Source: Hirudinaria manillensis (Eukaryota > Annelida > Clitellata > Hirudinida > Hirudinidae). From it: a stretch of DNA of 64,000 nt. Both the position numbers and the translations under genes were made by a program. Positions 1 through 64,000 of this stretch are shown piece by piece. The notes under the pieces were generated by a model that made no database searches, was not told where the DNA came from, and saw only the letters and a list, made by a program, of their open reading frames with translations. Numbering within the stretch: position 1 is the first letter of the stretch; every line of letters starts with the position of its first letter. The stretch spans positions 6,258,001 through 6,322,000 of the forward strand of contig CM067530.1 of assembly GCA_034509925.1 (NCBI GenBank), in the 5' to 3' direction.

Positions 1-562
1 CGGGTATTGACTATTCTCATTAACTTTTGCATTTATTCCAATTTTATAGATTTTTGTGTTTTCCGCTTTAATGTTAAGATTGTGAGTATGAGAATGAGAG
101 TATAGCTTTGCAATTAATGCTACCTTGATTTCGGCTTTAATTGTATATTGTTGAATTGTATTCTTAACTGTATCTTAAAGGAAAAAAGAATTTGTGATAA
201 TTGATTTCTAATATATAAATTCATATTTAATACTCAATGAGTTCTTTAATTACTTGCTTACAATTTCAACAAAAGGACTTTATCTTGTATTTCTCAAATT
301 AATATTTAATACTTGATCAGTGTTTCTCCTTTTATGATTTAGAATCATATAAGTTTCAACAATCCCAATGATATTCACAAATTAAAACACAGTTCAGCTT
401 TAAGCATGGCTTCATTGATTATTTCAAGGGCATTGCAAACTGGATTTTGAAAGCTTACCAATGTATATCAAAATTGGGGCATTCATGAATGCTCTCATAT
501 GAGCTGAAGTGCCTAATATTACTTGCTTGAAGAGGATTGCATTATTAATGTTTTTCTTCCAG
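1..562 (+). other. intron of the calumenin gene (partial)
   Basis: AT-rich sequence before the last calumenin exon. It ends in a good polypyrimidine tract and AG at 561-562. I see no further calumenin EF-hand exon here, so the preceding exons must lie outside the window. Confidence 0.5.
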
Positions 563-667
563 GACAAATTGTTAAGCAAGCAAGAGGTCCTGGACAAATA
601 CGATGTTTTTGTTGGCAGCCAGGCAACTGATTATGGGGACTTCCTGGGTAGACATGATGAATTTTAA
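563..667 (+). CDS. CALU: calumenin, C-terminal exon (5' part outside window)
   Basis: The last coding exon opens after the acceptor AG at 561-562 and stops at 665-667. It encodes 34 residues containing [16 protein letters not shown] and ending in HDEF. This closely matches the C-terminus of calumenin, a CREC-family low-affinity calcium-binding protein of the ER and secretory pathway with several EF-hands. HDEF is the KDEL-like retrieval signal typical of calumenin. The exon start falls inside what would be the last EF-hand loop, so the previous exon should end near the usual D-x-N-x-D-G loop. The rest of the gene lies upstream of the window. Reticulocalbins are relatives, but the HDEF tail and the VGSQATD motif favour calumenin. 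Confidence 0.88.
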
Positions 668-1165
668 TTAGAACTTTGTGAATTTTATTTTTGCTCCTTT
701 TTAGATAAACATTTGTTAGTATTATTTGTTTTGGGGAATGAGATCTCTTCATACTTTGTATCATTTGAGCCTAGTCCTGAGATATCTTAAATTTCATGGC
801 AAGGCATTCAGTGTGATTTTAATTTTTGCCCTCAAGCAGTCAAGGAGTCATTATCTATTCTGTTCCTTATCAGAAGGCTTATGTGTTTTACTAAGCTACC
901 TAAGTGCTCTTAATAAGTTAATGTTTAGAATGTTTTCAGATAGCATTGAATATGTTTGGTCTGCCAATTCTATGGTGTTATTACTGGGTGCCAAATCTAG
1001 TAAATGCTGTCGATAACGGGAGCGTGCAAATTTCGTGCTAATGTATCTTTTTTTAATGTTTTACACAATTTCTTAATTGCTTGTGAGTGCAGATTAAAAA
1101 GATGAGCAAATAATTAGTTCTGCCAAATCATTGTAAACCATGTGTGTCTGGAGAAATAAACCTGT
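668..1165 (+). other. calumenin 3' UTR with poly(A) signal
   Basis: AT-rich non-coding sequence after the calumenin stop. An AATAAA hexamer at 1155-1160 is the most likely polyadenylation signal. A 96-codon open frame inside (726-1016) has no family character and I take it as chance. Confidence 0.5.
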
Positions 1166-1707
1166 GTATTATTTATACAGTTATTATTTGAATGGTCATG
1201 AATAAAATCAATGTTGCCCTGTGAATGATTGCATTTTTTGAAACAATCGATTAGACAGGGATAATCGTTACCTTGTTAGGATAAATTTTATTGCATATAG
1301 ATTAGGAATGTGATTTTTTTTTCTGCATCCGGACCAAGGACCCTTGCAGGTCTAAAGCATTTATTTCAACTCTGAATGACTAAATGTGTTGCGGGTAAAT
1401 CACCCAAAGTTTGAGAGTGGAAACCAGGCAAATGATATTGTTTACCTCACTTGCAAGAGGCATTTGGCTGTTTCCTGTCATACTTGGTTCATTGATTGAT
1501 TTTTCCACTTCTGCCCTAGTTTAGCTTGAAAAATAGATTAATATATCGTTGGCAGTGGAAAGTGAAGTTTATTTGATTTATGAAAAATTAAAAAGCAGTC
1601 TATGTATGGGGTACGAAGCGCATCTCTAACGTTCTGAAGACTTGATCTCAACCTCCTTGTGACATTTCATTTTCCAATTCAGTTATCACTCGTATGAATT
1701 TACAATT

Positions 1708-1809
1708 GCTTGAAAATGTACTTTTAACATTTTGAATTGCATACATCCGCTAATTACTGCTTGAAAATGTACTTTTAACATTTTGAATTGCATACATCCG
1801 CTAATTACT
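1708..1809. repeat. 51-bp perfect tandem duplication
   Basis: Two head-to-tail copies of a 51-base unit starting GCTTGAAAATGTAC (1708-1758 and 1759-1809) in the spacer between calumenin and eIF4H. The copies look identical, so the duplication is recent. Confidence 0.9.
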
Positions 1810-2508
1810 GACTTTCTTAATAATGTAGTTGTACATTAATAAACAAAAATATCCTAGCGGAGTTGGTTGCTGCTTAATGGTAGCGAGTGGGATATGGGAA
1901 ACAATATCTTCATTTCGAGGATCACTGACGTGTTTAGGGTTTTGTTCTGCTTGGAACCGATTTGTTATGCCACGATGATCTCGATGCTCAGACTCTATAA
2001 TTATGTTCTATTTAACTATTTATTCAATTCAAATATATAATTATTTTCTAAGCAATGTTTATGCTTGAATTTGTGCAATTAGTTATTTTAAATTACATAA
2101 ACTAATAATTAAGCAAAATAAACTTGTCCTAGTTTCAAGTAGCCATCAAACGTAATGGACTTTCTATCTGCTACAGAAGCAGTGCGCCTACCATCACGTA
2201 AAGGCTTCCTTAGCTAAACTTATTCTTCTTTAAAATTTTGGTGCTTTTAAAAATGAAATTCAGATGTAAAAATTTGACGTAATTCATTTGATAACAGTGA
2301 CTTCAGAGGTTTCTGGTAATCTTTGAGACATCGATCAGAGCTATGAAATTGCTTGTAATTTAAAATTACTATTTAAACTTAACAAAAGTAGTGTAGATGG
2401 AGAGAGTTTTTGAATGTCTAAACAAAGCATTAATAGTAGACGCACTAAGACACTGGCAGCTAAGTGAAGCTTCGATTCTTTCTCAACTTAAACAGGAAAA
2501 CAATACCG

Positions 2509-2518
2509 ACGCATGCGC
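2509..2518 (+). promoter_or_regulatory. NRF1-like site just upstream of the eIF4H start
   Basis: ACGCATGCGC differs in one base from the palindromic core GCGCATGCGC bound by NRF1, a factor common at TATA-less housekeeping promoters. It lies about 20 bases before the proposed eIF4H ATG at 2538. The rest of 1166-2537 shows no gene. Confidence 0.4.
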
Positions 2519-2537
2519 CTCGTCTTGTTGAATAATT

Positions 2538-5500
2538 ATGGATGATTATTACAGAGAAGGTTCATGTAGAAAGTAGGATGATTGTTTCGCGATCGTTCAG
2601 GCTTTCGTTCGGATACTTTGTGCGATAATGAGTTGTTAATAACATGGTAGCCGTGGAAATTAATCTATCCAAAAACGGTTGCAAATCGTAGCAGAATGCT
2701 TTCTTATTTATCGTCACGCTACCATGTGCGTCCTATAACGAATTCACTGCATTTGATTATTTGCTGACTTGTTACAATACTTAACTGACTTTCCACTTAA
2801 AACTTAAAAGCGATTCATGCGATGGATTAGCATGGAGTTATTGAGCAGTTTATATGGTACATCAGTAGAAATGTACTCTGCTTCATGAATATGTGAAACT
2901 TATATATCATCCTTTACTCAATAATTATCATTCATCAAGAAATTAAAATCCTGTTTCACAATCCTGCACGGCATTTTAGAAAGATTTGCAATTAACCCTT
3001 CAGCAACTTGTAACTTGTATATACTTGAGCCATTTGGAGTATTATCAGCCTGTGCAATCATTCCTTCAAAAAGAATAAGTTAATAATTAATAAATAAGTT
3101 GATAATTTCAAATTATTGCTATAATTCAGTTATGAAAGTCGTGGTAACAACAGAGGACGGGGAGGAAAAACTGTTCCTGAAGATGGGCCTTTCACTGCTT
3201 ATGTAGGAAACTTACCACCTGGTGTTGTCCAGGGTGACATTGAGGCCATGTTTGATAGCTTATCAGTGAGTATTGATTGCCAATTGTCAATTAATCCAAC
3301 ATTAAAAAATATTTGTTCTTAATTCTTGTTCTTATTGTGATGATTTACTTTCATAGAATTTTCTGACTATTCAATTAACTTGTTTCTAGATAAAATCCAT
3401 CAGATTGGTTAGGGACAAAGAAACAGATAGGTTCAAAGGTTTGCATAAAGTTATTTAAATAGAATTTAAATTATTTGTGGGATGAATGACTTTAAGTTTG
3501 TCACGAATGTACAATATTTCCTGTGCAAAACTGTCACTAGGTTTTTGTTGTTTTAGGTTATTGAAGTTATAGAACTTAAATATGTGCCATTATAATTATT
3601 TTCAACTTGCCATCTGCTACATTGAAATTTCTTCTGCACGAATCATTCGGCATAACTGTCTTTTATTTTTAATTTTTGCACTTTTCAAATTCTGAATTTG
3701 TTTTATTTATTTATTCAATTGGAGGATTTCACTGGATCAGTTTATTTTGATTTTCAGGTTTTGCCTATGTCGAGTTTGCAGATAAGCAATCATTGACTGA
3801 TGCCTTGGCTTATGATAATGCAGTTAGTACTTTGATGTCATTTGGTCATGTTTAAAAAGGACTTTTCTTCCAAAGATTTCTTGTGATTAAAGAGTTTTAA
3901 TCAATGTGTATAAAATAACATTTAAGTGCTCCATTGCTACATTTCTCTGATCATGACATTGATTTACTTTTAATTATGTGATTTGATAATGTTAATTATT
4001 TTTAATTATTTAAATTGCCTCATGATTTAACGTGCAAAGTTTTACGTAGCTCTTTGAAGACAAATATCTTCGAGTCGACGTTGCGGACGGACGTAGGGGA
4101 AGACCGGCAGGAAGGGGTTCATTTGATGGTCTGATTTTTTTGTGGAGGAGGGAAGGGGTATGTAATGATGAAGCATTTATAATGAAGAAGCAGAGCTGAG
4201 CATGCATAATTAAAATCTATAGATTATTGATATCTGCTAGTTGAATTTTATCAATAATATGTTTTATTCAAATGATAATATAATGTCCTGATAATAGTTG
4301 CTATTGAGAGGCCGTTTGATGATATTTTTAATGAAAGGTTAATTAATAACGTCTGCTATTAAAAGGCTATTTAATAATATTTGTTACTCAAAGCTGGCAG
4401 AGGTGGTCGTGGTGGACAGAGAGGAGGAGGAGGAGGAGGAGGACAGATGAGACCTGACAACTTCTCAACTGATGTTGGTCACACTGACAAGCCCAACAGA
4501 GGAGGTTCCACTTTTAGAATTATTAATAATAACTTATTAATTGAATATGATTGAAAATATGGTAGTGGCAAAAAATGGTAGGTGGTAGATTAGTATTATA
4601 TTTAGAACCATTAGGTAACTGTTGCATTAATTTATGTAAATATACTTCATAAGCTAGATAATAATAATAATAATATAATAATGTTATATGACTACAAATT
4701 AGCAGGAATACTTAACTTGGCCTTTGATTCTTATCTGTAAAGTCAGATCTTGGTCTTTTCAGTTGAGATTTTATGTAAATATTTTATGAATAATCATGTA
4801 AATTACTTTAGAACAAAGTTTTGATTATGTTTAAAAATCATCAGTACATGCATTCTCCTCTAATTCTTCTTGTTCTTGTCCATAAAATTTGGCTCAAAAC
4901 TGCTAAGGAAGTGTAAAAATACTGTAAAAATTTTAATTATTACTTAAATCCATAGTGAACTTAAGTCACATTGGATGTTGTTGTCTCGTGATTCGTGCAA
5001 AACCACTAGTCATTATCTTCTATAACATTGTTATTTCCTTTCATTAATTATTTTGTTAACCCTTACATTTATCCTATGAATATGTACACCTTTTTCAAGG
5101 TCCAAGGTTACCTATTTTAAAAATGCTTTTGAAACGATTAAATCGAATAAAAACTCCAGGCGTGTATGGCCGAGGCGGCGGCAGGGGCGGTTACGTCAGC
5201 CAGGATCGATTTCAGCAAAGCAGAAGAGGAGATTCGAGGAACTACAGAAGCGACAGCGGTTGGGCGGGCAACAGAAGGAACGATTTTGGAAACAGACCTA
5301 GGAAAGACAGTGACAACAGAAGCCACACAGACTCAAGTTTACGAGAATTGTCGCCAGGTTCCTGAGTTCATTTTGCATTTAAAATCATCTTCGATCAAAG
5401 TGAAGCACTGTTCCCTGACACCTGTGTTTTGAAATGGAGCAGTGTTCACTTTTATCCCAACAATGCCAATTAATTAATTTGTTAAACGTTAAATAAACCA

Positions 5501-6374
5501 ATTTAACGATAAATTAATTACATTGTAAATTAATTTAGAGGAACAAGTCCAAAAACCTGTCTTTTATTAAATACTAGGCAGGCGCTTTAACCGACTAATG
5601 TCTAGCTAAAGTTTATTTATATAGATTAGGCAGTGACATTATCCTGGCAAGATGGCAGGATTTTAGAAAAAAGCGTATTTTTACATGATATAGTTGTGAC
5701 ATATATATGAAACCTATATAAAAACACTCCTCTACTCGAGCACTGTGTTGTGTCAAAATTTCAAAGCAATTGATTAAATACTTTCAGAGAAGATTTACAT
5801 CATACAAACGCACATTGCATTTTTATTTATATGAATTGCATGAAAACCAATGATACCAACAATCATTCAATGTTATCTTGACATTCCTTTAACCTTGTGA
5901 AGACGATTAGACATCATAGTTAGTTAATTACACCATCCGTGTTAGAGTGATGCACTCACTCGCACTTCACGCTCGTTCCTCCGTGTTGCATTAGATGCGG
6001 CAGCGGCCCGACCCAAATTACAACTTCTGCCGAGGACCGTGAAAGAGCCCGTGAACACCGTGGTCCACTCTGAGAAAAATGCAAGCATATTCGGAACCGG
6101 CAAGCCGAGAGACGAGCGTAAGTCGTTTCCCTCGTCGTCGTCATGCCGATCGATGACCGATTTATCCGAGGAACTGATCGTGCTAATTAATTTCTTAATA
6201 TTTAACGGCCGATTATCTTAATACTTAACTTGGCCTTTGCTTCTTATTTGTAAAGTCAGATCTTGGTCTTTTCAGTTCAGCCAATTAATATCTTAATATT
6301 TCTACCACCTATTTTCAGTTTCGCATGCCAACAGCCTCCCCAAAGACACACCTCCCCCTGATAACAAAGACTGA
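2538..6374 (+). CDS. EIF4H: eukaryotic translation initiation factor 4H
   Basis: Nine exons: 2538-2572 (tentative), 3130-3265, 3390-3438, 3758-3822, 4050-4128, 4394-4504, 5160-5357, 5995-6117, 6319-6374. Phases close to give about 283 residues; human eIF4H has 248. eIF4H is a cytoplasmic RNA-binding protein that stimulates the eIF4A helicase during cap-dependent initiation. An RRM follows a short RG-rich N-terminus, with RNP2 TAYVGNLP and RNP1 GFAYVEF. Then comes a Gly/Arg-rich stretch with seven consecutive glycines (exon 6), and a C-terminal motif RPKLQLLPRTV and SIFGTGKPRDE that is diagnostic of eIF4H/4B. Exon 1 (MDDYYREG) is the weakest: it was chosen because it supplies the needed two-base phase and lies beside an NRF1-like site. 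Exon 8 could also begin at 6004. No key residue seems missing. Confidence 0.9.
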
Positions 6375-6830
6375 TGGCGTTTATTTTCGTTGCGTTGACA
6401 AATGTATCACCAGTTTTGTGTTGATGCTTTCTCAGAGTTACGTCTCTGCTACCATTATCATCATCAGGTCTAATGTATGTTGGGTGCATGAATTCAAACA
6501 TTTTTTTTCCCTCATATTTTTATTATCACATTGCAATTTACCGACCTGTGTAAGATATTTAGCTGTGAGTTTAACTGTGCCACAAAGTTACTGCAACATT
6601 TTAGACATGCAGTTGTTTTTGGTTTGTTAGGATTAAAATCTTTTGCACACTGGCAAAAGTCATTTAGCATTGCTGTCTCAAAAATCAGAATTTTCATCGA
6701 TTTGCAACTCAGATTGATCGACTGCTTAGTATTAACAAGTGTCTTTGCATGACAACAGTTAAGTGTTTCTGGTATCATCTCATCTGGTCCGGTCAGCTGA
6801 AGGCAAAAAAAAAAGAATTCTGTCAGGTAA
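6375..6830. other. convergent 3' region between eIF4H and COPZ
   Basis: About 455 bases separate the stop codons of two tail-to-tail genes. Open frames on both strands here lack any recognisable motif. I see only presumed 3' UTRs. Confidence 0.45.
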
Positions 6831-8045
6831 TTACTTTAGGAGAGGCCACTTGATTTGGTCTTTGGCACTCTGTATGACCTGTTGACAAGAAGTTAGATTT
6901 TCAAGAAGTGGTTTCTGATTTTAAAAGATGTCTCATCTGCCCTGCAGCTATTTGGGTCCAAACTATTTTGGATTGCAATTTTATTTTGAGAGGATTGCCT
7001 AACTTATGATTGTTAAACTTATTTGTGAGCCACCACCATAAAATCAGTATTTTACCTTAAGTTTTCCTGATACCATCTTGCAAAAAATTATAAAATGCAT
7101 GGGTTATGCTTGCAAAGAAGGAAGCAGTTATCCTGGAATTAAGAACTGCATAAAAAAACTAACCGAAGCCAAAGTCTGCTCTCCGAGAGGAATGTCATCC
7201 ATCCTGTAACAGGCTCTCTGCGATACGACCAGGGGATCGCTTTCTAAGATCAAACTGAAAGCATAAGAAAAACTTCTTGCACACAAATTCAAAAAGTTGC
7301 AAGGCAACAGGATTGTTACCCCGAGTCACAAATTTCATCGATCGTGAGGAACACGCCATCGAGGTTGTCCAACAAGGATCGCTTCTCAACATTCTTGTGG
7401 AGCATCGTACTGACACTGTCAAACATGCAGTTGAGCACGCTCATCAGGATGAGCTGTAATAATTAGTAATTAGTAATTGTAATCCATGAGTAACCTGTTT
7501 AAAAAATGTTAATTGATCAATCAGAATGATGTTAATCATGAGAGTTGAAAATATCATATTCAGTGGTTATGATGAGTACCTCATTTTCATGATTGGCTCC
7601 TATGACATAAAACAGCAGGTCAATGCTGAGCTTGTAAACAATTGTTAATCCCTCCAACATGATTATTTCAGCTAAAACATTTTACATATTTTACTGAGAC
7701 TATAGAGGTCTTTAAGAAGCGGGATAGATATTCACATTTACCATTTGCTTTGTGTGTTTTGCTAAAGAGGTTCTTTTCAAAAACTTTCTGCTCCTTTATT
7801 GTAGGGAAGGTGGAGTCATAATACTAAAAATTAACATTACAATCTTTGTAAAAAAAAACAAATCAATAGAAAGTGAAAATTATGATACATTACCGTTGCA
7901 AACAGTCTATTCCCATCATTATCCATGATCAGAATACCTTTAACCAAGTACATGGTGGGATCCTACAAATTATCATAATAAATTAATTTTTCAATAAAAA
8001 CTGATCACAGTGCTAACTGCACTTTACCAGTAACATCGGCTCCAT
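6831..8045 (-). CDS. COPZ1: coatomer subunit zeta
   Basis: Seven exons on the minus strand: 8028-8045, 7894-7962, 7742-7823, 7580-7671, 7320-7453, 7164-7254, 6831-6878. Phases close exactly to 177 residues, the length of human COPZ1. Zeta-COP is the small longin-fold subunit that pairs with gamma-COP in the F-subcomplex of the COPI coat, for Golgi-to-ER and intra-Golgi vesicles. Visible blocks are [78 protein letters not shown] and the tail [13 protein letters not shown]. The first exon is only 18 bases (MEPMLL); its ATG is accepted because splice sites and length fit. The gene is tail to tail with eIF4H. Confidence 0.95.
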
Positions 8046-9049
8046 AATTACGATGGTTCAAAGCCTTTCAACCTGCCTCAAACCGTGACAGAAAAAGCAG
8101 TGTTTGTGTTTACGTGGAAGGAGATGTACAGTGTTTAGTTAATTAGCAGTTTATTTTTGACAGCATATGTTACACCGTTCCCACAAATTTTGTTACGTTC
8201 ATTTTTAGTTCACAACTGAGCTAAATTCCCATTGTTTTAAGAATCTCAAGTCTCGTTTGCGCCATTTCAAGAGATATTGCCATGTGAAGAATGTTTTTCC
8301 GCCTTTATCTGTTTTTTCTTATTATTTGAAGGTTTGTTTCAGCAATTACTTTTTTTATTTATGCAGTACAGCATTACTTCTACCTAAAACATTCAATGCG
8401 TCTGAAAAAAGTGGATAAAAAAGGACATCAAATGCATTTATTGGGATCCAAATGACCATAACTATTCCTATAACTACTGCTTTACGACCATTTGCAATGG
8501 ATATCATTCCTAATTTATTCAAAATGCCTTTTACGAGGTGTATCAAAAATGTTACATCTTTATTATTATGCGGGAACTGCACCCGTATTAAATGACGACA
8601 CCGGTTAGGTGCTTATATGCAAAGAAAAACTTGGATTCGAATTATTGAAGCATTGATGGTCAGTAACCATTGGCCACCTTCCAACACATTTGAATGATGT
8701 TACATGAACATTACGATGTTTATTACAAACTTCAGTGAAACTGATTTATTCGGAATAACAATTTCAAATCAAATTAAACGGCTGAATTCTAAATCTAAGT
8801 TATTAACATAAGCTAATGTCAACTACTTTTAAACAAAGCGGCAAATATTACAATGAAGGATTTTTTAAATTTTATTTATGGCAGAAGACACGATCAGTGT
8901 TAAGAGAAGTTTTTCTCATTTTTGGTATCCAATTCTGTAATCCCGATCTCCTGGTACAGAATATTTTCTGAAATATTTTAGGTAAACACTAAGGAAATGG
9001 TTCTTAATAAAAACTTCATTGAACATTAAATAATGTTAACAATTACAAT
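8046..9049. other. spacer upstream of COPZ
   Basis: AT-rich, about 1 kb. It must hold the COPZ promoter, but I see no clear TATA box or GC island. A 75-codon open frame at 8355-8582 (-) is hydrophobic but matches no family I know, so I do not annotate it as a gene. Confidence 0.4.
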
Positions 9050-9356
9050 TTATTCTTCGTGAAATAACCTTAGCTGTTGTTTGTAATTACGTGAAATTCT
9101 CAAAGGTTTATCATTTCTTTTTCCGAAACCATGACCAAATCTATCACCTGCTCCAAACTTAAAACCTCTGCCCAAACGAATGCTACTCATCTGCAAATAA
9201 AATGAGAACAATTATAATCTTTCCTTTTAGTTATAAACGTGGAAAAGTGGAATCTAAATGAGAATCCCTCACATCAGAATCGATTCCTTTGAATTCCGAG
9301 GAAGCAATCGAATGGAACAAAAGAGCCACCAGAAGAAATAAAATAATAGTTTTCAT
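9050..9356 (-). CDS. allatotropin / tetradecapeptide-type neuropeptide precursor
   Basis: Two exons, 9273-9356 and 9050-9190, joined in phase 0 (donor GTGAGG, acceptor TTTGCAG), encode 74 residues. Exon 1 begins with a clear signal peptide (MKTIILFLLVALLFHSIASS). Exon 2 holds GFKFGAGDRFGHGFGKR: a 14-residue peptide flanked by Arg on the N-side and Gly-Lys-Arg on the C-side, meaning prohormone cleavage and C-terminal amidation. The GFK start and HGF-amide end match the lophotrochozoan allatotropin group, especially the earthworm excitatory tetradecapeptide ETP (from memory GFKDGAADRISHGF-amide). Allatotropins act through an orexin-receptor-like GPCR on muscle, gut and heart. The rest is acidic spacer before and a basic C-terminal tail after. 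This is the only predicted peptide copy. A TTAAAAG box lies about 60 bases upstream of the ATG. Confidence 0.82.
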
Positions 9357-11420
9357 ATCTGATATCTTCAGCTCTCCTTGAAAACAACTCAAAAGTTGTA
9401 GTTGAACGCTGCCTTTTAATGCTCTTGCATCCAGCGTTCCTCGGCAGTTGTGGGGAACTATTGGCAGTTTAAATATTTATTTATCGGCAGTTTAAATACT
9501 TGTTTATTTAATTCTGCACTCCGATCAGAGCAATGAAAATTCAACGCCATTGTCAACGATGCTGATAGAAATTGAAAGGAAACAGAGAAATGCATTCGAA
9601 ACGAGCCCGTTGATGTTTCTTTTGAAATTGTTGCTTTTAACGTCTGCCACGAACAATTTGCTTCTTCAACTCATCACCAGCACGTATTTTCACTTGAGAG
9701 CAAATTTATATAAAATAATTGAAATGTTGTTTTAATCAACTAACTGTTATTGCATCTATTCGTTGGTATATCGATATTGGATATCGGAGAAGTGAATTGT
9801 ATTATAAAGCGTGATTCGATGATTTACTGTTAAAATTGCTCGTAAATAAGGCACGAACATCTGCTAAGTAAAACGAACTTCTGAAAATTTGAAATAAGCA
9901 CACAGCCAGGGAGGGAAATTTAAGTTTATAAAACGTGCCTCAAACTCCTGAGGAAACCCTCCATTCGTTTGTTGTCTTAGGGTGGATAAAACCAGAAGGA
10001 TCAAGTCCATCAGGAAAGTTGCGGAATTAAAATTACTCTAATTTAATTAAATTAAATTTGGACAGAAAACTTTCTTCTGTTGATTTGTGTTAATTTATTC
10101 AAATTTATTTTTCTCTTTGGTTACATTTCATTCAAAATTCATTTTTGCTGCTATTTTATATTGGATCAATTTCGTTTCAACATTATTTTAAACGAATTTT
10201 GTTGCTTGATTATACTGAAGCAATTTTGGGTTTCGTTATATATTAATAACTATTATTATATTATGTTACCACATATTATTTCTAAAACATTTCTCATCAT
10301 ATTCTGAGTTTTATTTTCAGTTCACAAGCAAAGTACTTCCAGTATATACAATTTAAAATGGCAATCATATTTTACGATATTTTGAAGCTGAATAGATCCA
10401 TTTAAACAACCAACATGAAGCAGCAAATAAAATGCAGCAACATTCTCCATATTTGATTAAAGACGTCGATGAAAACGACAAGAATTTCGCATCGGTTTTT
10501 CCAAAATATTCAATAAGAACAACATCATTGGAACGAAAAATTTCTTTTTATTTGATGTAGGCATGTAGAATATGATCGAAGGTTGCAAGTAAACATTGGA
10601 TCCCTAAGAGAGCATAAATATCGACAATTTTTCAAAATGTCCGGTAAAATATTATCTATAATATTATATAACAAAATTTAAAAAATCCTCGTCCGCTGAA
10701 GCTATTGTGTAATAATTACTTGAGAATGCATAGATTAAATCCGACTTTGAATTTTATCTTTAAGCATATTTGATCGCAAAGAAACTAATAAAATAATAAT
10801 TTTTTATTATTTTGAGTTTTAAGTGATATATAATATCGTCATTCGATGGCCCCGCACTCATGACCCATTTCATTTCTGAATTGGTCTCTAGATGTCTTTA
10901 TCCGACACCAGATCTAGTGGCTTTTTATAGTTTGGCAAAAGATTTTTTATTTATTATGTCCCCATCTTTTCTGAACAGTGAATCGAGAAGTTCTTCTGCA
11001 ATGCAGAATCAACCAGACAGCATAAAATGGCTAATTGGTCCGTTGCATTCTAGGGTTGCCTTCAACAATTTCTAGGACGATTAGGATGTTTGAACTTAAA
11101 CCTATTTCTCTCGGACGTTTTATTTGAAAAATATGTTTTTCGTAACTATTTATTAATAGGCCCATTGATTTAATTTAAGAACTACAAATTTACTAAAGGA
11201 CGACACTAAATTGAGAAAAAACTTGCTATTAGTTTCATTAATTGATTAAAAAAACTAAATTAATCATTTTACGTGCAAATTAATTTTTTATTTTAATAAA
11301 TAAAAATAAAGAAATCTGGATGTGAAAGCCTTTCACACTATCGTTACACAGAAGTGGTTGCCATAACAAGCAATTTATTTTTTCCGAATATCTTAACTGA
11401 ACGGACTTGACAGGCTGATT
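9357..11420. other. intergenic region without a supported gene
   Basis: About 2 kb between the neuropeptide gene and PIH1D2. A TTAAAAG element near 9414-9420 (minus sense) could be the TATA-like box of the neuropeptide gene. The rest is AT-rich with short chance open frames near 9550, 10080 and 10860. No protein motif, tRNA or long repeat is visible. Confidence 0.4.
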
Positions 11421-12746
11421 ATGGAAAAGCAAGCTAAACAACTCTGGGCAATGTTAGATGGGATGTGCCAAGAAAATCCGGAGGCTTACAAAGAGTTCAT
11501 AAACAAACATTTAAAGGAAGGAAATGAATTAATCAAAGTTCCAAAGCCTCACATGTCTATTCAAACTCTCGACTATGTATGTATTTAATCTTTATATTCT
11601 ATTTAGATGTTTGATTACCACATATATTTTCATTATCATTTTTTTAGAATGACAACATTTCGACGGTTGTAAATATCTTTGAATGGGCTACAGTACCATC
11701 TCCAAAATCAGAATCTCATCCAATTCCAATTTGTGATGGTATTGTTCTGGAAGACGTGGATGGTCAAGGTAATTACACATACTTTATTATACTTTATTAC
11801 GTATCTAATTAACAAATTTGTATCTTCAGGAAATTATTCTTTAATGCTTTCTTGAATATTTTTCTGTAATACTTTATTAATGTTTCTTTTTTTACAGAGG
11901 AAAAGTTCAAAATGGTGTCAGTGGCATTTCATCCATTAGTCCTAAAGGAATATGGAAAACATTCTTCAAAAGATTGCTATGAAATGCTTATAAACTTGGC
12001 TTTGGATTCTTTGGACAACCAATACAAGATGAAGTTGTCAAGAAATTTCACTCTCTTGGAACATGAGTTTGTCATGCTTTTAAACAATTTTTGAGCTGCA
12101 AATGTAGAACATTTTGGTCAAATTTACAGGTTTGTTGGAAATAAGAAACTGGGCATAACATCCTTAATGAAAAGTTTATATAAATCTGAAGATGAATTAC
12201 AAAATAATCCCGACATTAGTATTGGCAATTTATTAAAAAGCAGACAAATTGATGAATCATCTGAAGACCTTAAGAGACTTGAATTTTTGAAAATTGGAAG
12301 TCCAAATAAAACCCAAAAGCCTTTGATTGAGGAACTTCCATCAAAATCTTTGACAAAAACCCCATCATTTGAAATGAATTCATTGGAAACTGAGGATGGG
12401 AAAGTTATTATTTTAAAAATTTCACTTCCAGGAATCAAAAGCTCCAACGAGTGTGAATTGGATGTCTCAGAGGTCAGTCATTTTTAGACAAGTGAATTGA
12501 TTGTATATATATGAAAATAATTTTAAATGTCTTTAAAAGCATTTAATAGGAAAATAGAATTTAAGAAACAAAATGATGATAATAAGTAATTATTTGGCTT
12601 AAAAACAGGATGACATTTTATTAGAAGCAAATGGACTTTATTCCCTTCAAGTTGATCTCAAGGCACGAGTCATTCCCGGCAAAACTCTTGCTAAGTTTAT
12701 TAAACAATCTTCCTGCTTGGAGCTCAATTTGAGATGTGCTTCATAA
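11421..12746 (+). CDS. PIH1D2: PIH1 domain-containing protein 2
   Basis: Five exons: 11421-11576, 11648-11768, 11898-12066, 12130-12472, 12609-12746; phases close to 308 residues (human PIH1D2 is about 315). PIH proteins are R2TP-type co-chaperones that work with HSP90 and RUVBL1/2 in assembling axonemal dyneins and other complexes. The N-terminal block QLWAMLDGMC...NPEAYKEFI matches PIH1D2, followed by the PIH domain (NIFEWATVPSPKSESHPIPI). A low-complexity linker leads to a CS-like C-terminal domain (VIILKISLPGIKSSNECELDVSEDD). Introns are 71-136 bases, among the shortest here. The start is the first ATG in the frame. The paralogue PIH1D1 is less likely given the spacing and the FWxLLD-like N-terminus. 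Confidence 0.85.
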
Positions 12747-13423
12747 ATGGAGGACTCCTTTGAATTTGGAACAATTTTGTTCTATTACTATTATTATTAT
12801 TATTAGATATATTTGATTAATTATTTTAATTAATGTTATTAATTATATGTTATAAAGAAATTTTGATCTTTGATGATGTCTGAGTCCTGCAGTTTGTGTT
12901 TTTGAGGTTTTTAACGAGGACCACTTAAACGTGGAAATTTTTGTCAATAAATTTATAAGAATTCGTATCTTCACTGATTCTTCGTGACTTGAAAACTTCA
13001 AGTTGTTTGCAGTTTGCAGTGTGATGTGTTTTAAAAACTGTCGGTAGAGTAGATAGGTTTCAGGTGTTTAGCAAGTTTCTGGCTGGAAATCCCACACTTG
13101 CTGCATGTGGGAGTCTGCGCATAGGCTGTTCACCGCTCTCAAATTTTTATTAACCTTGAACTTCTTCAGAAGGTTCTTATTGATAACATTCGAATTGCTG
13201 GTTTTCATTCGCAGGGTTTTATGATCCGATTTCTTTTTTTTTCCCGAAGTACTTATTCTGCGATAAGCACTTATTTTGAAAAGCTGAGAATTAGATATTT
13301 CAGGATGGTATTATTGATGTAATCACGACTCTCATTGTAAAAGGAAGATTAGCGATAACGGGGACACTTAAATAACCTAATTTGTTAAGAAGTATTTGGT
13401 TCAAAGCAGGAATAATTTAGAAT
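12747..13423. other. PIH1D2 3' UTR and spacer
   Basis: A poly(A) signal candidate (AATAAA) at about 12947 lies in AT-rich sequence. No other gene is visible before the carboxylesterase start at 13424. Confidence 0.4.
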
Positions 13424-16292
13424 ATGGCATTGATCCACATATTGCTGTCAGTTTGTTTTTCTTCATTAAGTTTCACCTTCGTCACTTGTTGGACTCCTGT
13501 GATTGAAACATCGCTAGGGCCTATCATGGGAAATCGAAAAGCCTATAAACGTACACTTAATTGAAACCATATTCGAACCGAAATTGGGTTTTCACTAATT
13601 TTTAGTGCGACATTTTCTTCTTTAACAGGTTTAAAATATGATGAATTTCTTGGAATACCGTTCGGAGAGCCTCCGATAGGAGATTTGAGGTGGAAGAAAA
13701 CCAGGCCAGTTGAACCTTGGGCACCCCTCGTCTACGATGCCACCAAGTTTTCAGCTCATTGCATTCAATTTGTATCCACCTTTTATCCATTTATTGGCTT
13801 GGGTGGAAAAACATCTGAGGATTGTTTGTATTTGAACATTTGGGTTCCAGTTCGAGATGAAAGGTCTAACATCAATTTGAATTTTTAAATTATTCCATTT
13901 TTGAAATTAATATGGAGTAAACTTTCTTTCTTGGATAAGCACAAAACTTCCGGTCATCTTTTGGGTGTTCGGGGGCGGTTTTTTGATGGGAACTGGTGAA
14001 ATGTATCCTGGGTACTTGTTGGCTCTTCACACCAACACCATCGTTGTCACCTTTAACTATCGAGTCAGTTCTCTGGGATGGCTGTCTACTGGTACTTTTT
14101 GGAGACAGATTCATATCATTGTTATTAAATAACAATTGTTAATTTATTAATACTATGTAATTATTGTTATTGTTAATGCATTTACTACTACTATCTTTCA
14201 TCAAGAAGTATCTTACAACAGGAGATGAAAACATGCCAGGAAATTACGGCTTATGGGACACTCGAGCAGCTTTGCATTGGGTTCGCGATCACATCGGATC
14301 TTTCGGAGGTGATCCGAGTTTAATAACCGCGGTTGGACAATCAGCTGGAGCGGCTATTGTTAGTCATTTGGTCATTTCCCGGGAAACGAACAAACTCATA
14401 AAGAATGCCGTGTGCATGAGTGGAGCTGCCAGTGGATACTTCGGAGTATCGGTGCAGCCTCTCAGACTTTCTTTGTTGATGGCCAAGATCTTTGACTGTC
14501 CGGTAGAAAGCACGAAAGCCATAGAAATGTGCCTCAGAGGTATTGATGCCAAGTTGCTGGATTTTTGGGGAGCTTTGGGGCAGATGATCTTTGAAAAAAG
14601 GAACCCAACCCTCCTTCCTGTAGTCGATGGGGATTTCATTCACAAGCATCCGAGAGAAAGTTTTATGGAAGGAGAAGGTTTGTATCGTACCGGTATTGGG
14701 TTGTGGGTTACAGTTTTTTTAAATATTATTTTTAAGTCAACATTTACTTTATTTTTAATTAGAATCGAATTACAACGATGTAATTTGTAATTTTAACTAT
14801 TCCTGAATTCTCATTTCTAAAGTTAGACTGTCCTCTAAATAACGTAAATAGTTATAGAAAGCATAAAGAATGGATGTAAACTTAAAACTTTTAGTAATTA
14901 TGTATGATATTAGTCCATTACGATTCATTACAGGCAAACATTTGAATCTAATTTCTGGATATCTGTACGACGATGCGGCAGCCTTTGTCTACTCAAATCC
15001 GCTTGGGATGCCTGGAAAAAATAAAAATCATTCCGTGGTTTCAAACGAAAGTCTTTGGGATCACATGAGGTTTTTGACTAGTTTCAACTCGATTATTGAA
15101 AAAATCATTTCTTCTGAACTGTTCTTTTGAACTTTACAAGGCAGTGGTATGGATTTCTAGATAATGCAGATGAAATCATCACAAAGATTATCACCAGATA
15201 CCCCAACATGAACACCACTGATAAGGAAATTAGAGGCAGAGCTACAACACAGGCTATGACCGATTCCTGGTTTGCATCATCAAGCAACTGGGAATCAACA
15301 ATCCACGAGTATATCTTGATTACAATCCATTTGTTAAACTTTAATTCAATTCAGGAGCAAAATAAATTTTTGTGGATTAGTCAGAGCTTCTAATAAATAA
15401 AATTTGTTTTCAGGTCGTTTAAGCTTGGTCGGACTTATCAATTGCTCTTCAGACACAGACAAACTTTCATATCTGTCTACGAAGATTGGATCAACGGTAC
15501 GCATACTGACGATCTCTACAGTCTCTTTGGTCCTCCATTCATGCAAGTTTACAGAAAGTTGATTCTCAGGAAAGATTTCACTGAAAGTGACCGCAAAGTC
15601 AATAATCATCTGATGTCTTACATCGGAAACTTTGCTCACACGAGGTAATAAGTTATGGCCTTAGTTTTCTAACCGGTAATAGGCGATTTAATAATAATAA
15701 CAATAGTAATATTATGTATTATGTATTTAAATATTTTAATGACTCTCATAATTATCCATAACTTGAAATCTCGTTCACTCAATTAGAGATAAATTTAACT
15801 TTAAAATTGAACAGTGTAACATCCAATGAATCTTTGCTACAACCAGTGATCCTAACGAAGGACAGCACGAGGTGGCAGTCCATTGGCCCACGTTTGACAA
15901 CGTCAGTCAACAATTTGTTGAACTTTCGGCATCTCCTAGGCTAGAAACATTCCACACGAACAAAACCCTGGAGAGATTTCAGTTCCACTTGGATCTCATC
16001 AAGAATTACGTCTACCCTCCTCAGCCTTCCGTTCCCCCGTTCAAGGAGTCTGGTATGAAATTAATCTCTTATTTTGATTTATGTCTGGTATGAACTTAAT
16101 TTGTTATTTTTTTGTGTGAATTCCATTGCATCTTTATCGGCAGATATTGAAGAAGCTCTTGAAAAGATGAGAAGTTGGATGTATTCAATACTGGACAACC
16201 CACGCTATAAGCATTCAGTAGATGACTTAATCTCCAAATTCCAACAAAAAAGATTGCAAATTCTAAGTGAAAATGGAAAACTTTTAAAGTAA
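13424..16292 (+). CDS. secreted cholinesterase-type carboxylesterase
   Basis: Nine exons: 13424-13550, 13629-13863, 13940-14091, 14222-14677, 14934-15069, 15141-15308, 15414-15644, 15847-16052, 16144-16292. Phases close to 619 residues, about the size of acetylcholinesterase and other type-B carboxylesterases. The N-terminus (MALIHILLSVCFSSLSF) is a signal peptide, so the enzyme should be secreted. Family marks are YDEFLGIPFGEPP, SEDCLYLNIWVP, FWVFGGGF (oxyanion hole) and GQSAGAA with nucleophile Ser212. The catalytic acid position holds Asp (D337 in YLYDDAA) instead of the usual Glu, and His455 lies in WINGTHTDDLYSLFG. Spacing matches the AChE triad. No membrane segment follows, so it is not a neuroligin. 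The substrate cannot be read from sequence. The 3' end nearly meets the oppositely oriented glycosyltransferase. Confidence 0.9.
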
Positions 16293-16358
16293 AATACATT
16301 TCAAATCAACATTTTAATATAAAATATTTAATTTTTGTTTTTATTGGGAGACGAAATC

Positions 16359-18171
16359 TTATTTGCGAGAATATTTAACAGTTGGAAGACTATCGTAGTA
16401 GCCTCGGTCGAAAGAAAGCGATGGTGAGGATGTCCTGTTGCGATGTAACTCTTCCAAACAATCGTAACCCAAATAATCGAACGTTAAGTGAAATTTGTTG
16501 GCAAACATCTCCGGTCGTTTGGCCAGCCATACGACATCCTTGAGTCCAAATATGCAGATTCCTCGCACAACTTTCCCATCGCAGGGCCACTGCCCTTCGT
16601 ACTGGTTCACCCAGTTTTTAGCACGAATGGCAGGATGGATGGAATATTCGTCAGCCAAATGGAGATCGCCTTCAAAAGGAATTCGTTACACTAGATTAAT
16701 AAAATGGTGTAATTAATATTGAGGAAGTAATAAAATCATGTTCGAAATCTGTTAAAAACCAAACAAGAAAGTAGCCATCTAGCTACGAAGTAAATTGGCT
16801 TTATAACATCACTAATATAATTATTTTAACTAACCAGTGTATCCACCTGGCGCATTCAAGTGTGCGTTGTAGTTGAGAGTGTTCCAGTAATGTTCAGACG
16901 CGTGACCCGTGTCTTTGCACCAATCCAAAAAGTTAACTCCGTGGTTACTTTCCACCAAATATTCGGTCATTGCCGAGGAAAAGAAGCCATGAGTTTCCCC
17001 TTTAAAAAAGGTCAAGTTGGAGTATTTATAAGGTTCTTTAAGTTTCCCGGTGTTGTACAAAATCGTCTGCTGATACGTTTTGCTCCACCTATGACTCCAA
17101 ATATACTTCACTCGATCAAATTCCATTCTGGGGCAGAATTTAGCAACAACTAAGATTGATTGAATTGAAAATGTTCAAAATGTTTGTCTAACCTCAAACT
17201 CGATCCTGTAATATCATTGGAGCCATTGAAGATCTTGGCAATGTAAACCAGTTCAAAGTTTGTCCTCAGAGGAAATTCTTGCCCGGTTAGATTGATAAAG
17301 TACTTGTATTGGCCTCTGTAGTGTTCGAGCAGGTCTCTCATGCAACTCATTTCTGGCATAATTACACTCACGTCACCCCACTTGACTTTGTGAAGTTTAC
17401 TTGCAATCCAAACGTTGTTAAAGCAACCGACAATAGAACGGATGGCCTGGTGGAATAGCAGAGGAGACTTGACATCCACATGGATGCAGTAGAGGTTTTG
17501 AGGTTGGTAAATGGCTCTCAAGAGACGTTCTGTCTGTTCGACGTCTCTGAAAGTTGAAATACTGCAAGACAGGAATTGTGCAGTCCACATGTGATTCGCG
17601 AAATACTACAAAATTGCAATATAAGCATAAAAAACCTGAAAGCTAGAGGAAAATTTTCTTCCTCTGCTGAAAGTGGAACTTGAATATAAGCTCGATCGAT
17701 CTTAAACTTGGAACAGTTTTTGGTCCATTCCAGATAAGTTTCCTCGGGTATTGGAACCTTCAGATGATCCTCCATGAATCTTTTTCCTTTTTCCAATTCT
17801 TCAGGATCTCCGTCAAGCAGCCTGGAGCATTCAACTGCTTTCGTTGTCTCGATGTCTGCTAATTTAATCCTAGGTTTTAGTCTGAACAAATTCTTCGTCT
17901 TTGCCTTTTTCAGCAAAATGTTCGAATGATTGTTCGCCATTTTCAACTTCGAGCGACTCCATCTTTTGACGGCCTCTTTATTGCCGTGGTAGCGTGGAAG
18001 TTGTTTTATGAGTTCGTATATGCTGTGATCTCGATCAGCAATATCGACTTCTTTAAGAGAAGGTTCCAGATGTCGATGTATTTGAAGCCTCCAAATGAAG
18101 TAATTGACAAGCAATAGAAACAAATTTACGTAAACCAGAGACACTTTTCGTCCCAAAATCGAGATTCTCAT
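16359..18171 (-). CDS. core-2/I-branching-type beta-1,6-N-acetylglucosaminyltransferase
   Basis: Four minus-strand exons: 17636-18171, 17193-17561, 16835-17127, 16359-16669; phases close to 502 residues, longer than the usual 430-440. GCNT enzymes are Golgi type II membrane proteins that add branching GlcNAc to O-glycans or polylactosamine. The chosen start (18171) is followed by a basic patch and a membrane anchor (VYVNLFLLLVNYFIW). An in-frame ATG at 18255 would add 28 residues and cannot be excluded. A long stem of about 130 residues explains the extra length. The GT14 domain shows LLRAIYQPQNLYCIHVDVKS, CMRDLLEHY...YFINLTGQEFPLRTN, ETHGFFSSAMTEYLVES, WCKDTGHASEHYWNTL and RGICIFGLKDVVWLA...FANKF. 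The gene could be a GCNT1/3/4-like or annelid-specific member; xylosyltransferase is less likely. Confidence 0.88.
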
Positions 18172-18255
18172 GCTTGAAAAAACTTTAAAATAACGTATTA
18201 AACAAGGTGGACGATTTAGTTGTACGAGCACGGGATTATATTGTCGAGTAAACAA

Positions 18256-20399
18256 TGACTGCAGGCCTTTGAATAGCTCACAGGGTTCAAAAAGAATTGC
18301 TTATGGTTCAAAATGATGAATAAATCGAAAGAATTTTATAAAAGACCGTCTTATAATCGGGAGTGGCTGTAAAATGAGTTCATCCTTACTAAAGTGACAA
18401 AACATCAACATTCAATTTTTGGAATTGCTTGTGGGAAGCATACAGTTTGTGGAAGGTATTCTGTGAGAATTGTGACATGAATGGAATGCTCTCGCAAACA
18501 GATCATTACTTTAAATGACAACAAACTGCAACTTAATAAATGATTGAATAATTAAGAAAATTACAAAATAATTACCCTATAAATGAACAAGTAATCAAAA
18601 TAAGTCTCAAAATAAAAAAAAAATTCTGACTAGAATTTCGGCGACATGGCATTTGTGTTTGTATGTGACTGAATTGAATGTACACGGTCTAAAAGTACAC
18701 GTGACTGAAAGAACGAATCGGTCACAACATGTTGACAGATTAAAAATTTGAAATTTCGAATTACAAGAATATATTCACAAAATCCCAAAAGAACTTTCTG
18801 AATGTTTACTTGTCTACAACTATCATCACTATTTTGTCATGAAGTTTTATATTTTTTAAACAGGATTTGAAAATAAATAATTGATAAACTTTGAAAACTT
18901 TCTCAGCGCTAAAAAAAATCTTTTAATGCATGGGGTCTATTTTCAGGGAATTCAAACCACAAATAAAACTCTTTCGTTTCAACAAAAATATAATGTATGT
19001 TATATTTTATTAAAATAATATATATATATATGTTAACATTAATATACATTATTATATTTCGATATTATTATTATTATTATGTCGATTATTTGTCATATTA
19101 AATAACATTTGTAATTAGAGCTTCACTCGGTAAATTCCAGATCATTCATTAATTATGTGTAGATTTTCTACCGAAAAAAACGAACCGTAAACTCTGTAAA
19201 TTAATTACAAACTAATTACAAATGAAAGATTGCATTAAGCAATTTTATCGAAAGAAATAACGTTATCTAAAGTTCACGAATTGAATTGACATTTCTTGAT
19301 TCCATAGAAACCGAAACACACTTCCGTTCCGATGTCATTGGTCCATAGACCAATGAGATCTGATGCCGAATGGTACTCGTTATTATTATGATATTGTTTT
19401 TATTATATCTCTAAATCTTTAAATCGTTCATTCTAAATCGTTATTATTATGATATTGTTTTTATTATATCTCTAAAACTTATCGTGATTATTGTAAATTG
19501 TAATTGTTATTTACAATTTATAATAATGTAAGGGTTATATTCACTGTTTATAATTAATATTTAATTGATTGTCATCCGGTGATTGACGCTCACAAGTCTA
19601 ATAAAAAATTAATTCTCATTAAAAATAATGACAAACGTTACTTATTCAGGCTCCAAATAAAGAAGTTGAAAACATAAAATTCTGTTGAATTTCTCCAGTT
19701 GAGTTTCATTCCTTCCATCCGCCTCTAACAATTGATGTCAATCAATACTTAATGATCGTCAATCATAGGGTTGTTGTTATTGTGGTTGCTATTTGTCGTC
19801 GTTGTCGTCGTCGTTGCAGCCGTTGTTGGCGGCTTGACTGATCATCTTCCATCACACTTCAACAAAATGATGCAATTTCAACAGCACATTCTCGTTGCAT
19901 ATTTCAGAAGGCCGAACCCAATTTCGGCATTCCTTGAAGGATAAGCTTCAAAATAAAATTGTAATTATTGTAATTGTTATTGTAATTGTAATTGTAATTA
20001 TTATTATTATTATATTATATATATATATTATAATAATAATTACTATTATAATATATTAAGATAATATCCTTTGTATCTACCAAACTTAATAACGCTTGTA
20101 AGCCACCATTGCGAGTGTAACATCAATTAATCAATCAACCTGTAAAGTGAGGAATACAATTCATTGATTTATTTTCACAATTATCAATCAAATTATTAAT
20201 TAATGATTATTTATTATCATCAACAAATTCATTAACTAATTAATCACGGACTTCTCCAGAACCACACAAATGCTTGGAGTAAAGAATTGAAAAGCAATGA
20301 AAATATAAAAGAAATCAACAGCAACATCTTAATGAATTTTCATAAACCACAAAATAATAATTTATTGCTTAATTATAAATAAATAAATAAATAAATAAT
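18256..20399. other. AT-rich intergenic desert
   Basis: No gene is visible. It contains a partly duplicated segment (19378-19475), AT/TAA-rich tracts near 19010-19080 and 19970-20060, and a GTC/GTT-rich patch near 19790-19830. Confidence 0.5.
19378..19475. repeat. direct duplication of about 38 bp
   Basis: A unit beginning CGTTATTATTATGATATTG and continuing through TTTTTATTATATCTCTAAA occurs twice, about 58 bases apart, in the desert upstream of the Sp gene. The copies are almost identical. Confidence 0.8.
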
Positions 20400-20580
20400 T
20401 TCCTGTAATTATCCACGAATATCCACGACACCTTCCCTCCACAGTGAGGTTCCCGACAGGAAGTTGAAATGTCAGCTTTCGAGAATTGCCGCGGTTTTCA
20501 TTGATGCAAGGAAATGCATTTGAAATTCCAGCGTCAATTAGAATCATCATCGTCGTCGTCATCTCGTTGACTCCAAAATG

Positions 20581-20660
20581 GAGACACGATGATTGGTTCG
20601 CTCGATGGATAATTAGGTCATATGGATGGTAATTAGGTCACTCGCTCGGTAATTAGCCGC
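20581..20660 (+). promoter_or_regulatory. cluster of TAATTAGGTCA composites (candidate enhancer)
   Basis: AATTAGGTCA occurs at 20611-20620 and 20631-20640 with a third AATTAG at 20651, spaced exactly 20 bases. Each joins a homeodomain core (TAATTA) to a nuclear-receptor half site (AGGTCA). The surrounding 20400-20930 is less AT-rich than its neighbours. Function is inferred only. Confidence 0.35.
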
Positions 20661-21074
20661 GCCCCGATTCGGGTCGGCAAAGGGTGAGCAAAAGGAAGAG
20701 TTCACGGATGACTGAACGTCACGGTTGAAGTGCGCATCGAACGAGTTAATTGACGTGCAAATGTTGATTCCTTCCTTCATGTGAAAGAGGTGGCAAAACA
20801 CGAGAATGTCCTCAAAGGAGGAATTATGGCGTGAGGAGTGTGAAAAATTGTCACCAGATGTCAGGGGAACTGCTGGAGCTAAAAATAATCCAGCCATTGT
20901 CCTCACGTCCAGTTCTGATTAATTGCTAGAGTTTTGAAAAGTTTTGAAAATATTTTTTTTAAATATTGAGGATAAATAGTAAAAAAAAAGAAAGAATTAA
21001 AACAATAATATCAATAACAATCGCTTTTTACAACTAGGAAGAGAAAGCTGACATACCATCCAGCTTGGCTGCTC

Positions 21075-21082
21075 TATAAATA
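21075..21082 (+). promoter_or_regulatory. TATA box (CTATAAATAG)
   Basis: A consensus CTATAAATAG context on the plus strand, about 220 bases before a 98-codon open frame. The same decamer occurs at 27048-27057. It suggests a transcription start near 21105. Confidence 0.4.
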
Positions 21083-21303
21083 GGGATCTATTTTTTTTTT
21101 CCCCAATCTTTAAAATGCATTAAATTGCAGGTGCTCGGAGCATGCATTAGAGAATAAATTCTAGGTAACCCTATAGTCTTGGAGGTCTGCATGAAAAGGT
21201 CCGGTTAATTACAAACTGAGAAGCAGCGAATCGGTCTGTGATCTCGGCTGCCTCGTTAGCATGCTGGCTTCTAAAGCGTTCTCCTATCGACTGTCTCTCC
21301 ATA

Positions 21304-21600
21304 ATGACTACCTGCTTGCACGCAACCGGTGCAAAAACAAAGTCATTGAATGAAATCTCTTTCGATGGAAACCACATTCGTCATCTGAAGACGAAAAATT
21401 CCGTCTACGAATTTCGAGGGAAAACATTCGCCCGTAAGAGATGCTGCCTCAGGGCCATCGATTGCGAGCTTCAAAAGAAGCTCAAACCTTGGGGCAGAAC
21501 ACGCGGAACGATGTCAAAATGCAAAACATTCGTTCCTGAAATAAATTCAGAAAAGATTCAAAGATCTTATCTCATGTCTCGTGTTGGGTCGATATTTTAA
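21304..21600 (+). CDS. hypothetical 98-residue single-exon ORF downstream of a TATA box
   Basis: The frame opens with MTTCLHATGAKTKS and runs 98 codons to a TAA. It is basic and has six Cys, with no signal peptide or recognisable domain. Support is limited to its position after a TATA box and base composition richer in GC than the desert around it. It could equally be a chance frame in a conserved non-coding element. I cannot name a function. Confidence 0.18.
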   Translation: MTTCLHATGAKTKSLNEISFDGNHIRHLKTKNSVYEFRGKTFARKRCCLRAIDCELQKKLKPWGRTRGTMSKCKTFVPEINSEKIQRSYLMSRVGSIF

Positions 21601-21917
21601 TATCAAGCGCGATGCTATCATGCTATCGACGGCGAAGTGAAGAAAACCCCGGTCTATCGGCTTGGCATTTCAACGAGGCACGAACCTGTTCCTAATTAAT
21701 GCCGGAGTTTTGCGACTTCAATCGACTCCAAGCAGGATTTCTTTCGACATTCGAAGGCAATTTTCGACTCTCACTCGATCCTAGAATCGTGCAAAAGAAA
21801 AGCAAATTGCTTGAGAACAATTTTCAGGGACCAAATTGCAGCCGAGGCGATCAATTGCTTTGAACGTTCGAGCAATCGAGGAGCTACTTTGACATTACGA
21901 TGCAGAGAACGAGCAGA

Positions 21918-21990
21918 CGATGATGACAACGACGACGATGATGACAACGATGACGATGATGATGATGCCGATTAAATTATTATGATGGTG
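21918..21990. repeat. GAT/GAC trinucleotide tract
   Basis: Imperfect (GAT)n/(GAC)n array, part of the simple-repeat-rich region upstream of the Sp gene. Confidence 0.8.
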
Positions 21991-22115
21991 ATGATAATGA
22001 TGACGATGGCGCCAGATAGGTGATGGCGAGGATGAAAAATGGTGAAATGGAGGACCGTAATTGGGGGTCGATCCTTGAGGTTAAGAAGTAATTTATTGCT
22101 CGATGAATAAGTAGA

Positions 22116-22352
22116 TGGATAGTGGATGGATGGATGGATGGATGGATGGATGGATGGATGGATGGATGGATGGATGGATGGATGGATGGATGGATGGATG
22201 GATGGATGGATGGATGGATGAAAGGATAGAGGAATGAATGGATGGACGAACGGACGGATAGAGGAATGAATGAATGGATGGACGGACGGATAGAGGAATG
22301 AATGGATGGACGGACGGATGGACGGATGGATTGATAGCATGGATGGATGGAT
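22116..22352. repeat. (GGAT)n tetranucleotide array
   Basis: A nearly perfect GGAT/ATGG array of about 100 bases followed by a degenerate continuation with GGACGGAC and GGAATGAATGGA variants. It leaves several frames open by chance, reading as Ile-His-Pro-Ser repeats on the minus strand; these are not genes. Confidence 0.95.
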
Positions 22353-22704
22353 GGGCAGAGGGATGAAAGTGGAACGCAGAGAATCGGCATCGTCTCAGGA
22401 GAGTGTTACGTTAATGTCTCGTAATGAAAGATAAGTGCTGCCATTGCTCAGGCAAATTGCAGTCCACGTTGCCTTACAACATCGGAACTCATTTTCCACG
22501 GCTGAAGTTCGTACCTCTCCAAGTGGCCGAGAGTGGAAATTTCCAGGAAGGCAAAACAAAGCAAAGCTGCACTCGAGAATTGTTTTGTTTTATTAAAAAT
22601 ATTTATTTTCAAGCGGAGGTTTTCCCCAGAATAAATTTGTCAAATTACTATTATTAGTATAATCACTTAAATTAATGTTATACATTACCATTTTGTTATT
22701 ATTA

Positions 22705-22737
<33 letters not shown>

Positions 22738-23165
22738 TTCACTTATAAGATGGAATTCCTATCGTTAGATGGATACGTGAGCAAAATAAGTTCTTCCACA
22801 TAAAATCTTTGAAACTCTTCAGTCATCTGACACTTATGACATTCAAATATTTCGCTCATTTTTAGACATAAATGACAAATATGAGCTCGGAATTGGAGAA
22901 AAAACATAGCTGATAATGGAAACATCCGGCATAGAATTTGTTGAGAACGGAGAACCAATAGGAGGAGTTCGATGATGAAGAGCACGACAAATAGAAGCGT
23001 TGGTGGTTTATGATTATCTGCTCGGATGTGCACAACTCGATACGACTTAAAGACCAGTTTCATCCCATCAAGCACGTGTCACTGTGGCCATCCTGTCATT
23101 CGTTATTTACTCGTCCATCAATTAAATATTCAATCAATTAATTCTTAACCCTCTCCCTTCACCTT

Positions 23166-23204
<39 letters not shown>

Positions 23205-23400
23205 ATCGCCAACAACAACATCAACAACAGCAACTGAAACACGTTAGAAACTCGTGTATGACAGGAGAACACGAAGAGAACCATTAATGAGTTAAAACCC
23301 CAATCTGGGCACTCGACAAGAACACTTGACCTCACTGGCTACTCAGTCCACCCGAGTCTGGAGTGGGCGGACCATCGTTCCATTCCAACCTATAGCGTCT
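22353..23400. other. spacer upstream of the Sp gene
   Basis: Contains a TTA repeat near 22697-22738, a (TC)n run at about 23172-23202 and CAACAA-rich sequence just after it. No supported gene. A 110-codon minus frame at 22743-23075 has no recognisable motif. Confidence 0.4.
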
Positions 23401-23465
23401 CACCATCCGTCCAATGATTATTTACCTCCGGATGGCTACAAAAGCGTGGCTTGTCACTTTGTGCT
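23370..23465 (+). promoter_or_regulatory. probable promoter of the Sp-type gene
   Basis: GGGCGG at about 23367, a CCAAT at about 23411 and a TATA-like CTACAAAAG near 23437 lie 380-450 bases before the ATG in a GC-richer patch. A TTGCAG acceptor at about 23798-23803 suggests a short 5' UTR intron before the coding exon. Confidence 0.35.
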
Positions 23466-23822
23466 TCTTACAAGATTCTTCCTTCGATGTTCTCGTTTGC
23501 TTCTTAAGTGACTCGAAAGACAAAAAGTATATTTGTATATTTGAGGTTGGTTTTACCGTTGTTTGTTTGATTTGAAAGATTAAATTATTTAATTTATATT
23601 TTAAGAAAGCAAATACAAATTATCTTCTTTAGTGATGCAGCAATTGATCGAAGTGAAATTTTAAATTGATTAATTCATCTCTGAGAATTCACTTCGAACT
23701 CAGATGGAATGCATCAATCGTAACTGGAAGTCCGACCTCTCAGAATAAATAAATTCTTTTTGCGTAAACATAAACGTTTGATTGATACTCAAATTCTTGC
23801 AGTTTCCTGAAACATTCCCACT

Positions 23823-25142
23823 ATGGACGATCTCTTGTTGAAATCTTTCTCCCTGTGGAAAAGGGACCAAAAATCAGCTGATGGCGGAGAAAACAACACT
23901 CCTCCTACCCAGTGTCGAGTCGATGAATATTCATCCGCCATCGAAACTCCCCAGTACCTACCCGGCGTCTCTCCTCAGACCGGTGTTTACCATGGCAACC
24001 AATCGTGCAGCGAAGACCAGAAGGAAGGCCACAAAACGTCCCAGCAAAGATCTTATCCCAGCGTTTACTCGAGATTAGCCGGTGCTCACAGCAACTCCAT
24101 CTATGACGCTTGGCCCTTCCATCTGGCTGGAAGTACTGGAAGTTCATTCAAGAGATCGACTTCTCCTTCCAAGAAGACAGGACTGAATCCTTCAACTGGC
24201 CATTCCTTATGGGACATGTATACTCCGACTTGCAACAATACGTGGCTCTCTGAATTTCCAACCTTTCCGGCTTCTCTTGGATTCCCCGATCCGAGTATGT
24301 TCGGCAATTTGCCGTCTTCATCATTCGCATCCACCTTTGGTCACAGCTCTCAACAGCAGCAACAACAGCAACAGCAACAGCAGCAGCAGCAGCAACAACA
24401 GCAGCAGCAACACTTACAGTCACCTTCAACAGCGTCGTCGACGCTATCCATGCAGAGCCACTCCGAAGACAATGCAGAAGTGGTCTTCAGCAAACCCAAG
24501 TCCGACTTTAGCTCGTATCTCATCGACAACTCCATTCACACTCCTTTTCCTTCGAAGCAACTTCAACTCAATGGCACTCGTCCCTCGAATCGAAGGTACC
24601 CCACCGGGAGGCCGAACTGTGACTGCCCCAACTGCCAGGAGATTGAAAAGCTAGGTCCGGCAGCCGATTACCTCCGCAAGACCATTCAGCATTGCTGTCA
24701 CGTTCCTGGTTGCGGAAAGGTTTATAACAAAACTTCCCACTTGAAGGCCCACCTGAGATGGCACACGGGCGAGAGATCGTTCGTCTGCAACTGGCTCTTC
24801 TGCGGAAAGAGATTCACGCGGTCGGACGAACTCCAGCGACATTTGAGGACCCACACCGGGGAAAAGAGGTTCGTTTGCAACGTCTGCAACAAGAGATTCA
24901 CGAGAAGCGACCATCTCACCAAACACGTCAAAACTCACTGCTGCGCCGTCGAAGGTGAAATCAAAGTGGAAGAAGCCGAGGGGAAGCAACACGACGAAAG
25001 GGAATTCTCCAGGAACGCAGACCAGGACGAGACGGAGTTTTTCCGTCAACTCCCTGGCAACGGTTGTCAAGAGACCGAGAGCATGCATCACGACAGGTCC
25101 GTGAAACATTCGCCTCCCTCTAAAACCGTCTTCAACTCTTGA
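23823..25142 (+). CDS. Sp6-9/buttonhead-family zinc-finger transcription factor
   Basis: A single coding exon of 439 residues. Sp factors bind GC/GT boxes; the Sp6-9 subgroup (Sp8/9, buttonhead) patterns appendages, head and nervous system in animals. The N-terminus includes [16 protein letters not shown], like the WWD...WL motif of Sp6-9. A poly-Gln tract of mixed CAG/CAA codons lies at about residues 177-198. The buttonhead box CDCPNCQE begins near residue 266. Three C2H2 fingers follow at about 290-372, with linkers HTGER and HTGEK and the recognition helices [16 protein letters not shown] and RSDHLTKH typical of Sp proteins. [11 protein letters not shown] in finger 2 favours Sp6-9 over Sp5. 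The start is the first ATG after a 3' splice acceptor. It stands alone in about 12 kb without another supported gene, as developmental regulators often do. Confidence 0.93.
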
Positions 25143-27000
25143 ACGATCGTTTCTTTCTCAAAGAAACTGCTTTGTACACATTGCTTTCGAAAACGTTTTG
25201 AACCCGACTTTGCGTTTCGTAAAAAAAAAGAAAATGATTGAAGAATGAATTTTCAGCTTTTCGTTCCTGAATTGATGGCCAGTAATGCCATGAGTTGTTT
25301 GCTATTTCTGATTAGTAGTGGCACAATCACAGAAGCACTGTAAAGTTCATTCAACTTAATAATATATTTATATTACATAAAACTATTTGTTTATTAATGC
25401 AGACCGAATGTATTGGCAGACGATTCTGCCGGTGAAAATATTTTTTTTGCATTTTAAGGTCAGAAATTATCAACACCTGGTATTAAATTTTAAATATTAA
25501 ATGCAATAATGACGCGTTAAATTTCTTTGACTGCAATGATACGACTGGTAATTTTTTGGCAATTTAAGAAAGATTTCAATACCGAAATGCAATTATATTC
25601 CCGCCAATTATTTCGTATTTAAATGCAAATTCAAGTACAAATTGATCGATTTCGATGGTAAATCAGTCAGAAAATGCACTTACATTACATAATTAAGGAA
25701 AGACGAATAAAATTCCATTAAAGTGATGAATTCGTATTAAAAGAAAGTCAACTTAAAGTATATTATTTGGGGTGTCCAACATACTTGGATGTAAAAGGAA
25801 AAAGCAGTTTACTTAAATTAAAATTAAGAATTTACATTAAATAGCCACGAATTAATAAACGCAGGTCACCTTAGCTCAAAAAAAAAAAACTGATTTCATG
25901 AAACAGAAAAAAACGTTCAGATATTTTGTTGCTCTTTGTTGAAACGTCTCCGTACGATGGTTGAATGTGTTTGATTTTTTATTTCTTGCAGGGCATCAGT
26001 GACGCCATTGTTTGTGTCAATTGCACTCGGATTCGTTTGAAGACCTCGATGCCATGTAACCAAGTCAATGATGTGACAGCAGGAATTTTGCTTCACTAAG
26101 TTGCACATTTGCCTTTTATATATAATTTAAGGTTATTTTGAACATTAAATAACGACCAGTCACAAAAACTATTAAGTTTATTAACTTTTGTTGCTGGTTA
26201 CTGGTTAACAGTTACATGGACTTTCGTAACATTAGAGTCCGCCAATTCAGTTCCCTCCAAAAGATCGGGATCGTCTGCAAATAAAATCAAATGGCAATGA
26301 CCTCGAGCGATTCAAAAATAATTTTTTTGTGTGAAATTCGATCGAAACATAAATTTAAAAAAGTCTACGTAATTAACACGACAGAATTGACGAAATTAAA
26401 CAAATAAACAAGGTTTCGTTTCAGACGAGTGGCACATAAAAATGAAACTCAATAACAGAAATATTTTCTGTTTAACTTCAAAATCCCCACTCAGAAACTA
26501 TCAGAAACTTCATGAAATTAATTCTGGTTCACGAGGCAATTGCTATCTCACCTGTATTTGCTTAATATAGCGTTTAACACCTGCTAAAATTGGTAGAATT
26601 GAAAGTTTGTTAGATTGATAACATCAGTTGTCAGTGATGTATGTTAATCAGCAGATGCTAATCAGTTGTTAGCGTTACAAGGCTTTCGTTCGGTCACTTT
26701 CACTCATTGTCTGTAAATTAGAAAATCTATTTTAATCTAGTAATTGATTAAATAATTAATAAGTTACAAAATCTATTTTAATTTATCATCTATTTAGGCA
26801 ATAAATTTATTTTAATTTCCGTGAAACACCTCGAACGAACACGAAGATGGATATTGATTGTTCGAAGCTCGTGTAGTTGTACGATAATATTGCAATAATA
26901 TATACTTCATATTTTAATGGTGTTTATTTTTTAAATTTATTTTAAAGAAAAGAAAGAGGGAAAAAATATAAAAATTAAAATTGGACGAAATGAGTCCTTG
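25143..27000. other. region downstream of the Sp gene
   Basis: 3' UTR and AT-rich spacer. On the minus strand, 26216-26275 reads as a short exon-like stretch after an acceptor (DDPDLLEGTELADSNV, then a stop), and another frame lies at 25917-26108. Neither can be tied to a gene. Confidence 0.35.
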
Positions 27001-27007
27001 CCTTTCT

Positions 27008-27056
27008 ATTGGTTGTTCCTGGAATGACGTCAGACCAGAGCTTAGGGCTATAAATA
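27008..27056 (+). promoter_or_regulatory. core promoter: CCAAT (inverted), CRE, TATA
   Basis: In order on the plus strand: ATTGG (27008-27012), the perfect cyclic-AMP response element TGACGTCA (27025-27032), and TATAAATA (27049-27056). The spacing is textbook for a regulated pol II promoter with a start near 27080. The first ATG downstream is at 27109. Confidence 0.6.
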
Positions 27057-27108
27057 GCAGAAAATTGTTTTTACGCTTGCGAGATCGCCAGGCAGGATTG
27101 TGGCCAAA

Positions 27109-27201
27109 ATGTCGGTCCCAAAGAACCTCGAAAACGTACGAAATGTTTTTGTACGTGCAAATGTTGATGATGCATTTGTACAGCACACTCAGAGCTCTTG
27201 A
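27109..27201 (+). CDS. short ORF after the CRE/TATA promoter; possible first exon
   Basis: The first ATG after the promoter opens a frame of 30 codons beginning MSVPKNLENVRNVFV. After residue 9 there is a possible phase-0 donor (AAC|GTACGA). The carbonic-anhydrase-like gene has a phase-0 acceptor (ATTTCAG) at 30018-30024, so this could be its 5' exon across a 2.9-kb intron. Alternatively it is a tiny separate gene or 5' UTR. Not recognisable as a known family. Confidence 0.25.
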   Translation: MSVPKNLENVRNVFVRANVDDAFVQHTQSS

Positions 27202-27669
27202 ACATTCAGAGATTTGCACAGACGTCCATTTAACTTTCGTTACTTTTAGCAGACATTTTTATTTATCCTATAATATCGTTCATAAAATGATACAAGGACT
27301 GAATATGCAATAATATTTAGACGATGTAATAATGTAATTCAAATGTAACTCAAGTGTAACTGAAATATAATTCAAATGTAACTCAGTTGTAGCTCAGATG
27401 TAACTGAAATGCAATTCGCATTGAAAATTTGAGACAACCCCTGCAAAGAACGTCAAATAAATCTCCTCTGGGGACCGTTGTTTTGCTCCTCGATGTATTT
27501 CCCCCTACCTAGCATGCCTAATTACATGGAGGGTCACGTGATGTGTGACATCAGCAGAGCCTGCGTGTTCTCGTGTGATAAAAAGCAGGACGAATGATTG
27601 CAATGGAAAAGGTTGGGGCGCACTTATTTTTCTTCCGAGACCGCCGGAACGACGTCCAATGAGATTGTC

Positions 27670-27720
27670 GAAAATTAGGTCACCGATGGGAGTAATGAGG
27701 TCATTACGACGATTAGGTCG
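27670..27720 (+). promoter_or_regulatory. AATTAGGTCA / AGGTCA cluster (candidate enhancer)
   Basis: AATTAGGTCA (27673-27682), a palindromic TAATGAGGTCATTA (27692-27705) and ATTAGGTCG (27711-27719) fall within about 50 bases. The grammar matches the cluster at 20581-20660 on the other side of the Sp gene. Confidence 0.35.
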
Positions 27721-28733
27721 ACAACGACCCATTAGGAATGACAATCACGTCATTTGGTTTTGTTTTTTTTTTTAACTGCAGGTGGAGCCATGGAAACAGG
27801 CTTTGTTTTGCTCCTTACAAACATTTATCGACTGAAATTCAGAAAGATTTGTGCGTTTGGCCCTTGGTGGTGATGATGATGACGACGATGACGACGACCA
27901 CGATGACGATGATGATGGAAGAGTTTGTAATCTGAGGTGTTGTTTCCTTTTATATTTATTAGGCTTTATTAGGGTCGATAGTCTTAATTTGTTTATTATT
28001 TAAAAGAAATATTAATTAATTTATAATTGAGAAAGTTTAAGTTACAATTTAAACAATATTTAATTTAATTCAATTTAATTTTATATATTCGCTTGACCTC
28101 AGAAGCCGGCTCTATAGCACAGGACAATGTGCTGTGTTTGCAACCTATTCACGAGTGCTGTTTGAAATGTTAGCATCTGAAGATAGCTATTATTAAGGCT
28201 ATTATGTATTAATATGTTTATCCATAAATAATTATCGTGAATAATTATTATGCGCAAGGCAAACTCATTGATTGTTATGTTATTCAATTTCAAAGGCTTA
28301 AGAAAAATTGTGAAAATGCTTTTGCTAAATGATAAAATCGTATCCAAGAAATGAGACGCTGTTTAACGCTGGAGTCAAACATCCCCCAGTCCACTGTATG
28401 ATCCCCCAACCCGACCAAGGAGACTCAAGGGTTAGGAAAAAGGTCAATGCTCTAAAGATCTCAGATCGAGAATTTCAAAATTACTACTCTTATTTTTTGC
28501 TGCATTATTTAATAATTATTATTACAATTATTCATTTATATTACTTTGCTAATATTTTTTTTATTAATAGCACCACTGGCATTGGTAGTTGATTCATTGA
28601 TGTCAAAACCGGAAACATTCTTTGAGAGAAAGTTGAATGTAAATAATTTGCAGAATGAAAATTATGAAAACTGAGTAATGCGAGTTAAATAATGCAGATT
28701 AATGATCAACACGGTGAAAATGACAATGTAATG

Positions 28734-28988
<255 letters not shown>

Positions 28989-30044
28989 TAATTATTAATC
29001 GTGGTCGAGTGAGTTACAACTCATCCAGCGAGCATGTACTCCACGCGCCGTCGGATGAAAGGAGCGCCGAAAAAGGACTTTGGATCGTGGAAATATTAAC
29101 GAGGAACCAACTGAACTCCCGCTCACTGGCGCTGTTCTCGGGTTGTTGTTGTTGTTCGAACGTCTACACGTTGTCATGACAACAGGCAGAGTTCCTAACT
29201 TCATCGTCTTCGTCGTCGTCGTGTTTTGAGGATCGTCAGTTGATAAAACAAGGAGATTTGAAAGTTTGTCTCGTTTCAACTTCCTGCCTCTCGTCTGATT
29301 TGAGGTTTTTCCTTTTTTTTAATTCATCTGATCGTTTGTTGTTGTTGTCGGTTTTAAAGTCTGTTTGCACGTTGGTTTACGTTTGTTTGTTTGTTCGTTT
29401 GTCTGCTTATTTGTATGTTTGTTTGTTTATCTGTATGTTTGTTTACTTGTCTGCCTTCCTGACGTGTTCGTCGGAAGTTTTGGAATGAATTTTTAAGATA
29501 TTTAATTGTTGATATTCAAATATGTCCGATCAAAGAATTTTTTGGTAGTTTGTAGTTCGTCGAAAAGTTTCTGAAAGACACGAAACACCGTGAAGTGGAA
29601 TAGTTTTTAAAAAATGCCATTTTATTTATTTATTTTTGGCTGAAATTTCTGAATACATTAATGAATTATTTATTATGACTGAAATCGAAATAATAAATAA
29701 ATATTTTATTAAATGTAATTATACTAAAAGTAAAATTAAGCAAGTGTCCAGAAATTAACGTTGCGTCAAAGAATCTCCTTGAAAGTTTGTAAACAGATTC
29801 GAAGAAAAAGCGATTAGAAAGGATTAAATCCATATTGTCAATTAATGTCCAGTAAAATTCATCAAATACACAAATTTATTTATTTTAAATTTATTTTAAA
29901 AGAAAACTTTTAAATTAATTTCATGCCTTCTGAGAGAATCTTGAGAACAATCTCTGTCCGTTTTTTTGTCGAATTTCAAGATTTTATTTTTAATTTCTCG
30001 TGGACTTAAATTGGCAAACATTTCAGAGAGAAAGGCAAGGAACG

Positions 30045-32659
30045 ATGGGAAACACACACGACACGGAAATAGCGAGGATCGAAGCCGACTACATCCACAC
30101 CAAGTGGAGAACCACGGAGGACTACAGATGGGGATATTCGAACGACAGAGGTTGGAAGCAGACGAACGATTTTTTTTTTTGGAGGGAAGTGCTTGATGGA
30201 AATTATGTCGAGAGATTGTTTATTGATGCAATCAACACATCTAATAATAGAAATTCTTTTGTTCTCCATCCACACGTCCGTCCGTCCATTCATCTATCTG
30301 GATGTTGTTTGCTTAACTTTCCAATTACAACTCTAAGCTGAAGAATACACAATTCCATTCCGATACAAATCGAGAATGTGTCGCAACTCGGAGTCATACA
30401 ATCAATTCGTTCCTCTGTCGCACTCCACTGCACTCCCATTCACTCTCCTGCACTCCTCTTCACTTTCCAAGACTTAAAGAGGCAAATGAAAGCTCCATGG
30501 TTAGGACAATTGCTCGAACGAAGCCAATAAACGCCTAATTTCTTCAGCTGCGGATCCGACCGTCCGTGCTGCCTCGCTGCAGAATGGAAAAGGGAAGATG
30601 ATGAAGACGAAGAGAGGGGCATTCTATTTTTAACTCAGGTTTGGTGCCTTAAAGACTCCTATTTGCTCAGGTCTGTGTCCACATGGTCATATGCTGGCCG
30701 AGTGGGATGGAGAGAGAGAGTAAGAGAAAGAGAGGGAGTGAGAGAGAGAGAGAGAGAGAGGAAGGATGAAGATGGGGAAACGGAAGGGGGAGTTGCGTGC
30801 ACGCGGCATTTGTTGTGTACGAAAACCATCCATCTCGAGTAAGCAGCCATTCCTTCATTCCGTCAATTCCAGCCTTTGTTTCTTAAGGTCCCGAAACCTG
30901 GTGGGTGTACTACCCTTCGGCTTCCGGGGGGATGCAGTCACCCATTGACGTCATGACTGAGGAGGTGACGTGGGATCCTGACTTGTGCTACAATCCCCTT
31001 CAAATCTGCTACAGGGTCGAAACCAGTCTCGAGTCGAACGAAGATGACAACGTGTTCGTTTTGTAGTTTCTTTGTTTTTCTTTATTTTTCTAAATGCATT
31101 TTAAGTTGATTCGTTGGTTTCGCAGAATATAACAGGTCGATTAAATTAGGTCGAATTGAAATTAAATGTTAAGAATTAAAGATATTAACGTCTAATACTA
31201 ACATGATAAAAGTACGTACTATTAACATAAACATGGCAGACGACTATTATGTTTTAATAATTATTATTATTATTAATTAGTTAAGTAATTAATATTAACG
31301 TCGATGAATGATTGAGTTGTACTTTCAATTTCTTGAATGAAGATCCACCCGAAACTTCAAGGAGTACATGACCCTGGAAAACACTGGCAACTCGGCCACT
31401 GTGAGGATCAGAAACTCGAGATCATGTAAAACCTTACGTCACTTTTTCCTCCCCTTCTTGTCTTCTCTTTATCTTCACTTATTTATCTATCTCTCTATCT
31501 TTCTCTTTCTACTCCTCTCTCTCTCTCTCTCTCTCTCTATCTCTGTCTCTGTCTGTCTGTCTTTCAACCATTTTCCACTTGCAGATATCACCGGCGGTCC
31601 GTGCAGGAGTCATAATTTCGTTTTGGACCACGTGGATCTTCATTGGGGTGATAACGATACCAGTGGTTCTGAGCATCTCATCAACACTCACTCCTTTGCT
31701 GCAGAGGTTGACAGCTATTGATAATGATGATGATGACGACGACGATGATGACGATAATGATGATGATGACGATGATGATGAATGTGATGAAGATCATGAT
31801 GGCGATGCTAGAGATGCTCGGTCATTATGAAACTATTAAGCTCCGCTTCGATTATTTGTTTTGATTCGAACAAAAATATTATGAGAAATTCATTCTCGTA
31901 TCATTCTTGGGATTTGTTTTTCTTTTTCTTTTTAGGAATTTTTCGTATTTTTTTTAATTTCTACCATTAGCTCGTTCACAACATTCACAAATAATTAAAT
32001 ATTTAATTTAAAAAAAAACAAATAAATAAAGAAAATAAGTTGAAAATTAAACTGGGAACTCGTTTGAAGTGAATGTTTACGTTTTTAAATGAAATTTCAA
32101 AATTCACTCGTCAGGATATTTCCCCGTCGTCTCATCTCAGTCCAATTACTTCACATTCTCTTCCTCCTCATATTTCTCCTCTTCCTCCTCCTCCTCCTCA
32201 TCATCATCACCATCGTCGTCGTCGTCATCGTAACAATAGATTCAATAAACTAAAGCTTTTGTTTATATTGCTTGTCCTATTATGTGACGTCACGCTTCAG
32301 TGACTGTTAATTAACTATTCACGATGATGATGACGATGACGATGGCGACGATGCTAACTGTTGCAACAATATACAATAATATTGTATAAATACAGCAACA
32401 GCAATTACAAAAAAACAATTATTATGATATATAATATATAATGTAATTATTACAATTACTGAAGAGTATAACCAGCCATCCAACCAAACCTAATAATATT
32501 TATTTCACGATGTAGTTGTTATTCAACAACAATGGTTGCGACTTTTACAACTTTGTTGTTGTTGCTGTTGTTGTTGCTATTGTTGTTGCTATTGTCGCCG
32601 ACGTTGGACGTGCTGTCATTGATGACTCTTCATTTTGCTCATCATCATTATCATCATCG

Positions 32660-32691
<32 letters not shown>

Positions 32692-35600
32692 GTCATCATC
32701 ATCATCGTCATCATCGTCATCATCATCGTCATCATCATTATCATCATCGTCATCATCGTCATCATCCTCGACATTTCGCTAATCAGCTCCATCTGGTGCA
32801 TTGGAACGAAGATTTGTACGAGAATTTCAACGAGGCGTCGAAAAGAGAGGATGGCATCGTCATCGTGGCCGTACTGGTGGACGTGAGTTTCATCTGGCAA
32901 TGATTCAATTAATTAATTTATTTATTTATTTATTAATATTGTAATTTGATTTAATATAATAATGATTATTATCCATCCAACGACAATAATAATTAACTAG
33001 CTAATTTATTATTATTATTATTATTGTTTTATTTTCAATTTTGATTCAATTATTCGATTTGAAAGGCTGAGAAAATAAAAGTATAATAATAATAACTAAA
33101 ATATTATATATTATAAATAATTACCACTCTCCCTAGATGTCCGTAGATATGAAACATATATAAATATTTGCATGAATATTTGATTCGAAGCCACATTTGC
33201 AAAGTCGACCTCCGACGATGGTCGGTTGTTGTTGGTTTCCGTCACCAGGGGGCGTTCAATGATAAGAACTCCATGACTTATGTCTCCCTCTTGCTTCTAC
33301 TGCGACATACTTTTGCTGGAATTCTTTTTATCATTTCCACTGGACAGCATTCGTCCGACATTTTCACTTTCTGTGAATTCATTCCATTTAAAATGAGTTA
33401 ATTATTAATTAAATAAAAAATTAGTTAATTATTTATTTATTTATTTAATGTAAAACAAATGCGAGTAATAATATTAAGGTACAACTGAACACACGACGTT
33501 CATTTTTAATCACACGGAAAAGCGGACCGACTCCATTGGCGAATGAATACTTTGGTAGTAAATAGGTATAAACTCGCATTACTTCCTAAAAATCCGTCGT
33601 CGTCGTCGTCATCATCCTCAACGTGAGCACGTGATTACCCAGGTGGAACAAAAGATTAAAAACAACAATCCACGCGACTCAGTTGTTGGTAAAAAAAATA
33701 GAAGTTGTTTTGCTTGTTGTTGTTGCAAGGAAAATTAGATTTGGGAGTTGCCGGTTGATTAACATTTACATAAACATCCATCTCTCCATCCCTTTTTCAT
33801 CGCTTGATGGAATTTTTTTTTTATTTTTTGAAAATAACAAATAAAAATATGCCATCCCCGCGGCTAATAATTTCAAATTATAAATGCTTTCGAAAACCTT
33901 TATAATTTCAAATTATAAATGCTTTCGAAAACCTTTGCCTTCTCTACCGTATCTAGTCAATGACTCGTGTAGTTAGTAAGTATAGGTATTCTTAGGCCAA
34001 ACAATATATTATTATTATTATTATTAAACATTTTTATATCCGCTTAATTTAATAATGTTATAAGATATGTTTGAATGCAAGAAACCGAAACCATGTATCA
34101 TACCACAACGACAAATAACAACTTAACATAAATCTTTTAAAACATGGCCGTCAGACACCAATCACACAAAAAACAATTGGCCCTTCATCAAATTTAACTG
34201 AATAATCCTGTACTGATGTGTCTGGAAACACAGGTTAAGGACCTCTGCCATAACAGAACATGTCGAACTGTACTTGTTCCACGCATCAGAAACCAAAGCC
34301 GAAGATCATTCGAATGAAAAAAATCATGTTAATTTTGTTTAATTGTTCTTTAAGAAACTGCAGGGAATGCTTCAAGTCTTGATCTTGATCCTTACCACTC
34401 ACTGTTGCTCAACATTTTATGATGATTTCTTCTTACTTTTTCAAAATCTGTCCTCTGCAGTCCTTCTACCCTCCTCTTGAAATTATTCTGTTAAAAAGAA
34501 TCAAATACGTCTATTTTTAATAGGCTTTGCTTAATTGCCTTACATTCCCCAAGCTTGTCCTTGCTCTACTCGATGTAATCATCAAAGACTCGATATCATC
34601 ATTCAAATTGGAGACCATGGAGCGGTTGCGAGCAAACATCAAATGGAAAACTTTTCATTGCGCTTCCTAATGCACAACGAAGTGACATCCTCTTTCGGAT
34701 GATGAAGCCCATGCGTTGTAAGAAGCTTCCCGTTCGTGCAGTCCATTTTTTCTATTTTCCCAATAAAATGTACCAAGCCTATGCACGGACAGTGGAACAG
34801 ACAAGTCATGTGTTGTCATTGCTTTTAGGATTCATTTCTGATTTGAGAATGAAGATTATATTCTTTCGCTCCTTCACCAAAATGTAATTTGATTTAACAA
34901 TTACTTTTTCTTAAATAACATAATAACTTGCAATACTTTCGGGATACAAATTGGTTGAGAAATTTATAAAAGCTGGTATTGAAAGCGATTCGTGGCCCAT
35001 CGGACTTCATTTCAACTGCTTCAATTCGCTGTTTCCTCCAGCGTTACTTCTGAAATGATTCAAAGTCAACAAGGATAAAGTAAAGTAAAATATGGCAGAA
35101 TAATATTTGTAATATTCATTATTTCCAATGACAAGCCCAATTTATAATAAAAGACTTGTACCTGCTGTAATCTTTTGACGTTCCTTCATGAACGTTGCAG
35201 CAAAAATTAGAGAGCGTGGATGATAAATACCAACTTTTCTGATAATAACAAAAGAACAGCTATGTAGAATTTAGGATGTTTTATTGAAACCGATTTTTTT
35301 TATTTGAAAATAAACAATTTTTATCTGAAAAATATCCCCGAGGGACGTCAGTGCCGCTAAATCATTCGTAAAATTACTGCTCAGATCAGCGAAGAAAGAA
35401 GCAACAAAGGTCTCCAGCACTTGGCCAGCATGTTGCAAGACATCGTCTACAGGCGACAATCGGCTCTCATCCATGCAGATTTCGACGCTAGCATATTCCT
35501 ACCAGGTCCTTTCTTGTGATTAATATTTCAAAGCTTTTCATTTCCCATGAGCGTTCACAAATTATAAAGAAATAGTGGAATTCGTTGCGTTAACTCAAAC

Positions 35601-36327
35601 TATTCTTATAATACTTAGGTGAACATAGAAATTCATTATCGCTCGATGGAATGATTTATAACTGCAGAAGATCTGTCGAAATATTGGACGTACAAAGGCT
35701 CATTTACCACACCTCCGTGCTACGAAACAGTCACCTGGGTCGTCTTCCACGACAGCATATCCGTCACCAGCGATGACGTCAGTTGCTTTCTCTCAGAAAT
35801 AAAACTCGATTTTCTAGCTATTTAGATATGAAATTACAAGCTATCCACCAATTCCTAGTAATGCTGGATCCTCCAAGTTTTGAGAGGGTAGTCTCGATTG
35901 ACCGAAGAAGATATTGACTCTACATTGCAGTACAGCTGGCAATGTTTTCAGCTGTTCTAAATAATAACGTTATCCAACGGGCGTTATTTTACATACCTAC
36001 CTACCTCGTTGATTTACCTTCTTTAACGAACTGTTTAATTGTTTTCAGCTGTCTAAATTCCGTGGCCTGCGTTCCTACGAGGAGAACGAGATGAGACCGA
36101 GCGACGAGTTCGATGGTCGGATATCGCGCAACTGTCGATTAGTGCAGCCAATGGGAACTCGCAAAGTTTACACGACTGAAAACATTCGCAATCAGTACTT
36201 GGCCAGCTACGATCATCCTTTTCGACAGCAATCAAGTCCCATCGCAACCATCTCAACACCAACAACAACTACAACGCAGAGGATCTCGCCATTTCCAGAG
36301 TGCACCCGTCAATGCGGCCGAGCCTAA
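30045..36327 (+). CDS. alpha-carbonic anhydrase-related protein
   Basis: Eight exons whose phases close to 341 residues: 30045-30150, 30888-31015, 31362-31425, 31585-31706, 32787-32882, 35385-35505, 35668-35777, 36049-36327. The alpha-CA fold is clear: WGYSNDRGPETWWVYYP, QSPIDV, TLENTGNSATV, GGPCRSHNF, GSEHL, LHLVHWN, YWTYKGSFTTPPCYET. In active enzymes zinc is held by three His. Here the first (CA II His94) is Asp117 (VDLHWG); the second (His119) and third (His142) are kept, as is the TT pair before PPC. Loss of the first His is typical of the CA-related proteins VIII, X and XI, and GSEHL and PPCYET also resemble CA X. So I infer little or no CO2 hydration. A 60-residue Thr/Pro/Gln/Arg-rich tail follows the fold. 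An upstream exon may exist, since an in-frame acceptor precedes the ATG. Confidence 0.88.
30700..30765. repeat. (GA)n tract in CA-related intron 1
   Basis: GAGA-rich run of about 55 bases inside the first intron. Confidence 0.85.
31513..31562. repeat. (CT)n tract in CA-related intron 3
   Basis: CT/TCTG repeat run just before the exon 4 acceptor, where it may act as an extended polypyrimidine tract. Confidence 0.8.
31720..31800. repeat. (GAT)n/(GAC)n tract in CA-related intron 4
   Basis: Trinucleotide array directly after the exon 4 donor. The frame reads as poly-Asp by chance. Confidence 0.85.
32638..32770. repeat. (ATC)n array just upstream of CA-related exon 5
   Basis: About 130 bases of ATC/GTC repeat ending about 17 bases before the exon 5 acceptor. 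A second, shorter array is near 32180-32232. Ser-, His- and Ile-repeat frames here are not coding. Confidence 0.92.
33867..33937. repeat. 35-bp tandem duplication in CA-related intron 5
   Basis: Two copies of a unit starting TAATTTCAAATTATAAATG, 35 bases apart, inside the 2.5-kb intron 5. The rest of this intron (32883-35384) is AT-rich with no supported nested gene. Confidence 0.85.
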
Positions 36328-37095
36328 CACCGAATCCATGGTAGTCGACGAGAGAATGAACGAACAGTTGGTGGAGTGTTGCTGCATCATCTCTTGATCT
36401 CCGTGAAGATTCGTTCCAAGTCAGAGGCTGCAGATTGTGAAGCGATGAGAAGTTTCACATCCCTGATGAAACATATCCAGATAATTGATGTAGCTCATAT
36501 TTTTTTCCTCTCATTTAATATGTTCCATTCTTCTCAACTGTCCATTGCATGAACTACCTATTTTAAGACTTGCACACATTTCACAATCCCCTTCTCAGTC
36601 ACAAGAAATTATTCAGATCCTCACCGCTATCCGAAGTCACCTATCCACACGATTAAATGCTCAAATTTTTTTATGAGTAAATTATTCTTAGCGTGATTTC
36701 TACCGCTTCTCAACTAGTACGTGGATGATGACGCATAAGATTTAGATATTTTCAAATTATTTTCCATCAATTAGACGTTGCGCGGCACGTTTTTGTCTCA
36801 AACTGTTCCGAAGCAGAACTCGCTCAGAAGTTACGTGAAAGCATGTCTTGGATTATCGAATTATTTAGGAGCTTTTAGAAGTTAACAATACGGTTCTTAG
36901 ATAAATTTAAAGTAGATTTGATATTTTAGATAGACGAGCATCGTTTGTTTCCATATTAATTTTTCTTCACTCGAATCGAGAGCTTTATTGGAGTTATGAA
37001 AATTTTTTTTATAAATTCAATTCATAAAATAAAATAATGTGTTTATTGATGCATCAAAACAAATACAGTTAATCCGATATCAAACTCGTAAGAAA
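36328..37095. other. convergent 3' region of CA-related gene and SNRNP40
   Basis: About 770 bases of non-coding sequence between two tail-to-tail stop codons. No other feature is visible. Confidence 0.45.
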
Positions 37096-39083
37096 TCACT
37101 CGATTTCTCCCAAATAGATCTGCTTGTCAGAAGACCCGGAACAAACTGCAGATAGAAATGAGTCGGTAAATATTTATAAAAACAAGTCATTTAAAAATAA
37201 AACAAATCAATTAATTAATTGTCCTATACTTCATATATTAAGACGAATATTCATTAAAAACTCACTTATTGGTTCATTGGGATGGAAATCAACTTCATTG
37301 ACCGATCCGGTGTGACCGGGGAATTTGTAAAGAATTCTTCGACTCGTCGTGTCCCAAATGTACACCATCCTGTCCCCGGAACCTGCCGAGATTTTGCTTC
37401 CGTCGGGACTCCAGGCGACCCTCAACAAATTCTTGAAAATAAAAAATTCAAGTTCAAAGATCATGTTAAACTTTCACTAATGATAAATAGTTGAGAAATA
37501 GAATTACCTTTTCAAAAGTATGCTGGTTTCCTTGGAAGATCTTTACGCATCTCTCCTGAGGAGCGTACGGACGCACGTCCCAAATTCTCACTTTAAAATA
37601 TTAATCATTTGATTATATTAGTTTTATATTTCTGATGATTTAGACATAGTTTAGAACAAAAGCTATCTTAATTAAAAAATTATGAATCGCAGGATGTCAA
37701 ATCCTTGAGGTCAATTTACGTACCCGTGTTGTCCATGGCAGTTGAGAGCAGATAGGAACCATCTGGACTCAGTTTTATTCCTGTCACAGTGTCCTGGTGC
37801 CCTTTCATTGTGTAGCTCACATCATTCTTCCTCAAATCCCAAACCTAAAAAATTTAAATTTAAGCTCACTTGTGTCCTTTGTTGTATCACAGAAGTTTGA
37901 TTACCAAAACAAATATTTTGGAGACAATAATAATACAAGCTCCAGAATTATTTAAGGTCATTTTATCAGCAAAGCAGATCTTCCAGAGTAAAGAGGAAGA
38001 TTTAGGAATAATGATATCAATGAATATAATACGGAATAACTAAATTTATCAGAGGCATAAAATAAGAGCTGTTACGAGCAAAATGGCTCACCTTAATTTC
38101 ATTGTCAATGCCTGCTCCTATGACCTGTTCTGAGGTGTCAGAGAAACACACAGAAGTCACCTGAAAGGTGCTTTGCAATGTCTGAACTGCAATCTTTCTC
38201 CTTGAATCCCAAATCTTTAAAAAAATAAATCAATTTGGTAAAATAAAGTAAGATATTTGTATACATCATCAGCATTCACATCTGCATTAGGCAAACATCA
38301 TCAGTTCATTCATCAAACCCACCCTTATGGTTCCATCATCACTTCCACTGCAGAGTTTTTCGGGGCCTCTCCTTGCAGTTCCACAAGCATTAACAAATGT
38401 CTGATGACCTTTGTACTTTCTGATTCTAACTGCACATTCAGCATCCCACAGTGCCAAGGTCTTGTCCACCGAGCAAGTCACGATTTGGCTTTACAGATAT
38501 TTATATTTTAATTAGTATTCAAGAGATATGTAAGACAATTGCATATTTATAAAAAATAAAAGCAATATTTGCAATGCATAAAGTAATCCAACCTTCCATC
38601 AGTGGTGAAATGAAGATCCATGATGACGTTGCTGTGTCCTTTGAGATTGGCAATGTTCTCACACTGGTCATATACATTCCAAAGTACTGCAGGTGAATTA
38701 ATCAATAAGAACAATCGCATAAGAAAATTTAATTTACTAAAAAATTAAATAAATATACTAACATATAATTTTATCAAAACCAGCAGATGCCAAGATCTGT
38801 CCATTAGGACTGAACTTTGAGCAAAAGACTTCCCCTTCATGTCCTGTCAAAAGCATAATCGGGGCATGCAGATTCGAGGTCCTCTTAACACCCTGGACAG
38901 AAGAATCAAATATGTTATTAATAATTAAGTAATAATATAAATATACCCAAATTCAGAAAAATTACTAACCCCCAAAACTTCCAGGGCATTATTAACTTGC
39001 GTCGGCACGAGTTCACCCCGCACCTTCTTTTGTGGAGGCAGTGCCACCATGACACCTTCTGATGCTTTTCTTTTGAGATCCAT
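37096..39083 (-). CDS. SNRNP40: U5 snRNP 40 kDa WD-repeat protein
   Basis: Nine minus-strand exons: 38970-39083, 38763-38892, 38593-38686, 38323-38488, 38092-38214, 37724-37844, 37508-37590, 37266-37431, 37096-37145. Phases close to 348 residues (human 357). SNRNP40 (Prp8-binding protein) is a seven-bladed WD40 propeller of the U5 snRNP and spliceosomal B/C complexes in the nucleus. A basic N-terminus (MDLKRKASEG, PPQKKVRGE) precedes the first blade, LHAPIMLLTGHEGEVF. Other diagnostic blocks are NPLKGH-type repeat starts, CSGSDDGTIRIWDSRRK, GHQDTVTGIKLSPDGSYLL, VRPYAPQERCVKIFQGN, RVAWSPDGSKISAGSGD, DTTSRRILYKFPGHTGSVNE and the tail SSDKQIYLGEIE. Nearly every residue of the last blocks matches the animal family. 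An acceptor just before the ATG indicates a 5' UTR intron. Confidence 0.95.
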
Positions 39084-40560
39084 TTAGATGCAACCAACCT
39101 AGAATATTAAATCAATTCATCAGCAATCGTTGTCTTGAAAAATATTGCCTTATTGTGGTTCATAGATTAGACAAATCCTCTTGTTTAAAATATTTAAGTT
39201 AACATTGTGCATATCCTTTTTGAAATTATTATCGTAAAAAACACGAGGCAGATTAAATATTATTAAATATTATTAACGGTGTCTAGATACTTTGACATTG
39301 ATAATGGATTATACAAAGTTGTTTTGATCATCTTGATGTCTTGGACAAACTACCGCGATCAAATTGCTTATCGAGATGAAAATTTCATAAAGTAAATTGT
39401 AAAGCAGTATGTTTCCTTGCTAGAGCATAATCGCTATAAACCACTGGTGGTTAAATATTAAAAAATATTTTTTGGTTTAAACTAACCGACTTGATGTAGC
39501 GACGATAATCTCGCTTACAAGCACATAAACACAGCTCCAATATTCTTTGTTTTGAATGGTGTATTTTAAAATTTTATTATTTTCTGAAACAATAATTTTG
39601 TAAAACATAATTAAATTCAGTAAAAATAAATAAATCTATGTATACCGTACTTTCATCCATATAATAAATGCGTTGTGATCGACATTATAAATTATAACTT
39701 ACAACTCACTGCATTCCTCTTCATACTAATAAAACATTTTAAATGTTTTTAAGCTGCAAAATAAAAAAATGGAGAATTACGGCAGGAGTTCTGTCATAAT
39801 ACCCATCTGGCGAGACATAATCTGCACTAAAAGAGTTTGTTTTAATTCAAAGATGCACAAGTTTCTGTGATGCTTCTGGAGATGCTAAGAAATTGATCCC
39901 AAGTTCGCAATTTTATTCTCAAATTAAACAATTTATGGATTAACTCAATATGATTCATAGAATTTGTTATCAAATAAATAAAACAGAAATAGAATTTCTG
40001 GGATTTACCAGGTGATCGAAATTTTCGTTAATAGCTTCTGTGATAAGCAATGATTGCCTTTTTGTTAACGAAATTTGTTCGAGAACGCACCACCTAAATG
40101 TCACCACCTTTAGCTTTTAATTGGTCTCTTTGGTTCTTAAAAACATGTAATTATTAATATTTGTTAGTCTCACCAGGGTAGCGCAACCGCATTTTTTAAA
40201 ACACCTTACATACCAGCTCAACTTTTTATTGTGAAACAAATAAATGGAATGATTCTAAAAATTTCGAACATTGTTCTGCTTGGCGTCAGTGATAAAATGT
40301 TGAATTTCCAAAGTTAACCATTTCCGAAAATGCTTCCTCTTCCGTTGTTTGCCATTTACTTTATTTTCTATTTCTACAAATGAAAATAAATGCGCAATTT
40401 TATAAATTGTATCGAATAAATTCGAAGTCAGTGGCGGGTTTGGGGGGAAGGACGATGCAGATAACAAAACCAGAATTCTCAGAAGACTCCTCAGTGAAAT
40501 AAAATAAATACATTAAAATAAAATAACAGACGACTTGTAGCTTGGTGGTTGTTGCCAAGT
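39084..40560. other. divergent spacer between SNRNP40 and OAT
   Basis: AT-rich sequence holding the SNRNP40 5' UTR intron and promoter. Frames near 40255-40606 on the minus strand are not supported as genes. Confidence 0.4.
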
Positions 40561-40998
40561 CATGCGTCAAAGCGTCTTGTTGCCATTGCAAGGCCGCGCT
40601 ATCCACGCTCGATAGTGGCAGTTTTGGAGGCTGCTTGCTGCTTCGCTTATAAGAATCGCTGGTTCATTGCATTCTTTCCCTGTCGCTGATTCTCCTGCTT
40701 GGTGAGATTTCATGGGGTTTTTGTTTTTAAATTATCTTTCAATTGGAGTGTTTGCATATCTCATTGAAACTCTGAAGTGCTGAATCATTATTTGTTGTTC
40801 AATTTGGGGGTGTGTTTTGTAAACCTGGTCTATTTTTGTCGTAATGTGCGCAACTACTTTGTTAGAAACAGTTTCGAAAGTTTGATTATAGGCAACACAA
40901 TAAAAGGTTACACATGCTAAAGGATTGTATCTTAAGATGACGGCGTAGTAAGGTTTCCGATAAAACGGTACTTGTATTTGGTAACCTTTTTGTTGTAG
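40561..40998 (+). promoter_or_regulatory. OAT promoter, 5' UTR exon and intron
   Basis: A GC-richer patch at about 40560-40700 ends in CTTG|GTGAGA, a good donor at 40702. The matching acceptor TTGTTGTAG ends at 40998, seven bases before the OAT ATG. A TTATAAGA element at about 40647 could position the start. So a non-coding exon and a 297-base 5' UTR intron are likely. Confidence 0.5.
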
Positions 40999-41005
40999 AC
41001 TCGCC

Positions 41006-44000
41006 ATGCTTTCTAGATTGTCAAAAGTTTTGGACTCGTCCAAGAGCTATTTGTCGAACAGCGTTAAGCGCTTTGCCAGTCAGAATGTTCATACGGATTT
41101 AGAAGGACTTGGTAAGCTGTCCCAGGAAATCGTGGAGATTGACGAGCGTTACGGGGCGCACAACTACCACCCTATCCCGGTGGCTCTGAGCAGAGGCAAA
41201 GGTGAGCTATTTATAAATCATTCCTCTCTGAGTAATGGAAATTTCCATCGTTACCAATTAGAAAGCATTGTTGCTAAAGTCGAAACTGTTCTTGTATGAA
41301 TTCTAGATATTGAATCAAATTGTAGAATTGAATGTACAGCAACAAGATTGTTTTAAATTGTAATTTAATTCTTATGTCTCGTAGTTACATTATGAATTTT
41401 AAATGTAAATTTTCAATGGCTAACTTAGACGGTATTTCTCAATGACAGGCGTATTCGTTTGGGATGTCGACAATAAGAGATACTACGACTTCCTGAGTGC
41501 CTACAGTGCTGTTAATCAGGGCCACTGCCACCCCAGGATACTCGCCGCCCTCCAAGAGCAAGCTGCCACTCTCACCCTCACTTCACGCGCCTTCCACAAC
41601 AACTGGCTCGGTGTTTATTCCAAGTTCATCACTCAGTTGTTCGGATATGACAGAGTTCTGCCCATGAACACAGGTTGATAACTCGATAGTAATTAATATA
41701 AATAATCAATCGATCTGTTAAGGTTGTTACGACAATGTTATTTTTCGTAATTGTTATGTCTTTTTTTTTTATAATTATCCTCCTCCTCTTCTTTCGATTT
41801 TTGTTCAATGAAATCGAGCAACTTTAGAGATTTTGGTTCGATGAGCTGTACGACTTGCTGCACGCATCGTCTTATTAGCCTGTATTTCAGCTGCACTTTC
41901 ACCGAATTGTTTAATAATGATTTTAATTAATCATTTCAACAATTAAGCTGAACGTTACAATGATACAAAAGAGCATTTGAAGAAAAAAAAAAAACAAAGT
42001 TTGATGTAAGATTTCACGTTTGCTCGCTTGAAGGCGTTGAAGGTGGAGAAACAGCCTGCAAGTTGGCCCGGAAATGGGCCTACAACGTCAAAGGAATTCC
42101 CAAAAATCAGGCCAAACATGTTTTCGCGGAAGGGAACTTCTGGGGTCGCACGTTGGCTGCCGTATCGAGTTCAACAGATCCGAGCTGCTACGAGGGATTT
42201 GGTCCTTTCATGCCAGGATTCCTCATCGTTCCTTACAATGACCTTCAGTCTCTCGATGTAGGTGGACATTTGTTTTTTTTTATATTTTAGTATTAACTTT
42301 ATTTTATTCATTTTATTTGTTATCCGCAATCAATTTTTAATCGCATTTAAACTTTAATGTCGTCTAATTTACTTATTGATCTAGATAAGTGTCGCTTGAC
42401 ATAAGATGATATCTACGGCTCTCGCAGTGATACTTATGTTGTCCTGATGAAAATGTTTTTATCTCGCGATCTGCGTTTACGTTTACTCTGCTTTCAAATC
42501 TATCGATTGATTTCGCATTTCACTCGATTGATAGGAAATGACGAGAGACCCACACGTGTGTTCGTTCATGGTCGAACCCATCCAGGGAGAGAGCGGTGTT
42601 GTAGTTCCCGACGAAGGGTACCTCAGTAGGGTTCGTGAAATCTGCACCAAGAACAACGTGCTCTTTATAGCAGACGAGGTACAAACTGGTCTCGGTAGAA
42701 CTGGCAGGTGTGTATACGATCATCATAGCTGATGTCTTCTAAGAATAACTATGAGAAATAAATCATCATCATCGCCATTATCGTTGAATCTAGTGATGGA
42801 GACTCGCTATGCGGTTTCACTTGTCTATTTGTAATGGTTTATTATTTATTGTTCTTTTTATTGTTGATATTACAACTGAAGATTCTATATTTAAGAAGGA
42901 GTGATTGAACAAAGTTGAGTCTAGTAGAAAGTTTTATTCGTTTTTTTTCTTTTTGCAGGAGACTTTGTGTGGATCACGAGAATGTACGACCGGACATCGT
43001 TATCCTCGGAAAAGCTTTGGCCGGTGGAATGTATCCGGTGAGTGATTCAGTCTCCAATAAGATCGGAGTGCCTTTGAATATCAATCACGAACATTTTACG
43101 CATCGAGGTCTCCGCCGTTTTGGCCGACGACGAAGTGATGCTGCAAATCAAACCAGGAGAACATGGCTCAACGTTTGGGGGAAACCCTTTGGCATGCAGA
43201 GTCGCCATCGAAGCTTTAAAGGTTTTCCTTGCTTTTCCTTCTTCTTATTTACAATTGCATTAGGATGTTCATAATTCCGAATTTGACTGGAAAACCGATA
43301 TCGACAGCTAACGATTTGCCACGCAAGGAACACAATAATGGCGCCTCATAAAGCAAAAGTGATTAATTATTCACCCCGACACGCGGCATGAATTAATTGA
43401 GATGATTAATTATTAATTATTATGATGGCCGTTGTTATCAATAATATTTTTTCCAAATTGCTTTAATTTCCTGCAATGTTTGCAACAAATTCTGTTGTTC
43501 TTTGTGTGCGAGGAGATGCGTTGCAATAGATTTCGAAAGTCTGAACGTAGAGAAAAAAACAACGAATCACAAAGAAAGTAGGACGCTTGGTGGATTAACG
43601 GGGAATAAAATAAAGGTATAAAAAGTGGTTCTTCTAAAAATATGTTCTGAATGAACAGATGTCGCTCACATCGTGAACTTATTCTTACAGTCTTCTATAT
43701 CAGTCATTTCAAAAGCAGGTCATTCGAGAACTTCTTTATCAGAATCATCGTGTTTGGTGGCCTACATTTTGAAAATAATTCCAATATTCCAGTCGAATGT
43801 GAATCACATCTCACGTTCGGCTGCAACTTCAGTGAAATCAATACCTGCTGCGGATGAAATGTCAGCAGATCATAAAAAAACGATCATTGCCTTTGAAGTA
43901 ATTTCCATATTTGTCCACTTTCGACGTTGTACGATCGGAGGAAACCGATCTCCTCTCTGTTTTTGTTTTATATATATTCAGTGACCTTAGCAGAATTTGT

Positions 44001-44694
44001 ATTTGATAATAGGACAGAATATTGATAAATCAAATTTATTATGGAATCAAGATAATTTAAATATTTTGAACCACTAATACATTCAGCGGGATACACCACA
44101 AATAGAATAAATCTCATTCGTCTTATCAAAAACCATGTTTCATTTCAATTTTGAATTATTCGGTGTTATACTAACCAATTACATCAAGTTAACAACTTAA
44201 CTTCTCATGTCAGAATTTCCTCTCAACCCAGGTTATTGAAGAAGAAAAACTCGCTGAAAATGCAGAAAGGCTCGGAAAAGTATTTCGAGAAGAACTGTCA
44301 AAATTACCGAAAGAAGTGGTGACCACAGTCAGAGGAAAGGGTCTCCTGAATGCGATCGTGATAAACGAAAGTGAGTGAGGAACATGAAATTTCTTAACTT
44401 GCCGATTATCTATTTCCAAAATAATGTGATAAATTCCTCTATGACATAGATGTTTATTTAAGTTTCTAAATAAATGATTTTAACTCTAAACCTAATTTAA
44501 AACAAAATACAAAAAAAAAATCTTACTCAGAATACGATGCATGGAATGTCTGTCTGAGGTTTAGAGACCACGGGCTTTTAGCCAAACCTACCCACGACGA
44601 CAAGATTCGCTTTGCTCCACCCCTAACCATCACGGAGGAACAGTTGCGCGAGGCTCTACTCATTATCAACAAGGCAATAAACACCTTGAAATAA
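41006..44694 (+). CDS. OAT: ornithine aminotransferase, mitochondrial
   Basis: Eight exons: 41006-41201, 41449-41673, 42034-42257, 42535-42707, 42959-43037, 43108-43221, 44232-44370, 44531-44694. Phases close to 437 residues (human 439). OAT is a PLP enzyme of the mitochondrial matrix that moves the delta-amino group of ornithine to 2-oxoglutarate, giving glutamate semialdehyde and linking ornithine with proline and glutamate. The N-terminus ([19 protein letters not shown]) is Arg/Ser-rich like a mitochondrial presequence. Conserved blocks: [89 protein letters not shown], the PLP-lysine motif [31 protein letters not shown] and [10 protein letters not shown]. All look intact. The last exon gives [17 protein letters not shown]. 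Exon 6 uses a weak acceptor (ATCGAG). Confidence 0.96.
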
Positions 44695-45725
44695 CTGCTT
44701 ACCTCAGTTTAACATTCTCAGACTTGAGTTTTGTAAATCCTTACGTTTTGTTTTCTTTTTGGAATTCTTCCAAGATGAAGCGGCCTTAAGAATAGTAAAA
44801 TGAGAATTCTTTTTTTTTTCATTTTGTACAAAACGTTTCTCGGCTGTTTGTCCAAACGAATTATATATAAAATTTCAAAGCTGATGCTCTGCTCGAATTG
44901 ATTGACTATTCAAATCAATATTTACCAGGCGCACAACTTCATCGGACTATAAAACCGTACACATCAACTGTACGAATTAAGGATTTTCTTTATTTGCACC
45001 AAATTAATTATTGTTAAAATCAAATCCAGCTTAACTAACCGCAACACGAGTCAGAACAAAGTGGCACAACTTTGAATGACGCGAATATTTCTAAAACCGA
45101 TTAAAATTAAAAGCTTCTTGATGGCATCATTAAAGCAGTGTTTTGCAACAATGCCTCCGGACGTCTGCCTACATTCCTCAGCGAGCATGGCACTAATGCA
45201 CTCCACCACCACAAAAATAATAAGTTGCACAGAAGCCTCCACACAAAAAAAACGGAATAACTTATTTCTAAATAGTTATACTGTTATACTTTATACCACT
45301 TAACAATCAAGATGCCAACCAGAAACCATACCAAGTGAAATTTCTCATGAAAATGCTTGTCCTGCAACGACTTCATTGACTTATAAAAGCAATAAATCAG
45401 CAGTACAATCCTAGTACATGAATTGGAATGAATTATACACATTAGAAAGATGATTTTGGGCCACATTTAATTTTTTCATAAAACATTAATTAATCATAAA
45501 TAATAAAATGCAGGGAAAGGAAAGACTTAAGATTTTATTTGACGAGGACCCAATCATTGTACAAAACCTTAACGAACCCTTAACAAGCTTAAAACTAAGT
45601 CATTAAATTGTAATTATTATTCAAAAAACCAAATAAATCCGACAGATCGTTAATCCGATCGGAAGTTCTACTCGTGAACTATCGGAGGAATTCGCTCCGC
45701 CGGGGAATGTCTCGCGAGTACGTCT
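44695..45725. other. convergent spacer OAT / ARP2
   Basis: About 1 kb of 3' UTRs and AT-rich spacer. Several short chance frames on both strands; no supported gene. Confidence 0.45.
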
Positions 45726-47850
45726 CTAACGAGCGCTCACTCCGAGCTTGGACAGCACTCTGAGGCCCTGCTCCTCGTATTCTTTCTTGGACATCCAGAA
45801 GTCCTCCTTGTCCTTCATGATCTGAGCAAGGACTGCTCCACCCATGAACACCATGTGCTTCCTACGAGGAGGATCTTCGATCCTGATCTTGAATTTCTGC
45901 AAAATATTTGATAAACTCCATATTAGTCATTTTTTTTTGTTAAGCAAATTTCAAGCAATGCTGAACATTTGCACAAAAACGTGATGATTCACAAACTCAC
46001 GGCAAGTCTCTCCGTGTCTCCTTTGAGGACGCGTTCCAAGTAAAGCTGCTTCATTTCCCTCTCCAATCGACTCGGGAGGCCGGGATACATGGTGGAACCT
46101 CCGGACAGGACGATGTGCTTGTAGAAATCGGCTCTCGTGTCGATGTCTGCCGCCTGGATGGTATTGAAAAGCAGTTCTGCGATTCCAACGCCCTCGACGT
46201 TTATCAAGTGCGGCTGGAAGAGAGCTTCCGGGGCTTCGAAACGTTCCCCTCCGACTTTGATCACCCTTCCGTCCGGTAGCTGCAACGAGTGCAATATGCA
46301 TCAGGATGTGCAGAAATGTAAATCTTAAAACGAATAAATTTACCGTGTATTGCTCGACCAAAACCGTGGTCTCGAGTGCAAGCTTTTGTTCCAATTCGAT
46401 GTCATATCCGACATAGCACAGCTTTTCCTTCATTATCCTGACGGTTTCAAAGTCCGCAGAATGGTTGAAAGCATAGCCTCTCAGCAACAAGAGCTGAAGA
46501 CGTGAAAAGACTGTTCGATAAATTTATGTAAAAGTACCAAAAGCATAAGGCTGGCTTAACTATTAACAATGTAGACCATAATCCAAACAGAACATGAAAT
46601 GTTTAAATTCAAATGGAATCAAATACAATGAATCTTTTTAAATAAATTTAATAACTTCCCAGACCTTAATAAGATAGCGGGTGATATCTCTGCCTGCAAT
46701 ATCCAATCGTCTGGTCAAGTGAGGAAGTGCAAAGCCATCAAAGACAGGACAAATGTGAGTCACACCATCACCAGAGTCCACAACAACTCCAGTTAACAGA
46801 CCTTAAAATGTTATTTGAAGTTAAGCAAAACACATATAAAGGAATGTTATCTTTTACATTGAATGAATAAATCTAAACCTTGGGCATAAAGTGTGAGAAC
46901 AGCTTGGATTGCAATGTACAAAGCATGGAAGTTGAATTGTTCAAACATCACCTGAAAACAGAAGAAGAACATTTAACAAACCCTTCCTGAGGCAAAACTT
47001 AGATAACTTACCTCCACCATCTTCTCTCTGTTTTTGATTGGGTTCATGGGAGGCTCAGTCAAGAGGAGTTTGCAATGAGAGGGATCAATGTTGAGTTTGT
47101 CAGGACCAAAAGTGTAATTATACAGAGAAATCATATCATCCCAGTTTCGAACAATGCCATTTTCCATGGGATAAGACACTTCTAGAAGAGATCGCAATTC
47201 ACTGGCTTCATCACCGATCATTAGGTCCTAAATTAAATTCACATCTTGTCGATGCATTGTGATTTAAATGCTTTAAATATAAATATTTATAAATATACCT
47301 TCAGCTCTATGTTCCCAATTTTAGCTTTTGACCTTAAAATAGGTCTCCCAACCAATGATGGGAAGATGTGGGTTGGGAAGTTGGTGCCACTGAATCCACA
47401 TTTCACAAACTATAAAAAGGAAGCAGAACAATAACATTAAAAACTCTTGTTCCAATTTTCCATTCCATTCCAATTTTTTTAAAAATCCGTTTCAGTTGCA
47501 GATAATAGTTTTATCAAGTTAAACAATCTTCTTTGGCTAATATTTATGAAACAGAAAAGTGAAACTGATAATGTCACTTCGAAATAGATAAAGTAACAAA
47601 ATCGTGAAGAAACGAAATACAACTCTGCATCAGGTAATGATTGTTAGAAATAAAAATAATCGTACACAACATGATGTGACATAAATTCATTAAGTAAATC
47701 ATCATATTTATTTTTAAAATGAATCTGCTAAATAACTTCCTGATAGAAATTTTATGCGGATGTAAGTCAATGTAATTTAATATTTATAAAAATTGCACAT
47801 ACCCCTGTCCCGTTATCACAAACCACAACTTTATTGCCTTTGCTATCCAT
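45726..47850 (-). CDS. ACTR2: actin-related protein 2
   Basis: Eight minus-strand exons: 47803-47850, 47299-47409, 47012-47227, 46879-46951, 46665-46801, 46344-46493, 46001-46279, 45726-45896. They join to exactly 394 residues, the length of human ARP2. ARP2 is one of the two actin-like subunits of the seven-member Arp2/3 complex that nucleates branched actin filaments. Nucleotide-binding loops are visible ([14 protein letters not shown] and [15 protein letters not shown]). Further matches are MGWDD-type WDD in [86 protein letters not shown] and [16 protein letters not shown]. The C-terminus is [15 protein letters not shown]. Every exon has canonical sites. The first exon is only 48 bases. 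Confidence 0.97.
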
Positions 47851-48169
47851 TCTATAAACCCTGCTCCCAGAAACAAATAATGTTCTCCTGTACAATACAG
47901 GCAACTGCCCACCTAAACAAAATACTCAAGAACACGGAAGTGTTCAGACCAAAAACAAAATACGAATTATTTTTAAAAAGCCATTATAGAGGGAGATTTG
48001 TGACTTAAGATAAAAATGTTTAATCTACTTTATTTAAGAAGCTAGCACGACTTATATTTTTCGAATTAAGGAAATTTTTTAGCAACGTAATATTAACGTT
48101 CCTAAATGCGAATCTTAGCTGTTTTATAAGTATTAACATAACTCTTAATACGAACCTGCCAGTATAATA
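47851..48169. other. ARP2 upstream spacer
   Basis: About 320 bases between the ARP2 start and the decayed LINE. The promoter must lie here or in the LINE; no clear TATA box is seen. Confidence 0.35.
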
Positions 48170-49870
48170 TATATTTTTTGATTTTATTTTATTTACAAAC
48201 TGAAGGGCCCAATAGGACCACTAGCACAGTTTGGTCAATTCGAGTAAAGGACAAATCGAGAGTGAGTCGTGGTGACGATAATGACGACAATGAGAATCAG
48301 TTATATATAAAGTATTTGCTAAGATCAAATTCACGTATGAGTGCGTTGAATCTTGAAACAGTTGTTGCATTAGTAAAATCAGGTGGCAGTGAATTCCAAG
48401 GTTGAACAATCCTATTGCAATAGAGTAGGTCCAAGTACACTGCCCTGGGGGACGCCAATGGTGACAGGCCATATCTGATAAAATTCCACCGATATTAACA
48501 CGTTGGCTCCTCAATGATATAGGAGTCGGTGAGCCATCCCATAATGTTGCCACTGATGCCGCAATGAGGTAGTTTGCTTAAGAGTTTGTAGTGTGATACT
48601 GAGTCAAAAGCCTTTTTAAAGTCTTTTTGAAGCTATGCAACGTCCACCGACTGTCTAGATTGGGGTGCTTCCGACCACTGTTGCATACAATCAAGAATAT
48701 TTGTTACAGTAGATCTGCCTCTGCCAAATCTGTGCTGATCCCTGTTTATTAATTTGTGGTGCAGTAAATGGTGCATAATTGCTTTGTTGATGATCTTCTC
48801 CATTACACGACAACAAGTTGATGTGATCGAAATTGGTCTGTAGTTTTTAGGGAGAACCGTAGGTCCTTTCTTATATATAGGAGTAACCAATGCAATTTTC
48901 CATTCCGCGGGTAATCTTTGATCTTTAAGGGAAATATCGAATATGTGGGCAAGTGGCAAAACCAGAAATGTTGCACATCTCTTTAAAAATATATTGGGTA
49001 TTCCATCTGGACCTAAAGATAGTGAAGAGTCAAGGCTTAACAACATCAATCGCACTATATCTGGTGTGAATCTATTTTCTCCTATTTCTGTTTGCTTTTG
49101 AAGAGAAAATGCCGGTTTCTTGCCATCATCAGTTGTAAAAACTGAGGAAAAGTAGTAGTTGAAGATGTCACTGTTTCTGATGGGTCACTAGTCAGGGCAC
49201 CGGAGGGATGGGCGATCTCAGATAAGACGGAACGGGTGTGAAGCTTACTAACGACATATCTGTGGAACCTTCCAAAATTTTTGCTCCTAAGTAAATTAAG
49301 TTCCAATGATGCATAGTGTTGCTTGATGGATTTACTACAAGTTTTGGCAAAACTGTAGTATCTGGTCCTATCGGCAATACTTCGTCCACTCCTCCAGATC
49401 TTCAATAGCTTAGATTTTTTATTGAGCAGTTTGTTGATAAAATGAGGATGTCCGTTTTTGCGTTTTTCGATCACAGAAAGGAAATTTAGGGATAAACATG
49501 CTTATGGCTTGATCAATTTGATTTTTGAACTCTTTCCAACAGCAGTCCACATTTGGACAGAATTGAAATAGTGTGTTCCAGTCAATATATGAGAGATATT
49601 CATTAATCAGCTTGTAGTTTCCTTTCCTGAAGTTAGGAGACGAAGACGATGGTTGGTGATATAAAGGTTTGCAGAAAATGTTTTGTCTTGAAAGAAATGA
49701 CATTGTGATCGCTTGTTGAGATAGGGCACAGTGTTTCGATTTCTGATATGAACTGAGAGTCGTTCGACAAGACAAGATCAAGGATGTTGACATGGCGTTT
49801 GCAGATGTAACAAACTGATGGAACCCATAATCATTGAAAAAGTCAAACATTCTATAGTTATTGTTATTTA
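48170..49870 (-). mobile_element. decayed, 5'-truncated non-LTR retrotransposon (Jockey/CR1-like)
   Basis: Read on the minus strand, the segment begins inside the endonuclease (about 49850). It continues through the linker and reverse-transcriptase blocks SLGPDGIPNIFLKRC, KNYRPISITSTCCRVMEKI and DFKKAFDSVSHYKLLSKL, with frameshifts and an in-frame stop near 48640. At about 48430-48480 [11 protein letters not shown] jumps straight into a C-terminal block (NRIVQPWNSLPPDF), so the FADD catalytic region is deleted. The copy is dead. It differs in sequence from the intact LINE at 52380-56299. Confidence 0.85.
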
Positions 49871-50338
49871 TATATATAAATTAAATTTAAAATATAATTG
49901 ATAATCATAGTCCACCTTTCCTATTCCAGGTGCTATTGCCCAGCTAACGAGTAGAATAACATAGGCGAGTCGGAAACTGGTCGCCCGACAAAGGAAATGC
50001 TAACTAATATTTAACCTGAAAATCTGACTATCTGAAATAACCTGAGAGGGTGAATTAGTCTAAATTTTGGTGAAAGATTGATTCTACTTTATAATGGCCT
50101 AAGTTCATTGGCATAGCGAGGGGAATAGCAGTCGGGTTACTAACTCCAGGCGCCGGTGGCCGGGGACGCCAGAGGTTCAGTGTATAAAGGATGGAGTTAT
50201 TGGATTATATGCTAAAACCATTAATGAAAAGTGGAATGCACTTACAATGTACAGCTTTCGACTTGATTACAGTCTTGCGTGTGGTCTACTGGTTAAACGA
50301 TTTTTAACTTAAAACTTCAACACAAATTCTTCTTAGGA
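49871..50338. other. unassigned spacer, moderately GC-rich
   Basis: Sequence between two mobile-element remnants. A GC-rich stretch near 50130-50175 stands out in an AT-rich neighbourhood; no gene or tRNA seen. Confidence 0.3.
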
Positions 50339-50690
50339 GTGGAGATTTGGATGTCCAACACGTTCTCCGTCTTGTGCTTAGATTTTGGAAACTTGTATGC
50401 TACTGATATTGACGGAGAAGAACTGTGCACTGATATTTGCGATTGTAAGGTGCTGGATGCTAACAAAGATACTGTGACGGGCAGCCGGGGGAAAAAATTT
50501 GGCGTTTTACTCCGGCTTGCTAATAATCCCCCCTAGGCCATTGCCAGAAATGTTATTAATTCAATTATACGATGGGTCATACTACGAAATTGTATACAAT
50601 TTGAAGATTTATGTTGCATTGAGGTCACTTTTAGGTTTTGACGTAATTCTAGCGGGGAATCAAATGATTCTTGCTCGGCATTAACAGCAA
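50339..50690 (+). pseudogene. possible remnant of a hAT-type (ZMYM1-like) transposase
   Basis: A 65-codon frame contains YATDIDGEELCTDICDCKVL, which resembles the (D)IDGxELxxEIxDCKxL block upstream of the dimerisation region in ZMYM1/KIAA1586-like hAT transposases. A shifted frame downstream reads IQLYDGSYYEIVYNLKIYV, similar to the next block of that family. Stops and frameshifts make it non-functional. The identification rests on remembered motif shape and is tentative. Confidence 0.35.
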
Positions 50691-51055
50691 CAATAATACT
50701 TCTGTTGTTAAATTATATAGAGGTATGACCCACGATGCCAAATCCTAATCTGCATAATTCCAAAGATTATAACATTTAACTGGATTCCCCGGTTTCGGAG
50801 GGGATCATCCCAAATCAATCACATCAATTATTCGATCTAAGGTCAATTAAGTTAATTTCGTTCTTTAATTTGGAGAATCCATCCCACCACTTTTAACTCT
50901 AAATTCAGAATACATACGCATTTAATCTGTATTCGAAGATACATTTATCAAGGTAAATATAAGCAATATATCAGATAATATTTAATATATCAAATAAGGA
51001 AATAGTAAAATTGCAAAATTATCCCTCAAAAAATTCAGAAAATTATGTAGGAATT
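50691..51055. other. DHRS1 3' flank
   Basis: AT-rich sequence; presumed DHRS1 3' UTR (minus). Nothing else seen. Confidence 0.4.
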
Positions 51056-54000
51056 TCAGAATTTGCTTGCAAACACAGCAATCACCCAGCAAGGAACCTT
51101 GACCCACCGGGGGATGAAGTGAGAAATCCTCCAATCTTTAATCAGAAATTTAAGAGATCTGAAACTCATGGGAGATTTACCTGAAAAAAATTATCAAAGT
51201 TTCATTATAAACCTATGGAATATTTAAATTTTCAATATTAAACAAGTACATAAAAACAAAACAAATAAACCAATTAATAGAACAAATAAAGAGACCATTC
51301 ACATCCCTGAAGTTGTACTCAGAAGCTAGGTCTGCTGTAAGAAGGATGCGACCCGATTTTTTCATTTTGTCTTTATCTGTTAAATTAATAAATGAAAAAT
51401 TAATGCATGTGTTTATTAATTATGATATTTTCAATTTTCAAGTTAATAAATAAAATGGCCAAACCAATTAAATGACAATACCTGCAGCCAAATGACAAAT
51501 GGCCACTCCAGAAAATTCAGTAGTTTCCAGGACTTCAGGGGAGTACAACTAAAATTGAAAAGTCTGTTATATAAAACTTTTAAAGACCTTGATTTTGTAT
51601 GTTGATTATTGCCATTAGCATATCGTGGACATTAGCATCAAATGTAGAATTTATCATCAAATAATGTTACAATGTCATTTAATCTCAAGAAACCATGATT
51701 TTCACCTTTGAGGCTTTCTCATTTCCTACCACATTTAGAATATTATCTTTGACAAATTCAGTCTCCACAGGACCTGGCCACAAGCTAACATAGCAAACAT
51801 TGTGCTTTCTTAACTCATGTGCACAGTCAGCAGCCATTCTGTCACACTGTCATAAATAAATGCAACTCAGTTATAATTCAATATTATTAAGTAATCACAT
51901 GGCAACTCACTGCTTCTTTGCCCACTCCATAGGGTACATTGAAAAGATATTTTAACCCACCAGCTGAAGAAAGGTTGACAATCAGGCCATTCTTTTTTGG
52001 TACCATAAATTTGGCTGCATATACTGAACAAATGTAGTGATTCCTAAAAATTAAATGCTCAGATTCAATATGACGGTTATAATAAAGAATGTATTGATAC
52101 AAATGCAGAAAGGTCTTACTAACCAGTAATGCTGAGCAGTTTTCATAACAAGTATGAATATTAGAATTTATTATTCTGAATTAACCTTAATTAACCAAAA
52201 TTTACCTCAAGTCAACATTATTGATAGAATCCCACATGGCAATGGGCTGTTCCCAAAATGGAATCCCTATATTTCTAAAAATATCCTAAATAATTAAAAG
52301 TGCCATAAAGCTCAGGATAAAACTTAAATTAAATTAATAAAATTTTTCTTGTTTACGTTCTTGGCGTTGCATTACCGCTCTGCTAGAGCCGACGATAAAC
52401 GGCTAATTTCTTGCAGTAATTAGTAGGAATCATACTATTTTAGGTTTTATTTTTTCATTCGGGTCATGCCTAGGCTAAGGGGTCAAAAATCACCCGTTTG
52501 CGTTGCAACGGAAATAGCGGACATATTGGGGCTAAAGCTTTGTCATAGCTGCATGGAATGCAACGATAGTGCGTTAAAATCCTTGGAAGATTTGATAAAT
52601 AAAGAGAGCCAGGAGATGCATCTTGAAGTTTTACTGAAGGATGTCGAAGTCATTAAAAAGACAATAGCGAAAAACGAGAATATCATGGAAGCTATTGAGG
52701 AACAAAACAAGCGAATCGACTCCCTCAGAGCTAGAATGGAAGAAATTTCTACAAGTTCTTCTCAAAAGCTTGAAGAAAGCCACCAGGATAGCAAGGCTTG
52801 GTCCAGTTTATTTGGACATAAGGTGGAAACTCTGGTTACAAAAGTGGGGGAGACCAATTCAACAATTGCAGTAAATAACGACAGGCAGCTGAGGAGAAAT
52901 AACCTGGTTCTGTTTAATCTGAATGAGAATGAGGCCAATTCAAAAGCTAAAGACAAGGAAGAAGTGCTGAGGATCATCAAGGAGATTACAGACAACAGCA
53001 TGGACAAAGAAATTAGGGATTGCTTTAGATTAGGCAAGAGAGGAGAAGCTACAAAACCAAGACCACTGTTGATTAAATTAGATAATCTCTTCAGCAGAAA
53101 TTTGATCCTGGATTCTGCATTTAAATTAAGAAAAAGTGAATCTTTCAAGAAAGTCATAATATCTCATGATCTGTCCAAAGGTGACAGGGACGAGAGAAAT
53201 AAATTACTGGAAGAAAAGAAAAAAGAAATCACAGCTAGAGACGATGTTTCCAAATGGAATTTTGTTGTTAGAGGTCAGCCTGGAGAATTTCATGTGGTTG
53301 CATATAGGAAGCAAAATTTTTAGATGTGAAAGGTTCAAAAAGAAACAAAACAGTCAAGGATATCTCAGTATTTTATAGCAATGTTGACTCCCTGCCCAAT
53401 AAATTTTCTGAACTCAAGGTTTATGTAAATACATTGGAAGTGGTTCCAGAATTGATAATCTTGACCGAGATCAATCCAAAAAATTTCAAGTATTCTTGTC
53501 AATTGTCAGAGTTCCAGTTGACGGGTTATCAAATGGCTTCGTCGGGTTTTGCAGCAAAGGGTAAAAGAGGTATACTGCTTTATTATAAAGAAAGTTTGTC
53601 TATGTCTGAAGTTAGTTTTGACTCTGCATTTGAGGAATTTTTGTGCTTGAAGTTGTTTATCTCCGGTTCCATTGTAAATATCCTGGTTGTGTACAGAAGT
53701 CCTAACTGTGCATTGAAAAATAATGACAATTTTATTTTGCTGATTAAGGATTTCTTTCTGCAAAAGGGAGATCATCTGTTGATGGGTGATTTCAATTTGC
53801 CGCAAATCAACTGGATTAATTACTCATGCGCCGGGAGTGAAGATAGCATCGAGAGCATATTTTTGGAATTCATTAGGGACAAACATTTGATACAACACGT
53901 GATTGAACCTACAAGAAGAAGAATAAAAGAGACTCCTCATATCTTAGATTTAGTTATAACAGATAAAGAACTGATATATGACGTAAGACACAGACCTCCC

Positions 54001-56951
54001 CTAGGAAACAGTGATCATGATGTCATAACATTCGGGACTTTTATCAAGCATGCAACCGCAGAAGATGTCCGAAAAAAATTTTGTTTTGAACTAGGCAATT
54101 ACGAAGAAATGAAATCATCTTTGAGGGAGATTTTCGAGAGGCTGCCGACGTCGGATGATTCATTGGTCACAGATTGGTGTTTCTTTCGAGATTCATTGGT
54201 GTCGTCAGCTCAGCAATATGTGCCCTTGAAAACAGAAAGAAAAAAGTTCAGATTTAAAATGACAGAGGAGCTGAAAAACTTGATCAAGAAGAAACATCAG
54301 CTATGGAGAAAGTTATACAGACATGGAGAAGATGTTAAAACTGATTTTAACCAGGTGAGAGAAAAGGTGAGGGTACTCTCTAGGAACTTGATTGTTGAAA
54401 GTCAGAATCGCATCGCAATGGAGTGCAGAAAAAATCCCAAATTATTCTGGAGTTATGTTAATAAGAGAACATCAAGTAGAAGCAAAATTGCCACTCTGGT
54501 TGAAGATGGTAGAGAGATCACTGGAGACAAGGAAAAAGCAGATTTATTTGCAAAGTTTTTTTCTTTGGTGTACGAGTCTGAGGAACAGCATCAAATAAAT
54601 GAAGTTTTCCAACCAAAAGTTCCAGCAGAGGGAATGGCCAAGCTTAAAGTTGATACTTTTATGGTAGCAAAAAAGTTAAGCCACTTGAACATATACAAAT
54701 CAGCAGGCCCTGACGGTGTTCATACCAGAATTTTGAGGGAAACTAGATATGAGATTGCAGAATATTTGTGTAAAATCTTTGGGGGGTCTCTGGATACTGC
54801 CACAGTTTTTGAAGACTGGAAGATCAGTAACATAGTCCCCCTACACAAGAAGGGGTACAAAAATGATGTAAGAAATTACAGACCAATCGCCTTGACCTCA
54901 ATTTGTTGTAAAATTCTAGAGTCCCTCATCAAGGATCACTTAATGGATTACTTTCTGAGTAATGGGTTGTTCTGTCCGGGCCAGTTTGGTTTCATTCCGG
55001 GCCGATCAACTACATTGCAGTTACTAAGATTTTTGGATGTTGTTACTGAAGCTGTTGATAAGGGCACTGAAATAGATGTAGTGTACACTGATTTGGAGAA
55101 GGCCTTTGACAAAATATCACATTGCAAGTTGTTGTTCAAATTGGAAAGATATGGAGTTCACCCGGCTTTGATTCAGTGGATTAAAAATTATTTAACACAG
55201 AGATCATTTAGGGTTGTGGTGAATGGAGCTTCCTCTGAACTATACCCAGTTACCAGTGGTGTGCCGCAGGGCAGTGTCCTGGGGCCAGTTCTCTTTATCA
55301 TTTACATTAATGACATATACAATGTCTGTAGCAACATCTTTTTGTTTGCAGACGATGCTAAAATTTATAAAATGCTGGGACCAGGAGACAGTTATCTATT
55401 GCAAAATGATATAAGCAGGGTCATCAATTGGTATAATGTGTGGGGCATGAAAGTCAACTGGGATAAATGCTGCTGTATGAAATTTGGAACTCACCAGGCA
55501 GATTACGAGTACACAGTAACAGACACAGAGGGAACTCTTCACTTGATACCCAAGGTAGACAAAATATCAGATCTTGGAATCACCTTGGACTCGAAACTGG
55601 GATTTAAGGAGCATATTTTGCAGAGAGTCAATAGGGCTAACCAGATGTTGGGAGTCATTTATAGAAACTTCAAGCATCTGTCAGAAGATGCTTTGGTTTC
55701 AGTATACAAGGCCCTAGTGAGATCACATCTGGAATATGCTGTGCAGGTATGGAATCCATACAGAAAGGGTCTGGTGGATACTTTAGAAAGTGTGCAGCAT
55801 AGATTCACCCATATGTGCAAATCATGCAAAGACTTAGAATATACTGATAGATTAAAAATTTTGAAACTGCCCTCCCTGGTGTACAGACGAAAAAGGGCTG
55901 ATTTGATATTGATGTTCAATATCATCAGAGGAACTGCACCAGAATTCCTATGCCCTAGGCTTATGTTTTGCCCAGAGGAGAGAACGAGGGGCCATGATTG
56001 GAAACTATCAACAAACATTGCTCACAGGGATTTGAGGAAGTTTTTTTTCAGCAATAGAGTTGTCCAAGAGTGGAATGATCTTCCTCGGTCGGTTGTCGGT
56101 GCTCCAAACCTGGACATCTTCAAAATGTTATTGGATGATTTTTTTGGGGATTGTAAATATTTGATGTGACTGGTTGTTTTATTGTTTGTTTGATATGTGG
56201 AGGGTTTTGCTTTTTGTTTACTTAAGTAATTTGTGTTAGGCGAGGGGTTCGCCCGTGCCTTTATGTGATAATAAAAAAAAAAAAAAAAAAAAAAAAAAAT
56301 GTAATTAATTACAATCTTTTGCAACTTACATTGACAGCTGAATAAGCATTATTGACCAAAATATCCAACTGTCCTTGTTGATCTCTTTCAATTTGTTCAA
56401 ACACTCTCTTCACATCTTCATCCTTTGAGTGATCACAATGAATTGGGTAACATTTTCCACCATGACTTTCAATCTGCATGAAATGTTCTCTTACTAATAA
56501 AAATATCTAGAACGCTATTTGATTATTTTTACCATCCAAAATCGCTAAGTCAGCTGCCAATTTAGTTTAATCTTATTATATGCATATTTAGTGTCTCAAA
56601 AAATGAAATTATTTTCATTTAATTTCCCTTAATAATAAAAATTGTGACAACTTTAGAGATTAAAATAACTCAAAGCATTTCTGTCCCAAAGTTCTGCTCA
56701 AAATTTGTCACATACCTCAGCTGCAGTCTCTTTGAGGGATCCTACTGCATTATCTTTAAATAACGTCCTCCCTTTGGTTTAAATAGTTAAGATTAGTCAA
56801 TGATATAATTAACTTTTAATTGCAAGAAATTACCTGTTATATAGACAATTGCACCAGCCTTAGCCAACTGCACGGCTATTCCTTTACCGATTCCTCTGCT
56901 GCCTCCAGTGACTAAGCACACTTTGCCGCACAAATCAACTTTCGCAACCAT
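51056..56951 (-). CDS. DHRS1: dehydrogenase/reductase SDR family member 1
   Basis: Nine minus-strand exons: 56834-56951, 56716-56771, 56330-56473, 52206-52285, 51911-52043, 51706-51846, 51482-51548, 51296-51376, 51056-51180. Phases close to 314 residues (human DHRS1 is 313). DHRS1 is an ER-associated NADPH-dependent short-chain dehydrogenase acting on steroids and carbonyl xenobiotics. The Rossmann motif [11 protein letters not shown] is near residues 14-24, followed by [11 protein letters not shown], the catalytic Ser in NLSSAGG and Tyr/Lys in [38 protein letters not shown] and the C-terminal [16 protein letters not shown] are specific to DHRS1. Intron 3 (52286-56329) is 4 kb because a full LINE sits in it in antisense; exon 3's donor lies only 29 bases from its poly(A) end. 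All coding exons remain intact. Confidence 0.95.
52466..53323 (+). CDS. LINE ORF1 protein (coiled coil plus RRM-like domain)
   Basis: 285 residues. Residues about 45-145 are heptad-rich (many Lys/Glu/Leu, e.g. [20 protein letters not shown]), predicting a coiled coil for trimer or multimer formation. Residues about 150-250 ([50 protein letters not shown]) have the pattern of the RRM-like domain in invertebrate LINE ORF1 proteins, which bind element RNA as chaperones. No CCHC knuckles are seen; CHSCMEC at residues 33-39 is a possible metal site. The stop TAG (53321-53323) is preceded by AAATTTT, a -1 slip heptamer. Confidence 0.85.
   Translation: MPRLRGQKSPVCVATEIADILGLKLCHSCMECNDSALKSLEDLINKESQEMHLEVLLKDVEVIKKTIAKNENIMEAIEEQNKRIDSLRARMEEISTSSSQKLEESHQDSKAWSSLFGHKVETLVTKVGETNSTIAVNNDRQLRRNNLVLFNLNENEANSKAKDKEEVLRIIKEITDNSMDKEIRDCFRLGKRGEATKPRPLLIKLDNLFSRNLILDSAFKLRKSESFKKVIISHDLSKGDRDERNKLLEEKKKEITARDDVSKWNFVVRGQPGEFHVVAYRKQNF
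53314..53320 (+). promoter_or_regulatory. candidate -1 programmed frameshift heptamer A AAT TTT
   Basis: In the ORF1 frame the codons are CAA AAT TTT TAG, so the seven bases 53314-53320 fit X XXY YYZ exactly and abut the stop. A -1 slip would continue with TTA at 53320 directly into the ORF2 frame. No strong downstream hairpin is obvious by eye. Confidence 0.45.
53326..56169 (+). CDS. LINE ORF2 endonuclease/reverse transcriptase
   Basis: About 947 residues without an internal stop. The APE-type endonuclease spans about residues 10-230 ([43 protein letters not shown]). The reverse transcriptase spans about 450-740 ([72 protein letters not shown], and catalytic FADDAKIYK). A typical C-terminal block follows ([13 protein letters not shown]...[14 protein letters not shown]). 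The frame opens at 53308, with no ATG until about residue 70, inside the endonuclease. So it must be expressed by frameshift, re-initiation or a non-AUG codon. Its frame is -1 relative to ORF1. Confidence 0.93.
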   Translation: MKGSKRNKTVKDISVFYSNVDSLPNKFSELKVYVNTLEVVPELIILTEINPKNFKYSCQLSEFQLTGYQMASSGFAAKGKRGILLYYKESLSMSEVSFDSAFEEFLCLKLFISGSIVNILVVYRSPNCALKNNDNFILLIKDFFLQKGDHLLMGDFNLPQINWINYSCAGSEDSIESIFLEFIRDKHLIQHVIEPTRRRIKETPHILDLVITDKELIYDVRHRPPLGNSDHDVITFGTFIKHATAEDVRKKFCFELGNYEEMKSSLREIFERLPTSDDSLVTDWCFFRDSLVSSAQQYVPLKTERKKFRFKMTEELKNLIKKKHQLWRKLYRHGEDVKTDFNQVREKVRVLSRNLIVESQNRIAMECRKNPKLFWSYVNKRTSSRSKIATLVEDGREITGDKEKADLFAKFFSLVYESEEQHQINEVFQPKVPAEGMAKLKVDTFMVAKKLSHLNIYKSAGPDGVHTRILRETRYEIAEYLCKIFGGSLDTATVFEDWKISNIVPLHKKGYKNDVRNYRPIALTSICCKILESLIKDHLMDYFLSNGLFCPGQFGFIPGRSTTLQLLRFLDVVTEAVDKGTEIDVVYTDLEKAFDKISHCKLLFKLERYGVHPALIQWIKNYLTQRSFRVVVNGASSELYPVTSGVPQGSVLGPVLFIIYINDIYNVCSNIFLFADDAKIYKMLGPGDSYLLQNDISRVINWYNVWGMKVNWDKCCCMKFGTHQADYEYTVTDTEGTLHLIPKVDKISDLGITLDSKLGFKEHILQRVNRANQMLGVIYRNFKHLSEDALVSVYKALVRSHLEYAVQVWNPYRKGLVDTLESVQHRFTHMCKSCKDLEYTDRLKILKLPSLVYRRKRADLILMFNIIRGTAPEFLCPRLMFCPEERTRGHDWKLSTNIAHRDLRKFFFSNRVVQEWNDLPRSVVGAPNLDIFKMLLDDFFGDCKYLM

Positions 56952-58415
56952 ACCGAACTCGAAATATTCTGTACAAATTTATTAAATACGCAAATAAAAA
57001 GTCTTTTGAATAAGAAATCATGCACTAATACATTTGCTAGAACTGGCCGACAAGGTCTGACAATAAAGAGTTCAAAAATACAGCAAGTCAAAGTTCATTC
57101 AAAACTCTGAAAATCTTTAGCTCTGATTACTTACTGTATTAATTTAGCTTTAATTTAATTTACTGTATTAAGAATCTTAAAATTATTTTTAAAGAAATCA
57201 AAACCCCACCTTTTTAGAATGTCCTATTTATTGCATTAAAATTGGTATCGAAGCCTCGTATTTTTAAATAATATAATTTTAGTTTTATAGGTATTACAAC
57301 AAACTTAATATTATAATTCATATCATTTATTGTATGAAACTTTCACATGTGGCAAGACCGACCACACAATTCACAAAATATAAACAGGCCGTGATTCTAG
57401 GTGCATGATGATTCCTCATTTGCTCGTTCTCTGTAAATAATTTTATAGCAAATTTTAATGTAAATTCGGAGTGATTTTGATTTACATGGTCTTGTAGAAT
57501 TAAGAAATACCAGGTAAAACTGCTTTTACTTCTCAGGCCTTTACTTGTAGATTTTAAAATTTATTTCATCATTTAAAATGTGTCTTAACTGCTAGTCGGA
57601 AATGTTTTATATTGTTATTTGTGTAATTATTTTTTTACAAACAATTTAAATAAATAAAATGCTATTTAATCAAACAATTCATATTAATGTTTGAACATAT
57701 CTTGATGGCATTGCAGACCACATTGGACTTTTAAGAATGATTGTCTACATAATTAAAACTGCCAATTTATTAGTCATTTCAGGACCATGAAATACTAGAT
57801 TTAATTTGAAAGACTTAGAATTACATCTGAATAAATGTGCATTTGATAAATTGGGAGGGCTCTAGGGGAAATATTCTAGTCCTTCAAACAATTTATTATT
57901 GGTCATATTTTCAAACAATATTAGACTAATTAATTATTTAAAGGATTTCATGGTTATGTATTAAATGTTGTCCAATAACATCAAAGTTACAGTTTACATT
58001 AATTAATCATTTTATACCAAAATATTTTATGAAAAAAAAATTTATTTATGAATAAGTTTACGTCTGAAAAGCCACAAAACATTAAGTTAAGCTCAAGACA
58101 TTTAAAGACTCTTTATATTAAACACACTTGATGAAAATATGTCAAGAATGGATTAAATTAAATGGATTGAAACTTTCCTGACGTGTGCTTCTTTATATGA
58201 CATAGCAAGAACGTCAACATAAGATTATGATTTTAGAAATAGATTATGAACTTGGACTCGGTTTAAAGAATTTTGTACTTGAGACTAATATTTAAGGTCA
58301 GTATGTAGGAGGCCTTATTCCTTGTGTTTAACTTTAAGATAATTGAAAGTTAATGTTAGGCTGATGTTATTATGTTTTCTAGGAGAGGCATAGTTGTTGA
58401 TCCACAAATCTGCTG
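56952..58415. other. divergent spacer upstream of DHRS1 and the coiled-coil gene
   Basis: About 1.46 kb, strongly AT-rich, no gene visible. A CTAG acceptor at about 58381 implies a 5' UTR intron for the gene starting at 58416. Confidence 0.4.
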
Positions 58416-60461
58416 ATGAATCTGAAAGATGAAAATATCAACAGGGCGTCCAGGTTTGGATTTCGATTTCAACTGGGTAAGAGTTCCAGAAGTAGGAAAC
58501 CAGAGGAACATGCTTTTGAAAAAAATGATTCTCTTGGTGATAATGGATCAGTAAAAGGGGTAATAAACAGGCACTTTGATAAGCAGCAAACTGCTATCGC
58601 CCCAAAAGATGTTACAAATTCTAGAAGGAAAAAAGTAAATGATCAGTGTTTTGACCAAAATTCTGCTGCATCCAATGATAGCAATTCTTCTTTAAAATCC
58701 AAGTCCACATCATCTATTACTGGAAATACAAGAAAAATTCCATGCACTGCAAAGCAAGTAACAAATTGCTCAACAGGGCACAGCTTACAAATCAATGACC
58801 CTTTAAGAAGAAGTAGATCTAGAGATGCATGCAGGGAGCTCAAAAGTCAGTCAGGAATTAGAGAGGGGGCAAAGGTTAGAGATCAGAGTTTGGGTGCTGC
58901 AAAGGGCAGGTCAAAGTCTAGAGAGCAGGGTTTGAAATCTGTTGAAGTTAAGTACCCAGTAAGGATGAGCAAGAGTGGTGTTCACGAGAAAACTTCTAGG
59001 GCTAGATGCTTGACGCCTTGCACGGAAGTTCGGCAAAAAGGTAAAAGCTCTCCTGCCGATACCACCTGGTGAGTTACCTACCTTTGAAAGCCTTGTGAGA
59101 TGTGAATTAATTTCATTTCTTCATCAATGCATCTGCTCATAAACAGTATTGGTCTTTTAATTTATTATGTCATTAATATTTAGTCACTTGAAGGATTCTG
59201 ACAATAACTCCATTGATCATGTTTCCTTGAAAGCTGACTTGAGTTTCTTGAGACGTAAACTCATTGAATTAAAGGGTGTTCTAAGTGTGAGTTTTTTTTT
59301 TAGACATCTTGCTGAGGTTGAATTTGTTGAAAAATTTAGAATGTTTTTGAAAAAATGCTGAAATTTGAATTAAAGACAAAACTCGAAATCATTTAGGGTA
59401 GTTTAGGAGCCGAAACTGATATTTCATCCATAAAGGAAGAAAATTGTGCTCTTAGAGAGGTAACATTTGCTAAACTTTTTAAAATTGATATCATCACAAA
59501 CAAATCTTATTCTAATTGAAGTACATTTGAATATTTAGTATTCGTTAACATTTGCTAGGAGAACTCTCAGCTCAAGGAAAAAGTTCAGAGGCTTGAAGAA
59601 GAATTAGAATTGAAGATGAAACAATTTGCTGAAATGAATGAGAAATTTGTGAGGAATTTTAAAATTTGTTTCCTTATGTATTGTAGCAATAAACTGGTTT
59701 TCTGACTGAACTTTTGGAGCATGATGGTTTTGGATAAATTTTGTGTTGTTGATTTGTGGTGGGAAATTTGTTCTTTTATTTTCTTATGATAATTTTGAAT
59801 TGTGATACGCATCACTTGTGTGCATGTGATCAATAATATCCTAACCTTCTCAGGCTACAATGAAATATTCACCTATTTCAATTGAAGATGTTAGGGAACT
59901 GCATGACTCATCAGTGTGAGATTTGCATGTTTTTAACATTTTAACACCATTTCTTTGCCTTTAGATTTTTAGCTTGCGACAGTTGAATTTCCAACTAAAA
60001 TTTAAGTTATTGTTTTTTTTAGGATTGTTTCCAATCGGAATCACTCAAAGAAACAAGCTCAAAACAAAGTAGTCACTAAATTTGAAAACGTCTTTGGTAG
60101 AGCAGAAATTGGTGAATTGCTATTACGTTTTATTTATATCTTTGTGCAGAACTTCCGAGACGTGTTGACCCGAGATTTGAATGACAACATTTCACGTGTG
60201 GACGATTCGAACCATGACAGTCATTCGTTAGTACCGAGCAATGAAATTGTAGTTCTACAATCAGCAGCTGAGAATCTACTTGTGGAACAGAAAGTCAAGA
60301 GACCAAGCCAATTACCAATGAGGCAATCAACCAAAAAATCTCTCACCATTCCAAAATTTAACTGGAAAACAAATTTAAATAAGGATATTTGCACTTCAAG
60401 TGCCATTGGGTCAGACAACAATGCCTTTGGCAAATCATCAATGAAGATTCAAAAAGGATGA
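58416..60461 (+). CDS. unrecognised Ser/Arg/Lys-rich protein with central coiled coil
   Basis: Six exons: 58416-59068, 59184-59284, 59407-59459, 59559-59648, 59854-59915, 60023-60461; phases close to about 465 residues. I do not recognise the family. Residues 1-217 are disordered-looking, rich in Ser, Lys, Arg and Asn, with RRSRSRD and KGRSKSREQ motifs. A coiled coil follows (LKADLSFLRRKLIELK, SSIKEENCALRE, ENSQLKEKVQRLEEELELK). The C-terminal part includes LPMRQSTKKSLTIPKFNWK. The layout recalls microtubule- or centrosome-associated proteins, but that is only a guess. Exon 2 could also end at 59271. Exon 6 reads through a hydrophobic stretch (ELLLRFIYIFVQ) that might be partly an unspotted intron. 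The start is the first ATG after the 5' acceptor. Confidence 0.6.
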
Positions 60462-62460
60462 ATACACCAGCTGTAAAATTTAAATAAAAAATTAAGTAGT
60501 TTGTTGGTGATGAGACCCAAATCATGATGTATTATATTTCAGCTGTGCTTGGCAATTGGTAGATGTAAATGGTAAATTTAGTTAACTCAACATGCTTATT
60601 AGGGAACTATTTAAAAGCTTGGTTGCAATGCTTCTCTATATATTGATTATTATCTATATAGTGCAGATATATTGTTTTAGTGCATTGTCTTTCAAGTTTC
60701 TACTGTTTTTGAGGTTGAAGTGAGTTATCTTCTAGTCATGGAAGCTTTGGATTCTCACTGAAGTGTTTTGGAGAATGCTATATATGCTCTTAAAATTGAC
60801 TTTCTAACTTTATTGGCAGTACTTTTACATTTTTGGTGATGCATGCTCTGTTGACTTGGAACCAAATCTTCAATAGAAATCTTAATGAGTGCTACAAAAT
60901 AAATTTGTTGATCCTTGTGTTGTTAGCAGCTGCATTAAAGGGGGCATCCATATTGTAAGCTTTCTCAGGGTTGTTTTGGGGACGCGTTTTTGTGATTTGA
61001 AAAGAACTTTCGGGTAATACCTGGATTGGCTTTAGTAGGAAAGTTGGGGCAATTGAAGGGATGAAATCATGGCGTTGATGGTATTTTAGCATTTGGCGGG
61101 GAAGGACTGTCCATATGTCCGCGCAACTACAGAATAATTAAAATATATTTGTTTGCAGTAACATATATAATGATAATTTTTATTGTCTCATTATTATCTC
61201 AGAGAATATCTTTCATACAGTTTTTCAAATATCAATGTTACGGTAAATTAGACTTTAATGCTTAAATGAACAGGCATGCGAAGATAAAATTAGTGAAGAT
61301 ATCACAATTCTTCAAATCGATGAGATCAACCGCAACCCTGGGAATAACGGAGGGCCGCCGACATCAAGGAATGGTACAAAATGGTCAAACCAAAAATCCC
61401 AAATCGTAAGACTTTAACATTAGTAAAGCTTTGAACATTGTCTCATTGTGAATTTAATTGTTATTTTCACTATTTTATTATATTTATTATACAGTCGTAT
61501 TGGTTGCAATCTATAACGTCAGTATAGAACTACGTATTGCTCTACTTGAGATTTATACAAACTGTTTTAATTCTATTGCGTTTGTTTAACATATCAAATT
61601 TAATGTACTTGATGCATATAAGTTAATTGCGTCAAGATTTTAGTTGTTTGATTCATAGCTGTACTATAGCAGCCATCTTGGCTTTGTATTGATGGAGATT
61701 TTTATCGACTTGGAGTTATGTAAATTTTTATTTAAGGACCTTATTTTCAAGTTATTAATAATTAGTCGCATTTAAAATCTAATCGGATAAGTTTGGAATA
61801 CGCTGAAATTTTGCATTTGAGCGAGGCAAGAACATTTGTAATTTGTTTACATCAGCTTAACTAAAATTGTCTTTATAACATGCAAAAAGAGTATGATTCC
61901 GACAATGTTTGACTAAAGTAAGACGATAGGTTTGGATATGAGGTTATTAAATATATTGTCGTCTTATTGTGAGGTTTATCGCACTAAGGTCTACTACGCA
62001 ATTTTACTTTCGTGACTATTTAACATCACACAATAATTAATCACAAATTCCATTCACTGCAATTTGAAGCACTTTGGCAGACTAGAAGCTTTTAAGATGT
62101 CGAAACAGTGGGTCAACTCAGACATTTGACTTTAATTATTTTGGAACTTTTTGATTCAAGTATTAAATTTTGTAATTTTGAACTAATTCTTAAGTTTAAA
62201 ATTGTTAAGCCCTGCATATTTATGGTAAGTTTACTTATATTTGAGCCATTCAACTTGAATTCTTGATTATATCATGAAATTTACTTTACTTATTACATTA
62301 GGTACAGTATGATAGAGTATTAACTAATATAATAAAGTAATAGTAATAAGGTGGTACATTTTTTTAATGTATTTTGTTTATTTTGTGACTTATTTTTCTT
62401 TTTTTTTGTTTCAGATGACACACGTTTATATATTAGATTGCTCTGGTTAATGATTTCTTC
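60462..62460. other. 3' flank and 5' region of the winged-helix gene
   Basis: Mostly AT-rich non-coding. It includes the isolated exon-like stretch at 61274-61405 and an acceptor GTTTCAG at about 62414, which probably starts the exon holding the next ATG. Nothing else is supported. Confidence 0.4.
61274..61405 (+). other. isolated exon-like segment
   Basis: 132 bases (44 codons, phase 0 both ends) bounded by AACAG and GTAAGA, reading ACEDKISEDITILQIDE and then a Gly/Pro/Asn-rich stretch. GC content is clearly above the flanks. It could be a 5' exon of the winged-helix gene, an alternative 3' exon of the gene before it, or chance. Confidence 0.3.
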
Positions 62461-64000
62461 ATGGATCAACTCAGAAATGGTACTCCTAATCTGTCTACTA
62501 GTTCGTCGCCGACTTGTTCAGTTCGCAATCTCATCGAAGCAGTTGCCAAAATCAGACACCAGAAGCAGTGTGCCACTGTGGTAAGGATCCACAAAGCAGT
62601 GAGGCAACAACTTCAAAGGAACATTGATGTAGAGGAAGTTATCCAACAACTTACAATTGCCACAAACTCTGGAGCATTGTGGAGAGTTGACAATAACGGA
62701 GTAACATCATACAGAGAGCCTCCAAAGGGTTCCTCAAAAGAACAAGTCAGATGGTCCCAAAAAGAATCGGCCAGATGGCCTAACAAAGAGGCCCAACTCA
62801 GATCAACTGGCAGCAATCATGCAAAATATCCTCTTCCTGATCATGTTCCTTATGCCGTGCCGGACAATAACATGTTTCAGCAAATGGCCGATCAATTTTC
62901 CTGGTCTGAGGCAAGGAGGTGGACAGAGTCCGTCACTCCTTGGAACGTGTCGGAACCCGTTCGGCAACACCTCGGGGATCCGATAGCATGGCCAATGAAC
63001 GAATCGTTAAAGAGACCGATAAATGATGCAATACCTTGGGCATCCCCTGATCAGTACAGGCTCACAGTTCAAGAATCATTTCCTTGGCCAATGCCTTCTG
63101 AACCATTTGCATGGCCAGTGACTGAACCTTGGAGGCAAACTATGATTGAACAATTCAAAAGGGCTGAGGGTTCTGGGAATTTTATGTTTGAAAACATGAA
63201 TTATCGCTCCCTCGTGGACTCATCCCAAAAGAATCTGATGAATGATCCCAATCAGTGGGCTGAGCCAGATGAAACCTCAAAACAACAGAAGTGCTCTTTG
63301 TCCAAGGATGCATTTCATTCGCCACGAGAGAACCAACTAGATTCCATGAACGCTTCTCAAAACTCCAACATCGGCCAAGAGAACATGCATTCAATGGCCA
63401 AGCAACACAAGAATACTTTAGGCGTTTGTATGGTCAATCAAGCCTTCCCAGACTCTTCTGTTAAAAATGTACCTCAAGTTAATGTTGACTTGGAATGCAA
63501 TTCCAACTGGTATGTCAATAAGGGTATTCCATCAGATCAAATCATGTCCTTTCCTGTTCAAGAAAGGAAGGATTTTGATAGTTCTTGTTCTAGCCCAAAT
63601 AATTATCTGGCAAATACATTTCCTACTGAAAATCAAAGTTCTTCTAACCAGCACATTTCTAGTCACTTTTATGAAGCAAACGAAGGTCCCCAAGGAGGCG
63701 AGACGTTCGCAGATAACATTCAATCTGGAGAAAACACCCATTCTTACAACCACGAATATCTGGAAAACGGTTCCATGTATTGCAATGGCGGACCATACAA
63801 GTCCGTTTCTGCTGACGAGACCAACAAAGCTCAGTATCATGACCAGTTTGGACCGGTTAACTGGACAAATTACCCTGAGGCCAGTGAGCAGATGGAGCCT
63901 TCGAAAGAATGCTTCAACGAGGAGATGGAAGAGAAGGAAACATTCATTCAAAGCGAAAGCAATAAAGCTGCACAGGATGTCGATCATTTGGAATCTCATG
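62461..64000 (+). CDS. winged-helix (SAMD1/KAT6-type) protein with Trp-Pro-rich repeats, 3' part beyond window
   Basis: One open frame of 513 codons runs from ATG 62461 off the window end; an in-frame TAG lies shortly upstream, so this ATG is the likely start. Residues about 18-85 (NLIEAVAKIRHQKQCATVVR, VEEVIQQLTIATNSGALWRV, NGVTSYREP) match the small winged-helix domain of SAMD1, KAT6A/B and ZMYND11, which binds unmethylated CpG DNA. Residues about 95-225 hold many Trp in a loose repeat: RWPNKEA, FSWSEARRW, TPWNVSEP, IAWPMNES, IPWASPDQ, FPWPMPSEP, FAWPVTEPW. After that comes a Ser/Asn/Gln/Glu-rich region with no domain that I recognise. KAT6 or ZMYND11 identity cannot be decided without the C-terminal part. 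It is likely a nuclear chromatin protein. Confidence 0.6.
   Translation, partial: MDQLRNGTPNLSTSSSPTCSVRNLIEAVAKIRHQKQCATVVRIHKAVRQQLQRNIDVEEVIQQLTIATNSGALWRVDNNGVTSYREPPKGSSKEQVRWSQKESARWPNKEAQLRSTGSNHAKYPLPDHVPYAVPDNNMFQQMADQFSWSEARRWTESVTPWNVSEPVRQHLGDPIAWPMNESLKRPINDAIPWASPDQYRLTVQESFPWPMPSEPFAWPVTEPWRQTMIEQFKRAEGSGNFMFENMNYRSLVDSSQKNLMNDPNQWAEPDETSKQQKCSLSKDAFHSPRENQLDSMNASQNSNIGQENMHSMAKQHKNTLGVCMVNQAFPDSSVKNVPQVNVDLECNSNWYVNKGIPSDQIMSFPVQERKDFDSSCSSPNNYLANTFPTENQSSSNQHISSHFYEANEGPQGGETFADNIQSGENTHSYNHEYLENGSMYCNGGPYKSVSADETNKAQYHDQFGPVNWTNYPEASEQMEPSKECFNEEMEEKETFIQSESNKAAQDVDHLESH

Follow-up and report, generated by a model that had tools for sequence, protein, structure and literature searches.

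The allatotropin-type peptides of lophotrochozoans all end in HGF or HGY among the published members that we draw on here. The allatotropin of the annelid Platynereis dumerilii is GFRTGAYDRFSHGFa (Table 1 of PMC4749568), the allatotropin-related peptide of Patinopecten is GFRQGIVMRIGHGFa (PMC5996578), and that of Aplysia is GFRLNSASRVAHGYa (PMC9082908). Allatotropin-like genes have also been reported in Capitella and in the leech Helobdella, the latter with reference to Veenstra 2011 (PMC3797082). Because the allatotropin system and the vertebrate orexin system are regarded as orthologous (PMC9082908, PMC4357254), the leech suits the question of whether these systems originally served to control feeding.

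In this work we analyzed a window of 64 kb, meaning the whole stretch of 64,000 nucleotides at C5:6258001-6322000 of the Hirudinaria manillensis genome, together with the assembly from which it comes (148.43 Mb in 23 contigs). Positions given without a contig name are those of the window. The leech nervous system serves as a classical preparation in studies of feeding and of the control of muscle. We conclude that the window very probably carries the leech allatotropin gene, with a precursor that would be cut to a single amidated peptide acting on an orexin-type receptor, most likely the one on C5. The coding strand is the minus strand, which the initial annotation of this DNA had not given. 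The family is already known in annelids and has been reported in another leech, and the discovery is modest in that respect; the leech peptide and its likely receptor now have coordinates.

The predicted peptide and its closest relatives

The predicted mature peptide, GFKFGAGDRFGHGF-amide, occupies positions 9125..9166 of the minus strand and has 14 residues, as read from the translation and from similarity to known peptides. Its predicted form is that of the allatotropin family, peptides of about 13-14 residues with a GF[KR] start and an aromatic, amidated end, and it is encoded as GFKFGAGDRFGHGF-GKR. Aligned without gaps, it has 10 of its 14 residues in common with Platynereis allatotropin, 8 with the Patinopecten peptide and 5 with the Aplysia peptide. 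Together with the orexin-type receptor gene found in the same genome, these identities bear out the earlier reading of the locus as the local allatotropin orthologue. The leech and Platynereis peptides have in common the length of 14 residues, the amide end (predicted in the leech) and the lack of gaps; G1, F2, G5, A6, D8, R9, F10, H12, G13 and F14 are the same in both, whereas the leech has K3 for R3, F4 for T4, G7 for Y7 and G11 for S11. The Patinopecten and Aplysia peptides share with the leech the length, the GF[KR] start, R9 and the HG[FY]-amide end, but differ in the centre of the peptide, and in Aplysia the C-terminal residue is Y.

The Eisenia tetradecapeptide (ETP) offers a further comparison, its sequence being reportedly that of Ukena et al. 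1995. Here 10 of the 14 residues are again identical, GFK and GA.DR being present in both peptides, and the leech has F4 for D4, G7 for A7, F10 for I10 and G11 for S11. The statement in the initial annotation that the central FGAGDRFG differs from ETP is therefore right only in part: some of its residues are different, but GA.DR is common to ETP and Platynereis. An allatotropin-like gene of the same family, likewise in a leech, has been reported for Helobdella robusta (PMC3797082). At E up to 1 the precursor matched none of the Pfam families, and GFKFGAGDRFGHGF and its parts GFKFGA and DRFGHGF had no match in open-access main texts.

Gene structure and predicted precursor processing

Coding exon 1 (9273..9356, minus strand) holds the start codon, the signal-peptide-like part (roughly the first 18 to 20 residues) and the first part of a spacer; its translation from 9356 to 9273 is MKTIILFLLVALLFHSIASSEFKGIDSD, 28 residues. 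Coding exon 2 (9050..9190, minus strand) translates from 9190 to 9050 as MSSIRLGRGFKFGAGDRFGHGFGKRNDKPLRISRNYKQQLRLFHEE followed by the stop, 46 residues, and contains the remainder of the spacer, the peptide cassette, a C-terminal propeptide of 21 residues and the stop codon TAA. The spliced precursor thus has 28 + 46 = 74 residues, arranged as the signal-peptide-like start, RLGR, GFKFGAGDRFGHGF, an amide-donor G and KR. Between the exons lies a phase-0 intron of 82 bases (9191..9272, minus strand; GTGAGG ... TTTTATTTGCAG). The intron is needed, since the exon 1 frame read without splicing reaches a stop at 9231, ahead of the cassette. When all GT/AG pairs with an intron of at least 45 bases were listed, exactly one could connect Met9356 with the cassette in frame, and this pair combines the top donor (2.73) and the top acceptor (8.26) of the stretch, the scores being those of a generic metazoan matrix and not of one measured in Hirudinaria manillensis. 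The 9190/9273 junction proposed earlier is this one in-frame option. The donor GAT|GTGAGG is only fair, which counts against the gene model.

The hydropathy of exon 1 reaches a maximum of 3.24 over 12 residues. Signal-peptide-like starts are rare in the window: among its 431 open stretches that begin with Met and are at least 25 residues long, two passed the hydropathy test, one being exon 1 and the other an unrelated frame at 60592 (+). Signal cleavage would fall after about 18-20 residues. Directly before the peptide the sequence reads RLGR (9167..9178, minus strand), a predicted prohormone convertase site of the RxxR type; convertase cleavage follows an RxxR rule, and the fact that this upstream site is RxxR rather than dibasic counts against the reading. 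The peptide is followed by GKR (9116..9124, minus strand), that is, a glycine amide donor and a dibasic cleavage site, and from this glycine GFKFGAGDRFGHGF is predicted to be amidated. The precursor therefore has a signal-like start by hydropathy, convertase sites on both sides of the peptide and an amide-donor glycine, and its 74 residues contain one cassette. A single cassette is typical of the allatotropin family. The two-exon precursor of 74 residues with a signal-peptide-like start and one cassette stands as it was initially annotated.

Two putative polyadenylation signals are present on the minus strand: one AATAAA (9049..9054) overlaps the stop codon (TAA = 9052-9050), and a second AATAAA starts at 8876. 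The first of these would permit a very short 3' untranslated region. It also bears on the possibility that the neuropeptide exon is functional and the gene model around it incomplete, with a further 3' exon, or else a different donor site behind KR, the 74-residue form then being an isoform or a misprediction. The C-terminal 21 residues are without outside support from Pfam or from the genome search, which speaks for such a model; on the other hand, an in-frame stop closes exon 2 with the AATAAA overlapping it, and a working precursor needs nothing more. We regard an incomplete model as unlikely, although it deserves to be kept in mind, and as regards the family it is compatible with the identification as leech allatotropin.

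Candidate receptor and proposed mechanism

A stretch of human orexin receptor 2 (208 residues) gave 65 matches in the genome at E up to 1e-5. Two orexin-type receptor pieces lie on the minus strand of C5, at 7011416-7011652 (47% identical to human orexin receptor 2) and at 7007668-7008033 (41% identical), and a third piece containing helix 7 extends from C5:7007007 downwards, also on the minus strand. The receptor gene spans approximately C5:7006800-7011652 (minus strand) and comprises three or more exon pieces; the peptide gene is on the same chromosome at a distance of about 740 kb. The two pieces matched by the search are in order and together reach 156 bits. No other single match exceeds 86 bits, and two other pairs of pieces, either of which may belong to a single gene, total 94 (C12) and 83 (C6). 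When the three C5 pieces were searched back against PDB, the 12 best rows for each were human orexin receptor constructs, all of them derived from two human proteins only (orexin receptors 1 and 2). Measured from the best orexin row, the next family falls short by 11 bits (neurokinin NK3), 18 bits (neuropeptide Y2) and 5 bits (thyrotropin-releasing hormone receptor); measured from the weakest orexin construct, the gaps are 0.6, 14 and 0.8 bits, i.e., less than 1 bit for two of the three pieces. At the end of helix 3 the C5 receptor has ERY, compared with DRW in the human orexin receptor; this and the small margins count against the reading. The genome thus contains a receptor of the orexin/allatotropin type, as judged against orexin receptors.

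The same search found further peptide-receptor pieces at C6:5724455-5741685 (minus strand), which may be one gene. This C6 gene (5.72-5.74 Mb) was rejected as a second orexin-type receptor: its first piece, the one piece compared, is nearest to neuropeptide FF receptors, at 58.5 bits versus 50.2 for the best orexin row.

Since allatotropin receptors are described as orthologues of orexin receptors (PMC4357254, PMC9082908), with two allatotropin receptors characterised in Platynereis (PMC9082908), the C5 receptor would be the obvious partner of the leech peptide. The following scheme is read from sequence and from related systems, from transcription through every step after translation (cleavage, amidation, receptor pairing and physiology). 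Signal peptidase would take about 18-20 residues off the 74-residue secreted precursor, prohormone convertase would cut at two places, behind RLGR and behind KR, trimming of the exposed basic residues would follow, and conversion of the C-terminal glycine to an amide would release GFKFGAGDRFGHGF-amide. The peptide would activate an orexin-type G protein-coupled receptor, most likely the C5 one about 740 kb away. Activation may raise calcium and perhaps cAMP, the responses reported for the locust receptor (PMC4357254), and would excite feeding neurons and the muscle of gut, pharynx or body wall, as the allatotropin-related peptide is described to excite muscle or feeding neurons in Aplysia (PMC9082908).

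We also considered an extension of this scheme, in which ligand and receptor have changed together in this leech line (F4 in the peptide; ERY for DRW in the receptor) so that the pair is selective against other annelid allatotropins, and a D-amino-acid form may be used in addition. The leech has F at position 4, where Platynereis has T, Patinopecten Q, ETP D and Aplysia L. In the Aplysia epimer the changed residue is said to be number 2. A D-amino-acid form is conceivable in the leech because an epimer of this kind has been reported for the Aplysia peptide, according to a title among the references of PMC9082908. Such an extension seems to us rather improbable, and the plainer scheme of an amidated leech allatotropin acting on an orexin-type receptor is preferred.

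Copy number in the genome

Searches of the 148.43 Mb assembly are consistent with the single copy claimed for this gene. With the 74-residue precursor as query and E up to 10, the whole assembly returned only the gene's own two exons. The coding pattern HG[FY]GK[RS] occurs at 5 places in the genome, and only the place of the peptide gene has an allatotropin-like 14-mer ahead of it; the other four have no allatotropin-like sequence ahead in a continuous frame. A reversed-pattern control occurs at 6 places, so the 5 places are at chance level. The precursor and pattern searches, on which a second working copy elsewhere was rejected, are blind to a copy with a different dibasic site or with a cassette split by an intron. 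The Platynereis 17-mer (allatotropin plus GKR), a query so short that its outcome carries little weight, gave 0 matches in the genome at E up to 10, the leech locus itself included.

These results also speak to the idea that the locus is a decayed or silent allatotropin copy, with the working gene elsewhere or lost. The genome searches returned no better copy; the frame is intact, as are the start, the splice sites, the cassette and the processing sites, and the pieces of the receptor gene have been kept. A decayed copy is accordingly very improbable, and we continue to treat the locus as the working allatotropin gene.

Comparison with FCAP-type peptides and random sequences

Other lophotrochozoan families have HGF- or HGY-amide ends as well, for example the molluscan FCAP-type peptides with LHGY or LHGF ends, and the leech peptide might in principle belong to one of these. 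DR combined with an HGF end is also seen in some scallop FCAP peptides, but the scallop precursors hold 21 and 13 copies compared with one copy in the leech, and the FCAP peptides displayed alongside are without a GF[KR] start, whereas the leech peptide has GFK and 14 ungapped residues (PMC5996578). By copy number, GFK start and 14-residue length, in comparison with these displayed FCAP peptides, the FCAP-type identity was rejected; we consider membership of such a family highly improbable and keep to allatotropin.

We then compared the similarity with chance expectation. Each 14-mer was scored by its mean BLOSUM62 score against the three published allatotropins (Platynereis, Patinopecten and Aplysia). 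In the six frames of the window 32 14-mers are followed by G[KR][KR]; GFKFGAGDRFGHGF scores 44.3 and the next scores -0.7. As random controls we used 40 + 1000 = 1040 first-order Markov windows. When G[KR][KR] was required, the best random 14-mer had 12.0 in the 40 windows and 19.7 in the 1000; when it was not required, one 14-mer of 43.0 was found in the 40 windows, and the best of the 1000 was 31.0. The 14-mer of 43.0 proved to be a coincidence without GKR, and 44.3 was reached in 0 of 1040 windows. The ungapped similarity is therefore beyond chance (44.3 versus 19.7 with G[KR][KR] and 43.0 without it). Since one in 1040 random windows gave 43.0 without G[KR][KR], the 14-mer taken by itself is less compelling than it seems at first. 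It is the cassette, the signal sequence and the splice sites that jointly carry the identification; the Markov control covers the 14-mer plus G[KR][KR], and the signal sequence and splice sites are additional to it. Chance similarity of a random open frame to allatotropin, for which that value of 43.0 would be the one argument, was rejected and is hardly conceivable given that the best of 1040 random windows falls to 19.7 once G[KR][KR] is required, and that directly upstream there are a signal-like start and the sole in-frame splice pair, which also has the best scores.

Annelid setting and other features of the window

The initial annotation had used the peptide to place the DNA in Annelida. 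The phylum is backed independently of the peptide by annelid erythrocruorin linker domains, of which the genome has 8 matches, 7 above the curated cut-off, compared with none in 14 control genomes; one linker exon gives a weak match to extracellular haemoglobin linkers in PDB (best E 0.002). Destabilase-family domains have 13 matches in the genome and none in the 14 control genomes. One destabilase-family exon gives an alignment of 63 residues with PDB entry 8bbu (named Lysozyme; E 1.4e-28), which we take to be the destabilase of the leech Hirudo.

Several other features were observed in the window. A frame of 443 residues at 23811-25142 (+) contains a CDCPNCQ stretch and a polyglutamine run besides three stretches of C2H2 zinc fingers, and presumably encodes an Sp/buttonhead-type transcription factor. 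A carboxylesterase-family exon (PF00135, E 1.7e-40) is located at 14161-14790 (+) and a Core-2/I-branching glycosyltransferase exon (PF02485, E 1.9e-24) at 17150-17605 (-). The latter is overlapped by a frame at 17518-18300 (-) that matched no Pfam family, and a further open frame is present at 16830-17174 (-). Long simple repeats with HPSI- and poly-N open frames occupy 21972-22405 (-) and 28724-29179 (+). The frame of 953 residues at 53308-56169 (+) has endonuclease and reverse transcriptase domains and is probably a non-LTR retrotransposon; a frame of 298 residues lies just upstream of it (52427-53323), and another reverse transcriptase fragment is present at 48633-49184 on the minus strand.
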